Source: Raoultibacter phocaeensis (GTDB lineage Bacteria; Actinomycetota; Coriobacteriia; Coriobacteriales; Eggerthellaceae). Taken from it: DNA of 64,000 nt. The notes beneath the pieces are model-generated. The model made no database searches. It worked only from the letters and a program-made list of their open reading frames with translations, and had not been told where the DNA came from. Numbering within the stretch: the stretch's first letter is position 1; each line of letters begins with the position of its first letter. This document shows, in pieces, positions 1 to 64,000 of the stretch. The stretch is taken from assembly GCF_901411515.1 (NCBI RefSeq), contig NZ_CABDUX010000001.1, positions 1,302,001 to 1,366,000 of the forward strand, given 5' to 3'. The translations under genes were made by a program, and so were the position numbers.

Positions 1-54
1 GCAACAACGAACGGCGAGCTGTTTTCGATAATCGGCTCGACTACGAAATGCGGC

Positions 55-80
55 GGGCTGTGCCGCGACTGGCACAGCCC
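55..80. terminator. Terminator-like hairpin at left edge
   Basis: A perfect 10-bp stem (GGGCTGTGCC, 55-64, pairing with 71-80) encloses a 6-nt loop. No T-run follows, so it may be the terminator of a gene left of the window or only a stable hairpin. Confidence 0.4.
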
Positions 81-158
81 GTGCGCAGGCGGTAGGGCTC
101 GCGCTCCCATGCAACTCGTAGCAAGTGGTGCGATCTGCGACAACCGAGGAGGCCCAAT

Positions 159-791
159 ATGGCTGAAGCGAACAACGAATCGACCGTGTTCGAAATCGCA
201 TACGGTACCGAGGGTACGGTCGACCGCGATGTTGATCTGTTCGAGACGTTTTATGCGGGGTACTTCAAAGAGAAAGCCTTAGCCCGGCTGGTTGCGCGGG
301 CTCGGTCGCGAAACCGCATCTTGTTTCTAGCGCTTTGCATCGGCGGTGTGCTGCTCGCTATCCCTATGGCGATCAACGCGTCATCGATATTCGCGGTAAT
401 CCTTCTTGCCATGGGGATCGCGCTGTTTGGCATCGGATTGTATTTCGCCTATCGTATGGTTACGGCAGAGCGGTACTGCAAAGAGCACTTCGGACGGCTT
501 TTGGACAACGAATTCGCGGCGACCCGATCGGTGACGAAGCGGGTGTTCGACGTGCGTTTCACGGAACAGAGCGTGACGGTTCAGTTCGGTTCGCAGACTT
601 CGATCAAGCAGACGCGCAGTAAGCGCTACGAAGATATCGCCGGCGTGTACGTGACCGATGAGCTTGTATTCATTGAGGGTCTGACCTGGCTTGCGCGATT
701 CCAACTCGATGAGCGCACATTCGAAACGATGGCTGCTTTGTTGCAGGAACGGTGCAGGGAACGCTTTCATGATTGGACCGAGCGAGGGTAA
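159..791 (+). CDS. Small two-helix membrane protein, YcxB-like
   Basis: The product is 210 residues. Two adjacent hydrophobic helices (about residues 54-74 and 77-99) form a membrane hairpin between a charged N-terminal segment and a soluble C-terminal half of beta character. This layout, with the second half reading ..KQTRSKRYEDIAGVYVTDELVFI.., resembles YcxB-like proteins, whose function is not established. The start is supported by GAGGAGG eight bases upstream. It stands alone: an outside gene's hairpin precedes it and a 480-bp gap with a long palindrome follows. The family guess is by eye and is weaker than the claim that this is a real membrane protein gene. Confidence 0.75.
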   Translation: MAEANNESTVFEIAYGTEGTVDRDVDLFETFYAGYFKEKALARLVARARSRNRILFLALCIGGVLLAIPMAINASSIFAVILLAMGIALFGIGLYFAYRMVTAERYCKEHFGRLLDNEFAATRSVTKRVFDVRFTEQSVTVQFGSQTSIKQTRSKRYEDIAGVYVTDELVFIEGLTWLARFQLDERTFETMAALLQERCRERFHDWTERG

Positions 792-912
792 AGCGCTTCG
801 AGCACGTGAAGGCCGGGGTTGCGGCGCTTTCGTTCCATAAGCCCCGAAACGACAAGACGGCTTCCCGTTCTTTCAGGATGCTTACCGTGTGTCGATTCGG
901 ATCCAGACACAA

Positions 913-1127
913 CTCCGTGCACGGAAAACGGGTCGGTTCTGGCCAATTGTCTCGTCTGTCCCACAAAAAGGGCCGCAAAGAGCTCCTCGTGCAGGCCATC
1001 GCGTCGCACCGAAATCCATACGGCCTGATCAGGAGCGAGCTGCGCTTTAGACGTTTCGGCTACGGAGGAAGAACCGTGGGACAGACGAGACAATTGGCCA
1101 GAATGAGGCTCGTTTACGTGCACGGCA
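913..1127. repeat. Long imperfect palindrome P1
   Basis: A perfect 28-bp inverted repeat (937-964 against 1076-1103) lies inside a longer imperfect one. Outside it, 913-930 pairs with 1110-1127 around a shared CCGTGCACG. Inside it, 972-995 pairs imperfectly with 1021-1048. It fills most of the 482-bp gap (792-1273) upstream of the cyclodeaminase-like gene, in which I see no convincing gene. It could be a structured leader RNA or a non-autonomous palindromic repeat. Confidence 0.85.
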
Positions 1128-1273
1128 GCCGGCAGGTCGATGACAGCCGCCATCACCCAGAATCATGCGTTGGAAAACCTCGCGGTAGAGAAAGCGATGC
1201 GACATGGTACCATCGTATGCAACAGTGCGTTTCGCGAGTTGCGCAATGGCTCGCCACCGAGGAAAGGCCCAGA

Positions 1274-2500
1274 ATGTCGGAGCAACGATTGCACGAAGAT
1301 GTCACCGCCGAAGGGCATCTGATCGATTCGAACATCCTCTCAAGTATCATGAACGGCATCGTCGAATTGGACGGGACGTTCGAGGTGCTTTCGCTCAGCA
1401 TCGGCAAGGGAAACGAAAACCCCTCCACGCTGACCATGCGCGTGTTCGGGCGCACGAAAGAGCACCTTTCCGAAATACTTCGAACCATCCACGAATTCGG
1501 CGTCGTGCCGCTCCATCTCGAGGACGTGCAGCTCGAACCGGCACCGGCTGACGGCGTGTTTCCCGAGGATTTTTACTCCACCACCAATCTTGAAACCTAT
1601 ATTCGTCTCGGGGGCCAATGGCTGCGCGTTACGGGAACCGAAATGGATTTGGGCGTGCGGGTGGACGAGGTGACGCAGACCGCGTGCGGCGTGCCGATCT
1701 CCGATGTGCGTGCGGGCGATCTGTTTGTGGTCGGGCAAAAGGGCCTGCGTGTGATCACGCAGGAGCGCGCCCGCGAAAAGACGGAGTTCGAGTTCATGAA
1801 CTCCACTGTGAGCAGCGAAAAGCCGAAATCCCAGATTGTGAAGCAGATTGCTTCGATCATCCGCGAAGTCCACGACGACGGTAGAAAGACCATCGCCGTT
1901 GCGGGACCTGCGGTCGTGCATACCGGAGCTGCCGAGCATCTGGCGCGTATTGTGGAGGCGGGCTACGTGAGCGTACTGTTCGGAGGCAATGCGGTTGCCA
2001 CCCACGACATCGAGGTCGCGCTGTACGGAACATCGCTCGGCATCGATATGCAAAGCGGAGTCGCCGTGCCGGGCGGAAACGAACACCATCTGCGCGCTAT
2101 CAACCAGATCAGGGCTGCGGGAAGCATCGCCGATGCGGTGGAGCGCGGCATCCTTACAAGCGGCCTTATGTACACGCTCGTCAAATCGGGAACGCCCTAT
2201 ATCCTTGCGGGCTCCATCCGCGACGACGGCCCGTTGCCCGACGTGATCACCGATGTGATCGAAGCTCAGCAGGCCATGCGCGCATGGTGCCAGGAGGCGG
2301 GGGCGTGCATCATGCTTTCGACCATGCTCCATTCCATCGCAGTCGGCAACATGCTTCCCGCTTCGGTAACCACCGTGTGCGTGGACATCAACCCGGCCGC
2401 CGTGACCAAGCTTGGAGACCGCGGCAGCATGCAGACGATCGGCATTGTGACCGATGTCGGGTTGTTCTTACAGCTTCTGGCTGACGAGCTGGGGTGCTAA
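1274..2500 (+). CDS. LOR/SDH-domain protein, probable ornithine cyclodeaminase
   Basis: The product is 408 residues. The N-terminal stretch (EGHLIDSNILSSIMNGIVE, then a ferredoxin-like fold to about residue 110) matches the LOR/SDH bifunctional-enzyme conserved domain. The C-terminal part has a glycine-rich segment (FGGNAVATHDIEVAL) typical of the TIGR00300-type proteins. Archaeal members of that family convert ornithine to proline and ammonia with NAD, and cyanobacterial relatives are fused to arginine dihydrolase. Here the cyclodeaminase-type part stands alone. The start follows AGGAAAG by seven bases. The frame is open further upstream, but that stretch crosses palindrome P1 and has no ribosome site. 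Family assignment is fairly sure. The exact reaction is inferred. Confidence 0.8.
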   Translation: MSEQRLHEDVTAEGHLIDSNILSSIMNGIVELDGTFEVLSLSIGKGNENPSTLTMRVFGRTKEHLSEILRTIHEFGVVPLHLEDVQLEPAPADGVFPEDFYSTTNLETYIRLGGQWLRVTGTEMDLGVRVDEVTQTACGVPISDVRAGDLFVVGQKGLRVITQERAREKTEFEFMNSTVSSEKPKSQIVKQIASIIREVHDDGRKTIAVAGPAVVHTGAAEHLARIVEAGYVSVLFGGNAVATHDIEVALYGTSLGIDMQSGVAVPGGNEHHLRAINQIRAAGSIADAVERGILTSGLMYTLVKSGTPYILAGSIRDDGPLPDVITDVIEAQQAMRAWCQEAGACIMLSTMLHSIAVGNMLPASVTTVCVDINPAAVTKLGDRGSMQTIGIVTDVGLFLQLLADELGC

Positions 2501-2640
2501 GGCCGGTCGCGGCAAGGATATCGAGAAGCCCGCTGTACATGCGATTTCGTGTGCACGTACGGTCTTGCGTGCGCGAGTCGGGCAGCGTGAGCGTCTGATC
2601 GCTTGGGCGCACACGCATGGCGCAAATTCGAACCCATTCC

Positions 2641-4098
2641 CTATTCCCCGAACAGCTTATACACATCCTCTTTCGAGTGCACGCCGAGTTTCGCGTAGAG
2701 ATGGCGTGCGTGGGTCTTTACGGTGTTCTGTGATAAGAACAACTGCTGCTCAATTTCGACGCGGCTCTTGCCTTGGGCGATGAGGCCGAGGATCTCGGCT
2801 TCGCGAGCGGTGAGCCCGTATTCCTCGCTCAGCTGCTCGCAGCGCACGATCAGGCGCTCGCGCTTGCCGGGAACGTGCACGCTGTCTTTGAGGCTGATGC
2901 CCGATGCGCCCCAATCGGCGTTCACCGAGCGTTCGCTTGTCCAGATGAGCGTGCATACAAGAATCATCACGATGCCCACGATGGCGACGGCGAACAGAAA
3001 CGAGTCGTTCGTGAGCAGTTCGGTCTGCTGCACCCATCGGCGAACCGCAACGCCCACGAACAGCGCACCTTCGCTCGCGGCCCGCGCGATAGCGAACAGG
3101 CGCAAGCTCGGCACCTCGAAGCGATACGAGATGTTCGCAAGCATGAGTAGCACGAAGAACGTGAACCACACGTAGGCGAGCTTGATGAGGAACGAGACCG
3201 CGAACGCCCACACGGGGCCCGCGAAGGGCACGAGCGCAAATGCGACGATGCTCACGGGAAGCACGGTTTTTGCCAGAAACCGCACATCGCAACGGTTTTT
3301 TCGAACGAACACCATGATGAGGATCACGACGCCTGCAAGCCCCGTTGCGGCAACGCGGTGTATGGCACCGGTTCCGTCTGCATTCGTGAGCAATGATCCG
3401 GCAAGTCCCGAAGCGAGACCGGCGAACGCCATGAGGGCAACGAGTTTCCAGGGAACAGGGAAGCGCACCCCGTTCGGCTTCTCGTGCTCCGCGGGGACGA
3501 TTTTCAAGCTGAGCGTTACGCAGACGAACGATCCGAGGGGGAGAAGCGAGGTCGCGATGATCGCATACGGTTCGGTCATCGTAGAGATGAGAAACGAGAC
3601 GACGGCGGCGGCGATGCACGAGAGCGATCCGTACACAATCGTCTGCATCGTGCCCATCTGGCAGTACGTTTCGGCCCACAGGCAAAAGAGCAGCGCTCCG
3701 CCGATGGCGGTAACAAAGGAAACGGCGGCTACGGCCGATTCGGGCGCGTGGCCCGGTATGAGCGCGAGCCCGACGATGACGGTTCCGATGGCCGTGACGG
3801 CAACCAGGGCAGCATTGATCCGGAAATGCCGGCTGATCGGCCCGATGCGCGAAGCGGCGATGGCGAGCACGAGAAAGGTTGCTATGTCGCCGAATCGCAT
3901 GCTCGTATCGAACGTAGCGCGTAAGGAGGGCGCATCGACGCTACCGGGAAAGATGCTTACGACATGGGTGCAGCAGAGCCACGCGATGAAGACTCCCATT
4001 CCGAGGAAACGGAGCGGTACAAGGGCGTACGGGAAGCTTTGGTCTTCCGCGAAAGATCCTTCCGCTGCAAGCGTTTTTGACACCTCGTTGGAATCCAC
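2641..4098 (-). CDS. Membrane-bound LuxR-type transcription regulator
   Basis: The product is 485 residues. About the first 390 are a series of hydrophobic helices (roughly twelve), then a LuxR/GerE helix-turn-helix ends the protein (YGLTAREAEILGLIAQG..SQNTVKTHARHLYAKLGV). Such membrane-sensor LuxR proteins are abundant in Eggerthellaceae, often next to the reductase they control. This one is divergent from the flavin reductase at 4377, with 278 bp between starts. I chose the GTG start at 4098 because GGAAAGGACG sits seven bases upstream and a TACAAT -10-like box lies just beyond. An ATG 33 bases further upstream has no ribosome site. The ligand is unknown and control of the neighbouring reductase is inferred. 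Confidence 0.88.
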   Translation of the reverse strand: MDSNEVSKTLAAEGSFAEDQSFPYALVPLRFLGMGVFIAWLCCTHVVSIFPGSVDAPSLRATFDTSMRFGDIATFLVLAIAASRIGPISRHFRINAALVAVTAIGTVIVGLALIPGHAPESAVAAVSFVTAIGGALLFCLWAETYCQMGTMQTIVYGSLSCIAAAVVSFLISTMTEPYAIIATSLLPLGSFVCVTLSLKIVPAEHEKPNGVRFPVPWKLVALMAFAGLASGLAGSLLTNADGTGAIHRVAATGLAGVVILIMVFVRKNRCDVRFLAKTVLPVSIVAFALVPFAGPVWAFAVSFLIKLAYVWFTFFVLLMLANISYRFEVPSLRLFAIARAASEGALFVGVAVRRWVQQTELLTNDSFLFAVAIVGIVMILVCTLIWTSERSVNADWGASGISLKDSVHVPGKRERLIVRCEQLSEEYGLTAREAEILGLIAQGKSRVEIEQQLFLSQNTVKTHARHLYAKLGVHSKEDVYKLFGE

Positions 4099-4216
4099 GC
4101 CCGTCCTTTCCGGAATCGATGACCGCTTCATTGTACCGCATCGTCCGGCGCGTATCGCAGGACGATGCAGACAGTCGGACTTAAGCGAAGAGCGACCCAC
4201 TGATCAGGCGCGATAC

Positions 4217-4250
4217 GGGGTGAACGCAGGGGTGAGTTGCAAATCACCCC
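4217..4250. promoter_or_regulatory. GGGGTGA repeats in divergent promoter region
   Basis: GGGGTGA occurs at 4217-4223 and 4229-4235. The second copy pairs with TCACCCC at 4244-4250 across an 8-nt centre. The cluster lies between the divergent regulator and reductase genes, so it is a candidate operator for the LuxR-type protein. Confidence 0.45.
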
Positions 4251-4376
4251 CGAGGCGGCACGTTCACCCGCGACAAAGCGACTCGCTCGGTGCACGATGG
4301 CGGTGCGTCGAAAGCACGGCGCACATCGCCCGGCACCGCTGGGCGATTCGATGGGAATCCTTCAGGAGGGATCGAC

Positions 4377-6026
4377 ATGACCAAAGAAACCAAAGGTTTA
4401 ACGCGCAGGAACTTCTTGGCGATCGGCTCGATGGCCGCTTTGGCGGGCACGGCCGCACTCGCAGGATGCGCTCCGAGCGCTTCTTCGTCGGAGGGCAAGG
4501 CTGATGCCGACGAGCCGACCGACGCTGCAGCTATGGCGACGGCCGACGAAACGAAAGAATGCGACATCGCGATCGTCGGTGCGGGCGGCGCTGGCCTCTG
4601 GGCTGCCGTCGAGGCGGTCCGTGCGGGCAAGAGCGTCATCGTGATCGAGAAGGGCGGCAATGTGGGCGTGGCGAACGGTTCGCTCGCAGGTGGCCCGTTC
4701 ATGGTGGGTTCGAAGCTGCAGCAGGAGGCCGGCGTCGAGTTCACCGTCGAGGAAGCTTTCAACCACATCATGGAGTACGGCCACTGGGCCACGAACGCGG
4801 CAGCCATCAAGCGCGCTGTCGAACTCTCGGGCGAAACGGTCGATCAGTTCACCGACGATTTCGGCGTCCCGACGGGGCTGCGTCCCGATAACTACGGTGC
4901 AGGCCATGCATCGGTTCGTGCGAACTTCCAGGGCGACACTGAAGCTCAGGTGCGCGGCGAAGAGCGCATGAAGCCGCTTCAGGAGTTCGTCGAGGGCAAC
5001 GGCGGCGAATTCCTCTTCGATACCGCTGGCAAGCGCCTCATCATGGAAAACGGCGTATGCACGGGCGTGCAGTGCGAACAGGGCAAGACAGTCGTCGACG
5101 TGAAGGCGAAGGCCGTCATCGTGGCAACGGGCGGCTTCCTCGGCAACACCGACATGATGCTCGAGCACTTCGGCACCTTCGTAAACCCGCTTGGCAACGT
5201 GCTTTCGGTGGGCGAGGGCATCGACATGGTAAAGGCCGCAGGCGGCCAGCTTTCCACCCAATGGGGCATCGCGGGCAACGAGTTCACGGGCTCCAACCAG
5301 AAGGCCGACGGGCTTTACGAGCGCGGCAACGCAGCGTTCACCATCGGCATCTACGGCACCCTTCTGGTGAACAACCAAGGCCGTCGCTTCTCGAACGAGG
5401 GCAAGTTCGCAAACCTGCCGCTCGCACTCGGCGGAGCGATCTCTCTGGTGGGCGGTCAGTATTATGCAGTCGTTGACCAGGCGTACGTCGACGGGCTGAA
5501 TGCGGGTACCGATGCGTGGACGCTCTGCGGCTCCGACGAAGTGAACTGGCGTACCGGCATGATGACGCTTAAAGACAAGCCGCTCGAGAACGTGCAGGAG
5601 AACATGGATGCTGCCGTCGAAGCGGGCTGGGCGTTCAAGGCCGATACGGTCGAAGAGCTCGCCGAGGCAATCGGCGCCCCCGAGCTCGTCGATACCCTGG
5701 AAACGTACAACGGGTACTGCGATGCTGGCAAAGACGAGCAGTTCTACAAGCCTGCGTGCTTCCTCCAACCCGTGGCGACTGGTCCGTTTTACGCGCTGCA
5801 GTACGAGCCGAGCGCGTGGGTGACCATCGGTGGCATCCGCACGAACGACCGTCTTCAGGCAATCGACGCCGAAGGCATGCCGATCACGGGCCTCTACGTG
5901 GCGGGAGCCGATAACGGTACGCTCATGAGCGCTCCGTACTGCGATTACGAAGGCTACTCGCTCATGTGCGCCTACAGCGGCGGACGCATGGCGGGCATGT
6001 ACGCCGTCGAGGAGATCGACGCCTAG
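4377..6026 (+). CDS. Secreted FAD reductase, Tat lipoprotein (fumarate/urocanate reductase type)
   Basis: The product is 549 residues. It begins with a twin-arginine signal (LTRRNFL, residues 8-14) and a lipobox ending at Cys31 (LAGC), so it is exported folded and probably lipid-anchored outside the membrane. The FAD-binding dinucleotide motif is IAIVGAGGAG (64-73), and the rest follows the FAD_binding_2/flavocytochrome c flavoprotein fold, including GRRFSNEG and a C-terminal GGIRTND segment. It has no FMN-binding or heme domain, so electrons must come from separate proteins. Relatives reduce the double bonds of fumarate, urocanate, cinnamates or host and drug compounds. The substrate cannot be read from sequence. 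The start has AGGAGGG seven bases upstream. Confidence 0.9.
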   Translation: MTKETKGLTRRNFLAIGSMAALAGTAALAGCAPSASSSEGKADADEPTDAAAMATADETKECDIAIVGAGGAGLWAAVEAVRAGKSVIVIEKGGNVGVANGSLAGGPFMVGSKLQQEAGVEFTVEEAFNHIMEYGHWATNAAAIKRAVELSGETVDQFTDDFGVPTGLRPDNYGAGHASVRANFQGDTEAQVRGEERMKPLQEFVEGNGGEFLFDTAGKRLIMENGVCTGVQCEQGKTVVDVKAKAVIVATGGFLGNTDMMLEHFGTFVNPLGNVLSVGEGIDMVKAAGGQLSTQWGIAGNEFTGSNQKADGLYERGNAAFTIGIYGTLLVNNQGRRFSNEGKFANLPLALGGAISLVGGQYYAVVDQAYVDGLNAGTDAWTLCGSDEVNWRTGMMTLKDKPLENVQENMDAAVEAGWAFKADTVEELAEAIGAPELVDTLETYNGYCDAGKDEQFYKPACFLQPVATGPFYALQYEPSAWVTIGGIRTNDRLQAIDAEGMPITGLYVAGADNGTLMSAPYCDYEGYSLMCAYSGGRMAGMYAVEEIDA

Positions 6027-6095
6027 TTCTCAGCTTTCCCGACGAAGCGCAGACAACCTCCTCCCTCCCTCTTGTCGCGCGCTTCCTGGTTATAT

Positions 6096-6130
6096 CCGCC
6101 CGACAGCTCCGGCTGCCGGGCGGTTTTGTG
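6096..6130 (+). terminator. Rho-independent terminator of flavin reductase gene
   Basis: An 11-bp stem with one mismatch (CCGCCCGACAG, 6096-6106, with 6113-6123), a 6-nt loop and a TTTT run end the transcript from the gene at 4377. Confidence 0.85.
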
Positions 6131-6229
6131 TGTCCGAGTTCTGCATCCGGCGTACTCGATTATTTCAGATGGTACGGACGGTAAGATGCATGTGGGCGTC
6201 AGGTATTGTATGTAAATTTCTCAGACTCA

Positions 6230-6247
6230 ATCTGATAATAATCAGAT
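6230..6247. promoter_or_regulatory. Palindromic operator of toxin-antitoxin operon
   Basis: ATCTGAT-AATA-ATCAGAT is a perfect 7-bp inverted repeat just upstream of a TACAAT box (6255-6260) and the antitoxin gene. Phd/YefM antitoxins repress their own operons through such palindromes, so it is the likely autoregulatory site. Confidence 0.7.
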
Positions 6248-6288
6248 ATTGTACTACAATGAAAACACGAAGAGAGAAAGGATCTGCG

Positions 6289-6564
6289 ATGCCATTGACA
6301 AGGACCGCAACCGACCTGCAGCGAAACATGGGAGAAGTGTCTGCCGTCTGCCACGAGACCGGCGAGCCGGTGTACCTTACCAAGAACGGGGTTGCCGACC
6401 TCGTGATAATGGATGCCGCGGCGTTTGAGGCCGCTATGGATCTGAGGGATCTCGTCTACGAGCGGGAGATGCGCACTCTGTCCGGCATCATGCAGGGGCG
6501 CGATGAGATTCGCCGCGGACTCGGCAGACCTTATCGGGAGATTCGTCGGGAGATGGGTTTGTGA
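6289..6564 (+). CDS. Phd/YefM-family antitoxin
   Basis: The product is 91 residues. The N-terminus (QRNMGEVSAVCHETGEPVYLTKNGVADLVIMDAAAFEA, given here only as landmarks) has the standard Phd/YefM DNA-binding core with its ITKNG-like turn and VIM strand. The C-terminal helix would wrap the toxin. I chose the ATG at 6289 because AGAAAGGA precedes it. An in-frame ATG at 6259 has none. It overlaps the toxin gene by four bases (GTGA), so the two are translationally coupled. It should neutralise the toxin and repress the operon through the palindrome at 6230. Confidence 0.88.
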   Translation: MPLTRTATDLQRNMGEVSAVCHETGEPVYLTKNGVADLVIMDAAAFEAAMDLRDLVYEREMRTLSGIMQGRDEIRRGLGRPYREIRREMGL

Positions 6565-6890
6565 GGGAGGAAGAGGCGCCTGCCAACGATGACGAGGTGG
6601 CCTACGAAGTCGTCCTGTCTCCAGTCGCCGAACAAGTGATGTGGGATGTGAGATCCCGTGCCGACAGAAAGCGAATCGATGGAGTGCTGAGCGTGCTTGA
6701 TACCGTGCCCGATATCGGCAGAGGTTACGATCCTCTGTACGAGGCCGCGATGCCGCCTAAGGACGTGATGGTTGCCTATGCTGGACATTTCAGCATCTAC
6801 TACGAGGTGTTGGAAGAAGAGCGAATCGTGTATGTATACTACATCGAGGACCAACGGCGCGACCCGATGGCGAGATTCGGCCCAGCTTAG
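6561..6890 (+). CDS. RelE/ParE-type toxin
   Basis: The product is 109 residues and begins at a GTG that overlaps the antitoxin stop. It is predicted as a RelE/ParE-superfamily toxin from its size, its place after a Phd antitoxin, and the core pattern VVLSPVAEQVMWD..ADRKRIDGVL ending in FSIYYEVLEEERIVYVYYIED. RelE members cleave mRNA on the ribosome, while ParE members poison gyrase. The sequence alone does not separate them here. An N-terminal extension of about 13 acidic residues is unusual for the family. Confidence 0.8.
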   Translation: MREEEAPANDDEVAYEVVLSPVAEQVMWDVRSRADRKRIDGVLSVLDTVPDIGRGYDPLYEAAMPPKDVMVAYAGHFSIYYEVLEEERIVYVYYIEDQRRDPMARFGPA

Positions 6891-6991
6891 CCATTATCAA
6901 GCTAAAACAGGTGCATAAAACCTTCCGTTTACGAAGCGCGACGTGTTTTCTTGCCCGTGGTACCATTTCTCGAAACGAGGAAAGGTACACC

Positions 6992-8644
6992 ATGGCCACA
7001 TTCAAGGAGTTTCTGCGCGTTGCCGAGATAACAGTGAAGGACAAGACCTCGGGCAAACGCATGAAGGAGATACGCCACATTCTTCAGAAACATCGTGTCG
7101 CGTCGGGTCTGACGCCAGAAAAGGCCGTGGCCGTACTCGAGGATCTCGGGCCTACGTACGTAAAGATCGGCCAAATCGCCTCGAATCGCAGCGACCTTCT
7201 GCCGAAAGAATATTGCGATGCGTTCGAGAAACTCCGAGCCGATGTGCCGCCGATGCCCTTTACGACAGTGCTAGAGCGTATCGAAGCCTCGATTGATGCG
7301 CCGTGGCAAACGGTGTTTTCGGCCATCGAAGAAAAGCCACTCGGCTCTGCCTCGATTGCGCAAGTGCATAAAGCCGTGCTGCATGACGGCACGGTGGTTG
7401 CGGTCAAAGTGCGAAGGCCCGGCATCGCCCAGCAGATGGCCGAGGACATCATGCTCATGAAGCATCTGCTCGCCCTCGCGGAGTTTTCGAACATCGCTCC
7501 GGACAGCCTCGTGCTCACGGCGGACGACTTGGTGTCCGAATTGGAGCGGACTACGGCAGAAGAGGTCGACTTCACCACCGAACTCAACAACCTCAAGCGC
7601 TTCCACGATGAAATCCAAGACCAAGCCGGCGTGACGAGCCCGTTGCCGTTTCCCGCGTACAGCACCGATTCCATGCTGGTCATGGAGTACGTCACCGGAA
7701 CGCTGCTCGATGATAGAGAAGGTTTGATCGCGCAAGGCAAGGATCTTGCCGCCATCGGCAAGAAGATTGCGCAGAGTTACGTGACGCAGGTGATCGACGA
7801 TGGTTTCTTCCATGCCGATCCGCATCCCGGCAACATCATGATCAACGAGCGCGGGATCGTGTGGATCGATCTGGGGATGACGGGCTCACTCACCGCAAGC
7901 GAGCGCTCCATCGTGAACAAGGTCTTTCGCGGCGTTGCGGAAAACGACCCCTACGCGCTCAAGGATGCGCTTCTGAGCTTGGCGAAAGCCGACGGACCGG
8001 TCGATCACAGCATGCTTTTGGAGCAGATGAGCAGTATGCTTTCCAACTACACAGCGGTCGATTTGTCTGAGATCAACGTCGGTATGGCATTTGTCGACGT
8101 CATAGAGATACTCAGGTCGCAGAATCTTTCGCTGCCCTCGTCGTTTACGATGCTCGCACGCGGATTTCTCACGCTCGAAGGCGTGCTCGCTGAAATCGCG
8201 CCCTCCATAAGCGTGGTGGATATCGTATCGGCGCATGTAAAGAAGCAGATGCTCTCGTTTTCCTCTCTCGAAGGGAAGGCGAAAGACCTGTTCAAAAACA
8301 CGGCCGCGTCCGCAGAAGCCATGACTACTCTGCCAACGCAACTCTCGAACACGCTCGACATGCTCGACCGCGGTCAGCTCAAGTTATCCATGGACATGAA
8401 GCTGCCGCACGATGTGAAAGGCACGCTTTACCAGGTGGCGAGCTTGCTTGCCCTCTCACTCATATCGGCGGGATTGTTCGTAGGTTCGAGCATCGTGTGC
8501 ACCACCCCTATGCGGCCGCAGATATTTGATGTACCGCTTTTGGGTGCGCTTGGCTACCTTGGAGCCTTCGTGCTCGGCGTGTACGTGATCATCCGCGCCG
8601 TCACGATCCGCCATCAACAGGTGAACGATGAGAAGATCAAATAG
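6992..8644 (+). CDS. ABC1/UbiB-family atypical kinase, membrane-anchored
   Basis: The product is 550 residues. Diagnostic motifs are the KxGQ helix (YVKIGQIASNRSDLLP), the alanine-rich loop (GSASIAQVH) that replaces the P-loop, the catalytic DPHPGN segment and the metal-binding DLGMTG. Two C-terminal hydrophobic helices (about 488-510 and 520-540) anchor it in the membrane. UbiB/Coq8 proteins are ATPases that support isoprenoid quinone synthesis or lipid handling. In a menaquinone-based organism the role would be menaquinone or lipid related, which is inference. GAGGAAAGG precedes the ATG. It appears to be a single-gene transcript. Confidence 0.9.
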   Translation: MATFKEFLRVAEITVKDKTSGKRMKEIRHILQKHRVASGLTPEKAVAVLEDLGPTYVKIGQIASNRSDLLPKEYCDAFEKLRADVPPMPFTTVLERIEASIDAPWQTVFSAIEEKPLGSASIAQVHKAVLHDGTVVAVKVRRPGIAQQMAEDIMLMKHLLALAEFSNIAPDSLVLTADDLVSELERTTAEEVDFTTELNNLKRFHDEIQDQAGVTSPLPFPAYSTDSMLVMEYVTGTLLDDREGLIAQGKDLAAIGKKIAQSYVTQVIDDGFFHADPHPGNIMINERGIVWIDLGMTGSLTASERSIVNKVFRGVAENDPYALKDALLSLAKADGPVDHSMLLEQMSSMLSNYTAVDLSEINVGMAFVDVIEILRSQNLSLPSSFTMLARGFLTLEGVLAEIAPSISVVDIVSAHVKKQMLSFSSLEGKAKDLFKNTAASAEAMTTLPTQLSNTLDMLDRGQLKLSMDMKLPHDVKGTLYQVASLLALSLISAGLFVGSSIVCTTPMRPQIFDVPLLGALGYLGAFVLGVYVIIRAVTIRHQQVNDEKIK

Positions 8645-8697
8645 CGGACGCCGATAAGCGCACCCTGGCGATTCGGCGCACAAGCTCCGGCCATCTT

Positions 8698-8809
8698 GCA
8701 GGGGGCTGCTACGAACCTTAGCCAGTAGTCTCGCAGGGGCGTGCCGCGATCCTTAGGCAGCCACTCGCAGGGGCGTGCCGCGATCCTTAGGCAGCCACTC
8801 GCAGGGGCG
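8698..8809. repeat. 34-bp tandem repeat
   Basis: Two exact adjacent 34-bp units (8730-8763 and 8764-8797) are followed by a partial third and preceded by a degenerate copy. The core word is CGCAGGGGCGTGCCGCGATC. It lies downstream of the kinase gene and has no coding signal. Confidence 0.85.
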
Positions 8810-8837
8810 CGTCGCGTCCCTCCCAGTCCGTTCCCTG

Positions 8838-9056
8838 AGGTTTTGTCGGGAAACGACCCTCGGATGCAGGCGAACCGTCACTTTGCGACGCGAAGGCGCC
8901 CTCGGAAGCCCCCGTCGGAGCCGGATTGTTCGCCCCGGCAAACCGCGATCAGGCGATTTAGCGGCGCACAATGCCTCTCGGACTCCCGAGGCGCCGCCGA
9001 TATTTCGCAAAGCGACGGTTCGCCTGCACCGGAAGGCCGTTTTCGCGCAGAAAAGC
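8838..9056. repeat. Long imperfect palindrome P2
   Basis: The core arms 8865-8887 and 9006-9028 match at 22 of 23 positions (TGCAGGCGAACCGTC...). Weaker complementarity continues outward (TTTTGTCGGGAAACG against CGTTTTCGCGCAGAAAA) and inward (GGCGCC..CTCGGAAG against CTCCCGAGGCGCC). The result is a single rod of about 219 nt. It is the same kind of structure as P1 but a different sequence. Confidence 0.8.
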
Positions 9057-9456
9057 ATTATCGATAAAAACCTTCCGCTGCGGATAGAACCGCCTCGCTG
9101 CGGATCGGCGGGGATGTCGACCCACGCCCGACCACGCCTTTTCGAGTCAATCGCCGAGCTTCCAAAAAAGGTTTTATCTTTTGGGCGGCGGGCGACGTCC
9201 GCCATCCAAAACCGGCAGACCGAAAGTTTCCCAGGCTCTCGCTTCGGGATCTTTTTCGGTTCGACGATTCAAGGAATGCCGTCGCGAACAGGTTCGAGCG
9301 AAGAAGCGTCGCCGAAAGCGCCGCGGCACAGTGATGCATGCAATGAGGAAAGCTTTATCGGACTAGAGCGGAAAAGCTGAGCGGCAGCTTATCAACCCCT
9401 ACAAAAAGCGTCGGCAATAAAGTATGCCATTCGCGATATTCAAGCTTCAATTGACC
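9057..9456. other. Intergenic stretch without recognised features
   Basis: About 400 bp between palindrome P2 and the surface-protein promoter. I see short GC-rich inverted words, but no gene with a start and ribosome site and no strong hairpin. It may contain distal regulatory sites for the surface protein. Confidence 0.5.
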
Positions 9457-9486
9457 TTGACAATTGTTGGGGGGGGGTGGCATTAT
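9457..9486 (+). promoter_or_regulatory. Promoter with G9 tract in spacer, likely phase-variable
   Basis: A consensus -35 TTGACA (9457-9462) and a -10-like CATTAT (9481-9486) are separated by 18 bp that contain nine consecutive Gs (9469-9477). Homopolymer length changes in a spacer alter promoter strength in several pathogens. Losing one G would give the optimal 17 bp. It sits directly ahead of the riboswitch and the surface-protein gene. Confidence 0.65.
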
Positions 9487-9524
9487 TGCGATTATATCTA
9501 TGACCTCGCAGGTCATGGAACGTG

Positions 9525-9605
9525 TCCGAACCATGCAAACCCGTCGAAAGGCGGCGGCGCAAAGCTATAGGGGCCCACCCGCGGAGGCGGCCAGCCAGTT
9601 GCAGG
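9525..9605 (+). promoter_or_regulatory. Cyclic di-GMP-I (GEMM-I) riboswitch aptamer
   Basis: The conserved GEMM-I features occur in order. These are TGCAAACC, a stem capped by a GAAA tetraloop (CGTCGAAAGGCG), GGCGCAAAGC, a GGGGCC strand, and GGCGGCCAGCCAGTTGC at the 3' side. A TGACC/GGTCA hairpin (9501-9515) lies just upstream. The aptamer is in the 5' leader of the giant surface protein, a usual target of this class in clostridia. A terminator hairpin follows at 9650, so the switch probably acts on transcription elongation. Whether it turns expression on or off is not evident. Confidence 0.88.
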
Positions 9606-9649
9606 TCTACGGAAGGTTCTCCCTTCGAATCGGACCCGTGCACCTCGCC

Positions 9650-9683
9650 GGCCGAATCCTCGCGATTCGGCCGTTTTGCGTTT
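9650..9683 (+). terminator. Leader terminator, riboswitch expression platform
   Basis: An 8-bp stem (GGCCGAAT, 9650-9657, with ATTCGGCC, 9665-9672) is followed by GTTTTGCGTTT. It lies between the c-di-GMP aptamer and the ribosome site of the surface-protein gene, the position expected of a regulated intrinsic terminator. Confidence 0.75.
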
Positions 9684-9717
9684 GGATGCCGGAACCGCAA
9701 GGGAAAGGAGTCGGGAA

Positions 9718-12700
9718 ATGGCAATGACCCAGCAAGCCTCAAGCACGACGAAGGAGGCGAGATCGAGAAAGCTGCTGTCGCTGTTCATGGCGCTGGTCAT
9801 GGCTGCGACGCTCATGATCCCCCAAGCGGCGTGGGCCGACGAGCCCGAGGGCGCGCCCGCCCAATCCGAGCAGGACCAGACGGCTCCCGTTGAAGGCACG
9901 GGCGACGTGGCGACCGGGACGACCGCGCCCGAGCAGCCGACTCAGCCCGAGCAGCAGCCGGCAGCGCCCGAGCAGCCACAGGCTCCGGCACCCGAACAGC
10001 AACAGGCTGTTCCCGAAGCCGAAGGCGAAGGCGGCAACGTGGCGGCACCCGTCTCGACGCTCGAAGCGCTCGACACCCTCCAGGTCGTCGGGCCCGTTCA
10101 GAGCGCCGATCCCGCCAAGCCCGACAACGAAAAGAAATTCTACAACGTGCTCTACGCGAACGGCAAGAACGTCGTCGTCGAGCCCGCAACCGAAGGGCTC
10201 AAGGTGACCGTCGACGGCACGGCGTACAGCTTCGCCAACAACTCGGCTTCGTACTTCAAGGGTGCGACCGACGGCCTGACCATCTTCGCGGGTGGGGACA
10301 GCGCTGCGACCGGCGATTCCTCGATCACCGTGAAAGGCGGCGCGAAGGTCGGCGCCATCTTCGCAGGCGGCAACAAGGCCGACTACGCGGGGACGGCGAC
10401 CGTCGTCGTCGAAGAGGGAGCCGAAGCCGGCACCATCTACGGCGGCGGCCTGACCCCCGCAGGCGACAAGACGGGCACCGCGAAGACCACCGCTTCGACC
10501 GTTACCGTAAACGGCAAGGCCGGCATCGTCTACGCCGGCGGCATGGCATCGGTCGGCCCGACGATTAACGAGGTCGTGACGTTCAGCGCGGACAAGCCTG
10601 CAGAAACCACCGCGAAGAACTTCGTCGGCTCCTCGAAGGTCACCATCAACGGCGAGGCGGCGTGCTACTTCGGCGGAAGCTACTCCTACGGCGGCGTCGG
10701 CACGGTCTCGTGCGAGCTGAACGGAACGCTCACCGGATCGTACAGCGCCATCGCGGGCACCAACGGCTTCCGCGGCGACGCGTCGATGACCGTCGGTGCG
10801 AACGGGAAGATCACTGGCCTCCTCTACATGTCGATGCGCGGCTACATCGGCGATACGAGCCTCGTTAACAACGGGAGCATCGGCGTTCTCACGCTCCTGC
10901 CCGATGGCGCAAACGTTTCCACCTACGGAAACACCGACGTGGTCAACGCGGGCACCATCGCGCGCGCCCACCTCGATTGCGGGTGCGGGAAGGAAGCGGT
11001 TTCGGGGAGCGCCGTCACCCCGTATCCCGAGACGATCACCGTAGACGGCACCGTGCGGATTCGCACCACGACGATCGACGAGAAAAACGGCAACGTTGAA
11101 AATACGGCCAAGACATCGACCCTCCCCGAGGGCACCGCGCTGTCGCTCTTGAACGGTGCTACGTACGACGGCTATTCGGTCATGATCGGCGAGAAGGGCT
11201 ATGCCGATTTCGCCGCCGCAGCTCAAGCGGCGCAAGCGGGCGACACGGTAACGCTTACTGTCGATCAAACGTCCGAACCCGTCACGTTTGCAAACAATGT
11301 GACCGTCGATCTCGGCGGCCACACGTTGACGATCGCGGGCGAATCGGCTGCTACCGCTTACGGCGTACAGTTCGCGGGGGAGGGCGAAAACGTTCTCAAG
11401 AACGGCACGCTTCTCGATGAGCGCAGCAACGGTAACCAGACGGCAGGTTGGAAGACCGTTCATGTAGCGAACAAGGCGAACCTCGCTACCCAAGATGTCG
11501 CCATCAAGGCTTATAAGCCCGATACGGCTTATAACTACAATTACCTGATTTATGCAGGCGGAAAAGACGACACGAATGCGAAAGCTCTCTCGCTTGGCGC
11601 GGGCACCGAGCTTTCAAACCTCGATAACGCGTCGAACACGAGCGAGACGTACGGTGCAGTCGGCATCTCGCTTATCGGAACGACCACGAACGCAGCAACA
11701 GTTGCCGACAAGGTCAAACTTACGATCGCAGAAGGCGTTTCTATCAATACGATGGGCTACGCCATTGCCGGAAACGGTACCTATCATGGAACCGAAATCA
11801 CCATCGACGGCGGCACGATCACCAGCACCGGCTCCGCCGCGATCTACCATCCGCAGGCTGGCACGCTGACGCTTAACGGCGGTACCCTCGAGGGTACGAC
11901 GGGCATCCAATTCTGCTCCGGCGAAGGTACGGTCAACACCGAGTTCCAGTTCAACGGCGGAACGGTCAAAGGCGTTGGCGTCGATGAGCGCGCAATCAAG
12001 ACAGGCGACGGACTCGTCAGCGACGGATCCGCGCTCTCGCTTGTGAACCGCGGCTATCCGGGTGGCACGCCTTCGATCACCATCAACGGCGGCACGTTCA
12101 CGTCGGCTAACAACGATGCGGTCCTCGCGTACACGTGGGAAAAAGGTGCGGGCGACGCGTACGAGGCGACCGAGTGGGCTCAGGCGGCGGAGAAAATCTC
12201 CATCACCGGCGGCACCTACTCGAGCGACGTGAGCGCGTACGTTGCCGAAGGCTATAACTGCACGCAAGACGATGACGCCTATACCGTTGCTGCTAAACCG
12301 ATGGTTGCCGAAATCGTCGGCGGCGATCAGTTTTCGAGCCTCGCAAAGGCGATCGATGCAGCAGGACCAACTGACACGGTGAAACTCCTCGACAACATTA
12401 CTCAGTCCGACGGCATCGAGATTTCCAAAGATGTTACGATCGATCTCGACGGCAAGACGTTTACGGTAACCGACGGCAGCAATATCAACAATCGCGGCAT
12501 CAAGCTTTTAAGCGGGCATCTGACTATTACAAACGGTACGATGGTCGCCGAAGGCGAGCCGACTGGCGTTCAGGCTTCCGATGCTTCTTCCGGTACCGGG
12601 TTGTACGGTACGCTCCGCTTGGAGGGCGGCACGCTCGACATGGAGAGCGTGACGCTCAAGAACGGAAGGCCGTGGGGGCTGAACGTCAAGCTCAGCGGTG

Positions 12701-15700
12701 CTGCGAGGGCGAACTTGACGAATGTCGTAATCGAATCAGAGTACGGTGGCGGCATCGAGGTGGCGCATCCCGAGGCGGAGGCAGTCCTTAACGATTGCGC
12801 GTTTACCCAAAAGCATTACTTCGATTGGACAAGCACCTGCGTAAGCGTGAGCAACGGCGGAAAAGCGATTGTCAACGGAGGAACGTACGTTTCCGATGGA
12901 TGGGCGCTGTATGTGTTTTCTTCGGGAGGCACGCTCGACGTAAACGACGGTACATTCCAGGGAGCTAAGGGCGTCCTTAAAGCAGACCTCGATGCGACAT
13001 CTTATCCTGAGGGCGCGGTTGTCGTTTCCCTTAAGGGAGGGGACTATACGGGCGCTATCGGCGAGGGCGGCAACGGTACGAACAAATCCATAGCTATCAC
13101 CGGTGGAACGTATACCGAGGACCCGGCAGCGTACGTTGCAGAAGGGTACGATTGCGCTGAGGCTGAAGGAAAGTTCCACGTTTCATCGCATAAAGTTGCG
13201 CAGGTTGGCGATACGGCCTACGAAACTCTCCAAGCAGCCTTCGATGCAGCGACCGAGGGCAAAACCGTCGTGCTGCTCGACAACGTCGATCTTGGGGCTA
13301 CGGCAGCAACCGTTGCGACGGGTGCTACGACGAATCTCGACCTAGCAGGTAAAAAGGTGACGGGTAGCGCCAAGCAGACGGTTCTTGTCCAAGGCGGGCT
13401 GACCATCACGGACTCCGCAACCAGCGGCACAATCGAAAACACCAATACGAGTGCGAACGCAGCCGTTTTCGTACCCGGGGGCAAAATTGTTCTCGAAAAG
13501 GGTTCCATTAACGGCGCAACGCGTGGCGTCTGGCTTTTCGGTCCAGCAGCCAGCCTTTCAATGACGGGAGGCAGCGTTGAGGGAGCGTCGAAGATCGGCG
13601 TACAGGTATCCGGCAAATCCGGAGCCGAAACTTCTGCAGTAATCTCCGGCGGCACCGTGGTCGGTGGCAAGCAGTCCATCGCCATCTACGGTTGCCAGGG
13701 TGCTGACGACAATACGCTTCCTGCCGCGAGCTATCCTGCGACTGTCGAGATCACGGGCAATGCGGTCATCGAGTCTCCCAATGGGGGAGCCGATTTGGCT
13801 GAAGCAACCGTTACGGTCTTTGGCAAAGGTGCTGTACTCGAGGTATCCGGCGGTACCGTTAAGCACGATTCGAAATTCGGGGCGATCAGCGGAAACGGAT
13901 TTGCCAAAAACTACGGCACGAGCATCGCCGTTTCCGGTGGCGTAATTCAGGCTACCGGACCCGACGGCCCCGCTGTCTATCATCCGCAGGTTGGCGAACT
14001 CACCATCACCGGTGGTGAAATCTCCGGCGCTACGGGCGTCGAAATGCGTGCAGGTACGCTTTATGCGTCCGACAATGCGACCATTCAGGGCTCCGGCGAG
14101 TTCAGCACCAAGAGCAACACAAACGGCGGCGCCACCAACGGCGTCGGCATCGCCGTAGCTCAGCACATCACCAAGCAGCCCGTCGAGGTGCATGTTTCGG
14201 CCGGCACCGTCTCGGGCGGCACGTACGCCTTCTACGAGGGCAACCCGGAAGGGAACGGCGCCGAGGACATCGCCAAGGTCTCCCTCGACATCGCGGGCGG
14301 ATCATTCTCCGCAACTTCGGAGGAAGCCGGCGCTGAAGCCGTCTACAGTGCGGACTGCACTGGCTTCATCACCGGCGGCTCCTACTCGAGCGATGTGACC
14401 GCGTACTGCGAAGGCGAATATCAGTGCGTGCAGGATGGCGACGTCTACAAGGTGAGCGAGAAACCCAAGGTCGCCGAAGTCAAAGGCATACAGTACGCCA
14501 ATCTCGACGCGGCGATTGTTGCAGCCGGGGACGGCGATACGGTGACGATGATCAACGATGCCGTGATCGACGCTTCGCAGATCAAGATGAACACCAAGGA
14601 CGACTCGCCGTTCTACGCCGAGGTCGACAGCAAGAGCATCACGCTCGACCTCGCGGGCAGGGCGATCACCTTCGATCAGTCGAAATGCGATATAACAAAC
14701 CGCGTTACGACGGCAGACGCGTTCACCGACGAGCGCGGCCTGATCTACATTGCCGCAGGTGCCGGCCTGACCGTGAAAGATAGCGGCGAAGGCGGAATCA
14801 TCAAGTCCACGTCTCCTGCGGGGGATACGTACTCGCTTCTGTCGCTCATCCAGAACTACGGCGTATTCACGATGGAAAGCGGAACGATCACGGGTGCCGA
14901 GCGAGTCTACTACCTCGCCACCATGTACGGCTCCGCCTCCCATACCACCATCGAAGGCGGCACGCTCGACAACCAGTGGGGCACTGAAACCGACGGGGGC
15001 ATCTGCCTCTCGGGCAACGGCACCACCACGTATGCGGGCTACCGGCTCGACATAACGGGCGGCACGCTCAAGGGCGGCGAGCAGACGCTGTACCTCCCGA
15101 GTGCGGGCACCACGAACATCTCCGGCACGCCTGTGCTCGAAGGTACCGGCCGCGCGATTGAAATAAGGGCTGGCCAGCTGACGATCGACGGCGGTACGTT
15201 CACTGCCACGGCTCCCCGCCTGCAGAACGCGACGGCCACCTCGGGCGGAACCGGTGCCTATACGGGCGCCATCGTCGCGGTCAAGCACAAGGGCACGAGC
15301 GACAAAGCATACAAGGGTGCCGTAAACGTGACGATCAACGGCGGCACGTTCACGAACGCCAACGGCGATGCGATCGCCGCGAAAAACGAGATCGTTGACC
15401 AAGCGATCGCAGCAGCCAACAACATCGAATTCACGATCGCCGGCGGTTACTTCTCTGGCGGCATCAACAACGGCAATCTCGTCGGTCCCAGCGCAGCGCA
15501 AGGCGTTGACAAGCTGAGCGTTTCGGGCGGCTACTTCACGGCCGATCCGAGCGCGTACCTTGCGGCCAAGAAGGTCGTGCTTCCAAGCGATACGGCCGGC
15601 TACCCGAACATGGTTGCAGAAAGCAAGGCTACGACCGATGCGAAACCAGTTGTGACCGAGCCGACCGTAACGGTCGATCCCGATGCAGATCTCGGTGACG

Positions 15701-17691
15701 AGACGGCGAAGCAAGAGATCGTCGACAAGGTCGCAGAAACGCAGGTTGAAGGCCTCAACGCGTACGCGAACGAAGCGGCCGAGAACCTGACGCAGACGAC
15801 GGTCGACAGTGCCAAGGAAGCGCTCAAGCAAGAGGTTTCCGTCGGCCAGACCGATACCATCACCGTCTTCGTCCAAACGTACGTGGAGATCAAGCCAAAG
15901 GCGTTTGTCGAAGATTCTGCGAGCAGCACCAAAGCGCTTACGGTCGACATCACGCCCAAGTCGCGCGTAGTGGCGTCGACGGCGACTGACGCCAAGGACA
16001 TCAAGACCGATAACACGGCTGGAGATAAGAACGCCGTCGTGGTCGACGAGCAGACGCTCAACGTGACCAGCTCCACGGTCATCTCCGTGCCGCTGCCCTC
16101 CGGTTTTGTCAACGCGACGACGGATCCTGTATTTGCGAAGCATCTTAAGAGCGCCGATCTCGCGTATGTGTATCAAGCGGTTGTAAGCGGCGATGCTACC
16201 GCCGGCTTTGCCGCCACGTTCACGAACCCCAACGGGTTCAGCGAGTTCACGCTTACCACCGCTGATGAAAGCGTTGCTTCGATCGGCGGGACCAACTACA
16301 CGACGTTGCAGGCTGCCGTTAACGCAGTAACCGACGGCCAGACCATCAAGCTCCTGAAGAACGCTGCGGGCGCGACCGTTTCCAAGGCCGTCTCGTTCAC
16401 GCTTGACGCGGGCGGCTTCACCCCCGGCGACATCGTAGCCGGTTCTGGGTTCGTGCTGGCGGTTGAGAACGGCCTCTACACGGTGACGGCGGTCGTCCCC
16501 GTAACCGGTGTCACGCTCGACAAGACGAACCTCGAGCTTACCGAGGGCGGCACTGCGACCCTCGTAGCAACGGTGGCGCCTGATAATGCAACCGACAAGA
16601 GGGTGACGTGGACGTCTTCCAACGAGGCAGCGGCCACGGTGTCGGCAAGCGGCGTAGTCACCGCCGTCAAGGCAGGTACGGCAACCATTACGGCGAAAGC
16701 CGGCGATAAGACGGCCACGTGCGCTGTCACCGTCAATGCCAAGGACGTGCCGAAGCCTCCCGCGCAGGCTTCGCGCCTCGGCGGTGCCGACCGCTACAAG
16801 ACGATGGCGCTCATCTCGCAGACCGCTTTCCCCGAAAACGGCTCCTGCTCGACGGTCATCGTCGCGCGCGGCGACAACTTCCCCGACGCTTTGGCCGCCG
16901 CAGGCCTCGCGGGCGTCACGGGCGGACAGGTGCTCCTCACCGAGACCGGTACGCTCACGGCCGAGACCAAGGCCGAGATCAAGCGCCTCGGGGCTCAGAA
17001 GGCCTACGTGATCGGCGACACCTACTCGGTCACGGCGCGCACGTTCAACGAGATCAAGGCAATCACTGGCAGTGCCGAGCGCCTCGGCGGAGCCGACCGC
17101 ATGGACACCGCCCTCAAGATCTACCAGGCGGGCAAGGGCGGCTGGGGAACGACGGCTATCGTGGCCACGGGCAAGAAGGCCGCCGACTCGCTTTCGGTGT
17201 CGCCGATATCCTACGCGGCGAAGGCTCCGATCTTCCTCGCCGACAACGACGGCAATTTGTCCGCCGCCGCACTCGATGCGATTGCGAAGGGCGGGTTCAC
17301 TAAGGTCCTCGTGCTCGGCGACAAGTACTCGGTGTCCAACTCCGCGTTCAACAAGGTGAAGGCGCTTGTCTCCAACACCGAGCGCATCGGCGGGGCCGAC
17401 CGCTACGAGACTTCGCGGCTCACGGCCCAGCAGGCTCTGAAGAACGGATTCGGCTGCGAAGTCGTCTCGCTTACGGCGGGCCGCGAGGGCAAGTATGCTG
17501 ACGCCCTCGTTGCCTCGTCGCTCAGCGGCAAGTCGTTCTCGGTGCTGCTGCTCGTCGATGACGGCGCGACCACGTGTATCGACAAGGTGCTTGCCCCCAA
17601 CAAGGCGCAGGTCGAGAACGCCTACGTTCTCGGCGACAAGTACACCGTGTCCAACGAGCTGTTCGCAGCCATCGAGAAGGCCGTCAAGTAG
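9718..17691 (+). CDS. Giant beta-helix surface protein with Ig-like and cell-wall-binding repeats
   Basis: The product is 2657 residues. A signal peptide (residues 1-40, cleaved after AWA) is followed by a Pro/Glu/Gln-rich linker (41-115). A very long beta-helix follows, rich in GG(T/S)-type turns, to about 1970. Five related blocks begin near 491, 864, 1158, 1586 and 2186 (pattern YxxLxxAxxAAxxGDTVxLL). The earlier ones end in GGTYSSDVSAYVAEGY-like caps. A bacterial Ig-like (BIG2) domain spans about 2260-2342, and three CW_binding_2 (PF04122) repeats (RLGGADRY, RLGGADRM, RIGGADRY) occupy 2353-2657. It is probably an adhesin or host-glycan-binding protein held non-covalently on the wall, as there is no LPXTG. 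AAAGGAG precedes the ATG by seven bases. Confidence 0.93.
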   Translation: MAMTQQASSTTKEARSRKLLSLFMALVMAATLMIPQAAWADEPEGAPAQSEQDQTAPVEGTGDVATGTTAPEQPTQPEQQPAAPEQPQAPAPEQQQAVPEAEGEGGNVAAPVSTLEALDTLQVVGPVQSADPAKPDNEKKFYNVLYANGKNVVVEPATEGLKVTVDGTAYSFANNSASYFKGATDGLTIFAGGDSAATGDSSITVKGGAKVGAIFAGGNKADYAGTATVVVEEGAEAGTIYGGGLTPAGDKTGTAKTTASTVTVNGKAGIVYAGGMASVGPTINEVVTFSADKPAETTAKNFVGSSKVTINGEAACYFGGSYSYGGVGTVSCELNGTLTGSYSAIAGTNGFRGDASMTVGANGKITGLLYMSMRGYIGDTSLVNNGSIGVLTLLPDGANVSTYGNTDVVNAGTIARAHLDCGCGKEAVSGSAVTPYPETITVDGTVRIRTTTIDEKNGNVENTAKTSTLPEGTALSLLNGATYDGYSVMIGEKGYADFAAAAQAAQAGDTVTLTVDQTSEPVTFANNVTVDLGGHTLTIAGESAATAYGVQFAGEGENVLKNGTLLDERSNGNQTAGWKTVHVANKANLATQDVAIKAYKPDTAYNYNYLIYAGGKDDTNAKALSLGAGTELSNLDNASNTSETYGAVGISLIGTTTNAATVADKVKLTIAEGVSINTMGYAIAGNGTYHGTEITIDGGTITSTGSAAIYHPQAGTLTLNGGTLEGTTGIQFCSGEGTVNTEFQFNGGTVKGVGVDERAIKTGDGLVSDGSALSLVNRGYPGGTPSITINGGTFTSANNDAVLAYTWEKGAGDAYEATEWAQAAEKISITGGTYSSDVSAYVAEGYNCTQDDDAYTVAAKPMVAEIVGGDQFSSLAKAIDAAGPTDTVKLLDNITQSDGIEISKDVTIDLDGKTFTVTDGSNINNRGIKLLSGHLTITNGTMVAEGEPTGVQASDASSGTGLYGTLRLEGGTLDMESVTLKNGRPWGLNVKLSGAARANLTNVVIESEYGGGIEVAHPEAEAVLNDCAFTQKHYFDWTSTCVSVSNGGKAIVNGGTYVSDGWALYVFSSGGTLDVNDGTFQGAKGVLKADLDATSYPEGAVVVSLKGGDYTGAIGEGGNGTNKSIAITGGTYTEDPAAYVAEGYDCAEAEGKFHVSSHKVAQVGDTAYETLQAAFDAATEGKTVVLLDNVDLGATAATVATGATTNLDLAGKKVTGSAKQTVLVQGGLTITDSATSGTIENTNTSANAAVFVPGGKIVLEKGSINGATRGVWLFGPAASLSMTGGSVEGASKIGVQVSGKSGAETSAVISGGTVVGGKQSIAIYGCQGADDNTLPAASYPATVEITGNAVIESPNGGADLAEATVTVFGKGAVLEVSGGTVKHDSKFGAISGNGFAKNYGTSIAVSGGVIQATGPDGPAVYHPQVGELTITGGEISGATGVEMRAGTLYASDNATIQGSGEFSTKSNTNGGATNGVGIAVAQHITKQPVEVHVSAGTVSGGTYAFYEGNPEGNGAEDIAKVSLDIAGGSFSATSEEAGAEAVYSADCTGFITGGSYSSDVTAYCEGEYQCVQDGDVYKVSEKPKVAEVKGIQYANLDAAIVAAGDGDTVTMINDAVIDASQIKMNTKDDSPFYAEVDSKSITLDLAGRAITFDQSKCDITNRVTTADAFTDERGLIYIAAGAGLTVKDSGEGGIIKSTSPAGDTYSLLSLIQNYGVFTMESGTITGAERVYYLATMYGSASHTTIEGGTLDNQWGTETDGGICLSGNGTTTYAGYRLDITGGTLKGGEQTLYLPSAGTTNISGTPVLEGTGRAIEIRAGQLTIDGGTFTATAPRLQNATATSGGTGAYTGAIVAVKHKGTSDKAYKGAVNVTINGGTFTNANGDAIAAKNEIVDQAIAAANNIEFTIAGGYFSGGINNGNLVGPSAAQGVDKLSVSGGYFTADPSAYLAAKKVVLPSDTAGYPNMVAESKATTDAKPVVTEPTVTVDPDADLGDETAKQEIVDKVAETQVEGLNAYANEAAENLTQTTVDSAKEALKQEVSVGQTDTITVFVQTYVEIKPKAFVEDSASSTKALTVDITPKSRVVASTATDAKDIKTDNTAGDKNAVVVDEQTLNVTSSTVISVPLPSGFVNATTDPVFAKHLKSADLAYVYQAVVSGDATAGFAATFTNPNGFSEFTLTTADESVASIGGTNYTTLQAAVNAVTDGQTIKLLKNAAGATVSKAVSFTLDAGGFTPGDIVAGSGFVLAVENGLYTVTAVVPVTGVTLDKTNLELTEGGTATLVATVAPDNATDKRVTWTSSNEAAATVSASGVVTAVKAGTATITAKAGDKTATCAVTVNAKDVPKPPAQASRLGGADRYKTMALISQTAFPENGSCSTVIVARGDNFPDALAAAGLAGVTGGQVLLTETGTLTAETKAEIKRLGAQKAYVIGDTYSVTARTFNEIKAITGSAERLGGADRMDTALKIYQAGKGGWGTTAIVATGKKAADSLSVSPISYAAKAPIFLADNDGNLSAAALDAIAKGGFTKVLVLGDKYSVSNSAFNKVKALVSNTERIGGADRYETSRLTAQQALKNGFGCEVVSLTAGREGKYADALVASSLSGKSFSVLLLVDDGATTCIDKVLAPNKAQVENAYVLGDKYTVSNELFAAIEKAVK

Positions 17692-17723
17692 TTAAAAGCG
17701 GGCAAGCCAGCCCGTCCGGCTCC

Positions 17724-17749
17724 GGGACCCCCGCTTCGGCGGGGGTCCC
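17724..17749 (+). terminator. Terminator of surface-protein gene
   Basis: A perfect 11-bp stem (GGGACCCCCGC) with a TTCG loop lies 33 bp after the stop codon. The T-run is weak, but stem strength and place support termination. The following 200 bp (17750-17958) show no gene. Confidence 0.8.
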
Positions 17750-17958
17750 TTCGGCGGTCGTACGGCCGCCTCTCACCCATTCCCGCACGGGATCCAAGTA
17801 CCGTGCGCTCTGCTTCACCGAAGAGGCCCGGGGACGACGGTTTCCGGGCCTCGGTTCTCTCGGGTAACGTAACGCTCGATGTATCGGAGCGTTCGCTCAT
17901 GGTGCCTTTTAGCCAAACCGTTCGCACCCATTCCCTAGAGCGTATGCACATATTTTTG

Positions 17959-18006
17959 CTTTACACCGTAAAGAAAGCACGCTATCATGCACTTTACACA
18001 GTAAAG
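17959..18006 (+). promoter_or_regulatory. Promoter flanked by two identical-type operators
   Basis: CTTTACACCGTAAAG (17959-17973) and CTTTACACAGTAAAG (17992-18006) are 15-bp inverted repeats with 6-bp arms, spaced 33 bp centre to centre (about three helical turns). A promoter is embedded in them: -35 TTTACA (17960-17965), a 17-bp spacer and -10 TATCAT (17983-17988). One site overlaps the -35 box and the other the start of transcription, the classical repressor layout. The regulator is unknown. No TetR- or MarR-type gene adjoins. Confidence 0.82.
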
Positions 18007-18029
18007 TAAACGCAACGCAAGGAGGAGCA

Positions 18030-19742
18030 ATGGGAGGAACTGGATTTTCCAGGCGAGACTTCCTGAAAGGGGCCGGCGCGGTCGGGCTTGCATCGGGGGC
18101 ACTCGGCATCTTCGGAGGTGCGGGACTCGCGTTCGCCGACGATGCCGCCGCGGCATCAGAGGAGGCAGCGAACATCTATCAGACCATCATGCCGGGGGAA
18201 ACGAATCTGCTGCCGCTCAAAAAGGCGGAGTGCCCTGGCCCGCGGGGACCTATCGCGTTCGAGGATCGCGAGATCGCCTCGTCGGAAGTTATCGCAACCG
18301 AGGAATGCGAAGTGCTCGTGGTCGGCGCGGGTATTGCAGGACTTACCGCAGCGCTCAAAGCGGCCGAAGAGGGTGCCAGTGTCATCTGCATCGAGAAGAT
18401 GACCGCTGGTCGCGGCTGCTTCGAGTGCTTCGGCGCGTACGATGCCCAAGCGCAGAAAGATGCCGGAGTCGAGGTCGATCCCGCGCAGCTGCTCGACGAG
18501 ATCTACCGCTCCGCCTACTGGCGCACGCGCCCCGAGCCCGCGCGTACCTACGTATTCCGTTCGGGCGAGGCGACCGATTTCTGGCAGCAGATGCTCGACA
18601 AGGGCGAAAACGGCTTCGTCATCACCAAGGTCGAACAAGCCCCCAACACCAACGGTATGCCGCTGATCGATTCCGAGCTCGGGTTCTACGACAGTCCGTC
18701 ACTGCCACCCGACGCCGGTGTTCGCTCGGGACTTTCGGGCATATACGTATGCAAGGAAATGGCCGAGGTGGCTACTCGCTACGACAACCTCGACATCCGT
18801 TACAGCACGCCCGCCGTGCAGCTTACCCGTGAAGACGGCGGACGGGTCACGGGAGTCATCGCAAAAAGCGCCGACGGGTACGTGCAGATCAACGCCTCGA
18901 AAGGCGTAATCCTTGCGACGGGCAGCTACGATGCCAACCCCGAGATGATGGAGGCGTGGGTGCGCCCCGAAGACTACGCGACTTCGAGCTGGTGGAATCC
19001 CGGCTGGGGAACCACGGGCGACGGCCATATGATGGGCCTCAAGGTGGGGGCCGACATGGATTCGCTGCCGCATCCCGTTATGAACTTTCGCTGGGGCAAT
19101 CCCGATTCGTTCTACGATGCTCGCGTGTGGACGGCTATTTGGCTCGCCATCAACGTGAACGGCAAGGGCGCGCGTTACGTGAACGAAGATTTGCCGTTCC
19201 AGGCGGTCTCCAACGCGCAGAACGCGCAACCTGGGTACGGTGCTAACTGTTGGCAGATATTCGACGACGGTATGCTCGGCGCAACCGAAGAAGAAGCAGC
19301 GGGCGCGAAAGCCGCCATGGAGGAGTTCATCGAGAAAGGATGGGCGTTTTCCGCGTCGAGTCCTCGTGAGCTCGCCGAAAAATGCGGCATCGATGCCGAC
19401 GGCCTCGAGCAGACCATTGCCACATGGAACGAATACTGGGATGCCAAGAAGGATAGGGATTTCAATCGCTTTATGGAATCGACCGCTCCGTTTGCAGGCG
19501 AGACGATATACGCGCTCACTACGAACAGCTGCATTCTCGCTACGGGGGGCGGGCTGACCATCGATGGAAACTGCCGCGTGCTCGATACCGACGACGAGGT
19601 CATCGAGGGGCTCTATGCCGTCGGTAACGTGTCGGGCAGTTTCTTCGCAGGAAATTACCCGCGCCATATCCCTGGAACCTCGATCGGCCGTGCGGTCACG
19701 TTCGGCTTTGTGGCGGCCGAACACGCCGTGAAAGGAGCGTAA
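18030..19742 (+). CDS. Secreted FAD reductase with Tat signal, paired with triheme cytochrome
   Basis: The product is 570 residues. It has a Tat signal (FSRRDFLK, residues 6-13; cleavage near AFA at 34-36, no lipobox) and an FAD motif VLVVGAGIAG (95-104). The remainder is of FAD_binding_2/flavocytochrome type. It is followed after 3 bp by a triheme lipoprotein, so the pair resembles a split flavocytochrome c reductase, with electrons passing from the quinone pool through hemes to the flavin. The Eggerthella lenta Cgr1-Cgr2 digoxin reductase has the same logic. The substrate is unknown. AAGGAGG lies seven bases before the ATG. Confidence 0.9.
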   Translation: MGGTGFSRRDFLKGAGAVGLASGALGIFGGAGLAFADDAAAASEEAANIYQTIMPGETNLLPLKKAECPGPRGPIAFEDREIASSEVIATEECEVLVVGAGIAGLTAALKAAEEGASVICIEKMTAGRGCFECFGAYDAQAQKDAGVEVDPAQLLDEIYRSAYWRTRPEPARTYVFRSGEATDFWQQMLDKGENGFVITKVEQAPNTNGMPLIDSELGFYDSPSLPPDAGVRSGLSGIYVCKEMAEVATRYDNLDIRYSTPAVQLTREDGGRVTGVIAKSADGYVQINASKGVILATGSYDANPEMMEAWVRPEDYATSSWWNPGWGTTGDGHMMGLKVGADMDSLPHPVMNFRWGNPDSFYDARVWTAIWLAINVNGKGARYVNEDLPFQAVSNAQNAQPGYGANCWQIFDDGMLGATEEEAAGAKAAMEEFIEKGWAFSASSPRELAEKCGIDADGLEQTIATWNEYWDAKKDRDFNRFMESTAPFAGETIYALTTNSCILATGGGLTIDGNCRVLDTDDEVIEGLYAVGNVSGSFFAGNYPRHIPGTSIGRAVTFGFVAAEHAVKGA

Positions 19743-19745
19743 CCC

Positions 19746-20117
19746 ATGCAGTCCGTTAAACGCTATCCCCTTGCAGCGGTAATGATCGCTGCTATTGTGC
19801 TCTGCCTTATCCTCGGCCTTGCAGCCTGCGCCCCGCAAAGCTCAGACGAGCCGGCTTCCTCCCAAACTCCCTCGTCCTCGACACAGACGGCGGGCGTTGC
19901 GGGCGAATACGTTTCCGACGAGCAATGCCTGAGCTGCCATGGTGCCAGCTACGAATCCCTTGCCGAAACCACGTCGAATTTAGGCGATTGGAATCCCCAC
20001 AACTCGATCCACGGCGGCTACAACTCCTGTCAGAACTGCCACGCGAAGGATAAGGAAATCACCGACAACTACTGCAGCCACTGCCATGCCTATGCACCCG
20101 ATCAGGCGCAAGCGTAG
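19746..20117 (+). CDS. Triheme c-type cytochrome lipoprotein
   Basis: The product is 123 residues. A lipoprotein signal ends at Cys28 (GLAAC), then comes a Ser/Thr/Gln-rich tether. Three CXXCH heme sites follow at 61-65 (CLSCH), 95-99 (CQNCH) and 110-114 (CSHCH), with extra histidines at 85 and 89 as possible distal ligands. The layout fits the small tetraheme/cytochrome c3-like heme subunits (PF14537 type) that feed separate flavoprotein reductases, though one heme site fewer than the tetraheme form. It is co-transcribed with and probably donates electrons to the reductase at 18030. Confidence 0.9.
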   Translation: MQSVKRYPLAAVMIAAIVLCLILGLAACAPQSSDEPASSQTPSSSTQTAGVAGEYVSDEQCLSCHGASYESLAETTSNLGDWNPHNSIHGGYNSCQNCHAKDKEITDNYCSHCHAYAPDQAQA

Positions 20118-20153
20118 TCGGCTGTAAGCATAATGCGGTGCGAGCGAATCGAT

Positions 20154-20181
20154 GGCCGCCGGAAGCGTGTTTCCGGCGGCC
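20154..20181 (+). terminator. Terminator of reductase-cytochrome operon
   Basis: A perfect 11-bp stem (GGCCGCCGGAA, 20154-20164, with 20171-20181) is followed by TCGTCGTTG, 36 bp after the cytochrome stop codon. Confidence 0.75.
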
Positions 20182-20302
20182 TCGTCGTTGCTGCTCAGGT
20201 GAGGCGTCGCGAAAAGAGCAAGGTGCCCCAAGCCGATAGCAGGCGGCAGCTCGTCTCGGCTGAAAGCCAGACCTTTGAACGGAACCGTCCAGAGCACGAT
20301 AC

Positions 20303-20471
20303 GCTCGTACAAAAATCGTGCCATATGGCACGGTTCGTGACCGAGGATAATATCCTCATATGTGAGACATAAGCCTCTGATCAGGCATTACTCATAGATG
20401 CCTTCGCTTGTTTGAACGCAGAGAAGGCAGCGGGACCGAAATTGTGCCATATGGCACGATTGTTGCGAAGC
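20303..20471. repeat. Long imperfect palindrome P6 with two GTGCCATATGGCAC sites
   Basis: Two copies of the perfect palindrome GTGCCATATGGCAC (20318-20331 and 20444-20457) are themselves embedded in complementary flanks (GCTCGTACAAAAATC... against ...GATTGTTGCGAAGC, and GGTTCGTGACCG against CGGGACCGAAATT). The whole region forms one imperfect hairpin. The rest of the 650-bp gap (20118-20768) contains a GC-rich GAGGACCCGAGGGCCCGGGG stretch and no convincing gene. Confidence 0.75.
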
Positions 20472-20676
20472 TCTGCCAGTGAGAAACGGGCCGAGGATCC
20501 GAGGACCCGAGGGCCCGGGGCCCGAGCACGAGCGATCATGGCAGCGACTTCTAGCATCTCGAATACGCGAGGTGTAAACAAGCTGCAAGCTCTGCCTGGT
20601 CGTCGAAGGCCGGAGGTTATTGCTCCTCTTTTGCAATCCTCATCTTTGGGCTTCCGGTGATGATTGTGCCGCATGC

Positions 20677-20704
20677 TTTACATATTAACGATAACATGTA
20701 TCAT
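20677..20704 (+). promoter_or_regulatory. Ferritin promoter with metal-regulator-like operator
   Basis: -35 TTTACA (20677-20682), a 16-bp spacer and -10 TATCAT (20699-20704). Overlapping the -10 box is a palindrome (CGATAACATGTATCAT, GATA/TATC half-sites) of the AT-rich kind bound by Fur- or DtxR-type iron regulators. Iron-responsive control of the ferritin gene is inferred. Confidence 0.6.
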
Positions 20705-20768
20705 TAAGAGGTAAACATGCAGATGAAAGACGTGATTGTAAGATCACACCGAAAGGAAGGGATGAGCG

Positions 20769-21287
20769 ATGGACCAAAAAGTCTACGAGCTTCTGAACGA
20801 TCAGATCAACAAGGAACTGTACTCGGCGTACCTCTACCTGTCGTTTGCCGACTACTACGAGGACGAGGGCCTCAAGGGATTTGCCAACTGGTACATGATC
20901 CAGGCTGCCGAAGAGTGCGACCATGCGCTGATCTTCCGCAACTACCTGCTCGACAACAGCTGCAAGGTAAAGCTCAAGGCCATCGATCAGCCCGACAAGG
21001 AGTTTGCGGCCTACCTCGAGCCGCTCGAGGCCGCGCTTGAGCACGAGAAGTACGTGACCGCGCTCATCAACGACATCTACAGCGCCGCGCACGACGTGAA
21101 GGATTACCGTACGATGAAATTCCTCGATTGGTTCATAGACGAGCAGCTCGAGGAAGAGGCGACCGCCGACGATATGATCACGCGCATGAAGCTGTTCGGC
21201 CAGGATACCAAGGCGCTCTACGAGCTCGATCAGGAGTACGCAGCTCGCACCTATACTGTGCCGAGCCCGCTCGCCGCTGCGGAATAG
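20769..21287 (+). CDS. ftnA: Bacterial ferritin
   Basis: The product is 172 residues, the usual length of FtnA-type ferritins. The ferroxidase pattern is visible: Glu16 in INKELYSAYLYL, then Glu49 and His52 in AAEECDH, with further acidic ligands near EHEKYVTALI and FIDEQLEEE. It stores iron as a mineral core in a 24-mer in the cytoplasm. GAAAGGAAGG lies upstream of the ATG. It is a single gene behind a promoter with a likely metal-responsive operator and ends before a bidirectional terminator. Confidence 0.93.
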   Translation: MDQKVYELLNDQINKELYSAYLYLSFADYYEDEGLKGFANWYMIQAAEECDHALIFRNYLLDNSCKVKLKAIDQPDKEFAAYLEPLEAALEHEKYVTALINDIYSAAHDVKDYRTMKFLDWFIDEQLEEEATADDMITRMKLFGQDTKALYELDQEYAARTYTVPSPLAAAE

Positions 21288-21417
21288 AGGTAGTCTCGGG
21301 CGGAGCAAGCGAAGCCGCCTTGAGAATCGCTTGCTCCGCAAGGTAAGCGATTGTGTAGGGCAAGGCTGAGACGACGGATGCAACGTGCGGACATACGAAT
21401 GGCGAAGGTAGTTTTCA

Positions 21418-21448
21418 GGAAGCCGGCGATCTTCGAACGCCGGCTTCC
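21418..21448. terminator. Bidirectional terminator between ferritin and purine permease
   Basis: An 11-bp perfect stem (GGAAGCCGGCG with CGCCGGCTTCC) and a 9-nt loop lie between convergent genes. TTCCTTCG follows on the plus strand and TGAAAAC on the minus strand. Confidence 0.75.
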
Positions 21449-21490
21449 TTCGCGTGCAGAGTATGGGAGTCGTTTTAGATGCTGCCTTCA

Positions 21491-22804
21491 TCACGTAAAG
21501 ATGAACGCGACCAGAAATGCTGCGGCGGCTACCCACATGAGCGGCTTGACTTGGCGGGCTCTGCCTTGGACGACCATGATGATGCAGTAGGAAATGAAGC
21601 CGAATCCGATGCCGTTGGCGATCGAGTACGTAAGCGGGATGCCTGCGATCGTGATGAACGCGGGGAAGGCCGACGAGATGTCCGACCAGTCGATTTCGCC
21701 GATTTCGGTCATCATGAGGTAGCCGACGACGACGAGGGCTCCGCACGTGGCAGCTCCGCTCACCATGCCGACTAAGGGAGCGAGAAACGCGCAGAGCAGA
21801 AACGCGATCCCGATCACGATGTTCGAGAGGCCGGTGCGCGCTCCTGCTGCTGCGCCGGACACCGACTCGACGAACGAGGTAATGGAGCTCGCACCGATGA
21901 AACCGCCGACCGCTGCAGCGGTCGAGTCAACCGTGAGGATCGGCTTGATGTCTTCCACATTGCCTCTCTCATCGACGAATTTGGCGCGGCTGCCCACGGC
22001 CACCACGGTTCCCATCGTGTCAAAGAAATCGCTCATGAGCAGGCTGAATACAAACAGAAGCAAAATTGGTTGCAAGAACACTTCCACAAGGGCGATCATG
22101 CCGTCGGGCGTAGTCTGGAAGGGCGCTGCGAACGCCGAGAAGTCCGGGAAGAACGAAAAGTCGCCGCCCAGCGGTGTCACGCCGAGCGGAATGCCCACGA
22201 TCGTCGCCACGACGATAGAGATGAGCAAGCCCGCCTTGAGTTTGAGCGCCGTGAGGATGACAGCTACAACGATGGATACGACGCCAACAATTGCGGCTGG
22301 GCTCGTAAGGTCGCCGAGTGCGAGCAGCGTCGATTCGTCGGAGGCGATGAACCCGCCTCCTTTGAGTCCGATGAACGCGATGAACAGGCCGATGCCGATG
22401 CCGATGGCTCGTCTGAGTGCAACGGGGATAGCGTCCATGACAGCTTGTCGCAGTCCGCAGAGCACGAGCAGCAAGATGAGAATGCCTTCGAGAAAAATGA
22501 CCGCCATCGCTACGCGCCAATCGACACCGAGGCCGAGACACAGCGAATAGGCTACGATCGCGTTGATGCCCATTCCTGAAGCGAGCGCGATGGGCCGGTT
22601 GGCGAACAGGCCCATCGCGACCGTCATGATTGCGGCACCGAAGCACGTAGCCGTGAGGGCGGCGTTGAATGGAATGCCTGCCGCTTCCATCATCGCCGGA
22701 TTCACCGCGATGATGTAGGACATGGCGAGAAAGGTCGTAAGGCCGCCGATTATTTCCGTAGAAATCGTACTGCCCCGTTCTGAAATTTTGAAGAACTTAT
22801 CCAC
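21491..22804 (-). CDS. NCS2-family purine permease (AzgA/PbuG type)
   Basis: The product is 437 residues, starting at GTG with AAAGGG upstream. The N-terminus (EIIGGLTTFLAMSYIIAVNP) and the pattern of about 13 hydrophobic segments match the AzgA/PbuG branch of the NCS2 family, proton symporters for adenine, guanine or hypoxanthine. The sequence SSITSFVESVSGAAAGARTG is the conserved TM10 substrate region. It fits with the hypoxanthine phosphoribosyltransferase at 43949 as purine salvage. It is transcribed alone, convergent to ferritin. Confidence 0.9.
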   Translation of the reverse strand: MDKFFKISERGSTISTEIIGGLTTFLAMSYIIAVNPAMMEAAGIPFNAALTATCFGAAIMTVAMGLFANRPIALASGMGINAIVAYSLCLGLGVDWRVAMAVIFLEGILILLLVLCGLRQAVMDAIPVALRRAIGIGIGLFIAFIGLKGGGFIASDESTLLALGDLTSPAAIVGVVSIVVAVILTALKLKAGLLISIVVATIVGIPLGVTPLGGDFSFFPDFSAFAAPFQTTPDGMIALVEVFLQPILLLFVFSLLMSDFFDTMGTVVAVGSRAKFVDERGNVEDIKPILTVDSTAAAVGGFIGASSITSFVESVSGAAAGARTGLSNIVIGIAFLLCAFLAPLVGMVSGAATCGALVVVGYLMMTEIGEIDWSDISSAFPAFITIAGIPLTYSIANGIGFGFISYCIIMVVQGRARQVKPLMWVAAAAFLVAFIFT

Positions 22805-22928
22805 CGTAAATCACCCTTTGCAAGAAGTCCCCAACAACAACGCTCCTATTATAGGGAAGCCGATACCTTTATGGGAGGAATTTTTGCTTTTCGCGGGTTG
22901 ATGGCAAAGCGAAGATGCTCAGCGCGGG

Positions 22929-23816
22929 CTAAAGCTGTCCAAGGTAATCCCAGAAAGCCCGGGCGGAAGATGAAAGCACCGAGCCTTTGCGCTTGATGGC
23001 GTAGGTGCCGAAGGCATCGTCGCGGCCCATGTCCACGGCGATAAGAACGCGCTGTTCTTTCTCGTCTTCGAGCACATTCGGGGGGAACCCGAAGTAAAAT
23101 GCCTGTTGCTCATCGGCGCTTCGCACGAGTAAATCGACGTCTGATGTGGTCATGAGAATGGTGGGGCAAACGTCTGCCGCCTCGCATGCTTCCATAAAAT
23201 ACCGATGCAGATGGTTTCGCTTGCCGAACGTGATGAACGGTTTCCCATCGAGATCGGCAAGGCTGAGACGATCGCGCGAAGCAAGGGCGTCGCCGATCGG
23301 CACATGGACAAACACCCCGGTTTCCACGACGAGTGCGATATCGAACTCCGAAAGGTATCGCGGAGCGGATCCGACTAGGCTTATGTCGGATTCCCCGGAG
23401 CGGATCATGCCGATGGCCTCCTCGGTGGTAACCTCTTCGGCCGAGAGCATGATTTCGGGGTGTTTGGCCCGAAACGCATCGACGGTACGCTCGGGCAGCG
23501 ATAGGGCGGTTCCGTGGGAGAACGCTACGGAAAGCGCGTAGGTAAGAGGCGCTTCCCCGGAAGCTACGGTATAGCGCTGTTCGAGTTCTTTGTACGCCTG
23601 GAGGACCGGTGCCGCATCGTTGAGGAAATCCGTGCCGAACTCGGTGAGTTCGAGGTGGTGTTCCCGATTGGCGAGCAGCTTCGCGCCCAGTTCGTGCTCG
23701 AGGTTTCGCACGGCTTTGCTGAGCGCTTGACGCGACAGGTACAATTCGTCGGCGGCCTTGGTGAAGCTTTTTCGCTGCGCGACGGCAACGAAATAGTCGA
23801 TCTGCCGAATTTCCAC
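22929..23816 (-). CDS. LysR-family transcription regulator
   Basis: The product is 295 residues. The N-terminal winged helix reads EIRQIDYFVAVAQRKSFTKAADELYLSRQALSKAV, split here only to mark the classical LysR HTH, followed by a periplasmic-binding-like effector domain. I chose the GTG at 23816, which has GGGAGGGACC directly upstream and gives the standard LysR length. A longer frame from 23864 has no such site. It is divergent from the flavin reductase at 24170 and is the natural candidate to control it. The inducer is unknown. Confidence 0.9.
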   Translation of the reverse strand: MEIRQIDYFVAVAQRKSFTKAADELYLSRQALSKAVRNLEHELGAKLLANREHHLELTEFGTDFLNDAAPVLQAYKELEQRYTVASGEAPLTYALSVAFSHGTALSLPERTVDAFRAKHPEIMLSAEEVTTEEAIGMIRSGESDISLVGSAPRYLSEFDIALVVETGVFVHVPIGDALASRDRLSLADLDGKPFITFGKRNHLHRYFMEACEAADVCPTILMTTSDVDLLVRSADEQQAFYFGFPPNVLEDEKEQRVLIAVDMGRDDAFGTYAIKRKGSVLSSSARAFWDYLGQL

Positions 23817-24169
23817 GGTCCCTCCCAGAAGCCGTTTCGTATCGATCACGCTAGCATACCTCATTTCTCTTTGGTTTTGATACCCAACGGCAGGGGATAA
23901 GCAAAATTAGGTTGCAGGGGCGTAACGCGAAACTGCTTTTCTGCACGCTGATCGGCGCGTACGATACAAAACGGAGGACGAAGGCGCCCGAGGATCCGAA
24001 TTACAGAGTTCTGCATGGGATTGATTCGGCGTCTGAGGAACAGAATCGCTCAGCCGTGCAAGAGGTCGATGCGGCGTCCGAACCGGATCGCACAACTGCG
24101 CAGGATGGTGACTTCGGGCGGCAAGACCCGTTCTCCGATACGGATGGTCCACGATCAGGGAGGAATACC
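23817..24169. other. Divergent promoter region, LysR regulator and flavin reductase
   Basis: Some 350 bp with an AT-rich part near the LysR gene (23840-23920) that holds a direct repeat GCAGGGG (23890 and 23914). The reductase frame stays open back to about 23912, but a start there would bury the Tat signal, so I treat this as leader. No clear LysR box could be fixed by eye. Confidence 0.4.
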
Positions 24170-25924
24170 ATGGGAAAGAATCGGGAATTTTCGCGGCGCG
24201 ACTTTTTGAAGTTCGGTGCGGTTGGTGCTGCAGGAGCTGCGGCTGCGGGGCTTGCGGGCTGCTCGCCTGCGAAAGGCGCAAGCGAGCCGGCACAGGGCTC
24301 GGCGGCGGTCGAGGCTGGCGGTACTGTCAATTCGTCGGATGCGGTGCTCGCTCTAACCGACGCGATGCCGAAGTGGTCGTTCATGATCCCGCCCGAGCCG
24401 ATCGCCGATGATCAGATCGCCGAGACGGTCGAAAACGACATCATCGTCGTAGGCGGCGGCATGGCGGGCTTCACGACGGCGGTGTCGGCTGCGGAAAGCG
24501 GAGCGAAGGTAACGCTGTTCTCGGCGGCAAGCGCTCCTATTTCGCGCGGCGGCTCGAACTATTCTAAGAACTCGAAGGTCATGAAAGAGCTCGGCATCGA
24601 GCCGTTCGATCCGGTGCCGTTTTACTACAACGAGATGCGAGCGGCTTCGTTCGCCATTGACCAGCGTAAATGGATGCGTGGCTACAACGAATCCGAAGTG
24701 GCTATGGATTGGCTGATCGACATCGCCCACGAAAGCGGCCTTGAGGTCATCATGGAGCGCGATAACACGTTCGATCATGGACCGAACTATGCCCATGCGT
24801 TTTCCACGCTCGGAAACAGCGCCATGGTGTCGACGGGGCAGCAGGGTGCCGTAGAAGCGCTTGAAGCGAAAGCCAAGGAATACGGCGTGGAGATCATCTA
24901 CGATACGAAAGCCGAGCAGCTCATCCGCGAGGACGACAACAAAGGTCGCGTCACGGGTGTCATCGCCTCGAAGATGTCCGACGGCAGCTACGTGAAGTTC
25001 GTCGCGAAGCAGGCGGTTGTGCTTGCTACGGGCGACTTTTCGAGCAACAAGGAGATGCTTGCCGCGTACTGCCCGATGGTGCTTCCGCTTGTGGGCTATG
25101 AGCAGGGCGAAATCGACTACAATACGAGTTTCAATCTCACGGGCATCTACGGTGGCGACGGCCAGAAGATGGGTCTGTGGGTTGGGGCTGCGTGGCAGCA
25201 CGCCTATCCGAACGCGCCGATGATGCAGGGTGCGTGGGGCGGCAGCCACGAACCGTGCGGGTTCCACATGGGCCTCAACGTGAACATGAACACCGAGCGC
25301 TATCAGCGCGAGGACATCTCCGCTCCCTACAGCTCGAACCACCTGCTTTCTCAGCCGCAGCACATCGCATTCGGCATTTGGACGGCCAACTATCCGCAGG
25401 CGATTCTCGACAAGGGCCACGAGTGGTATACCTTCGGCATGGACTACACGCTACCGCCGCTCACCCCCGACGAGCTGGTGGCCATGTGGGACGCGGGTGC
25501 CGAAGACGGATCGTATTACAAAGCCGATACGCTCGACGATCTCGCGCAGCAGCTCGGCTTAGATGCCCAGAAGCTCAAGGACGTCGTTGCCCGCTACAAC
25601 GAACTGTGTGACAAGGGCGTTGACGAAGACTTCTACAAGAACCCCGACTTCCTCGTGAAGATCGACGAGGCGGGACCGTTTTATGCAGCGCAGAACTACG
25701 CCATGTTCATGACTGTCATGGGCGGCTTGCGCACGAGCGTCGATATGGAAGTGTGCGACGAGAACGACAAGCCGATACCCGGCCTGTTCAATGTCGGTGC
25801 CATGGTAGGGGATATGTATGCGAACACCTATAATTTCGCAATTCCCGGCAACAGCTACGGCATCAACTGCTTAACGTTCGGGTATCTGCTCGGGCGCGAT
25901 CTCGCCGCCGGGAAGTTCTCGTAG
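24170..25924 (+). CDS. Secreted FAD reductase, Tat lipoprotein
   Basis: The product is 584 residues. It has a Tat motif (FSRRDFLKFG, residues 7-16) with a lipobox at Cys31 (LAGC) and a linker rich in small residues. The FAD motif is DIIVVGGGMAG (90-100), and the C-terminal half is FAD_binding_2-like. It lacks heme and FMN domains. It differs clearly from the reductases at 4377 and 18030 (for example the segment ISRGGSNYSKNS after the FAD motif), so a different substrate is likely. Its regulation is probably through the divergent LysR gene. GGGAGGAATACC precedes the ATG. Confidence 0.9.
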   Translation: MGKNREFSRRDFLKFGAVGAAGAAAAGLAGCSPAKGASEPAQGSAAVEAGGTVNSSDAVLALTDAMPKWSFMIPPEPIADDQIAETVENDIIVVGGGMAGFTTAVSAAESGAKVTLFSAASAPISRGGSNYSKNSKVMKELGIEPFDPVPFYYNEMRAASFAIDQRKWMRGYNESEVAMDWLIDIAHESGLEVIMERDNTFDHGPNYAHAFSTLGNSAMVSTGQQGAVEALEAKAKEYGVEIIYDTKAEQLIREDDNKGRVTGVIASKMSDGSYVKFVAKQAVVLATGDFSSNKEMLAAYCPMVLPLVGYEQGEIDYNTSFNLTGIYGGDGQKMGLWVGAAWQHAYPNAPMMQGAWGGSHEPCGFHMGLNVNMNTERYQREDISAPYSSNHLLSQPQHIAFGIWTANYPQAILDKGHEWYTFGMDYTLPPLTPDELVAMWDAGAEDGSYYKADTLDDLAQQLGLDAQKLKDVVARYNELCDKGVDEDFYKNPDFLVKIDEAGPFYAAQNYAMFMTVMGGLRTSVDMEVCDENDKPIPGLFNVGAMVGDMYANTYNFAIPGNSYGINCLTFGYLLGRDLAAGKFS

Positions 25925-26023
25925 GGCAATAATCGAAGAAGCAGTAGTGCTGTGTGAGGGCAACCTTGAAGTTGAGGGTAAGGTGGCGTACTGCCCCGTC
26001 TACATGGCCGCCTTTCTCTAACG

Positions 26024-26055
26024 GTCTCCGAAGCGGCCGGCACCGCTTCGGAGAC
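26024..26055. terminator. Bidirectional terminator between reductase and ABC exporter
   Basis: A perfect 13-bp stem (GTCTCCGAAGCGG, 26024-26036, with 26043-26055) and a 6-nt loop lie between convergent genes. There is no long T-run on either side. Confidence 0.7.
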
Positions 26056-26061
26056 ATGACT

Positions 26062-29000
26062 CTATTCGCTTCTCAGCGCCTCGACCGGATCCTTGCGGCT
26101 TGCGGCACGCGAGGGGATGAGGCCCGCCAAGAACGTGAGTGCCATACTGATCGCCACGAGGATGAGCGCGGCCTGCCACGGCAGCGATGCCACATCCTTT
26201 ACGTCGAAGAGCGAGTATACGATGGCGTTTGCGGGAATGCAGGCGAGCGCGGTCACGCCGATGCCGATGGCGCCTGCCACAAATCCTACGATGAGCGTTT
26301 CAGCGTTGAACACGCGGCTGATATCGCCTTTGCTTGCGCCGATGGAGCGCAGGATGCCGATCTCCTTCTTGCGCTCGAGCACGCTGATATAGGTGATAAC
26401 TCCGATCATGATGGACGATACCACAAGCGAGATGGCTACGAACGCTACGAGCACGTAACTGATCATGTTGATGATGTCGGTTACCGAGCTCATGAGCGCC
26501 CCCACGAAGTCGGTGTAGGTGATCACCCGGTCTTCTTCGCCGTCGGCTTTCATCTTCTCGTTGTAGCCGTCGAGGATGTCGATGATCTTCGCTTTGCTCT
26601 CGAAATCGATGGGGTAGATGTCGATGCCGGAGGGCTTGTCGAAACTTGCGTATCCGAGCTTCTTCAGGTTGTTGTCGTACGAGTGCTCCTCGACGCGCAT
26701 AAGCGACATCATGAGTTCGGTGAGCTCGGTTTCGTCCATGTTCATCTGGAAGGCTTCCTTGAACGCCTCCTCGTCGATGTGCATGGCGTTGGCCATGTTG
26801 GAAGCCATCTGGTTCATCGACTGCTGCAGCGCCGAAGTTACCTGGGATTGTAGCGACTGGGCCATGAGGTTCATGTACGTGGTCATAGTGGTCTGCACGT
26901 AGCTTTGCAGCGCAGTGGCAACCTGGGCCTCGAGCTGGTCGGTGTCCACCATGCCCTGCATAGCACCCGCGATCTGCGCTTGCACTTCGGGGCTTGCGAG
27001 GAACTGCTCGGCGGTCATGGGATTGTAATCGGGGTTGGGTATGGGCGCACCTGTCGGGTCGTCGGGATTGGCTATCATCGGCGGCACCTGGGTAGCGTAT
27101 TGTTGCAAGTACGCGGCGTAGCCTTGCATGATCTGAGCCATCAGGCTCGCCACCTGGTCGGTGGGAATCTGGATGTTCATCGAATCGATGATCGACCCCA
27201 TGTCGGGCTGCGGTGCATCGGGCAGATTCGCGGCAGCGCTCTGCAAATCGAGCGAGTTCGACATGTCGACGGCCAATGCGCTCTCGTCGATGACGAACGC
27301 CGATTGGAGCGCATCGCCGTCGATGGTGAACAGCGAGTTCATGTCGAAGCCGTTGTCGGCTTCCTCGTCTTCTTCAGTAAACGACTTGCCCGAGAACACG
27401 TCGATGGTCGGATCGGCAAGCTGGTCTTTTACGATCTGCGTATCGGCGGATTGCTCGATCACATGGTCAGTCAGATCCGATGTGTAGTAGATGCCGGTCG
27501 AAAGCGCGGTGATCGTGGCATCGGGCTTCGGCATCACAATGCCGCTGATTTTGATGTTTTCGCCGTCCCCGACGATCTTCTTCATGTACTCCGTGTCGTC
27601 GGTCTTGTCTTTCCAGACGCCGTATTCTTCGTCGTATTGGTAGTACTCGGTTGGGTTGACCAGCTTGAACGTCACATCGAGAATATCTTCGTACGAAACT
27701 GCTAAGCGGTCTTCGGGCACTTCCACATCCTCTTCGGCCGCGAACTTCTTCACCATATCGGCGAGCTCGTCGGGGTCGCGCAACCCGAGCGTGTAAAGCA
27801 GAAAGTCGCTCACGTTGCCGTTTCCGGTAAGCACGACCACCAGTTCGTCGTAGTTTTGGGGCCACGCGCCCGCCACCACGTCGTACTGTTCTTCGATGAG
27901 GCGACGGTCGTCGGACATCTCGTAGAACGTGTCGGTGCTCATAGACATCGACATGAGGCTGTTTGAGCTGGCGGATGAACCGAGGCCGAGGGCCGAGAAC
28001 GATTTGTCGGGATTCACCTGGCGCACGCCATCTTCGGTATCGGAACTGAAGATCTGCGGCGTCACGTCGTAGGAGTACTGGATGGAGTTCACGTACTGCT
28101 CGATATCGCTTTCGCCGCTATCGAGGTACTCTTTGAGCGATGCCAGGTCGTTGCTGCCGATGCTCGAGAACATGCGCGTGATCATCTTGGTCTCGTGTAT
28201 CTGGCCTTCGGCGTCGCCCGCATCGTCGTCTTGGGTCACGCCCGCTGCCGAGCCCATCATCATGGATGTCAGATCGAGACCCGTGCTCTGGATTTGCAAC
28301 GGGTACTGCGAAAGCGTGTCCTCCTCGACGCTTTTGATGTAGTTGTTCACGCCGTTGGCGAGCGCGAGGATGGCGGCGATGCCGATGATGCCAATGGAGC
28401 CCGCGAACGCCGTCATGAGCGTGCGGCCCTTCTTGGTCATGAGGTTGTTGAACGAAAGCGAAAGTGCCGTAAGAAACGACATCGACGTGCGGCGCGGGGC
28501 CTTCTCGCTCTGATGCTCTTCGATTTCCTCGGGTGTGGGATTGTACGGATCGCTGTCGGAGGTGATTACGCCGTCGGAGAGATTTACGATGCGGGTGGCG
28601 TACTCTTCGGCGAGCTCGGGGTTGTGCGTGACCATGATGACCAGACGATCGTTTGCGATCTCGGTCAGAAGCGCCATGATCTGTACGCTCGTTTTGGAGT
28701 CGAGTGCACCGGTGGGTTCGTCAGCAAGCAGGATCTCGGGGTCGTTGATGAGCGCGCGTGCGATGGCAACGCGCTGCATCTGGCCGCCCGAAAGCTGGCT
28801 CGGCTTCTTGTCCATGTGGTCGCCGAGACCGACCTTTTTTAGGGCTTCCGTGGCGCGCTCGCGTCGTTCGGTGCGCGAAACGCCCGAAAGCGTCAGGGCA
28901 AGCTCCACGTTGGCGAGTACTGTTTGGTGGGGAATCAGGTTGTAGCTTTGGAACACGAAGCCGATGCGGTTGTTGCGGTAGGTGTCCCAATCGCGGTCTT

Positions 29001-29217
29001 TGTACTGTTCGGTTGAAATGCCGTCGATGACGAGGTTGCCCGAGTCGTAGTGGTCGAGGCCGCCGACGATGTTGAGCATCGTCGTTTTGCCCGATCCCGA
29101 GGGACCGAGCACGGCCACGAACTCGTTATCGCGAAACGAAATCGAGATATCGTCGAGGGCGACCTGTGAAAAGCTCGCCGTAGTATACGACTTGCGGATG
29201 TCGATGAGTTGGAGCAT
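26062..29217 (-). CDS. Fused ABC transporter, ATPase plus FtsX-like permease (MacB type)
   Basis: The product is 1051 residues. The ATPase occupies about 1-230: Walker A GPSGSGKT (38-45), signature LSGGQ, Walker B ILLADEP. A first transmembrane helix follows near 265-290, then a very large extracellular domain (about 290-900), and three C-terminal helices with the FtsX motif ([19 protein letters not shown]). MacB-like proteins export peptides or drugs or act as mechanotransmitters. The extracellular domain is several times the usual size and has a Met/Gln-rich helical part ([14 protein letters not shown] region). GGAAAGG lies upstream of the ATG. An operator-like palindrome upstream suggests repression. 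Confidence 0.9.
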
Positions 29218-29329
29218 GGATATGCCTTTCCGGCTGTGCGCACTCGTATATGGTCAACCGGCCTTACAGCCGGATTCGTTGTTCGGGAATTGAATTCCTC
29301 AAGAACTTGGATTTCATCCTAAACCGAAC

Positions 29330-29346
29330 AGTTTAGTAGCTAAACT
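29330..29346. promoter_or_regulatory. Operator-like palindrome upstream of ABC exporter
   Basis: AGTTTAG-TAG-CTAAACT is a perfect 7-bp inverted repeat 113 bp upstream of the minus-strand exporter start. A second, looser one (TTTTAC...GTAAAA, 29349-29370) adjoins. The form suits TetR-type repressors of exporters. The regulator gene is not in the window. Confidence 0.55.
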
Positions 29347-29468
29347 ACTTTTACTCATGAGTGGTAAAACTACACAGAACCGTAGCCTTTTTGTAACCGA
29401 ACCGCTGCTTTTCTTCAGCGGTTCGTGTGGACTGCGGCGAAGTGCGTGCGTGCCTCTGGCCTACACGG

Positions 29469-29524
29469 ATTGTCGGGCGAAAAACACGGATTAGGCGCAA
29501 AAACCGTGTTTTTCGCCCGACAAT
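29469..29524. repeat. Perfect hairpin with 21-bp arms
   Basis: The arms 29469-29489 and 29504-29524 are exactly complementary (outer end ATTGTCGGGCG, inner end CACGG) around a 14-nt loop, with TTT after the right arm. It could be a terminator, but no gene ends nearby on either strand. It looks like a compact member of the palindrome class seen elsewhere. The remaining intergenic sequence between 29218 and 29690 shows no gene. Confidence 0.8.
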
Positions 29525-29693
29525 TTTCCTAGCCTGTCCGCTGTACGTTCGAAACGCGATCGAAAGTTGGGGGCGAGGCGCTCTACCGTGCAGCACACCG
29601 CGACAGGAGCCGACCGACCGTGCGAGAGGCCGCCAACGCTCATCGCCCGAGCAACGGTTTGGTTGAGCGAAGTAACAAAATGAACGTTAGGTG

Positions 29694-29722
29694 TTTAGGT
29701 TCACACGGAAACGGGCTATAAT
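29694..29722 (+). promoter_or_regulatory. Promoter of structured RNA candidate
   Basis: A consensus -10 TATAAT (29717-29722) lies nine bases before the closing stem of the RNA. A weak -35 (TTTAGG, 29694-29699) lies 17 bp upstream. Confidence 0.65.
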
Positions 29723-29730
29723 CAACGCGT

Positions 29731-29866
29731 CCGACAGTGTTTCAAATAACGCAGATTTATAAACAAAGACTATCTTCGCCAAGTTAGTGTCTGAGGCTTT
29801 AAATCCTGCAAACATCCGCGCAAGCGGAGGCTGGTAGGCTTAAGGGTAAGCCAAGCGTACTGTCGG
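29731..29866 (+). ncRNA. Structured non-coding RNA, family not recognised
   Basis: An 8-bp closing stem (CCGACAGT, 29731-29738, with ACTGTCGG, 29859-29866) encloses three hairpins. The first is AGACTATCTT..AAGTTAGTGTCT (29766-29792). The second is CCGC-GCAA-GCGG near 29816. The third is GGCTTA-AGGG-TAAGCC near 29838-29853. A consensus TATAAT precedes it and a strong terminator follows, so it appears to be an independent transcript of about 180 nt. It contains GCAAAC but lacks the GCGCAAAGC box, so it is not a GEMM-I riboswitch. Conserved raiA-type or 6S-type RNAs are possibilities I cannot confirm. Confidence 0.6.
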
Positions 29867-29879
29867 TATTCCTTTCGGC

Positions 29880-29910
29880 AAGGCCGGGCTTTAGCGAGCC
29901 CGGCCTTGTT
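29880..29910 (+). terminator. Terminator of structured RNA
   Basis: A perfect 11-bp stem (AAGGCCGGGCT, 29880-29890, with 29897-29907) with loop TTAGCG is followed by GTTGTG. It ends the RNA before the phosphatase gene. Confidence 0.8.
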
Positions 29911-29948
29911 GTGCGGGGCGAAAACGATGGACGAGTGTCGGGGGCTTG

Positions 29949-30671
29949 ATGCTGAAGAGGGAAAACGGGGAAGAGACTGTGCAGTCGGACCACACTGCAG
30001 CGCTGCGCGAAAAGTTCGGACTGCGCCGTTGCGTCGGTTGCGGCGAGGTTGTTCTGTACCGCTCGCGCGAACTCACCGAAGCTGATGAGCGTGACGTTGC
30101 CGCCCTCCGCGGGCTTGGCATTGCCACCGTGTACGATCTGCGCAAGCAGGCGGAGCGCGACCTCTCGCCTGAACCCGAGCTCGTGTGCGAGGCCTTTGAG
30201 GTCCAAACCTGTCCCGTCGATCTGCAAAACGATAAGAACCGCACGCGTGCGACCATCGCCCCCAACGTGAAAGCAGCCTACGGGAAACCCGGCCAGCGCA
30301 TGGTCGATCTGTACGGCATCATGGCTGCCCATGCCGACGCGGTGTACTCGATCGTCCATTCGATCGCCGCTGCCCAAGCGCCCGTGCTCGTGCACTGCGC
30401 AAACGGCAAGGACCGCGTCGGCGTCGTGTGCGCGAGCGTGCAGAAGCTTTGCGGCGTGCCGTACGGGCAGATCGTCGAAGACTACCTGATTACCAACGCG
30501 TGCAACGACGCAATCAACCGGCGCGACCTCAGACGCTACGCGGGCATCATGCAGCCCGAGGAAGTCGAGGTGCTCGCTGCCATGTTCGAAGCACGCGTCG
30601 AGTACCTCGAGGCGTTCTTCTGCGCCATCGACGAACGCTACGGCTCGTTCGAGGCTTGGATGGGCGCGTAG
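29949..30671 (+). CDS. Tyrosine-protein phosphatase (Y_phosphatase3 type)
   Basis: The product is 240 residues. The cysteine phosphatase P-loop is VLVHCANGKDRVG, matching the HCXXGKDRTG pattern of the Y_phosphatase3 family, with catalytic Cys and Arg present and the general-acid loop probably around the upstream Asp residues. The N-terminal LYRSRELTEADERDVAALRGLGIATVYDLR, broken at the R, is the usual family opening with a short extra CVGC pair. These enzymes dephosphorylate phosphotyrosine or phosphoinositides. The substrate is unknown. The start is uncertain: ATG 29949 has a weak GGGGG upstream, and a GTG at 29979 has GGGGAAGAG. Confidence 0.82.
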   Translation: MLKRENGEETVQSDHTAALREKFGLRRCVGCGEVVLYRSRELTEADERDVAALRGLGIATVYDLRKQAERDLSPEPELVCEAFEVQTCPVDLQNDKNRTRATIAPNVKAAYGKPGQRMVDLYGIMAAHADAVYSIVHSIAAAQAPVLVHCANGKDRVGVVCASVQKLCGVPYGQIVEDYLITNACNDAINRRDLRRYAGIMQPEEVEVLAAMFEARVEYLEAFFCAIDERYGSFEAWMGA

Positions 30672-30916
30672 TTTTTTCCATGCGCTTGGCCGCCGCAGCG
30701 TTCGTTTCTGTGCGTTCGGCTGATGCAACGTTCGCTTTCTGCGGTGAGCCGATCCGCGCCTGTCCGCCCGAAGCCACCCGAAGTCGCCTGGTGCCCTCGA
30801 AGCGCGCACGGCTTGCAAAGCGCAGGTAACGCAAGGGTAAAAGCTCGCCGCTCGACGTTCGAAAAGGCGTACACTTTCCAAAACACGTACAACGAGCACG
30901 GGAAAGGGGTGCGGCG

Positions 30917-31711
30917 GTGCAAAATGCGCTTGTGTGGGCTGCGGCAGGGACCGGGTTCACGTTTCTCATGACGACGATCGGTGCGGCGGCAGTGTTTCTT
31001 TTCCGCAAGAAAGATAGCCTCACCTTTCAACGCCTCTTCCTCGGATTTGCCGCCGGCGTCATGATCGCGGCTTCGGTGTGGTCGCTTCTGATTCCCGCTA
31101 TCGAATCGGCCGAAGAGGCGGGTCAGATCGGCTGGATCCCCGCAGCAGGCGGATTCGCGCTCGGCGTGGCATTTCTCATGGGGCTCCATGCGCTCTTGCC
31201 GCATCTGCATCCCGGGCAGAAAGATCCCGAGGGCCTTCCCTCCAAATGGAACCGTCCGACGCTTTTGTTCACGGCCGTTACGTTGCACAACATACCCGAG
31301 GGCATGAGCGTGGGCCTCTTGTTCGCGATGGCGGCGCAGCAGGGCGGCGATCCTGCCATGTTCGGCATGGCCGTTGCGCTCGCCATCGGCATCGGCATCC
31401 AGAACGTGCCCGAAGGCGCTGCGGTTTCGTTGCCGCTTTTGCAGGAGGGCATGAGTGCCCCGAAATCGTTCGCAATGGGTGCGCTTTCGGGATTGGCCGA
31501 ACCGGTTTTCGGTATTCTTGTGGTGTTATTCGCCGGGATCATAGCTCCGTACATGCCGTGGATGCTTGCTTTCTCTGCAGGCGCTATGATGTACGTTGTG
31601 GTTGAGGAGCTTATCCCCGAGGCGCACTTGGGCGACCGTTCGAACGTCGGCACGCTGGGCGTGATGATCGGATTCCTCGTCATGATGATCCTCGATGTGG
31701 CATTGGGCTAG
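30917..31711 (+). CDS. ZIP-family metal transporter (GufA-like)
   Basis: The product is 264 residues with eight predicted membrane helices. The metal-path motifs are HNIPEGMSVG in helix 4 and QNVPEGAAVS in helix 5, diagnostic of ZIP proteins of the GufA branch, which usually import zinc or other divalent metals. A histidine-containing loop (HALLPHLHPGQ) lies before helix 4. It starts at GTG with GGAAAGG upstream. The iron-dependent alcohol dehydrogenase follows after 21 bp, so the two may be one operon, though no functional link is obvious. Confidence 0.9.
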   Translation: MQNALVWAAAGTGFTFLMTTIGAAAVFLFRKKDSLTFQRLFLGFAAGVMIAASVWSLLIPAIESAEEAGQIGWIPAAGGFALGVAFLMGLHALLPHLHPGQKDPEGLPSKWNRPTLLFTAVTLHNIPEGMSVGLLFAMAAQQGGDPAMFGMAVALAIGIGIQNVPEGAAVSLPLLQEGMSAPKSFAMGALSGLAEPVFGILVVLFAGIIAPYMPWMLAFSAGAMMYVVVEELIPEAHLGDRSNVGTLGVMIGFLVMMILDVALG

Positions 31712-31732
31712 CACTACCGGGAAAGGAAGCGC

Positions 31733-32905
31733 ATGGAAGATTTTGAGTTCGTATCGCCGACGCAGTTCGTGTTCGGACATGGAGTTGAGAAGCAGGTCGG
31801 AGCCAAGCTTGCCGAGCGGGGTGCGAAGAGGGTGCTGCTTCATTTCGGCGGCCAGAGCGCCGTTGCGAGCGGGCTTATCGATCGAATCAAGGCTGCGCTC
31901 GACGATGCGGGCATCGAGCAGGTTGAGCTCGGCGGTGTGCGTCCTAATCCCGAGATCACGCTCGTGCGCGAAGGCATTGCGCTGTGCAAGGAGCACGATA
32001 TCGACTGGGTGCTCGCCGTGGGTGGCGGATCGGTCATCGATTCGGCGAAGGCCATCGCCGTGGGTGCGCACTACGACGGCGATGTATGGGATTTCTTCGA
32101 GACGAAACGGCAGACCGATGACGTGCTTCCGATCGCGGTCGTGCTCACCATCCCCGCCGCGGGCAGCGAAGCGTCCAAGAACATGGTCGTCTCCAACGAC
32201 GAGCTCGGCCTCAAATCGGGCTATCCTAACAATGCGCAGCGTCCGAAGCTCGCGTTCATGAACCCCGAGCTTACGTTTACGCTTCCGCCGTACCAAACGG
32301 CGGCGGGCCTCACCGACATGTTCTGCCATCTGCTCGAGCGTTTCTTCGACGACGTGGGTGCGGTTCCCGTGACCGACAACCTCAACCTTTCACTCATGAG
32401 AACCGTTCGTGCCGAAGCTCCGTGCGTGCTCGCTGAAACCGACAACTACGATGCGCGTGCAAACGTCATGTGGGCAGGTATGCTCTGCCACCAGGGTCTC
32501 GCGGGCGTCGGTCGCCATGAGGATTGGGCGACCCACGGACTCGAGCACGAGCTCTCAGCGCTCGACCCCGACATTACGCACGGCGCAGGCCTTGCCGTCA
32601 TGTTCCCTGCTTGGATGGAGTACGTCTATTCCGAGAACCCCGCCCGTTTCGCGTTCTATGGCCGCGAGGTGTTCGGCCTTGCATCGACGGGTAGCGCAGA
32701 AGACGATGCGCTTTCGGCCATCGATGAAACGCGCAGCTTCTTCGCCTCGCTCGGCATGCCGACGACGCTTTGCGAGCTTGGCATCGAGGAGGATGATATC
32801 GAGCGCATGATTCCCACGCTCAAAGAGAACAAAGGCGAGCCGTTCGGCAGCTTTAAGAAGCTGACCATGGACGATGCGCGCGAAATATACCGGTTGGCGT
32901 TGTAA
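31733..32905 (+). CDS. Iron-containing (group III) alcohol dehydrogenase
   Basis: The product is 390 residues, the standard length. The NAD(P) segment is GGGSVIDSAKAIA, and the metal ligands are Asp195 and His199 (TDMFCH), His268 (WATHGLEH) and His283 (THGAG). It is most like butanol dehydrogenase/YqhD-type enzymes, which reduce aldehydes to alcohols in fermentation or detoxification. GGAAAGGAAGC precedes the ATG. Its stop codon almost touches the ribosome site of the following coiled-coil gene, so both are probably co-transcribed. Confidence 0.92.
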   Translation: MEDFEFVSPTQFVFGHGVEKQVGAKLAERGAKRVLLHFGGQSAVASGLIDRIKAALDDAGIEQVELGGVRPNPEITLVREGIALCKEHDIDWVLAVGGGSVIDSAKAIAVGAHYDGDVWDFFETKRQTDDVLPIAVVLTIPAAGSEASKNMVVSNDELGLKSGYPNNAQRPKLAFMNPELTFTLPPYQTAAGLTDMFCHLLERFFDDVGAVPVTDNLNLSLMRTVRAEAPCVLAETDNYDARANVMWAGMLCHQGLAGVGRHEDWATHGLEHELSALDPDITHGAGLAVMFPAWMEYVYSENPARFAFYGREVFGLASTGSAEDDALSAIDETRSFFASLGMPTTLCELGIEEDDIERMIPTLKENKGEPFGSFKKLTMDDAREIYRLAL

Positions 32906-32916
32906 CGGAGGTAGCT

Positions 32917-33564
32917 ATAGGGCAGCCCGCAGCGGTCGAATCGTATTTGCAGGCCCTCGAATTCAAGAAGAAGAACTTCGGCGGATGCGACGAGGAAGAT
33001 GCTCTCGCAAAGATCCACGAGCTTGCGGCGCTGTATCAAGCGGAGCTCGATCGGCTCGAGAAACGCATGCGGGCAGCCGAGGAGCGTGCCGCCGATTACG
33101 AGCGGCGCCAGGCAGAAGTTCGTCAGCTCATGACCGCGGCGCAGAACATGAAGGACACCATGCTTGCAAAGGCCGATGAGGAAGCGCGCCAGAAAACCGT
33201 TCGGGCCGAGCGAGAAGCCCAGAAGCTCATCGATAACGCGGCAGCCGATGCGGAAGACATTCTTGCAAAGGCAACCGCCGATTCCATCGTGATCATGTCG
33301 AACGCAAAGGACGAAGCCGCTCGATTGCGATCCGAGTCGGAAAGCGAACGTGCCCGTGCACGCGACGAAGCCGAGCGGGAAGCCGAAGAATCCAAGCGCG
33401 TGCTGCGGGAATCGATCTCCGCGCTTCTCGAAACGCAGGTGAAGGTGAAAGCCGATGTGAAAAGCCATACCGACACTGCGTATGCGAAAGCCAAAGTCGC
33501 CAACGACAACCTCACGCAGATCGTGGAGTTGCTCGCCGAGCTCAAGGAGAGCGCCTCACTGTAG
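32917..33564 (+). CDS. DivIVA-like coiled-coil protein, apparent AUA start
   Basis: The product is about 215 residues and almost wholly helical. The N-terminus (YLQALEFKKKNFGGCDEEDALAKI) resembles the DivIVA/GpsB membrane-targeting segment, and residues 35-180 form a long charged coiled coil. Proteins of this kind mark curved membrane or divisome sites. No ATG or GTG precedes the domain in frame. The only TTG (32947) cuts into it and has no ribosome site. GGAGG (32907-32911) stands five bases before an in-frame ATA at 32917, which I take as a non-standard start with low certainty. A base error in the read is the alternative. Confidence 0.72.
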   Translation: MGQPAAVESYLQALEFKKKNFGGCDEEDALAKIHELAALYQAELDRLEKRMRAAEERAADYERRQAEVRQLMTAAQNMKDTMLAKADEEARQKTVRAEREAQKLIDNAAADAEDILAKATADSIVIMSNAKDEAARLRSESESERARARDEAEREAEESKRVLRESISALLETQVKVKADVKSHTDTAYAKAKVANDNLTQIVELLAELKESASL

Positions 33565-33611
33565 CGCATGTGCCCGACCAGGCTGCTGGAATGCGGATGG
33601 CCTTGGCCGGT

Positions 33612-33636
33612 GCGCTCCGCCGGAAGCGGCGGGCGC
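33612..33636 (+). terminator. Possible terminator after coiled-coil gene
   Basis: A GCGC-bulge-CCGCCG/CGGCGG-GCGC stem with a GAAG loop lies 48 bp after the stop. No T-run follows. Confidence 0.4.
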
Positions 33637-33691
33637 TCATGCGAGCTTAATCGGTGTTCGTATCCGAGATGCGCGGTGCGATAACGCTGCG

Positions 33692-33709
33692 ATGTTTCAC
33701 GTGAAACAT
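33692..33709. promoter_or_regulatory. parS site for ParB
   Basis: ATGTTTCACGTGAAACAT is a perfect 18-bp palindrome containing TGTTTCACGTGAAACA, the consensus chromosomal parS sequence bound by ParB/Spo0J. It is intergenic, between the coiled-coil gene and a minus-strand membrane gene, and suggests that the window lies near the replication origin. Confidence 0.9.
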
Positions 33710-33785
33710 TTGTTCGTGTTTGTGGATGGCTCGATGCATTTCTTGGCGGAACGCGCTTGCGATGCGCTTGGTCGGTAGGCTCGCG

Positions 33786-34160
33786 TTAGTCCTTGTTGTT
33801 GCCCAAAATGGCGTTCACGATTGCCGAGACGATGCTGATGACGATGCTCGCCACGAAAGCGCTGCCGAACGTTTCAATCTCAACGCCCGATTGGAAAATG
33901 CCGTTTGCAAGCCATGCGGCGATATAGAGCATGAGGGTGTTCACGACAAGATAGAAGATGCCGAGCGTAAGTACTGATATTGGCAAGCTCAACACCTGCA
34001 TGAGCGGTTTTATGCTGATGTTGATGAGCGAGAGGATCAGGCCGAAGATGGCGATCGAGACCCATGCCTCGTTGCCGCCGACGGTATCCATGCCGGGAAC
34101 GAGCCAAACAGCGACGCCGACGGCGATAGCGGTGACGAGCCAGCGAATGATGAACCTCAT
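33786..34160 (-). CDS. Four-helix membrane protein, PF04020/YvlD-like (phage holin family by name)
   Basis: The product is 124 residues with four hydrophobic helices. The pattern IIRWLVTAIAVGVAVWLVPG and the NISIKPLMQVLSLPI segment match the YvlD/Mycobact_4TMS proteins. They are often labelled phage holin family but are found chromosomally without phage genes, as here. The role is unknown, perhaps envelope stress. I chose ATG 34160 because GGAGGTTTTC precedes it. Codons further upstream lack a ribosome site. Confidence 0.85.
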   Translation of the reverse strand: MRFIIRWLVTAIAVGVAVWLVPGMDTVGGNEAWVSIAIFGLILSLINISIKPLMQVLSLPISVLTLGIFYLVVNTLMLYIAAWLANGIFQSGVEIETFGSAFVASIVISIVSAIVNAILGNNKD

Positions 34161-34264
34161 GAAAACCTCCTCCGATATGATCGTTTGTAGTATGCCATCG
34201 CGGTCCAGCAACAAGGGCGTTCGGTTTTCTTCCCGTTACCTCATGATCGGGGTTTACCCGCGCA

Positions 34265-34380
34265 ACCGAAAGGGCGTGGGTCCGAATGCCCTTGTTCCAA
34301 AAGGGCGTGGGTCATAAGGCCTTGGACCGAAAGGGCGTGGGACCGAAAACCCTTGGGTGAAAGCCTTTGTGCGAAAGGCT
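34265..34380. repeat. Degenerate tandem repeat around AAGGGCGTGGG
   Basis: The word AAGGGCGTGGG occurs three times about 30 bp apart (near 34270, 34301 and 34331), each linked to variants of TCCGAA or ACCGAAA. It lies between the membrane protein gene and the IS-bearing palindrome. No coding signal. Confidence 0.6.
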
Positions 34381-34434
34381 GCGGCAGGGGTTTTTATTCC
34401 GAAGTTCCGAGATCTCGGCACAAAATCCGAGGTT

Positions 34435-35992
34435 GGGGGTGCGGCAGGATTCTTGGACTGCTCAGGCCGCCAGCCCGAGCCTCCTGCGGCGGCCCTCGAT
34501 GGTCTCGCAGGTGGCCTTCTTCCCGTTCTCCCTGAACGTCTTGAGGCGGCCGTCATTGTACCACGTGATGTAGCGCGCGACGGCCTCGAATATCTCGGCG
34601 ACGGGCGCCCCCGCGCGCACGAGCGAATGGAACGCCTCGACCTTCGCCCGGCCGAAGAAGCCCTCGCACGCCGCGTTGTCGGGGCTGTGCCCCTTGCGCG
34701 ACATCGAGCGCACGAGGCCGGCCCCCTCGCACAGCGCGATCCACCCCTTCCAGCGGTAGTGCCCGCCGCGGTCGGAGTGGATGACGGGACGCTGGCCCTC
34801 CCGAAGCGTCGCTATCGCGTCGGCGAGCGTGGAGTTCGCGAGCTCGGCGTTGGGGCTCTCCGAGGCGCGCCAGGCGACGACCTTGCCGTCGAAGCAGTCG
34901 ACGACGGCGGACAGGTAGCACTTGCCGTCGCGCCCCCGCATCTCGGTGATGTCGGTGAGCCACAGCTCGTTGGGCGCGTCCGCCGAGAAGTCGTGCCTCC
35001 CGTGCTCGCCGAGCAGCAGGTTCCCGGGCGCGTCCGACACCTCGCCCGCGTACGAGCTCCATCTCTTCTCCGACCTGGAGCACCGGGCGACGAGCCCCTG
35101 GCGCGCCATCGACTCGCGCACCCTGCGCTCGGGCGCGCGGACGCCGCCGGCCTCCAGCGCCGCCTTGAGGCGGCGGTAGCCGTAGATCCCGCCGTTCTCC
35201 GCGAAGGCCGCGGCCACGGCCCCGTCGAAGCCCCCGTCCGTCATGCCGGACGGGCTATCGAGCCTCGCCCGGTGGTAGAGGTAGGTGCTCTTCGAGATTC
35301 CCAAGAACGTCGAGATCCGGGCCAGGGAGCACCCGCAGTCCCGCCTCAGCCTCTCGCCTAACCCGACGAGCCGCCTCTTCGACAGGCTCGCCGGGCTTGC
35401 GGCTTTTGGGTCGCGCATCAGCTCCTTGTAGACGCTCACCTCGAAGAGCGCCTCCTCGAGCTCGGCCCGGAGGGCCTCGATCCGCCTGTCGTCCGATCCC
35501 GCCGCCTGCCCCATGCCCGGCTTCGCCCCCTCGTCCTCGCGCGGCGCGCCCTCCGCGCCGGTCTCGGACATGATAGCGCTTTTGCGGGCCTTCCTGCTCC
35601 AGACCGATATTATGCTCGCTTCGGCGATGCCGAGGCGGCGGGCGATGTGCGCGGGCTTCTCCCCGAGGCCGTAGAGGCGGACGGCCTCCGCCTTGGTGGC
35701 CTCGGGGTAGCGGGAGTGGGGCGCGTGCTCGGCGCGCCCCTTCACCCTGGGCATCTCCGCCGGCAGGGAGCCCTCCTCGGCCTGCTCCAGCCACCGCCTC
35801 AGCGACTCCCTGGACGGGGTCCCCCATTTCCGCTCGGCGGCGCGGGGCGTGAGCCCCTCGGCCCACATCGTCTCGACGTAGCGGACCTTCTCCCTTTCCG
35901 TGTACATGCGGCTCCCTCCTCGCGGCCCCCGCGGGGGCCGCTCGATCGGTCGTGGACCGCCTGCCGGCGGTCCAGCTTCCTGCCGCACCTCC
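34435..35992 (-). mobile_element. IS3-family insertion sequence, copy 1
   Basis: The element is 1558 bp with imperfect terminal repeats GGGGGTGCGGCAGGA (here left) and GGAGGTGCGGCAGGA (right, as complement). It is flanked by the direct 4-bp duplication GGTT (34431-34434 and 35993-35996). It appears base-identical to the copy at 49596 wherever I compared them, and its transposase reads leftward. It interrupts one arm of palindrome P3a. Confidence 0.9.
34462..35907 (-). CDS. IS3-family transposase, single fused frame (copy 1)
   Basis: The product is 481 residues and identical to that of copy 2. An N-terminal helix-turn-helix part (about 1-150) and a C-terminal DDE integrase domain are encoded in one uninterrupted frame, whereas most IS3 elements need a -1 frameshift between orfA and orfB. 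The catalytic triad is Asp319 (LTDITEM), Asp379 (HSDRGG) and Glu415 (ACEGFFGRAK), a DD(35)E spacing as in the family. GAGGAGGGAGCC lies before the ATG. The gene is intact, so the element may be active. Confidence 0.92.
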   Translation of the reverse strand: MYTEREKVRYVETMWAEGLTPRAAERKWGTPSRESLRRWLEQAEEGSLPAEMPRVKGRAEHAPHSRYPEATKAEAVRLYGLGEKPAHIARRLGIAEASIISVWSRKARKSAIMSETGAEGAPREDEGAKPGMGQAAGSDDRRIEALRAELEEALFEVSVYKELMRDPKAASPASLSKRRLVGLGERLRRDCGCSLARISTFLGISKSTYLYHRARLDSPSGMTDGGFDGAVAAAFAENGGIYGYRRLKAALEAGGVRAPERRVRESMARQGLVARCSRSEKRWSSYAGEVSDAPGNLLLGEHGRHDFSADAPNELWLTDITEMRGRDGKCYLSAVVDCFDGKVVAWRASESPNAELANSTLADAIATLREGQRPVIHSDRGGHYRWKGWIALCEGAGLVRSMSRKGHSPDNAACEGFFGRAKVEAFHSLVRAGAPVAEIFEAVARYITWYNDGRLKTFRENGKKATCETIEGRRRRLGLAA

Positions 35993-36374
35993 GGTTTGAC
36001 AATTATGCAATATCCTATATTTATATTTCGGAGGTTGAAAAATTTCCGACCAGGCATTTCTTCAGCCTCGCATTCGGATTTTAATAGGTATCTCCTTGCA
36101 CAATTGTCAAACCTCCAATTTTGTGCCCGATTTGACGAACTCCGGAACACAAACGTCGTAGATTGCGGCCTGTTGTCGTAGATGGCGGGCCGTCGCTGCG
36201 GTTGAGCGCACGAGACGAAGCAGTGCTTTTTGTGGCGTGTAGAGTCGATGAATCGTGAATTGGATTGTGCCCTCATAAGGAAAAGACGCAAGGGAGCCGT
36301 CCGCTTATCACGAAAAAAAGGAGCCGCCTCGGATAGCGTGGTGCAGTGCGTGCTTTTATGCCACAATAGCCGAC

Positions 36375-37997
36375 ATGGATGATAAGAAAAGCAAACAGCG
36401 GCGCAAGGCGCAGGCAAACGCCAAGGGCCCGCGGAATCACGCAAAGCCGCCGGCCGCAAAGCAGCCCGGTGCCAAGTCGCGCGCTGCGAACCCGAACGCC
36501 GCCAAGACGCCAGCCTTCAAGCAACCCGGCGCCAAGCCGTCGGCAACAAAACCGTCCGCCGCAAAGCGGCCTGGCGCGAACGCTTGCAGCTCGCATCCTA
36601 ACGAGGGCGGATCCCGAGGTGGCCGGAACCGTGCGCCGCGTACTGAAGCTGCGCGATGCGAGCCGCGCCGCCACCCGTTCTGCCCGGTGGAACACGCATG
36701 CGGCGCGTGTCAGCTGCTCAGCGTTCCCTACGAGCGCCAGCTGGCCGACAAGCAAGCGACGATGATCGAGTTGTTCTCCGATGTGGCTGGTGAAGCGGCT
36801 GTCATGCATCCCATCATCGGGATGGACGAGCCGTTCTTCTACCGCAACAAGGTGGTTTCGCCCTATGCTCCCGGCAGGCGCATCAAACCGCGGGCGACCG
36901 GCAACGCGGGTGCGAAAAACGCCAAAGGTGCAGCCAGCCGAGACGGCCGACGCGTTTCGAAGCAGGCGCCGACGCATGAGATCCTTTGCGGAATGTACGC
37001 CGCGGGGTCGCATCGGATCATTGCATCCGACTCGTGCTTCATCGAAAACAAAACGGCCAAGAAGATCATCCTTGCCATCAAAGACCTTATGCCGGCTTAT
37101 CGCATCGAACCGTATCGCGAGGATGCGAACACGGGGTTTCTGCGCCACGCTATCGTCCGCGTCGGCCATACGAGCGGCGAGGTGCTCGTGACGCTCGTGA
37201 CGAACGGACGGCAGTTCCCCGGGTCGAAGGGGCTAGTGCGCGACCTCGTGAAACGCTGCCCCGAAATCACTTCGATCGTACAGAACGTCAACACGCGGCA
37301 AACCAACGTGATCCTCGGAACCGACGAGCTGCGCCTCTACGGCCCGGGCTTCATCCTCGATAAGCTTTGCAATCTGAGCTTCCGCATTTCTTCTCAGTCG
37401 TTCTATCAGGTGAATTCGGCCCAGACCGAAGTGCTGTACCGCCGTGCGATCGAGCTTGCGCACCTGAGCGGAAAAGAAACGGTGATCGATGCGTACTGCG
37501 GTACGGGCACGATCGGGCTCGTGGCGGCCAAAGGTATCGATGGCAAAAGCTGCGCGGCGCACGTCATCGGCGTCGACGAGACGCCGTCCGCCATCCGCGA
37601 CGCGCGGGCGAACGCAATGCATAACGGCATCGAAAACGCCACGTTCGTCGCCGACGATGCCGGTTCGTTCATGCGCAAACTCGCTCAAGGCGAAGCGCCC
37701 CTTCCGAAATCGACGAGCGCCGATTCAGCCATCACCGATCAAGGGGCGGGCGACCAGCACGGAACCGTGGTGCTCATGGATCCCCCGCGCTCAGGCGCGT
37801 CGGAAGACTTCCTCGATGCGCTCGTCGCGCTTGCGCCTGATCGGGTGGTTTACATCTCGTGTAACCCCCAGACCCAGGCGCGCGACGTAGCCTATATGGT
37901 TAAGCGGGGGTATGCGGTCGAGGCGATGCAGCCTGTGGACATGTTCCCCCACACCGAGCACATAGAGAATATCGTGGTATGCTGCAACCATGCGTAA
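36375..37997 (+). CDS. rlmD: 23S rRNA (uracil-C5)-methyltransferase, RlmD/TrmA family
   Basis: The product is 540 residues. A basic, low-complexity N-terminus (1-100) with repeats like AAKQPGAK/FKQPGAK precedes a [4Fe-4S] site (Cys103, Cys109, Cys112 and a Cys in SDSCFIENK). The SAM-binding methyltransferase has DAYCGTGTIGL, DPPRSG and the catalytic-Cys loop YISCNPQTQ. It methylates a uridine in 23S rRNA (U1939-type). The family also includes RlmC and TrmA, so the exact uridine is inferred. There is no clear TRAM domain, and the basic tail may replace it in RNA binding. The start is the first ATG. It has only a weak upstream site. Confidence 0.88.
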   Translation: MDDKKSKQRRKAQANAKGPRNHAKPPAAKQPGAKSRAANPNAAKTPAFKQPGAKPSATKPSAAKRPGANACSSHPNEGGSRGGRNRAPRTEAARCEPRRHPFCPVEHACGACQLLSVPYERQLADKQATMIELFSDVAGEAAVMHPIIGMDEPFFYRNKVVSPYAPGRRIKPRATGNAGAKNAKGAASRDGRRVSKQAPTHEILCGMYAAGSHRIIASDSCFIENKTAKKIILAIKDLMPAYRIEPYREDANTGFLRHAIVRVGHTSGEVLVTLVTNGRQFPGSKGLVRDLVKRCPEITSIVQNVNTRQTNVILGTDELRLYGPGFILDKLCNLSFRISSQSFYQVNSAQTEVLYRRAIELAHLSGKETVIDAYCGTGTIGLVAAKGIDGKSCAAHVIGVDETPSAIRDARANAMHNGIENATFVADDAGSFMRKLAQGEAPLPKSTSADSAITDQGAGDQHGTVVLMDPPRSGASEDFLDALVALAPDRVVYISCNPQTQARDVAYMVKRGYAVEAMQPVDMFPHTEHIENIVVCCNHA

Positions 37998-38036
37998 AAT
38001 GGTCAGGGTATGGTGGGCGGTGTGGAAGGCGTTGCG

Positions 38037-40637
38037 ATGGCGGAAGGCGAAGCGGGCGCTGAACGACGGGCGAACGAGTTGATCGATTCAGGCGGCGAGG
38101 GCCGCGGAGATGCCGTGGAGGGCTTCGTGCTCAATGCGGTCATGGACAACATGAGTTCGAACGTCTATATCACCGATCCCAAAACCGATCGGATCCTCTT
38201 CATGAATCAGAAGATGAAAGAGGATTTCGGAATCGAACACCCCGAAGGTGCGGTGTGCTGGCAGATCCTGCAGAAGGATCTGCGCGAGCGCTGCCTGTTC
38301 TGCCCGATCGACGAGCTTTCGCGCCCCGATGCGCCGTCGGTTATTCAATGGGAAGAGGAGAACGCGCTCACGGGCCGAACGTACACCAATTACGACAGCC
38401 TGATCACATGGCTTGACGGATCGCTCGTTCATCTACAGCAATCGATCGACACGACCGACTGGAAAACCGCCAACATCGACGAACTGACCGATATGATGAC
38501 CCGCCGTGCAGGCAAATCGGCTTTGCGTGCGACGCTGAACAAAGCAGCTGAAGAAAACAGGATCGTATCGGTGTGCCTGTACGACATCAACCATCTCAAA
38601 AATGTGAACGACCGCTATGGCCATGCCGAAGGAGACCGGCTTATCCGCACCGTTTCGCGTGCTGCATCGAAGGCGTTTAGGAAAGACGATTTCGGGTTCC
38701 GCTTGAGCGGCGATGAGTTCGTCGGAGTCATTCACGCCGACGCAGCGGAGACAAAACGCCGCATCGACGATGCCCTCGCCGAACTTGCCGCGGTATCGCG
38801 TACGCAGGCGTATCCGTACCTCGTGGGGTTCTGCTACGGCATTGTCGAAGTGCTGCCGGGAAGCGACCTCACCTCGACCGAGATTATCGCCCGCGCCGAT
38901 CAGCGTATGTACGATCAGAAGCGCCGTTTCCACATCGAGGAGAACGAGCGAAGGGCTCGTACCGAAAAACCGCACGTTTCCGATGTCGAAGATTTCGAAT
39001 ACGACAAGGACAGCCTGCTCGATGCACTCGAGAAGAGCACCGACGATTACCTCTACGTATGCAATATGAAAACCGGCGTGTTCCGCTACCCGAAAACGAT
39101 GGTCGAGGAGTTCGGATTGCCGGGGCAGGTCATCGAGAACGCTGCTGCCATCTGGGGCGCAAAAGTACATGAGAGCGATAAGCGGGTGTTTCTCGAGTCG
39201 AACCAGGAGATCGCCGATGGGCGCACGACTTCGCACTGCGTCGAATACCGCGCGATCAACCGCCGCGGCGAATGGGTGTGGCTGCGGTGCCGCGGCCACC
39301 TTATCCTCGATTCCGCAGGCGCTCCCGAGCTGTTCGCGGGCATCATCACAAACCTGGGCAAAAAAGAGAAAATCGATCATCTGACCGGGCTCCTTTCCAA
39401 GTACGAGTACGAGGAAGAAATCAACCGCCGCATCGCGGATGATCCCGGGCGGCGCTTCGGCATCATGGAGCTCGGCATCGACGATTTGCGCCACGTCAAC
39501 GATCTGCACGACCGCACCTTCGGCGACGAGGTCATCCGCATCACGGCCCAGAAAATCCAATCGTTGCTGCCACCGGGCGCTTCGGTGTACCGCCTCGACG
39601 GAGACGAATTCGGCGTGATACTCGAAAACGCCGATCGGGAAGCGCTGTACCGGTTCTACGGCGTGATCGACGAAAGCTGCCAGAGCATGCAGGAGTTCGA
39701 CGGCAAACGGTTCTACTGCGCACTTTCCGCAGGATGCGCCTGCTATCCCGAAGATGCCGAAACCTATCTTGACCTTGCGAAATACTCGGGATACTCGCTC
39801 GAATACGCCAAATCCCATGGCAAGAGGCGCTGCGTTTGCTTCACGCAGGACATTCTCGACGAACGGGCACGCGAGCTGAAGCTCGTCGAGCATCTGCGCT
39901 CGAGCGTGGAAAACGGGTTCGCGGGATTCAGCCTGTGCTACCAACCTCAAATCGACATGCGCAACGCATCCGTCACCGGAGCCGAAGCGCTTGCACGGTT
40001 CACGTGCGACGGGCTGGGGGCTGTGTCGCCGATCGAGTTCATCCCGCTTTTAGAGAAAACGGGGCTCATCATACCGGTGGGCATGTGGGTGCTCAAGACC
40101 GCCGCGACGCAGTGCAGGGCATGGACCGAGCTCAAACCCGATTTTGTCATGAGCGTCAATCTTTCGTACCGCCAAATCGACAGCGATTCGCTCGTGCCGT
40201 TCATCGAAGAGGTGCTCCACCTCTCGGGACTTTCCCCGAAAAACCTCGTCATCGAGATGACCGAAAGCTACTTCGTTTCGGAAGACAAGCCGGTCAAGGC
40301 CGTGTTCGACCAGATCAGAAACCTCGGCGTCCGAGTCGCCATGGACGACTTCGGAACGGGGTACTCGGCCCTCGGTATGCTGAAGAAATCACCGGCCGAT
40401 ATCGTGAAGATCGACCGCGCGTTCGTGGCCGGCATCCAGGCCAGCACGTTCGACGCGACGTTCATCAAATTCGTTGTCGAACTGTGCCACGATGTGGGTA
40501 TCGAAGTGTGCCTCGAAGGCGTGGAAACCGATGGGGAGCTCGAGGTCGTCAGCTCCATGGGCCTCGACTACATCCAGGGCTTTTTGTTTGGGCGTCCGTA
40601 TCCGCCCGACGAGTTTTGCCACCGCTTCCTGTCGTAA
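38037..40637 (+). CDS. PAS-GGDEF-PAS-GGDEF-EAL cyclic-di-GMP signalling protein
   Basis: The product is 866 residues and soluble. A PAS-like sensor (about 30-150) is followed by GGDEF domain 1 (150-300, active-site loop RLSGDEF), a second PAS-like domain (320-440), GGDEF domain 2 (445-600, loop RLDGDEF) and an EAL domain (620-866). The EAL domain has GAEALARF, DDFGTGYSAL and EGVET intact, so phosphodiesterase activity is likely. GGDEF 1 is near consensus and may still make c-di-GMP, while GGDEF 2 looks degenerate. It would set c-di-GMP levels read by the riboswitch at 9525. I prefer ATG 38037 (GGAAGG upstream) over an in-frame ATG at 38010. Confidence 0.9.
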   Translation: MAEGEAGAERRANELIDSGGEGRGDAVEGFVLNAVMDNMSSNVYITDPKTDRILFMNQKMKEDFGIEHPEGAVCWQILQKDLRERCLFCPIDELSRPDAPSVIQWEEENALTGRTYTNYDSLITWLDGSLVHLQQSIDTTDWKTANIDELTDMMTRRAGKSALRATLNKAAEENRIVSVCLYDINHLKNVNDRYGHAEGDRLIRTVSRAASKAFRKDDFGFRLSGDEFVGVIHADAAETKRRIDDALAELAAVSRTQAYPYLVGFCYGIVEVLPGSDLTSTEIIARADQRMYDQKRRFHIEENERRARTEKPHVSDVEDFEYDKDSLLDALEKSTDDYLYVCNMKTGVFRYPKTMVEEFGLPGQVIENAAAIWGAKVHESDKRVFLESNQEIADGRTTSHCVEYRAINRRGEWVWLRCRGHLILDSAGAPELFAGIITNLGKKEKIDHLTGLLSKYEYEEEINRRIADDPGRRFGIMELGIDDLRHVNDLHDRTFGDEVIRITAQKIQSLLPPGASVYRLDGDEFGVILENADREALYRFYGVIDESCQSMQEFDGKRFYCALSAGCACYPEDAETYLDLAKYSGYSLEYAKSHGKRRCVCFTQDILDERARELKLVEHLRSSVENGFAGFSLCYQPQIDMRNASVTGAEALARFTCDGLGAVSPIEFIPLLEKTGLIIPVGMWVLKTAATQCRAWTELKPDFVMSVNLSYRQIDSDSLVPFIEEVLHLSGLSPKNLVIEMTESYFVSEDKPVKAVFDQIRNLGVRVAMDDFGTGYSALGMLKKSPADIVKIDRAFVAGIQASTFDATFIKFVVELCHDVGIEVCLEGVETDGELEVVSSMGLDYIQGFLFGRPYPPDEFCHRFLS

Positions 40638-40689
40638 GCACGCTTCTCGTTTGCGGTACAATGATGGCTTCGAAAGACGAGGAGTCCTC

Positions 40690-41646
40690 ATGGATGAGCT
40701 ATCTAAAGCGATCGGCGCCACCCGCCTGATCAAACTCGAAAAGCTTTCAGCCGAAACCGGCGCGTCGGTGTACGTGAAATACGAGGCGGCCAACCCCGGG
40801 GCCTCGATCAAAGACCGCGCCGCGCTTTCGATGATCGATTACGCCGAAGGCCGGGGAGATATCGCCCCGGGAAAAACCGTGCTCGTCGAGCCTACGAGCG
40901 GGAACACCGGCATTGCCGTTGCGATGATCGGCGCCGCGCGCGGCTACAAGGTGGTCCTCACCATGCCCGAATCGATGAGCAGGGAGCGCCGCGCGCTCTT
41001 GGCTGCGTATGGGGCGAAGCTCGTATTGACGCCGGGTGCAGAAGGCATGGCGGGCGCGGTTGCCCGAGCCGACGCGATCGTGAGCGAGAACCCCGACGCC
41101 TGGTTGGTCGGGCAGTTCTCGAACCCGGACAACCCCCGTGCGCACGAGGAGCATACCGCTCCCGAGATAGAACGCGCACTCGGCTGCGCACCCGATTTTG
41201 TGGTTGCGGGCGTGGGAACGGGTGGCACGATATCGGGGATCGCCCACTATTTCGCGAAGCGCTGCAGGGCAGAAGGAAAGCCGCCGCGCGCTTTTGCCGT
41301 CGAGCCTGCCGAAAGCCCCCTTATCGCACAGGCTCGTGCCGGCGACGCGCTCAAACCCGCTCCGCACGGCATACAGGGTATCGGAGCGAATTTCATTCCC
41401 GAAACGCTTGATCTCGCCGCCCTCGACGGGGTGCTCGCTGTTTCTACGGAAGAGGCCATTGATCAGGCGCGGTGGCTCGCTTCCAAAGAGGGGCTGCTCG
41501 TCGGCATCTCGTCGGGCGCCAACATCGCGGGCGTTCGCAGGCTCGTGCGCGACCATCCCGAAGCCCTTGGCGCAACCGTTGTGACGATCGCAGTCGATAC
41601 GGGAGAGCGCTACATCTCAACGTCGCTGTTCGAAGGCGTCGGATAG
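40690..41646 (+). CDS. cysK: Cysteine synthase (O-acetylserine sulfhydrylase)
   Basis: The product is 318 residues and a fold-type II PLP enzyme. The PLP lysine is Lys41 in PGASIKDRAAL, the substrate loop is PTSGNTGIA (69-77) and the phosphate-binding glycines are VGTGGTISG. It makes cysteine from O-acetylserine and sulfide. CysK and CysM/OCBS-like forms are hard to separate by eye. The frame is open far upstream, overlapping the EAL gene, but GAGGAG seven bases before ATG 40690 fixes the start. Confidence 0.9.
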   Translation: MDELSKAIGATRLIKLEKLSAETGASVYVKYEAANPGASIKDRAALSMIDYAEGRGDIAPGKTVLVEPTSGNTGIAVAMIGAARGYKVVLTMPESMSRERRALLAAYGAKLVLTPGAEGMAGAVARADAIVSENPDAWLVGQFSNPDNPRAHEEHTAPEIERALGCAPDFVVAGVGTGGTISGIAHYFAKRCRAEGKPPRAFAVEPAESPLIAQARAGDALKPAPHGIQGIGANFIPETLDLAALDGVLAVSTEEAIDQARWLASKEGLLVGISSGANIAGVRRLVRDHPEALGATVVTIAVDTGERYISTSLFEGVG

Positions 41647-41778
41647 CGCTGTCGGCGCGCCCTGTTCCGAGGCGCTCAAGCGCGACCATGCGTCTGCACC
41701 ATGCGGGCGCAGGCGTATGCTGCGGATATCGGAAAGGTTCGAGTGGACGGAAATCGAGTGAACGGAAAGGAAGAACAC

Positions 41779-42897
41779 ATGGGATACGCTGAAGACCTGC
41801 ACTCCCGCATCGCCTGCACCATTGCCGAGCACGATCTTGCGTGTGCGGATACCCCGGTGCTGCTCATGGTTTCGGGAGGCTCCGATTCGACTGCCTTGGC
41901 GTATGCGGCTAACGCCTTGCACGAAGCCGGGGCTATCGGGCCTCTTGCCATGCTGCACGTCAACCATCAGCTGCGCGGCGACGATGCGGACGGCGATCAG
42001 GCGTTTGTGGAAAGCCTTGCCCAGCTGCTCGACATCCCGCTGTTTTCTTGCGAAATCGACATCGCGGGCGAGGCGCGCAGGACGGGCGAGAACGTCGAAG
42101 CGGTGGCGCGCCACGAGCGCTACCTTGCCGCAAACGAGGCGCTCGAAAGCCTGTGCATGCATAGCGCAACCCCGCTTTCCGAGGGGCGCATCTTCACAGC
42201 GCACACCCAGGATGATCGTGTAGAGAACTTCTACATGCGCTCGATCGTGGGCACGGGACCGGGAGGCTTTCGCTCGATGCTCTACCGCAACGGCCCTATT
42301 GCCCGTCCGCTCATGGATACGAGTCGCGATGATCTGCGTACGTATCTCGAAAAACGCGCCGAAGCGGGCGATTCTGTGCAGCGCGACGAGCACGGAGCGC
42401 TCTGGCGCGAAGATGCGACGAACGCTCACACCGATCGGTTCCGAGCCTTCGTCCGCCACGAGATCGTGACGCGGGCGAAAGAGCGCAACCCGCAGCTGCT
42501 CGACACGCTGTGTCGCACCATGAACCTGATCGCCGATGAGGATGATATGCTCGATGCGCAGGCTGCGAAGATCATCGAACGCACGGTCGCATGGCTCAAC
42601 GCCGCCGAGGCGCTCGGAATTGATTACGGCGCGGGATGTGTGCTCGCTCCCGAATTCGGGAGCGAGCCGACACCGCTTGGGCGCCGTGCGTGCATGCAGG
42701 TGCTCCAGCTCATGTTAGGTGCGGATGCGCGAGTGGAAACCGTCTCGGTTGAACACGTGCTCGCAGGGTTTGCACAAGGCGCGCCCGTAAGCGGCTACAC
42801 CGCGAACATCCAGGGCGATCTCGCCGTCAGCGCAAACAAGCGTGGCGTTCGCATCGAGCCGATGGCCGCCTATCGCGCCCGCCGAAAACGCGGTTGA
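41779..42897 (+). CDS. tilS: tRNA(Ile)-lysidine synthetase
   Basis: The product is 372 residues. The ATP pyrophosphatase loop is MVSGGSDSTAL (SGGSDS, 32-37), followed by HVNHQLRGDDADGDQ and TAHTQDDRVEN, characteristic of TilS. It converts the wobble C34 of tRNA-Ile(CAU) to lysidine and is essential. The C-terminal part is short and less conserved. GGAAAGGAAG precedes the chosen ATG. It heads the run tilS-maf-hpt-ftsH, a variant of the common actinobacterial tilS-hpt-ftsH order. Confidence 0.93.
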   Translation: MGYAEDLHSRIACTIAEHDLACADTPVLLMVSGGSDSTALAYAANALHEAGAIGPLAMLHVNHQLRGDDADGDQAFVESLAQLLDIPLFSCEIDIAGEARRTGENVEAVARHERYLAANEALESLCMHSATPLSEGRIFTAHTQDDRVENFYMRSIVGTGPGGFRSMLYRNGPIARPLMDTSRDDLRTYLEKRAEAGDSVQRDEHGALWREDATNAHTDRFRAFVRHEIVTRAKERNPQLLDTLCRTMNLIADEDDMLDAQAAKIIERTVAWLNAAEALGIDYGAGCVLAPEFGSEPTPLGRRACMQVLQLMLGADARVETVSVEHVLAGFAQGAPVSGYTANIQGDLAVSANKRGVRIEPMAAYRARRKRG

Positions 42898-42919
42898 ACG
42901 CGCGGGAAGGTGCGCTACA

Positions 42920-43729
42920 ATGCCAACCATGGATACCGAACGAAACACCGAATTTGCGGGCAACCCGACCGACGTCGAGGCTGCGGCCGACGAGCGCGCT
43001 GCGCAGGGGAGGCAACCCGAGGTCGCGTCGGAGGCTGCAGCAGGCCAACAACTTACACCCGACGGGCACGACACACCCGCAGCCGAGCACGAGCCTGCTC
43101 CCGAGCCCGATCACGTTGACATCATCCTCGCTTCGGGAAGCCCCCGCCGCAAGCAGCTGCTCGAAGAAGCTCGCATCCGCTTTACCGTCCATGTGTCGGA
43201 GGTGGACGAAACGCTCGACGCCGACGTTCTCGCCGAACCTTCCGAGGCGGCTAAGAAGCTCGCCGAGCGCAAAGCGGGCGCGGTGGTGCAGGAGGTGCTT
43301 GCGAGCGATTACCGCGGCGCGGCCGTCGTGCTCGGCGCTGACACCATGGTAGTGCTCGACAACACGATCTTCGGCAAACCCAAAAGCCTGTCAGATGCGA
43401 AGGGCATGCTTCGCAAGCTTTCGGGCAGAACCCACGAGGTGCTCACCGCCGTATCGGTGTGGATGGTCATGGCACCTGAGCCCGAAAAGGTGTCACTTGG
43501 ATTTAGGACGTTCTGCGACACGAGCCGCGTCGCATTCAAAGAGCTCACCGACGATGAAATCACTGCGTACCTGAAATGCGGGGAGTCGTTCGACAAGGCC
43601 GGGGCCTATGCGATCCAGGGTGAGGGTGCCAAGCTCGCAACGCTGGTTGAAGGCGAGCTCGATACGGTGATCGGCCTTCCCGTCGGGCGCCTTCAGAGGG
43701 AGTTTCCCGACATCTTCGTCGCCGAATAA
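42920..43729 (+). CDS. maf: Maf nucleotide pyrophosphatase with acidic N-terminal extension
   Basis: The product is 269 residues. Residues 1-66 are an acidic, alanine- and proline-rich extension absent from ordinary Maf proteins (about 190-200 residues). The Maf domain starts at VDIILASGSPRRKQLL, with GADTMVV and the C-terminal GAYAIQGEGA..IEG-like segment (here LVEGELDTVIGLP). Maf enzymes hydrolyse non-canonical or modified nucleoside triphosphates and can affect septation. GGAAGG nine bases upstream supports the ATG and therefore the extension. Confidence 0.9.
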   Translation: MPTMDTERNTEFAGNPTDVEAAADERAAQGRQPEVASEAAAGQQLTPDGHDTPAAEHEPAPEPDHVDIILASGSPRRKQLLEEARIRFTVHVSEVDETLDADVLAEPSEAAKKLAERKAGAVVQEVLASDYRGAAVVLGADTMVVLDNTIFGKPKSLSDAKGMLRKLSGRTHEVLTAVSVWMVMAPEPEKVSLGFRTFCDTSRVAFKELTDDEITAYLKCGESFDKAGAYAIQGEGAKLATLVEGELDTVIGLPVGRLQREFPDIFVAE

Positions 43730-43743
43730 GCCCAGCACAGTAA

Positions 43744-43791
43744 GGTAACGCCCCGAAATGTGAAAATCATGGGGCCTGGTGCCGTGTTACC
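43744..43791. promoter_or_regulatory. Imperfect inverted repeat upstream of hpt
   Basis: GGTAACGCCCC pairs imperfectly with GGGGCC...GTGTTACC (43744-43754 with 43770-43791). It may end the maf transcript or regulate hpt. No T-run. Confidence 0.35.
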
Positions 43792-43948
43792 ATATTGTGA
43801 TTTATTCGCACCTTCTAAATGCTACACTTATCGCTTGTGAAGGAAGGCGGGGCGTCTCATGTCGGAGCTGCGGTTTTGCGCAGGTCCGCAGTGCCGTTCC
43901 GAGGGATTGGACGAGACGTCGGTCCACCACCATCGAAGAAGGCTTGCA

Positions 43949-44500
43949 GTGCACGAAGACATACAGGAAGTGCTGTTCTCCGAAGAGGAAATCGCTTTGC
44001 GCGTTGCCCAAATCGGTGCTCAGATAACGAAGGACTACGCCGCTGCCGTCGAACGGGACGGTCAAGGCATCGTGCTCGTTTCGGTTCTGCGCGGTGCAGC
44101 TATCTTCATGGCCGATCTTGCGCGCACGATCGAGCTTCCGCTCGAGATGGACTACATGGCCATCTCGTCGTATGGAAACGGGGCGAAAAGCTCGGGGGTC
44201 GTTCGCATTCTGAAGGACCTCTCGTCGGAGGTGGAAGGCCGCCACATCATCGTGGCCGAAGACATCCTGGACAGCGGGCTTACGCTCACGTACCTGCTGA
44301 AAAACCTTGCTTCCCGCAATCCAGCATCGATCGAGGTCGCAACGCTTCTGCGGAAGAAAACGCTCGAGCAGGCCAAGATCGATTGCAAGTACATCGGATT
44401 CGAATGCCCCGACCAGTTCATAGTCGGCTACGGGCTCGACTTTGCGGAGCGCTACCGCAACCTGCCCTACATTGGCGTTCTGAAACCCGAAGTTTATTAG
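43949..44500 (+). CDS. hpt: Hypoxanthine phosphoribosyltransferase
   Basis: The product is 183 residues. The PRPP-binding motif is HIIVAEDILDSGLTL, and the family N-terminus HEDIQEVLFSEEEI follows the start. It converts hypoxanthine (and usually guanine) plus PRPP to the nucleotide. I chose the GTG at 43949 because it gives the standard length and N-terminus and has AGAAGG six bases upstream. An in-frame ATG at 43859 would add 30 Cys- and His-containing residues not typical of the family. It lies upstream of ftsH, as in many actinobacteria. Confidence 0.9.
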   Translation: MHEDIQEVLFSEEEIALRVAQIGAQITKDYAAAVERDGQGIVLVSVLRGAAIFMADLARTIELPLEMDYMAISSYGNGAKSSGVVRILKDLSSEVEGRHIIVAEDILDSGLTLTYLLKNLASRNPASIEVATLLRKKTLEQAKIDCKYIGFECPDQFIVGYGLDFAERYRNLPYIGVLKPEVY

Positions 44501-44554
44501 GCTCATACACCTGACTTGTCAGGGCAAACTCGGCAATAGAAAGATACAGACCAC

Positions 44555-46999
44555 ATGGCAAACCAACAGCAAAGACAACCGCAGCCGCCCAGCACAAGGA
44601 CGACCATCATTTCGGTCGTGCTGTTCATGATCGTTGCCTTCTTCGTCGGCAGCCAGTTCATGAACATGTCGAATACGACCCAGACCGATACGCTCATTAC
44701 CTCGGAATTCGTCCAGGCAGTCGAGCAGGATCGCGTCAACAAGGTCATCTACAATGCGGGCGACTATACCGTATCCGGTACGTACTATCCCGCCATCACC
44801 TCCGGTTCGACTGCCGCCGCCGCGTTCAACAGCGCGTTCGAGGCGATGAACGCGAAGATGGGCATGATGAAAAACCCGCTTGACGGTAAACCGCTTGCCG
44901 GGGTGGGCACCACCGATCTGTCGATCTCCACGCTCGGCAACGAGCGCAACTACACCTCCACCTACGTCGGGCAGGATTCGCTCGGCGAGCTTTTGGCCGC
45001 TCATCCCAACATCCAGTACGAAGTGCGCCTGCCCTCTGGCCTGCTCGAGCTTCTCGGAACGTTCTTGCCGTTCTTGCTCCTCGCAGGTTTGCTGATCTTC
45101 TTCTTCACGTCGATGCAGAAAGCGAACAACTCGCAGATGTCGTTCGGCAAGGCGAAGACTAAAAAGGCAGCCGAGGAGCGCCCCGATGTCAAATTCTCCG
45201 ATGTTGCAGGCGTCGATGAAGCCGTCGAGGAGATGACCGAGATTAAGGACTTCCTCGCCAATCCGGCGAAATACCAATCGATGGGCGCGAAGATCCCCCG
45301 CGGTTGCTTGCTCGTGGGACCTCCCGGTACAGGCAAGACGCTTCTGGCTCGCGCAGTTGCAGGCGAAGCCGGTGTGCCGTTCTTCAGCATTTCGGGTTCC
45401 GACTTCGTCGAGATGTTCGTTGGCGTGGGCGCTTCGCGCGTGCGCGACTTGTTCCAGCAGGCGAAGGACTCTTCGCCCTCCATCATCTTCATCGACGAGA
45501 TCGATGCGGTCGGCCGTCAGCGCGGTGCAGGCCTCGGCGGTGGCCATGACGAACGCGAGCAGACCTTGAACCAGCTCCTCGTCGAGATGGACGGCTTCGA
45601 TTCGAACGATTCGGTCGTGCTCATTGCAGCGACGAACCGCGCAGACATCCTCGATCCCGCGCTGCTGCGTCCGGGTCGTTTCGATCGTCAGATCGTCGTG
45701 GACGCACCCGATGTGAAGGGCCGCGAGAAGATCCTCAAGGTGCACTCCAAAGACAAGCCGCTCGGCAGCGACGTCGATCTTGCGAAGGTCGCCAAGCTCA
45801 CACCGGGCTTCACGGGTGCCGATCTGGCGAACCTCATGAACGAAAGTGCCCTTCTCACAGCGCGCCGCAACAAGAAGATCATCACCCAACAAGAGGTGAG
45901 CGAATCGATGGAGCGTGTTATCGCCGGTCCCGAACGCAAGGGTCGCGTCATGGACGAGCAGACCAAGCGCACGATCGCCTATCACGAGAGCGGCCATGCC
46001 CTCATCGGCCACCTGCTCCCGAAGGCCGATCCGGTACATAAGATCTCGATCATCTCGCGTGGACGCGCGCTCGGTTACACGCTGTCCATCCCGAAAGAGG
46101 ACAAGGTGCTCAACAGCTTGGGCGAGATGCACGACGAACTCGCAGTGTTCTTGGGCGGCCGTGTTGCAGAGGAAATTTTCTGCGACGACATCACGACGGG
46201 CGCTTCGAACGACCTCGAGCGCGCAACAAAGATGGCCCGTGCTATCGTGACGCAGTACGGTATGAGCTCTGAGCTGGGCACGCAGGTGTTCGGGCAGCCC
46301 AACCACGAGGTCTTCCTCGGGCGCGATTACGGCAATACGCAGGACTACTCCGAGGAAACCGCCAAGCGCATCGACGACGAGGTCGCGCGCATCATGAAGA
46401 ACGCGCACGATCGCGCCTATGAAATTCTCTCGAAGAACCGCGAGCAGATGGACCTCATGGCGAGCGTGCTTTTGGAGCGCGAAACCGTCGAAGGGGAAGC
46501 GTGCGAAGCGCTGCTCAACAACACCTGGTCCGATTACCTCAATCGCGAGAAGGACATCATCGCCAAGAAGGAGGCCGAAGAGGCCGAAGCACGTCGCAAG
46601 GACGAAGAGGCCATGAAGGCCGCCGAAGAGGCGCGTAAATCAGAAGAGCAGGCGCAACTCACCGATCCGAACTGGCGCAGCGAGGAAGTCGCACCGGGCG
46701 ATCAGGATCCGAACGATCCGGGCCGTCCTGCGGCCCCGGGCGGCGGATCGAGCTTCTTCGCCGAGCTCGAGAATCGTTTCCAGGAACTGCTCGACGAATC
46801 GGCGGTCGATCCGAATGCCAAGAAGCCGTCAGACGGCAAAAGCGTGCCGACGGAGCGCTACAGCACGAAGGATTCAGATGGCACGGCCAAGGCCGATGAG
46901 ACGCCCAAGTCGGGCGGAGCGGACGGGGCCGACACCGCGACCGATCCCGACCCTGAGCGAAAAACCGACGACGACCAGAAGAAAGACGGCGATAAGTAA
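44555..46999 (+). CDS. ftsH: ATP-dependent zinc metalloprotease FtsH
   Basis: The product is 814 residues. Two transmembrane helices (about 17-37 and 170-190) flank an extracytoplasmic domain. The AAA ATPase follows, with Walker A GPPGTGKT (about 255-262), [11 protein letters not shown] and the second region of homology [22 protein letters not shown]. The zinc protease motif is HESGH (about 476-480). A long acidic C-terminal tail (about 670-814) rich in Asp, Pro and Lys is longer than in model FtsH. It degrades membrane and short-lived cytosolic proteins. It is followed by folP-folK after 3 bp. Confidence 0.95.
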
Positions 47000-47002
47000 C
47001 CG

Positions 47003-48322
47003 ATGATCTGGCACTGCGCAGAATTCGAATTCGATACCAGGATGCCCACCGTGATGGGCATCCTCAACGTTACGCCCGATTCGTTCTCCGATGGCGGCGA
47101 CCACGCCGATTTTGCCGTCGCAGTCGAGCGGGCCCTTGCCATGGTTAAAGAGGGTGCCCGCATCATCGACGTGGGCGGAGAGTCTACGCGCCCCGGATCT
47201 GCCGAAGTCTCGATCGACGAGGAGCTTGCTCGCACGGTGCGCGTCGTCTCCGAGCTCGCCGCGCACGGCGTATGCGTGAGCATCGATACGCGTCATGCTG
47301 CAGTTGCCCGCGCATGCGTCGAGGCCGGTGCCTCGATCATCAACGACGTGTCGGGATTCCGCGATCCAGCGATGGTCGAAGTCGCGCGGGGGTGTTCGGC
47401 GGGGCTCGTGGTCATGCACATGCAAGGCGAGCCGAAAACCATGCAGGACAATCCCGTTTACGACGATGTGGTGGAGGATGTGAAGCGCTACCTGCGCGAC
47501 CGGGCCGCCGAGCTCGAAGCGCAGGGCATCGCACACGAACGCATCTGCATCGATCCTGGCCCTGGGTTCGGAAAAACACCGAAGCAGACAAACGAGCTTC
47601 TGCTGAACATGCACCAGTTTGCACGCCTCGGGTATCCGCTCATGGTGGCCGTGTCGCGCAAGAGCCACATCGGTGCCCTCTACGGCATCGAGAACCCGAA
47701 GGACCGCGACGAGGTTTCGGCGAAACAGGCGCTCGAGGCCGTCGAGCTCGGCGCGAGCGTCGTGCGCACGCATAACGTTGCGCTCACCTGCGAGGCCCTC
47801 AAGGATCTGCGACCCTATTGTTTTTTGGGTCTCGGATCGAACGTTGCGCTTGTGGGCGAAGCGGGCGAGGAGCGCGAAGCGAAGATCGCCGTGCTCAACG
47901 AGGTGATCGGAAATCTCGCCGTGCTTCCCGATTCTCAGCTCATCGACGTGTCGAGCTTCTACGAGAGCGAGCCTGCTTACTTCGAAGATCAAGATCCGTT
48001 CGTAAACGCTGTCGCCCTTATTCGCACGGGTATCGGTCCGCACGATCTGCTCGCGTACGCGCATGCGATCGAGAACCGCTTCGGCCGCACCCGCACGGTG
48101 AAAAACGGTCCCCGAACCTGCGATGTCGACATCCTCGATTATCAGTGCTACCGGTGTGACGACGAGCGCCTCACCTTGCCGCATCCGCTTTTGACCGAAC
48201 GCGATTTCGTAGTGAAGCCGCTTTTGGAATTGCGACCCGGCCATGTGCTTGCCAACGGAACGGCAGTAAGCGAGCAGACGGTTGAGGTCGGCCATGCGGT
48301 CAAGCTCGATCAGCACTTTTAG
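47003..48322 (+). CDS. folP/folK: Bifunctional dihydropteroate synthase / HPPK (FolP-FolK fusion)
   Basis: The product is 439 residues. The N-terminal dihydropteroate synthase (about 1-268) has MGILNVTPDSFSDGG, GGESTRPGS and DPGPGFGKT. The C-terminal 6-hydroxymethyl-dihydropterin pyrophosphokinase (about 272-439) has FLGLGSNV and PRTCDVDIL. HPPK normally acts just before DHPS, so the fusion joins consecutive steps of folate synthesis, though in reverse order along the chain. No folE or folB is in the window. It lies between ftsH and birA and is probably co-transcribed. Confidence 0.93.
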   Translation: MIWHCAEFEFDTRMPTVMGILNVTPDSFSDGGDHADFAVAVERALAMVKEGARIIDVGGESTRPGSAEVSIDEELARTVRVVSELAAHGVCVSIDTRHAAVARACVEAGASIINDVSGFRDPAMVEVARGCSAGLVVMHMQGEPKTMQDNPVYDDVVEDVKRYLRDRAAELEAQGIAHERICIDPGPGFGKTPKQTNELLLNMHQFARLGYPLMVAVSRKSHIGALYGIENPKDRDEVSAKQALEAVELGASVVRTHNVALTCEALKDLRPYCFLGLGSNVALVGEAGEEREAKIAVLNEVIGNLAVLPDSQLIDVSSFYESEPAYFEDQDPFVNAVALIRTGIGPHDLLAYAHAIENRFGRTRTVKNGPRTCDVDILDYQCYRCDDERLTLPHPLLTERDFVVKPLLELRPGHVLANGTAVSEQTVEVGHAVKLDQHF

Positions 48323-48334
48323 GCGATACCGACC

Positions 48335-49162
48335 ATGCTCGACGCTGCAGTGATCGAAGAGGCGGTACGCGGCACCCGTGTGCCGTTTGCCGTCACGTGC
48401 TTCGATGAAATCGAGTCGACGAACGAAGAGATCAAGCGCCTCATTGCTTCGGGAGCCGCCGAGGGAACGGTGGTAACTTCGATCGTGCAGACGGGTGGAT
48501 ACGGTCGCCAAGGCCGCAGGTGGGCGAGTCCTGCTGGAAGCCTGTATCTTTCCGTCTTGCTGCGCCCTCTCGGCCACGGTGTTGCACAGGGGTCGCTTCC
48601 CACGCTCAGCCTGGTTGTCGCCCTCGCCGTCCGAGAAACGCTTCGCGCGTACGGTGCTCGCGGGGTGTGCGTCAAATGGCCCAACGACGTGCTGTGCGAC
48701 CAGGGAAAGCTCTGCGGTATATCGCTCGAAGCGCTCGATCGCAGCGTATGTATCGGCATCGGCATCAACGTGTTCGCACCCGATGAGTTCCCCCCAACGA
48801 CAGGCGCGTTCCAACCTGCGTACCTAGAGCGTGTCGGCGATCTTGGAGCGTTTGGCAAACGGGTTTTGAGCGAGCCGGAGGCTCTTCGAAACGAAGTGCT
48901 CGAAACGCTTGCCGCGCACCTGCTCGCCGCGCTCGATCGTTGCTATGCGCGGTGGCTCGCCGAAGGCTTCGAGGCATTCACGAGCGAGTACCATGACTGC
49001 GCGTTTCTCAACGGCAGGAGTGTGGGCATCTCGTCGATGAGCGGAGATATCGTGGCCTCGGGTCGTGTCGTGCGCGTGGATGAGCGCGGCAACCTCGTAC
49101 TGCTCGACGAGCACGGCCGCGAGCATTGTATCGCTTCCGGCGAAGCGCACGTGGTCTTGTAG
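48335..49162 (+). CDS. birA: Biotin-protein ligase, catalytic type without HTH
   Basis: The product is 275 residues. The catalytic core has STNEEIKRL, the biotinyl-AMP loop GGYGRQGRRW, SLYLSVLLRP and VKWPNDVL, and there is a C-terminal SH3-like part (GRVVRVDERGNLVLLDEHG). It lacks the N-terminal DNA-binding domain of E. coli BirA, so it should not repress transcription. It attaches biotin to carboxylases. It starts 12 bp after folP-folK. The biotin importer bioY lies 4 kb downstream, beyond an IS element. Confidence 0.93.
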   Translation: MLDAAVIEEAVRGTRVPFAVTCFDEIESTNEEIKRLIASGAAEGTVVTSIVQTGGYGRQGRRWASPAGSLYLSVLLRPLGHGVAQGSLPTLSLVVALAVRETLRAYGARGVCVKWPNDVLCDQGKLCGISLEALDRSVCIGIGINVFAPDEFPPTTGAFQPAYLERVGDLGAFGKRVLSEPEALRNEVLETLAAHLLAALDRCYARWLAEGFEAFTSEYHDCAFLNGRSVGISSMSGDIVASGRVVRVDERGNLVLLDEHGREHCIASGEAHVVL

Positions 49163-49192
49163 CCCAGGGCGTCTGTCTGCGAGCGAAAACGC

Positions 49193-49412
49193 CCCGCGGC
49201 TCGTGCGGCATCTCCTCGAAACGTACAGCGTCCGCAACGCCCGGCATCCTCCACGTGCGGCATCACTTGCGAGGCGCAACGTCCGTTATGCGCGTCAATC
49301 GCTTCGCCACGCCCGGCATTTACGACGCGCGGCATCCACCACGTGCGTTTTTAATCGAGACGAGCAGCATCCGCCACAGCCAGCATCTGCGACGCGCGGC
49401 GCTCACGTGTAC
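49193..49412. repeat. Degenerate tandem repeat after birA
   Basis: About six diverged units built on CGGCATC-N-CACGTGCG/GACGCGCG occupy the gap between birA and palindrome P3b. All frames read as Arg/His-rich repeats without a ribosome site, so I do not call a gene. Confidence 0.6.
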
Positions 49413-49595
49413 CTGATTTCGCGTGCGGATCTAGTTTCTGTTCCCGAGTCCGCTGATTCTGGCACAAAATTGGAGGTTTGACAATTGTATAACTAGATAC
49501 TTAAATGAATTTGAGAAAACAGGAAGCAAAACGCCTGGTCGGAAAAATGCACATCATCCAAAATTTAAAGTATGGTATTCCTTAATTGTCAAACC

Positions 49596-51153
49596 GGAGG
49601 TGCGGCAGGAAGCTGGACCGCCGGCAGGCGGTCCACGACCGATCGAGCGGCCCCCGCGGGGGCCGCGAGGAGGGAGCCGCATGTACACGGAAAGGGAGAA
49701 GGTCCGCTACGTCGAGACGATGTGGGCCGAGGGGCTCACGCCCCGCGCCGCCGAGCGGAAATGGGGGACCCCGTCCAGGGAGTCGCTGAGGCGGTGGCTG
49801 GAGCAGGCCGAGGAGGGCTCCCTGCCGGCGGAGATGCCCAGGGTGAAGGGGCGCGCCGAGCACGCGCCCCACTCCCGCTACCCCGAGGCCACCAAGGCGG
49901 AGGCCGTCCGCCTCTACGGCCTCGGGGAGAAGCCCGCGCACATCGCCCGCCGCCTCGGCATCGCCGAAGCGAGCATAATATCGGTCTGGAGCAGGAAGGC
50001 CCGCAAAAGCGCTATCATGTCCGAGACCGGCGCGGAGGGCGCGCCGCGCGAGGACGAGGGGGCGAAGCCGGGCATGGGGCAGGCGGCGGGATCGGACGAC
50101 AGGCGGATCGAGGCCCTCCGGGCCGAGCTCGAGGAGGCGCTCTTCGAGGTGAGCGTCTACAAGGAGCTGATGCGCGACCCAAAAGCCGCAAGCCCGGCGA
50201 GCCTGTCGAAGAGGCGGCTCGTCGGGTTAGGCGAGAGGCTGAGGCGGGACTGCGGGTGCTCCCTGGCCCGGATCTCGACGTTCTTGGGAATCTCGAAGAG
50301 CACCTACCTCTACCACCGGGCGAGGCTCGATAGCCCGTCCGGCATGACGGACGGGGGCTTCGACGGGGCCGTGGCCGCGGCCTTCGCGGAGAACGGCGGG
50401 ATCTACGGCTACCGCCGCCTCAAGGCGGCGCTGGAGGCCGGCGGCGTCCGCGCGCCCGAGCGCAGGGTGCGCGAGTCGATGGCGCGCCAGGGGCTCGTCG
50501 CCCGGTGCTCCAGGTCGGAGAAGAGATGGAGCTCGTACGCGGGCGAGGTGTCGGACGCGCCCGGGAACCTGCTGCTCGGCGAGCACGGGAGGCACGACTT
50601 CTCGGCGGACGCGCCCAACGAGCTGTGGCTCACCGACATCACCGAGATGCGGGGGCGCGACGGCAAGTGCTACCTGTCCGCCGTCGTCGACTGCTTCGAC
50701 GGCAAGGTCGTCGCCTGGCGCGCCTCGGAGAGCCCCAACGCCGAGCTCGCGAACTCCACGCTCGCCGACGCGATAGCGACGCTTCGGGAGGGCCAGCGTC
50801 CCGTCATCCACTCCGACCGCGGCGGGCACTACCGCTGGAAGGGGTGGATCGCGCTGTGCGAGGGGGCCGGCCTCGTGCGCTCGATGTCGCGCAAGGGGCA
50901 CAGCCCCGACAACGCGGCGTGCGAGGGCTTCTTCGGCCGGGCGAAGGTCGAGGCGTTCCATTCGCTCGTGCGCGCGGGGGCGCCCGTCGCCGAGATATTC
51001 GAGGCCGTCGCGCGCTACATCACGTGGTACAATGACGGCCGCCTCAAGACGTTCAGGGAGAACGGGAAGAAGGCCACCTGCGAGACCATCGAGGGCCGCC
51101 GCAGGAGGCTCGGGCTGGCGGCCTGAGCAGTCCAAGAATCCTGCCGCACCCCC
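49596..51153 (+). mobile_element. IS3-family insertion sequence, copy 2
   Basis: The element is 1558 bp with terminal repeats GGAGGTGCGGCAGGA and (complement) GGGGGTGCGGCAGGA, 14 of 15 identical. The 4-bp target duplication AACC is at 49592-49595 and 51154-51157. It is in the opposite orientation to copy 1 and at the same position of the homologous palindrome. Identical copies indicate recent transposition or conversion. Confidence 0.92.
49681..51126 (+). CDS. IS3-family transposase, single fused frame (copy 2)
   Basis: The product is 481 residues, the same as copy 1. The DDE residues are Asp319, Asp379 and Glu415. The N-terminal region includes a helix-turn-helix (ERKWGTPSRESLRRWLEQA) and a second recognition helix (PAHIARRLGIAEASIISVW) that could read the palindromic target or the element ends. 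The ATG has GAGGAGGGAGCC upstream. The frame is intact over the full element. Confidence 0.93.
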   Translation: MYTEREKVRYVETMWAEGLTPRAAERKWGTPSRESLRRWLEQAEEGSLPAEMPRVKGRAEHAPHSRYPEATKAEAVRLYGLGEKPAHIARRLGIAEASIISVWSRKARKSAIMSETGAEGAPREDEGAKPGMGQAAGSDDRRIEALRAELEEALFEVSVYKELMRDPKAASPASLSKRRLVGLGERLRRDCGCSLARISTFLGISKSTYLYHRARLDSPSGMTDGGFDGAVAAAFAENGGIYGYRRLKAALEAGGVRAPERRVRESMARQGLVARCSRSEKRWSSYAGEVSDAPGNLLLGEHGRHDFSADAPNELWLTDITEMRGRDGKCYLSAVVDCFDGKVVAWRASESPNAELANSTLADAIATLREGQRPVIHSDRGGHYRWKGWIALCEGAGLVRSMSRKGHSPDNAACEGFFGRAKVEAFHSLVRAGAPVAEIFEAVARYITWYNDGRLKTFRENGKKATCETIEGRRRRLGLAA

Positions 51154-51327
51154 AACCTCCAATTTTGTGCCAAGATCTTGGAAGTTCGGAACATGGAACC
51201 GGCAAACAGCGTGTTTTGCGAACAGGTTCGCGCCCGCCATGCCATCGGCGCGTCATGTGCATCCAACATGCACCCTGTTTCGACACGCCGCCGCATCTGC
51301 CTTCTCGTCGCATCGTGCGCTTCCAAG

Positions 51328-51369
51328 TGCGAAGGCAGCCTCCCGCGCTGCGAAGGCAGCCTCCCGCGC
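51328..51369. repeat. 21-bp direct tandem duplication
   Basis: Two exact adjacent copies of a 21-bp unit (TGCGAAGGCAGCCTCCCGCG followed by C) lie in the 250-bp gap between palindrome P3b and the MATE gene. Nothing else is evident there. Confidence 0.8.
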
Positions 51370-51445
51370 GCCAAATCAACCGCAAAGCGATATGAGGGCG
51401 AAGGCGGGAGTCGACCGCCTTTCATTTGAGCTCCCAAGGAGTAGA

Positions 51446-52966
51446 ATGATATCTTTACAGGGATCTCGTAGAGGTAAGGAAGGAATCGCGCACCGTATGG
51501 CAGCTCAAGCATCAGATCCGTCGACTCGATTGGAAGAGCCGGTCAAGTCCGACAAAGTGAGCCGCATGGGGACCGATTCCATCCCGAAGCTCATTACGGA
51601 GTTCGCCATACCGGCTATCCTCGGCATGCTCGTCAACGGTGCGTACAACGTCATCGATTCGATTTTTCTCGGTCAGGCTATGGGCGAAATCGGCTTATCG
51701 GCGGCAACAGTAGCGAACCCCATCATGACGGTATTTTTGGCAATCGCCATGCTCATCGGCAACGGCGGCAACGCGCTTGCGGCGCTCAGGCTCGGCGAGG
51801 GCAGGAGAAACGATGCCGAGTGCAGCTTGGGCAACACGGTCAGCCTGAGCATCTTGTTCGCAATCGTGATCGCGCTTTGCGCGGCGAGCCCACCTGTTCT
51901 CGACGCCTTGCTCACGCTCTCGAGTGCAACCGATGAGGTGCGCCCCTACGCTGCATCGTTCATCCGCATTATCTGCTTCGGGTTCATCTTCCAGTGCATC
52001 GGCATGGGCGTGAACAACTTCATCCGTACTGCCGGAGCTCCGAATCGCGCACTCGTGACCATGCTGATCGGTGCTGTAGCCTGTACGGCGTTCAACTACC
52101 TGTTCGTTATCAGGTTCGGTTGGGGCGTCGAGGGCAGTGCGCTCGCGACCATCTGTGGCCAGGCGATCTCATGCATCACGGTGCTCTGGTACTTCATCAT
52201 GACCAAGAACGTACCGCTGAAGCTGCGTCTCGTTGCCATGAGGCCCGACCCCAAGGTGATCGGCACCATCCTCACGCTCGGGTTGGCGAGTTTCGTGGTG
52301 CAGGCGGGTATGGCTGTTGTGAACTTCGTGATAAACCTCATGCTCGTGAAGTACGGCGCGCTCAACCCCATCGGCGCCGATGATGCGCTCGCTTCGATCG
52401 GCGTAGTGCAGCGTGTTGCGATCTTCGCCACCCTGCCTCTCGTGGGCGTGTCGATCGCCATCCAGCCGTTGCTCGGCTTTAATTACGGCGCGAAGTTGAT
52501 CGCGCGCGTGCGCAAGACGCTGTGGTACGGCATTGCGGCCGCTACATCCATCGGCCTTGTCATGTGGGCGATCGTGCATCTGTTCCCCGAGGCTATCGTG
52601 GGCGCATTCGGCATCAGGCACCCCGAGCTCGTGGAATTCACCGTGTTCGCGCTCAAAGTGCAGCTTATGATGCTGCCTTTCATCGGCTTTCAGATCGTCG
52701 GTGCGAACTACTTCCAGGCAACGGGTCAGCCGCTTAAATCGATCATCCTCTCGCTCACGCGGCAGATACTGTTTCTCATTCCGCTTTTGTTTGTGCTGCC
52801 CGAGATGCTGCCGAGCGTGCTTGCGCAGTTCACAAGCCTCGATGCAATCTACTTCGCCGCCCCCATGGCCGATTTCCTCTCCATCTTCACCACTGCGGTG
52901 TTCATTATGCTTGAGATGAAACGCCTCGGCAAACTCGAGCGTAAAGAGATCACGGCGAAGTTTTAG
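51446..52966 (+). CDS. MATE-family efflux transporter (MepA-like)
   Basis: The product is 506 residues with twelve membrane helices. The first starts near IPKLITEFAIPAILGMLVNGAYNVIDSIFLG, split here after ITEFAIPAILG, a typical MATE opening. The second half repeats the pattern. MepA-like proteins export cationic drugs or metabolites using sodium or proton gradients. ATG 51446 has AAGGAG five bases upstream but adds a soluble N-terminus. ATG 51497 would give a more usual length with a poorly spaced site. The palindrome and IS copy 2 lie just upstream and may influence its transcription. Confidence 0.9.
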   Translation: MISLQGSRRGKEGIAHRMAAQASDPSTRLEEPVKSDKVSRMGTDSIPKLITEFAIPAILGMLVNGAYNVIDSIFLGQAMGEIGLSAATVANPIMTVFLAIAMLIGNGGNALAALRLGEGRRNDAECSLGNTVSLSILFAIVIALCAASPPVLDALLTLSSATDEVRPYAASFIRIICFGFIFQCIGMGVNNFIRTAGAPNRALVTMLIGAVACTAFNYLFVIRFGWGVEGSALATICGQAISCITVLWYFIMTKNVPLKLRLVAMRPDPKVIGTILTLGLASFVVQAGMAVVNFVINLMLVKYGALNPIGADDALASIGVVQRVAIFATLPLVGVSIAIQPLLGFNYGAKLIARVRKTLWYGIAAATSIGLVMWAIVHLFPEAIVGAFGIRHPELVEFTVFALKVQLMMLPFIGFQIVGANYFQATGQPLKSIILSLTRQILFLIPLLFVLPEMLPSVLAQFTSLDAIYFAAPMADFLSIFTTAVFIMLEMKRLGKLERKEITAKF

Positions 52967-53051
52967 CAGGGTTTCGCGTCACCCAGCTCGGATTCCTGCG
53001 CTTGTGCGCTGGCACGCCTTCTGCGAGCATTGACCCGAGGAGGTTCGCTCT

Positions 53052-53738
53052 ATGACTGGAAGCATTGCCAAAACTACACGATCGACAAGGACGCGCTCAA
53101 TTGCGTTCTGCGGTTTGACGATTGCCCTGTTCGCCGTTTCGGCGTGGATATCGGTACCGCTTGGCCCCATCCCGTTTACGTTGCAGACGTTCGCGATGGT
53201 GTTCGCCCTGATCGCGCTGACACCGGGCCAATGCATCGCTTCGATCGCGTGCTATCTCGTGCTCGGTGCTATCGGCGTTCCCGTATTCTCGTCGATGCGA
53301 GGCGGCATAGGCGTCATCCTCGGGCCGACGGGTGGTTTTCTGTGGGGATATCTCATCGGCGCGTTTGTCGCGCTTGCGCTGATGGCGCTTTTGACGAAGT
53401 GGGGCAAAGAAGCGAAGACGGGATCGCGTGCTACGGTACGCCCGTCAGAAGCGGAAGGCCTGCATGACGCGGAGAGAGCCCGTGAGGTGGCGGAAGGACG
53501 TACGGCGGGACGCAGAGCACCCCTGTACGGTCGCCGTGAGCTTGCGGTACGCTTCATCGGTGCGATCGTGTTCATTGCGATCATGTACGCGTTCGGGTGC
53601 GTGCAGTTCATGGTTGTGACCGGTACGGGCATCGCAGCAGCGTTCGCCGCCGCCGTAGCCCCGTTCATCGTCGTTGATACGGTCAAGACGGTGCTTGGCG
53701 TGCTCACGGCGCTTGCGGTCAAGCGGGCCATCCGCTGA
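53052..53738 (+). CDS. bioY: BioY-type biotin transporter
   Basis: The product is 228 residues. Six helices and the BioY core (PLGPIPFTLQTFAMVF, LGAIGVPVFS, GPTGGFLWGYLIGA) mark the substrate-binding component of a biotin ECF transporter. A charged insertion of about 45 residues (KWGKEAKTGSRA...GRRAPLYGRR) separates helices 4 and 5 and is longer than usual. Solitary BioY proteins either work alone or use a shared ECF module. None is in the window. GAGGAGG precedes the ATG. Confidence 0.92.
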   Translation: MTGSIAKTTRSTRTRSIAFCGLTIALFAVSAWISVPLGPIPFTLQTFAMVFALIALTPGQCIASIACYLVLGAIGVPVFSSMRGGIGVILGPTGGFLWGYLIGAFVALALMALLTKWGKEAKTGSRATVRPSEAEGLHDAERAREVAEGRTAGRRAPLYGRRELAVRFIGAIVFIAIMYAFGCVQFMVVTGTGIAAAFAAAVAPFIVVDTVKTVLGVLTALAVKRAIR

Positions 53739-53801
53739 GAGGCGCGGGCAGCAAGCGGGGTCACGGATCCCGGACCGATGCCCCGTGCCCGAAGTCGCTT
53801 C

Positions 53802-54611
53802 CTATAGCCACACGCGGTTCGGCTTGCGCACCTCGGCGATCGGACCGAGCTTTTCGGCGATCATGGCTGCAACCGGGCCAGGCAGGCCACGGGCGCCTTC
53901 GGGGCACACCATCGCGCAGCGCATGCATTCGAAACATGCTTCGCCTGTCGTGTTCGGGGTGTCGTGCGGGATGGCCTGAGCGGGGCAGCGTTCGGCGCAG
54001 ATGCCGCAGCGCGTGCAATCTCCGGACACCTCGGGCACCCAGCCTGCAGCGGGAGCCTCTTTGTACGGACGGTTGCCGGGAACGCACGGCGCGGCGGCCC
54101 GGTTCGATCCGCTGGCATCGAGCGTCGCGAGCTTTTCGGCGATGCTGCGGGCAAACGACTCCGCTTCGGCCAGATCAGCGGCATCGGGTCGTCCTGCGGC
54201 AACGGTCGGGAGCATGGAATGCTGCGCCACGAAAGCGGCCGACGCCTGCACGGCGAACCCCTGGCGTTCGAGCAGGTCGTTCAGCTCGAGAAGCGCATCG
54301 TCGAAATCGCGGTTGCCGTATACGACGATGCTTGCAGCGCACGTGCCGTTTCCGTGGAAGCGCCCGATCGCTTCAGCGGCTGCGCGGGGAACCCTTCCCG
54401 CAAACACCGGAACGGCGAACACCGCACAAGCGGCATCCGTCTGCGCATCGCGCGCTTCGGCATCGATAAGATCGAGCGCGTCGGTATGTGCGAGCAGTTC
54501 GTGCTCGGCAAGTGCGACGACGCGGGCATCCTCGTCGAGTGCTCGGCCGACAGCGGTAGCAATGCGCTCGGTTGTTCCCGTGGCGCTGAAATGGTAGACC
54601 CGTACATCCAT
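53802..54611 (-). CDS. EFR1-type flavodoxin-ferredoxin fusion
   Basis: The product is 269 residues. A flavodoxin-like domain (VYHFSATGTTERIATAVG as the FMN phosphate loop, about 1-170) is joined to a C-terminal two-cluster ferredoxin with CTRCGICAERCP and CFECMRCAMVCP. This is the EFR1 family of anaerobe electron carriers. The redox partners are unknown. A reading frame open far upstream is not used, since AGAAGG precedes ATG 54611 and the flavodoxin motif begins there. It converges with bioY. Confidence 0.9.
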   Translation of the reverse strand: MDVRVYHFSATGTTERIATAVGRALDEDARVVALAEHELLAHTDALDLIDAEARDAQTDAACAVFAVPVFAGRVPRAAAEAIGRFHGNGTCAASIVVYGNRDFDDALLELNDLLERQGFAVQASAAFVAQHSMLPTVAAGRPDAADLAEAESFARSIAEKLATLDASGSNRAAAPCVPGNRPYKEAPAAGWVPEVSGDCTRCGICAERCPAQAIPHDTPNTTGEACFECMRCAMVCPEGARGLPGPVAAMIAEKLGPIAEVRKPNRVWL

Positions 54612-54704
54612 GCGATGCCTTCTTTCGCCCGTCCTCGGTGCATGATTCGTGCCGTGCCCGTTCTTTGCGGGACAATCCATTATACCCCGATCAAAAATTA
54701 CGCG

Positions 54705-54732
54705 TTGACACGCGAAAACCAAGCTATATAGT
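54705..54732 (+). promoter_or_regulatory. Strong sigma-70-type promoter for rhodanese gene
   Basis: TTGACA (54705-54710), a 16-bp spacer and TATAGT (54727-54732) lie 35 bp upstream of the rhodanese gene. Confidence 0.75.
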
Positions 54733-54767
54733 ATGGTTGAGCACGAAAATATGTAGGTACTTGCAGA

Positions 54768-55214
54768 ATGGGATCGTTCATGAACAGGGCCTTGCTTGCA
54801 GCGCTGTACACGGCCGGAGTTGCATCGATATGCATACTCTGCGGATGCGCGCCGAGTGATGCGGCAGAGGCTTCGGCTCGATCCGGCGATCCCATAGCTC
54901 CGCTTTCGAGCAGTCTTACCGCCGAAGAGGCGCAGCGCATCATCGATGCCGGCGATGTGACCGTTGTCGACGTGCGCACGAAAGCCGAGTACAACGAGGC
55001 CCATATTCCCGGGGCTCTTTCGGTACCGTTCGAGGAGATCGGAACCAACAAGCTCGGCATGCTCCCCGATTCCCACGCGACGATTCTCGTATACTGCCGC
55101 ACCGGCGTGCAGAGCAAGCTTGCGGCGGGCAAGCTTGCAGCTATCGGCTACACCGATGTCCGCGATATCGGAGGCATCCGCGATTGGTCGGGCTCGACGG
55201 AGAGCTCTTCGTAG
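54768..55214 (+). CDS. Rhodanese-domain lipoprotein
   Basis: The product is 148 residues. An N-terminal hydrophobic segment ends in LCGC with the likely lipidated Cys27. A single rhodanese domain (about 48-145) has VVDVRTKAEYNEAHIPGA and the active-site loop YCRTGVQS with Cys110. Single-domain rhodaneses carry persulfide sulfur. This one would act outside the membrane. It may begin at ATG 54780 instead (MNRALL...), with no effect on the mature protein. It lies 195 bp before the molybdopterin oxidoreductase gene. A sulfur-related link is possible but not shown. Confidence 0.87.
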   Translation: MGSFMNRALLAALYTAGVASICILCGCAPSDAAEASARSGDPIAPLSSSLTAEEAQRIIDAGDVTVVDVRTKAEYNEAHIPGALSVPFEEIGTNKLGMLPDSHATILVYCRTGVQSKLAAGKLAAIGYTDVRDIGGIRDWSGSTESSS

Positions 55215-55409
55215 CCCAACCGATTTCACCAGCCCAAACGGTTGTTTACTGCGGATACTAACGAGAGTAGTATGCCCTGCGAGGCCTTCCATCACCTTAT
55301 TTTTCGTATGCATCCCCCCGTTTTTCACTTCATGGTATCGATTCGCCTGCCTCCCTATTGCCCGATGCTGTATCCAGCGTACATGACGAGGAAGGATGGG
55401 AGTGAGAGT

Positions 55410-57650
55410 ATGGAAAAATCAGAAGGCATCAAAGTCCCCCATGAGAAGCCGTATCGTTACCAGGAGGGCGAGTACACGGTAACGCGCGGAAGCGCATGGT
55501 CGGGTCCTGGGTGCCATCTCGGCTGCGGCGTGCTGCTCTATACCGATAAGGACGACAAGCTCGTCAAAGTCGAGGGCGACCCCGAAAATCCGTTCACCCA
55601 GGGACGCTTGTGTGTCCGTTGCTTGGACATGCCCGAGATCGTCAACCATGAGGATCGGCTCAAATACCCGATGAAGCGCGCTCGCGAAGATCGCGGGAAA
55701 AACAAGTGGGAGCGCATCACGTGGGACGAGGCCTACGACATCACCGTTGAGGAATTCACCAAGATCAAAGAGACGTACGGGGCCGAATCGGTCGTGTTCA
55801 TCCATGGCACCGGCCGCGACATCGCACCGTGGCAATCGCGTTTGTGCTGGTCATTCGGTTCTCCGAATTACGGAAACGTGCTTTCGGGCAACGCGTGCTA
55901 CCTGCCTCGTGTGGCAGGTATGGCGGCAACGACCGGATCGTTCTGGGTAGCCGACGTTTCCCAGCACTACATCGACCGTTACGACAACCCCGATTGGGTC
56001 ATGCCCGAGGTTATGTTCATCTGGGGCAACAACCCGATCATCGCGAACTCCGACGGCTTTTTCGGCCACTGGGTTATCGACCTTATGAAGATGGGCATGA
56101 AAACGGTTGTAATCGATCCGCGCGTCACGTTCCTTGCGGCCCGCTCCGATCTGCATCTGCCGATCCGTCCCGGTACCGATGCGGCGCTTGCGCTCGGCAT
56201 GCTCAACGTCATCATCAACGAGGAGATCTACGATAAGGAATTCGTCGATCTGTGGTGCTACGGGTTCGACGAGCTCAAAGAGCGCGTGCAAGAGTTCCCG
56301 CCCGACAGGGTCGCCGAGATCACCTGGATCCCCGAAGAGAAGATCGTGAAAGCCGCCCGCATGCTCGCCGAGTGCAAGCCCGCAACGCTTCAGTGGGGTC
56401 TTGCTATCGACATGACGAGAGAAGCCATTCCCGCAGGTCAGGCAATTGCTGCCCTCTTCCAGATCACCGGTAACGTGGACAACCCGGGCGGCATGGTGCC
56501 TCCTGCTGAAATCATGGCGTACTCCGGTGGCTGGGGCCGCGATCTTCTGCCTCCCGAGCAGGAGCCCAAGCGTCTCGGCCTCGATCGCTACAAGCTGCTC
56601 CAGATGGGCTTCAAGCAGTCTTCGCCCGACGTGCTCATCGAAACGATGGAGACAGGCGATCCGTACGAGATTCACGGCGCGCACTTCCAGACCACCAACG
56701 GCCTTGCCTGCATGGCTGCCGATCCTCAGCGCGTGTACAAGGCGTTCAGCAAGTGCGATTTCATCGTTTCGGTCGACCTGTTCATGACGCCGACGATCAT
56801 GGCGCTTGCCGATGTGGTCATGCCCGCGGCGACGTTCGCCGAGCGCAACGGCATTCGCGTAGGCGACGGTTCGCAGCGCGGCGAGGTCATCAACAAAGTT
56901 ACGCAGATCGGCGAGTGTAAATCCGATATGCAGATCAACCTTGAGCTCGGCAAGCGCTTGAACCCTGAAGCGTGGCCGTGGGAGACCCCCGAAGAGATGT
57001 TCACCGAACTTCTGAAGCCGACCGGCTACACCTACGAGGAACTGCGAGAAGTAGCTCCGGTGTATCTGCCCGTCGAGTACTACAAGTACAAGAGCGGCAA
57101 GATGCGCAACGACGGAAAGCCGGGCTTCCAGACAGCGACCGGCCGCATCGAGCTGTGGTCGACATTCTACAACGCCGCCGAGCTCGATCCGTTGCCGTAC
57201 TTCGAAGAACCCGATCCCGGTCCCGGTTCCACGCCCGAGCTGTTCGAGCAGTACCCGCTCGTGCTGACGACCGGCGCCCGCAATTGGAATTACTTCCACT
57301 CGGAGCACCGCCAGATCGAGCGTTTGCGCAAGCTGCATCCCGACCCGGTTGTCCAGGTGCATCCCGATAAGCTCAAAGAACTCGGCATGGTCGATGGTGA
57401 ATGGGTGTGGATCGAGAACCAGAACGGCCGCGCCAAGATCAGGATCGAGGAAACGCCCATCCTCACCGATCCGCGCATCGTCGCCTGCGACCATGCATGG
57501 TGGATGCCTGAGGCCGACCCCGAGAAGTTCTTCGATGTGTTCGAGTACAACATCAACAACCTTATGGTGTACAGCCCGGGCAAGAGCGGATTCGGTTCGA
57601 ACTACAAGACGAGCATCTGCAAGCTCTACAAGATCGAGGACGGTGAGTGA
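55410..57650 (+). CDS. Molybdopterin oxidoreductase, DMSO-reductase family, cytoplasmic
   Basis: The product is 746 residues. An N-terminal Fe-S region has Cys35, Cys39, Cys68 and Cys71 (CHLGC ... LCVRC). The molybdopterin domains follow, with a likely Mo-ligand Cys163 (GNACYLPRVAG), IWGNNPIIAN, VIDPR and a C-terminal dinucleotide-binding domain (LTTGARNWNYFHSEHRQ). No Tat signal is present, so it works in the cytoplasm, unlike many anaerobic reductases. The small Fe-S protein 4 bp downstream is its obvious partner. Relatives include anaerobe hydroxylases, dehydroxylases and acetylene-hydratase-like enzymes. The substrate is unknown. The ATG follows GGGAG by eight bases, and the frame is open upstream without signal. 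Confidence 0.9.
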   Translation: MEKSEGIKVPHEKPYRYQEGEYTVTRGSAWSGPGCHLGCGVLLYTDKDDKLVKVEGDPENPFTQGRLCVRCLDMPEIVNHEDRLKYPMKRAREDRGKNKWERITWDEAYDITVEEFTKIKETYGAESVVFIHGTGRDIAPWQSRLCWSFGSPNYGNVLSGNACYLPRVAGMAATTGSFWVADVSQHYIDRYDNPDWVMPEVMFIWGNNPIIANSDGFFGHWVIDLMKMGMKTVVIDPRVTFLAARSDLHLPIRPGTDAALALGMLNVIINEEIYDKEFVDLWCYGFDELKERVQEFPPDRVAEITWIPEEKIVKAARMLAECKPATLQWGLAIDMTREAIPAGQAIAALFQITGNVDNPGGMVPPAEIMAYSGGWGRDLLPPEQEPKRLGLDRYKLLQMGFKQSSPDVLIETMETGDPYEIHGAHFQTTNGLACMAADPQRVYKAFSKCDFIVSVDLFMTPTIMALADVVMPAATFAERNGIRVGDGSQRGEVINKVTQIGECKSDMQINLELGKRLNPEAWPWETPEEMFTELLKPTGYTYEELREVAPVYLPVEYYKYKSGKMRNDGKPGFQTATGRIELWSTFYNAAELDPLPYFEEPDPGPGSTPELFEQYPLVLTTGARNWNYFHSEHRQIERLRKLHPDPVVQVHPDKLKELGMVDGEWVWIENQNGRAKIRIEETPILTDPRIVACDHAWWMPEADPEKFFDVFEYNINNLMVYSPGKSGFGSNYKTSICKLYKIEDGE

Positions 57651-57654
57651 TCCT

Positions 57655-57990
57655 ATGACGAAATACGGTATTCTGATTGATTACGAGTGGTGCACGGGAT
57701 GCCACACCTGCGAGTTCGCTTGCCAGATGGAGCACCAGTACCCGGTAGGGCAGACCGGCATCCTCGTCAACGAGATCGGCCCGTGGAAGATCGAGGAAGA
57801 CGTGTGGCAGCTTTCATACATGCCGGTACCGACCGACCAGTGCGATCTGTGCGCCGCACGCACCGAGATGGGCAAGCTTCCCACGTGCGTTTCGCACTGC
57901 CAGGCGAAGTGTATGGAATACGGCACGCTCGAGGAGCTTTCCGCGAAGCTGGCCGAAAAGCCGAAGCAGGCGGTATTCGCCCTCAGCTAG
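57655..57990 (+). CDS. Small two-cluster Fe-S subunit of molybdoenzyme
   Basis: The product is 111 residues with nine cysteines. The first set, CTGCHTCEFAC, gives Cys13, 16, 19 and 23. The second is Cys63, 66, 78, 82 and 86 (CDLC...CVSHCQAKC). It resembles a shortened NrfC/DmsB-type ferredoxin carrying two [4Fe-4S] clusters instead of four. It would pass electrons between an unknown donor and the large subunit at 55410. It starts four bases after that gene, so the two are translationally coupled. Confidence 0.9.
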   Translation: MTKYGILIDYEWCTGCHTCEFACQMEHQYPVGQTGILVNEIGPWKIEEDVWQLSYMPVPTDQCDLCAARTEMGKLPTCVSHCQAKCMEYGTLEELSAKLAEKPKQAVFALS

Positions 57991-58091
57991 GGTTGTTCGA
58001 AAGGCATGGGGACCGCCTTGGGCGGTATGAAAGTGCGGGCATCGCGATCAGATGGAGTCGGTCGCGGTGCCCGATTGTTTGGAGGTAGAAG

Positions 58092-58787
58092 ATGGACATC
58101 ATGGTTCTCGTCGTGCTCGTCATAGCGGCATTCGTCGCCCTCGAGTTCCTCGGATTCAGAGCCTATAAGCGCCATAAGGCGAAGAAAGAGGCGCTGTTTA
58201 CCAAAGAGCAGCTCGCCGAGGTGTACGACGATCTGCAGAGCACCCGTGCGTTCTGCCTCGGCGCGAAGCGTGCGTACCACGAGCTGGCTGCTCAGGCCGA
58301 TGGCGCTGGGGAAAAGCGCGATGCCGGTGTGCTTGAGGCGCTGGCCGAAGGCGAGAAGTCCCATCTTGCCGAGCTGGAGACGTTCCGCGAACGCCTCCGT
58401 GCCGAAGCGGTCGATGCGCACGAGATGCCTATCGCCGATATGCCGATCGACGAGGCATTGCGCGCATGTGCGCGGCAAACCGACCAATGGGCCGCCGGTC
58501 CGTGCGCCGAGTACGCTGCGCGGGCGCGCATGCGCGGATACGGCGACATTTCGCGCATGTACAAGCGCATCCAGGAAGTGGAAAGCCTGTATGCGGGCAT
58601 TTGCCTCGATATTGCGGAGAAAAGCGAAGAGGGCCTCGACGGCCTGTCGCGCTGTCCTTCGTGCGGCACCATCGTCGCCGGCCGCCGCCCCGCGTTCTGC
58701 ACGGTGTGCACCCAGCCCGGCTTCGAGTTCGTCGCGGTCGAAGGAGTCGAGGCGGAAGCCGAAGCTCAAGGCGAGGCCGCGCTGTAG
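58092..58787 (+). CDS. Membrane-anchored rubrerythrin-like protein with zinc ribbon
   Basis: The product is 231 residues. One N-terminal helix (about 3-22) anchors a helical middle domain with rubrerythrin-like acid/His spacing (EGEKSHLAELETF, EVESLYAGICLDIAEKSEEG). A C-terminal rubredoxin-like four-cysteine knuckle has Cys188, 191, 203 and 206 (CPSCG ... CTVC). Rubrerythrins reduce peroxide in anaerobes. A membrane-tethered form with this layout is unusual, and whether a di-iron site is complete is uncertain. GGAGGTAGAAG precedes the ATG. It is 100 bp after the Mo/Fe-S pair and may share its transcript. Confidence 0.75.
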   Translation: MDIMVLVVLVIAAFVALEFLGFRAYKRHKAKKEALFTKEQLAEVYDDLQSTRAFCLGAKRAYHELAAQADGAGEKRDAGVLEALAEGEKSHLAELETFRERLRAEAVDAHEMPIADMPIDEALRACARQTDQWAAGPCAEYAARARMRGYGDISRMYKRIQEVESLYAGICLDIAEKSEEGLDGLSRCPSCGTIVAGRRPAFCTVCTQPGFEFVAVEGVEAEAEAQGEAAL

Positions 58788-58852
58788 CACGGCAGAGCGC
58801 AGGCCCTTTCTGCCGGAATTCGCCTCCAGCGGAGGTTTATTCCTGGCTTAAT

Positions 58853-58990
58853 AGCGGCGGAGCCCCTCGCAGCGGTGGAGCCCCCACGGCGCTGCAGCCC
58901 CCATGGCGGCGGAGTCCCGAGCAGCGGTGCAGCCCTCGCAGCGGTGGAGCCCCCCTCGGCGGTGCAGCCCTCGCAGCGCTGCAGCCCTGA
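58853..58990. repeat. Minisatellite of about 17-bp units
   Basis: Eight to nine imperfect units of GCAGCGGTGGAGCCCTC follow one another between the rubrerythrin-like gene and palindrome P5. A weak terminator-like hairpin (CCTCC-AGC-GGAGG-TTTATT, 58823-58841) precedes them. Confidence 0.8.
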
Positions 58991-58991
58991 A

Positions 58992-59174
58992 GCCCAAAAA
59001 TTGCCGCCGTGAAGGGCTTCGTAACGCATTACCGATGCAGGCGAAATTCCCTGACAACGATAACCCCTGCTCACAGGCCCCGCCTGCTTCACGGTGCATG
59101 CGGCAGTCCTTCGCTTACGCATCCCGTTGGTGCTTTAAAGCCCGTCAAACGCTTCACGGCGGCGGTTTTTGGGC
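58992..59174. repeat. Long imperfect palindrome P5
   Basis: The arms 58992-59014 and 59152-59174 match at 21 of 23 positions (GCCCAAAAA..GCCGCCGTGAAG), and the interior has further complementary words (GATGC..GCGAA). The remaining sequence to 59398 shows no gene. Confidence 0.8.
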
Positions 59175-59398
59175 TTTGGGCAGCCTTCCGCCGCTAAAAT
59201 GCGGTCGGCATATGCGCGATAGCCATCGAAGAATCTCGTGCAAATAGGCGCGCGAAACCGGTCTTCATCAATAACACTCGACTTCCTCGAAGAACGTAGG
59301 CGCGTCGGCGGCGCGCGGATCCACGCGGTGCTGCGCCGTGAATCCCTGGTTGAAGTTAGGTGCCTTGCCACTGCACGGCACTCCCAAGCCAAAAGAAA

Positions 59399-59426
59399 GA
59401 GCCCAGATCGCTTTCGATCTGGGCTC
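59399..59426 (-). terminator. Terminator of minus-strand DASS transporter
   Basis: A perfect 12-bp stem (GAGCCCAGATCG) with a 4-nt loop, read on the minus strand, is followed by TTTCTTTT. It lies 39 bp after the transporter stop codon. Confidence 0.88.
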
Positions 59427-59465
59427 GCGCAGTTCGTGTAGCTCTGGGCTTAGTAACTCCGAGGA

Positions 59466-60908
59466 TCAGTACCCCAGCATGCTCACGAGCGGGGCGAGGA
59501 TCGTTGCATGGAGCACGACCATCGCGATGGTGGGGATGACGCCGGCCTTGAAGAAGTCGATCATCTTCCACTGGTTGTACTTGAAGGTCATCATGTTGTT
59601 GCTGTCGACGCCGAGCAAGAACGTGCTGTTGGCGTTGAAGGCGATGATGACGGCGAACACGGCTGCCGAAACGCCCATGCTCGGGCCCATGGCAGCGAGC
59701 GGGATGAGGCTGATGGCGATGAGCGCCGGACCCACGGGAATGATGAGGCGCATGAGCGGAAGCGCCACAGCGGTAGCGGCTACGAGGGCGAATGCGCTCA
59801 CGGCGAGCTTGCCCACGGTTGCGCCGAACAGCCAGCTTGCGGCTCCCTGCTCTTTGATGCCGCCTGCGATCGACTGCACGCAGCCGATGAGCAGCACGAT
59901 GCTCCACTGGACGCTTGCGATGTACTCTTTCCACGTGAGCACATCGACGCCCGGAAGGAAGAACACGGCAAGGCCTGCGACGGCGATGGCGGTCGCGTCC
60001 CATCCGGTCCAGTTGCTGGCGATCCAGCACACGATCATGGCAAGCAGGATCACGAGAACCTTCTTATCGAACCCGTCGAGCTTGCCGACCGCAGCGCCCT
60101 TCTTCTCGATGGCGAGCATGGTGGCTTCGGAGATGCGGTCGGTCTTGAAGATGAGCGAGACCGACACCCAGCTGATAACGAGTACAATGATGGCGATCGG
60201 CGCGCAGATGATGATCCAGTCCAAAAACGAGATGGTGAATCCGGCGTTCGCGCCGAGCATGTTGAGCGTCATGATGTTGAGCGCAGAACCTGCGGGCGTG
60301 ATCATGCCACCCATGATGGATGCGTACGCGATGCCGATCATGAGCGCTTTGCCGAGGTTCGCGGCGTGCTTGGAATCGGAGTTCTCCTTCTCGATCTCGA
60401 TGATGCTGCTCATGGCGATGCCTGCGAAGAGCGCCGTCGTGGGCAGGTTCGACACGAACGCCGAGACCACGCCGGTTGCGACCATGAACGCGAGCACGGT
60501 CGTCTTCGCGTTGCCCTTGGTAAGATGCATGAGGGAGAACACGATCTTAGTCGGTATCTTCGTCTTCAGAAGCGCCGAGGTGATGCCGAACGACGCGAGG
60601 ATGAAGAAGATAACGTTGCTGATGAAGTTAGCCCATACGCCGGGTGCGCCGTTGTATGGGAATATCCCGAATCCGGGCATAAGGCACATCAGCGCCAAAC
60701 CCGAGATTGCCATGGGAACCGGTTCGGTTACCCACAGTACGATGCCGGCGACCATGATGGCGATAGCCATCTTGCCCGCATAGGTCAATCCTTCCGGAAC
60801 GGGAAGGAAATGAGCTACGGCGATGATCACGATTGCGATGGCGATCAAGCCAAGGCGCTTGCCCAGAGATTTCTCCTGCGGGCCTTGTTTCGTTGCGGTT
60901 GCAGACAT
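59466..60908 (-). CDS. DASS/SLC13-family anion transporter 1
   Basis: The product is 480 residues with about twelve helices and two inverted-repeat hairpin motifs. The first hairpin is in SNLPTTALFAGIAMS and TPAGSALNIM. The second is the LIGCVQSIAGGIKEQGAASW and AFNANSTFLLGVDSNNM regions. The DASS family moves dicarboxylates, citrate or sulfate with sodium. The start is taken at ATG 60908 (GGGGG about 12 bases upstream). It is divergent from a close paralogue at 61567 and probably supplies an organic acid for the respiratory reductases, which is inference. Confidence 0.9.
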   Translation of the reverse strand: MSATATKQGPQEKSLGKRLGLIAIAIVIIAVAHFLPVPEGLTYAGKMAIAIMVAGIVLWVTEPVPMAISGLALMCLMPGFGIFPYNGAPGVWANFISNVIFFILASFGITSALLKTKIPTKIVFSLMHLTKGNAKTTVLAFMVATGVVSAFVSNLPTTALFAGIAMSSIIEIEKENSDSKHAANLGKALMIGIAYASIMGGMITPAGSALNIMTLNMLGANAGFTISFLDWIIICAPIAIIVLVISWVSVSLIFKTDRISEATMLAIEKKGAAVGKLDGFDKKVLVILLAMIVCWIASNWTGWDATAIAVAGLAVFFLPGVDVLTWKEYIASVQWSIVLLIGCVQSIAGGIKEQGAASWLFGATVGKLAVSAFALVAATAVALPLMRLIIPVGPALIAISLIPLAAMGPSMGVSAAVFAVIIAFNANSTFLLGVDSNNMMTFKYNQWKMIDFFKAGVIPTIAMVVLHATILAPLVSMLGY

Positions 60909-61113
60909 GTGACCAATCAACCCCCTTGTTTACGATAGTGCGGATACTGGCGGTTCGCGGTGCGGCCGTCATCCCCCTTTCTCGAAGAGCCGCTGCGCGT
61001 ATTTCCTCGTGAATACACTCTCGGGTATCTTCCTGTTTGCCGAATCCGCTTAATCTCACTAAAATGCGCCGTGCTCATCGAAAAATGCGCATGAGTCCTG
61101 TTTACGAGCGCGT

Positions 61114-61131
61114 TCCTACTCTCGGTAGTAG
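61114..61131. promoter_or_regulatory. Operator-like palindrome, CTACT half-sites (weak copy)
   Basis: CCTACT-N6-AGTAGG lies between the divergent DASS genes and shares the CTACT/AGTAG half-site with the longer palindrome at 61368. The remainder of this 658-bp gap (60909-61566) shows no gene. Confidence 0.55.
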
Positions 61132-61367
61132 GGTTTTACGCAGGCCTGCGGGTTGCTGTTCGCTGCAGGCTTCGGCTCCCATCGGGATTTGGAAACGAAA
61201 AAAAGAAACGGCGGCTCTGGAAGTACGCGATGTTGTCAGGTAAGCTCTTTCCGGGTTGATGCTGAACGTCGGCTTTGCCGTGACGGGGGTTACGTGTGCA
61301 GGTGCAAGCCTGCGCGGGACGATTCGCTCCTAGCCGCAGGGAAAACAACTTCCAATCTGGGGCAACC

Positions 61368-61392
61368 ATGCTACTACTTCGAGTAGTAGCAT
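61368..61392. promoter_or_regulatory. Operator-like palindrome, CTACT half-sites (strong copy)
   Basis: ATGCTACTACT (61368-61378) is perfectly complementary to 61382-61392 across a 3-nt centre. It stands 175 bp upstream of the second DASS gene. The membrane LuxR protein at 63120 is a candidate binder. Confidence 0.7.
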
Positions 61393-61566
61393 ATGCCGTT
61401 TGCCCCCTAGTACGCATATTCCGATGAGACGGTCCGGTTTTCCGTTTTCGGGCCTGATTCGGCACCGTTTTTCCAACGGTATCGTGCTTCTTGGTAAGGC
61501 TTCGCAAGGAGACCTTCGCCCAGATGGTGGTGTATTGCAAGACGAGAAGAGGGGGATCGATCTGCA

Positions 61567-62991
61567 ATGGGTGAAAAACGGAGTGCGAAAAGTAACGGGG
61601 CATCGAATACCAAGCGGGTTGTCTGCATAGGGATCGCGATCGTGCTCGTGCTCGCAGCGTGGGCGACGCCGACGCCCGAGGGGCTCGGGGAAGCTGGAAA
61701 GATGTCGCTCGCTTTGATGGTAGCGGGAATCTTTCTCTGGGTGACCGAGCCGGTTCCCGTGGCTATATCGGGCCTTGTCGTCATGATCCTCATGCCGGTG
61801 TTCGGCATCCTCGAGTTCAACGCAGGCGTGTGGTCGGGCTTCATCAGCAGCGTCATCTTCTTCATCATGGCATCGTTCGGCATCACGGCAGCGCTGTTGA
61901 AAACCAAGATTCCTACGAAGATCGTCTTCACGCTGATGCACCTCACGAAGGGAAACTCGCGTGCAACGGTGCTTGCGTTCATGATAGCCGCTTCCGTTCT
62001 GTCGTTCTTCATCTCCGACCTTCCGTGCACCGCGCTGTTCGCCGGTATCGCGGTGAGCAGTATTCTTGAGATCGAGGGCTGCGAGAAGGGCTCGTCTAAC
62101 CTCGGCAAAGCGCTCATGATCGGCATCACGTACGCGTCGGTAGTCGGCGGCCAGGCGATTCCCTCGGGAAGCGCCATGAACATCATGGCGATGAACGTGC
62201 TCGAAGCGAATACGGGCATCGCGATCTCGTTTCTCGATTGGACGCTCATCTGCCTGCCGATCGCGCTCGTGCTCTTGGTCGTGTGCTGGTTCTCGGTGAC
62301 GCTCGTGTTCAAGCCTGAGCCCATTTCCGAGAAAACCATCGCGTGCATCGAGAAGAAAGGGAGCGAAGTCGGCAGGTTCGAGGCGCTCGACTGGAAGGTG
62401 CTCGGCATCATGGCCGTGGTATTCTGCCTGTGGATTGCGAGCAACTGGACGGGTTGGGATGCCACCGCCATCGCCGTGCTCGCGCTCATCCTGTTCTTCG
62501 TGCCGGGCATCGACGTGCTCACGTGGAAAGAGTACGTCGCGGCGGTTTCGTGGAACATCGTACTCTTGATCGGCTGCGTGCAATCGATATCCGGCGGCGT
62601 GAAAGAGCAGGGTGCGGCAAGCTGGCTGTTCGGCTCGACCATCGGCAAGGCGACGATCGGAAGCGCCGCCATCGTAGCGGCGTCGGCGGCTCTGCTGCCG
62701 CTTTTGCGCCTCATCATACCCGTGGGTCCTGCGTTCATCGCCATCACGCTGATTCCGCTCTGTTCGATCGCGGCGACCATCGGCGTGAGCCCGGTGGTGT
62801 TCACGGTCATCGTGGCGGTCAACGCTTCCACGACGTTTCTCATGGGCGTCGATGGTAACAACATGCTTTCGTACCGCTACGGCTACTGGAAGATGGTCGA
62901 TTTCTTCAAGGCGGGCATCGTGCCCACCATCGCGATGGTGATCTTGCATGCGACGGTGCTGATCCCGCTTGTCGCGCTCGCGGGGTACTGA
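61567..62991 (+). CDS. DASS/SLC13-family anion transporter 2
   Basis: The product is 474 residues, clearly paralogous to the transporter at 59466 along its whole length. It differs at key substrate-loop positions: SDLPCTALF replaces SNLPTTALF, IPSGSAMNIM replaces TPAGSALNIM and VNASTTFLMG replaces FNANSTFLLG. These loops shape the sodium and carboxylate sites, so the two proteins probably prefer different anions. GAGGGGG lies about 12 bases before the ATG, the same long spacing as in the paralogue. A membrane LuxR gene converges from downstream. Confidence 0.9.
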   Translation: MGEKRSAKSNGASNTKRVVCIGIAIVLVLAAWATPTPEGLGEAGKMSLALMVAGIFLWVTEPVPVAISGLVVMILMPVFGILEFNAGVWSGFISSVIFFIMASFGITAALLKTKIPTKIVFTLMHLTKGNSRATVLAFMIAASVLSFFISDLPCTALFAGIAVSSILEIEGCEKGSSNLGKALMIGITYASVVGGQAIPSGSAMNIMAMNVLEANTGIAISFLDWTLICLPIALVLLVVCWFSVTLVFKPEPISEKTIACIEKKGSEVGRFEALDWKVLGIMAVVFCLWIASNWTGWDATAIAVLALILFFVPGIDVLTWKEYVAAVSWNIVLLIGCVQSISGGVKEQGAASWLFGSTIGKATIGSAAIVAASAALLPLLRLIIPVGPAFIAITLIPLCSIAATIGVSPVVFTVIVAVNASTTFLMGVDGNNMLSYRYGYWKMVDFFKAGIVPTIAMVILHATVLIPLVALAGY

Positions 62992-63119
62992 TCGAGGCGG
63001 CTGCGATGCGCTGGCACAGCACAGGAGCCGTCTCGCCGAGCGGGCGAGCCTCCGGTTCGATCGACCGTGCCGCGCTTCGCGCAAACGCCCAAGCTTCGGA
63101 GCGCGCCGAAGACCCGCGG

Positions 63120-64000
63120 TTATTGGAAGACCACCTCGGTTGAATCCACGATGGTGATGAGCTCTTGCTGGGAATTCACGCCCATCTTCTGGTAAATGTG
63201 GTAGACGTGGGTTTTCGCGGTGTACGCCGAAATGTTCAGCTGCTCGCTGATGTACTGGGCGTTTCTTCCCTTGGCAAGGTAGGAGAGGATCTCCGTCTCG
63301 CGGTTCGAGAGGCCGTACTGCTCGGCCGCCTTCGTGCACCGCTGTTTGAAATGGCCGCCTTCGGCTATTTCGTTGTCGATGCTCTTGTCGGCGAACGCGT
63401 TGTCCTTGAACGGCACGAACGCTGCGAGGATGGCGAGGGCCAGCACGAGGCCGAGGCACACGAAGGGCACGAACTCGAACAGTGACGGGTCGAATGCTGT
63501 AAGCGCCATGCAGGCGGTCCAGCTGACGGCGATGCCTAAAGGCAGCACAAGCTGACCGCGGGCGATTCTCCAGAACGGGGAGGGCTGCCCGCTCGCGAAC
63601 CCGACGAGCGCGCCGAGGTTGGCGAAATCGAAGTAGATGAGCACGCCGAGCAGATACAGGAAAAAGGCCATGCGCAGCGATTCGTCGAGAAACGCGAGTC
63701 CGAGAAAGCCGACGGCCACGAGCAGCAGCGAGAGCCTCTCCGCAATGCCGAACGTGACGTAGCGCTTGATGAGGACGGTGCTTGCCATCTGCACCCCGGC
63801 ACCGATGACGATGGCGAGGGCAACGAGCGCCGGTTCGACGTATTCGATGTATTGGCACAGGTAGAACAGCGCGAATCCGAACAACGCGCCGAAAATGGCC
63901 ACGGTGAAACCCGTAAGCGGAAACAGTTTGGTCTGCTCGACTGGCTCTTCGGGCATCTTCCCGCTGCCTGCGATATGCGCGCGCAGGTAGGTGAACGTTG
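63120..64000 (-). CDS. Membrane-bound LuxR-type regulator, N-terminus outside window
   Basis: At least 293 residues are visible. Several transmembrane helices are followed by a C-terminal LuxR helix-turn-helix (YGLSNRETEILSYLAKGRN..AYTAKTHVYHIYQKMGV). The frame stays open to the right edge and reads TFTYLRAHIAGSGK before an internal Met, so I treat the gene as truncated by the window and not as starting at 63956. It is the same type as the regulator at 2641. It converges with the second DASS gene and may control the divergent transporter pair through the CTACT palindromes. Confidence 0.88.
   Translation of the reverse strand, partial: TFTYLRAHIAGSGKMPEEPVEQTKLFPLTGFTVAIFGALFGFALFYLCQYIEYVEPALVALAIVIGAGVQMASTVLIKRYVTFGIAERLSLLLVAVGFLGLAFLDESLRMAFFLYLLGVLIYFDFANLGALVGFASGQPSPFWRIARGQLVLPLGIAVSWTACMALTAFDPSLFEFVPFVCLGLVLALAILAAFVPFKDNAFADKSIDNEIAEGGHFKQRCTKAAEQYGLSNRETEILSYLAKGRNAQYISEQLNISAYTAKTHVYHIYQKMGVNSQQELITIVDSTEVVFQ

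Follow-up and report, generated by a model that had tools for sequence, protein, structure and literature searches.

In a Raoultibacter genome of 3.86 Mb in two contigs (G000), a giant CWB2-anchored surface protein is probably placed under two layers of control, namely a promoter prone to slippage and a terminator riboswitch of the c-di-GMP-I family. Both layers lie in the window, i.e., the whole 64-kb stretch of DNA that was analyzed. The genus of the genome bears out the coriobacterial host proposed by a first-pass annotation of this DNA, and the coordinates of that annotation held as well, except for the start of the aptamer, which cmscan places slightly differently, at 9524. Throughout the text, G001 designates R. 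timonensis and L-numbers designate individual loci. The elements of the leader and the gene that follows are arranged as listed here:

9457 to 9462, + strand: -35 hexamer TTGACA from the promoter scan, identical in R. timonensis
9469 to 9477, + strand: G9 homopolymer within the -35/-10 spacer, candidate tract for slipped-strand phase variation
9478 to 9486, + strand: extended -10 element, TGG CATTAT, from the promoter scan
9497 to 9519, + strand: short hairpin in the interval between promoter and aptamer, from the fold
9524 to 9606, + strand: c-di-GMP-I riboswitch aptamer (RF01051, 47.6 bits)
9594 to 9648, + strand: antiterminator-like hairpin predicted to compete for the aptamer 3′ strand 9594-9606, from folds and thermodynamic inference
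9649 to 9683, + strand: intrinsic terminator with a 10-bp stem and a T-rich tail, from the terminator scan
9704 to 9710, + strand: Shine-Dalgarno sequence AAAGGAG, read from the sequence
9718 to 17691, + strand: gene of a secreted wall protein of 2657 aa, ATG at 9718

The two layers would act in series. On the one hand, slippage of the G9 tract would shift the distance between the -35 and -10 hexamers (18 nt at G9, 17 nt at G8) and move promoter activity up or down in a heritable and stochastic manner. On the other hand, every initiated transcript would bear the c-di-GMP-I aptamer in its leader. Binding of c-di-GMP would lock the aptamer and deprive the competing hairpin of the 3′ strand, upon which the terminator would form and transcription would stop before the gene; at low c-di-GMP, a fraction of the transcripts would read through. 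Expression would consequently need both the tract length and the c-di-GMP level to be permissive at the same time.

The aptamer of this leader almost certainly belongs to the c-di-GMP-I family. The first-pass annotation had recognized a GEMM-I (c-di-GMP-I) aptamer, and comparison with Rfam by cmscan confirms it, with a match to RF01051 at 9524-9606 (+) that reaches 47.6 bits (E 3.3e-6), exceeds the gathering score of 35 bits and spans model positions 1-87 of 87. No other Rfam family scored above threshold in the 64-kb window. Three nucleotides of Vc2, G20, C92, and A47, which we take from its crystal structures to be the ligand-contacting ones, were mapped onto the leader; under these presumed equivalences, G9535 and C9602 align with G20 and C92, and, as a point against the proposed control, the position equivalent to A47 is a G here, as it is in L003, L005, L010, and L021. 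The intrinsic terminator expected ahead of the ribosome site was also found: the terminator scan delineates CGGCCGAATC-CTCGC-GATTCGGCCG followed by TTTTGCGTTT, with a stem at 9649-9673 and a tail extending to 9683, upstream of AAAGGAG and the ATG. An expression platform is present downstream of the aptamer, and control of the 2657-aa gene is very likely terminator-based.

The direction of this control was examined by equilibrium folding of two orthologous leaders, on which the predicted OFF logic is based; the locked aptamer state was computed by folding the downstream part alone. In the free aptamer, the 3′ strand (9594-9606) pairs in the competing hairpin up to 9648, a longer form of which also pairs into the 5′ arm of the terminator. 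Locking the aptamer raises the local terminator probability from 0.43 to 0.99, and from 0.03 to 1.00 in the R. timonensis leader. Since locking favors the local terminator, the folds lean toward c-di-GMP turning the gene off rather than on. The opposite arrangement, in which both layers are alike but the ligand prevents termination and turns the gene on, as in the class II adhesin riboswitches of Clostridium difficile, is unlikely, despite having several points in its favor. Five sibling leaders (L004, L005, L013, L016, and L020) do follow an ON design, their terminator being built from the 3′ strand of the aptamer, the terminator of the window already forms in ~43% of the ligand-free ensemble, and two C. 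difficile adhesins, CD2831 and CD3246, increase with c-di-GMP (PMC11477304). However, the terminator stem is local in both Raoultibacter leaders, where it uses no aptamer sequence, and its probability increases upon aptamer locking.

The promoter upstream of the aptamer is likely, as judged from its sequence, to be slippable. The promoter scan returned one site, of the sigma-70 type, in which TTGACA (9457-9462) is separated by 18 nt from CATTAT (9481-9486), for 10 of 12 matches overall; the -10 hexamer, preceded by TG, has just four of six consensus matches. Shuffled sequences gave 0.1 promoter sites on average, vs. one in the real leader. The G9 tract (9469-9477) makes up half of the spacer and is the sole run of at least seven G or C in the 64-kb window. 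In the whole genome, both strands together contain 28 occurrences of the G9 pattern, i.e., ~3.6 per million positions per strand, and the probability that one of them would lie by chance within the spacer of a GEMM-I promoter, of which the genome has two, was estimated by hand at ~7 in 100,000. Because G9 already provides a workable 18-nt spacer, the tract may merely tune the promoter. The possibly phase-variable promoter of the first-pass annotation nevertheless appears plausible, and this reading is strengthened by the sister species, by other genera and by the G9 tracts found across the genome.

The orthologous leader of R. timonensis retains CCTTGACA, the G9 tract, the aptamer, the terminator, and the Shine-Dalgarno sequence, and the flanks differ. 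The sequence immediately 3′ of the tract has diverged between the two Raoultibacter leaders, and the geometry is different in R. timonensis, where the spacer measures 15 nt at G9. The protein encoded behind this leader has ~1930 aa, with CWB2 and Big_2 domains. At a distance of ~5 kb, R. timonensis has a second promoter, TTGACATCTTTC-G9-TATCAT, with a related surface protein but no riboswitch behind it; the two G9 spacer promoters of this species are L155 and L159 (G001:C1:2550090 and 2555198), one of them with the riboswitch.

Among 138 Eggerthellaceae genomes, 14 contain GEMM-I, and four GEMM-I leaders have a spacer tract of G9 or G10: that of the window, that of R. timonensis, and two in G102, which belongs to another genus of the family. 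G102 carries tracts of G10 and G9 in the spacers directly before two of its four GEMM-I leaders, ahead of secreted proteins, and the genes of its remaining two have C9 or G9 inside their coding sequence. The promoter pattern TTGACA-G7+-TANNNT matched 14 times in the 138 genomes, and the reversed pattern did not match at all. Corresponding promoters of two congeneric species (L151 and L152) have G10 and G11, and the overall spacing is kept through a compensating change beside the tract. Other features of the GEMM-I leaders were recorded along the way. At L020 (G126:C2), a candidate start codon ATG is directly followed by G9, which could serve as a translational phase switch. GTCGC replaces the consensus GACGC in L008, L014, and L017 (genera g32 and g60), and the early ORFs of L014 and L017 resemble SipW-type signal peptidases. 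L063, L088, and L091 each have a tandem pair of GEMM-I aptamers, the second of which reads GGAAAGC and not GCAAAGC. Beyond riboswitches, G004, G032, G095, and G105 contain 115-207 G9 matches per genome (overlapping counts), which indicates that poly-G tracts are common across Eggerthellaceae; in G004, a dense G-rich stretch at 225 kb accounts for some of these matches.

Contigs of 84,980 species were scanned for G8 followed by the aptamer core, which gave 45 matching stretches. Most of these are chance matches, and just 13 loci have an Rfam c-di-GMP-I or c-di-GMP-I-GGC aptamer; several but not all of the 13 have the tract in a promoter spacer. Eubacterium sp. S30_Bin6 has promoters of the form TTGACA-N10-G8-TATAAT and TTGACA-N9-G10-TATAAT, and Emergencia sp. 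has one of the form TTGACA-N9-G9-TATAAT; homologous clostridial promoters carry G8, G9, and G10. One Lachnospiraceae and one Omnitrophota genome offer less clear cases. Whole-genome searches for TTGACA-G6+-TATAAT gave three sites in Eubacterium, every one of which leads into GEMM-I, and two in Emergencia, one of which does so; neither genome contained the reversed pattern. The clostridial leaders combining a G tract with GEMM-I precede proteins with signal peptides, and they were counted as one origin because the loci are closely alike. The pairing of a G-tract promoter with a c-di-GMP-I aptamer recurs in distant lineages, unrelated gut bacteria among them.

G runs of at least nine number 25 in the Raoultibacter genome, 24 of exactly G9 and one in-frame G12, the G9 tracts being mostly located in the 5′ region of a gene or close to it. 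At least seven (L030, L031, L033, L034, L036, L043, and L046) are out of frame and split surface-protein-like genes: the upstream frame ends shortly past the tract, and a long one begins in a different register. The reading frame is uninterrupted across the tract at L029, L032, L035, L044, and others. Such a mixture is as expected of slipped-strand contingency loci, even if assembly error may contribute to the mixture. Among the remaining tracts, that of L024 (G000:C1:219304-219312) immediately precedes the start of a PAS-GGDEF protein in which the LGGDEF motif is intact and which may be a phase-variable diguanylate cyclase, and that of L048 (G000:C2:1418126) lies within a gene that is LicD-like by sequence resemblance alone. 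The tracts of G9 and above share one strand per half-contig (minus up to 890 kb and plus after 986 kb on C1, plus up to 858 kb and minus after 1.05 Mb on C2), and GC skew is positive on the strand that bears the tract of the window; together, these observations suggest that all of them are on the leading strand.

Two further explanations were weighed. The leader could hold an ordinary c-di-GMP riboswitch behind a constitutive promoter whose G tract is fixed and invariant in cells, as might be read from the length of exactly G9 in both Raoultibacter species (one genome per species) and from the same length in 24 of the 25 genomic tracts. This is rather improbable, given that homologous or related promoters carry G8 to G11, that slippage is known to occur at long runs of G, for instance at Neisseria porA, and that many G9 tracts interrupt the frame of surface-protein-like genes, as would make sense only with slippage (or assembly error). 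Homopolymer errors of the assembly could in turn account for both the G9 lengths and the broken frames, in keeping with 24 of 25 runs called at exactly 9 and none at 10 or 11. However, one in-frame run of 12 was called, so the lengths are not capped at 9, and the R. timonensis, G102, and clostridial assemblies show G8-G11 at the same promoter position. The spacer tract would be real even if its length were off by one, and this explanation is very improbable.

The product of the ORF at 9718-17691 agrees with the giant wall protein of the first-pass annotation: it has 2657 aa with a signal-peptide-like N-terminus read from the sequence, many repeats, a Big_2 domain, and three C-terminal CWB2 domains (PF04122, E 4.6e-36 over three stretches). 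Its wall anchoring is, going by these domains, of the CWB2 kind, and no sortase motif was seen in the protein. An adhesin fold was considered and dropped, the AlphaFold2 model of residues 300-749 having a mean pLDDT of 39. No relatives of the whole protein were found in the contig collection of 84,980 species, nor did plasmid records yield anything similar. The Raoultibacter genome has 33 GGDEF-domain matches above threshold, from which c-di-GMP signaling is expected and the ligand is plausible. By script, a GGDEF-type motif was found in or near 18 of 30 GGDEF loci examined, some of which overlap. An 875-aa ORF of the window (38010-40637) has two GGDEF matches. The second GEMM-I of the genome, L001 (G000:C1:715948-716031), lies upstream of a hybrid histidine kinase with two receiver domains, and its promoter is without a G tract.

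A broader proposal can be advanced tentatively, i.e., that the pair forms a recurrent AND-gate of surface proteins, joined more than once (in Eggerthellaceae, in Emergencia-group Clostridia and perhaps in Lachnospiraceae/Omnitrophota), and set in Raoultibacter within a genome-wide poly-G contingency system, one member of which is the diguanylate cyclase gene that begins at a G9 tract. If true, slippage in Raoultibacter would set promoter state and signal level alike. Under the two-layer control itself, heritable bet-hedging by DNA slippage and graded sensing of a second messenger by RNA would be joined in less than 250 bp before one surface protein, and the two layers would be experimentally separable through simple changes of length or ligand. 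The results also suggest that phase variation through poly-G tracts is a major trait of the Eggerthellaceae, common human gut bacteria; no description of it was found in the literature searched.

Phase-variable promoters with a homopolymer in the spacer are known from Neisseria porA/opc and Bordetella fim, which share with Raoultibacter a run of G or C between the -35 and -10 hexamers of a surface-protein gene and differ from it in having no riboswitch downstream. In Eggerthella lenta, phase variation by megabase inversion has been described (PMC13174815). The literature searched yielded nothing on a c-di-GMP riboswitch or homopolymer phase variation in Eggerthella/Coriobacteria, nor on slipped-strand mispairing combined with a c-di-GMP riboswitch. 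Stacking a c-di-GMP riboswitch on phase variation is known in C. difficile through DNA inversion, and no G-tract version was found in the literature searched. The C. difficile adhesins CD2831 and CD3246 likewise are surface proteins under c-di-GMP riboswitches, but these are of class II and ON with ligand, and the available part of the source describes no phase-variable promoter (PMC11477304). At cmrRST, a class II riboswitch (ON) and the invertible cmr switch also stack stochastic and c-di-GMP control on one transcription unit (PMC8844915), with the differences that the inverted element has its own promoter and that regulators are controlled instead of a surface protein. The flgB leader of C. 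difficile, in which the Cd1 c-di-GMP-I riboswitch (OFF) is followed by the invertible flagellar switch (PMC5386303, PMC8844915), similarly sets a class I termination riboswitch in series with a phase-variable element within one 5′ region. Its variation, however, relies on site-specific DNA inversion by RecV, acts after initiation and downstream of the riboswitch, and targets flagella, whereas in Raoultibacter the G tract is situated ahead of the riboswitch, within the spacer of the promoter, and the target is a wall protein.
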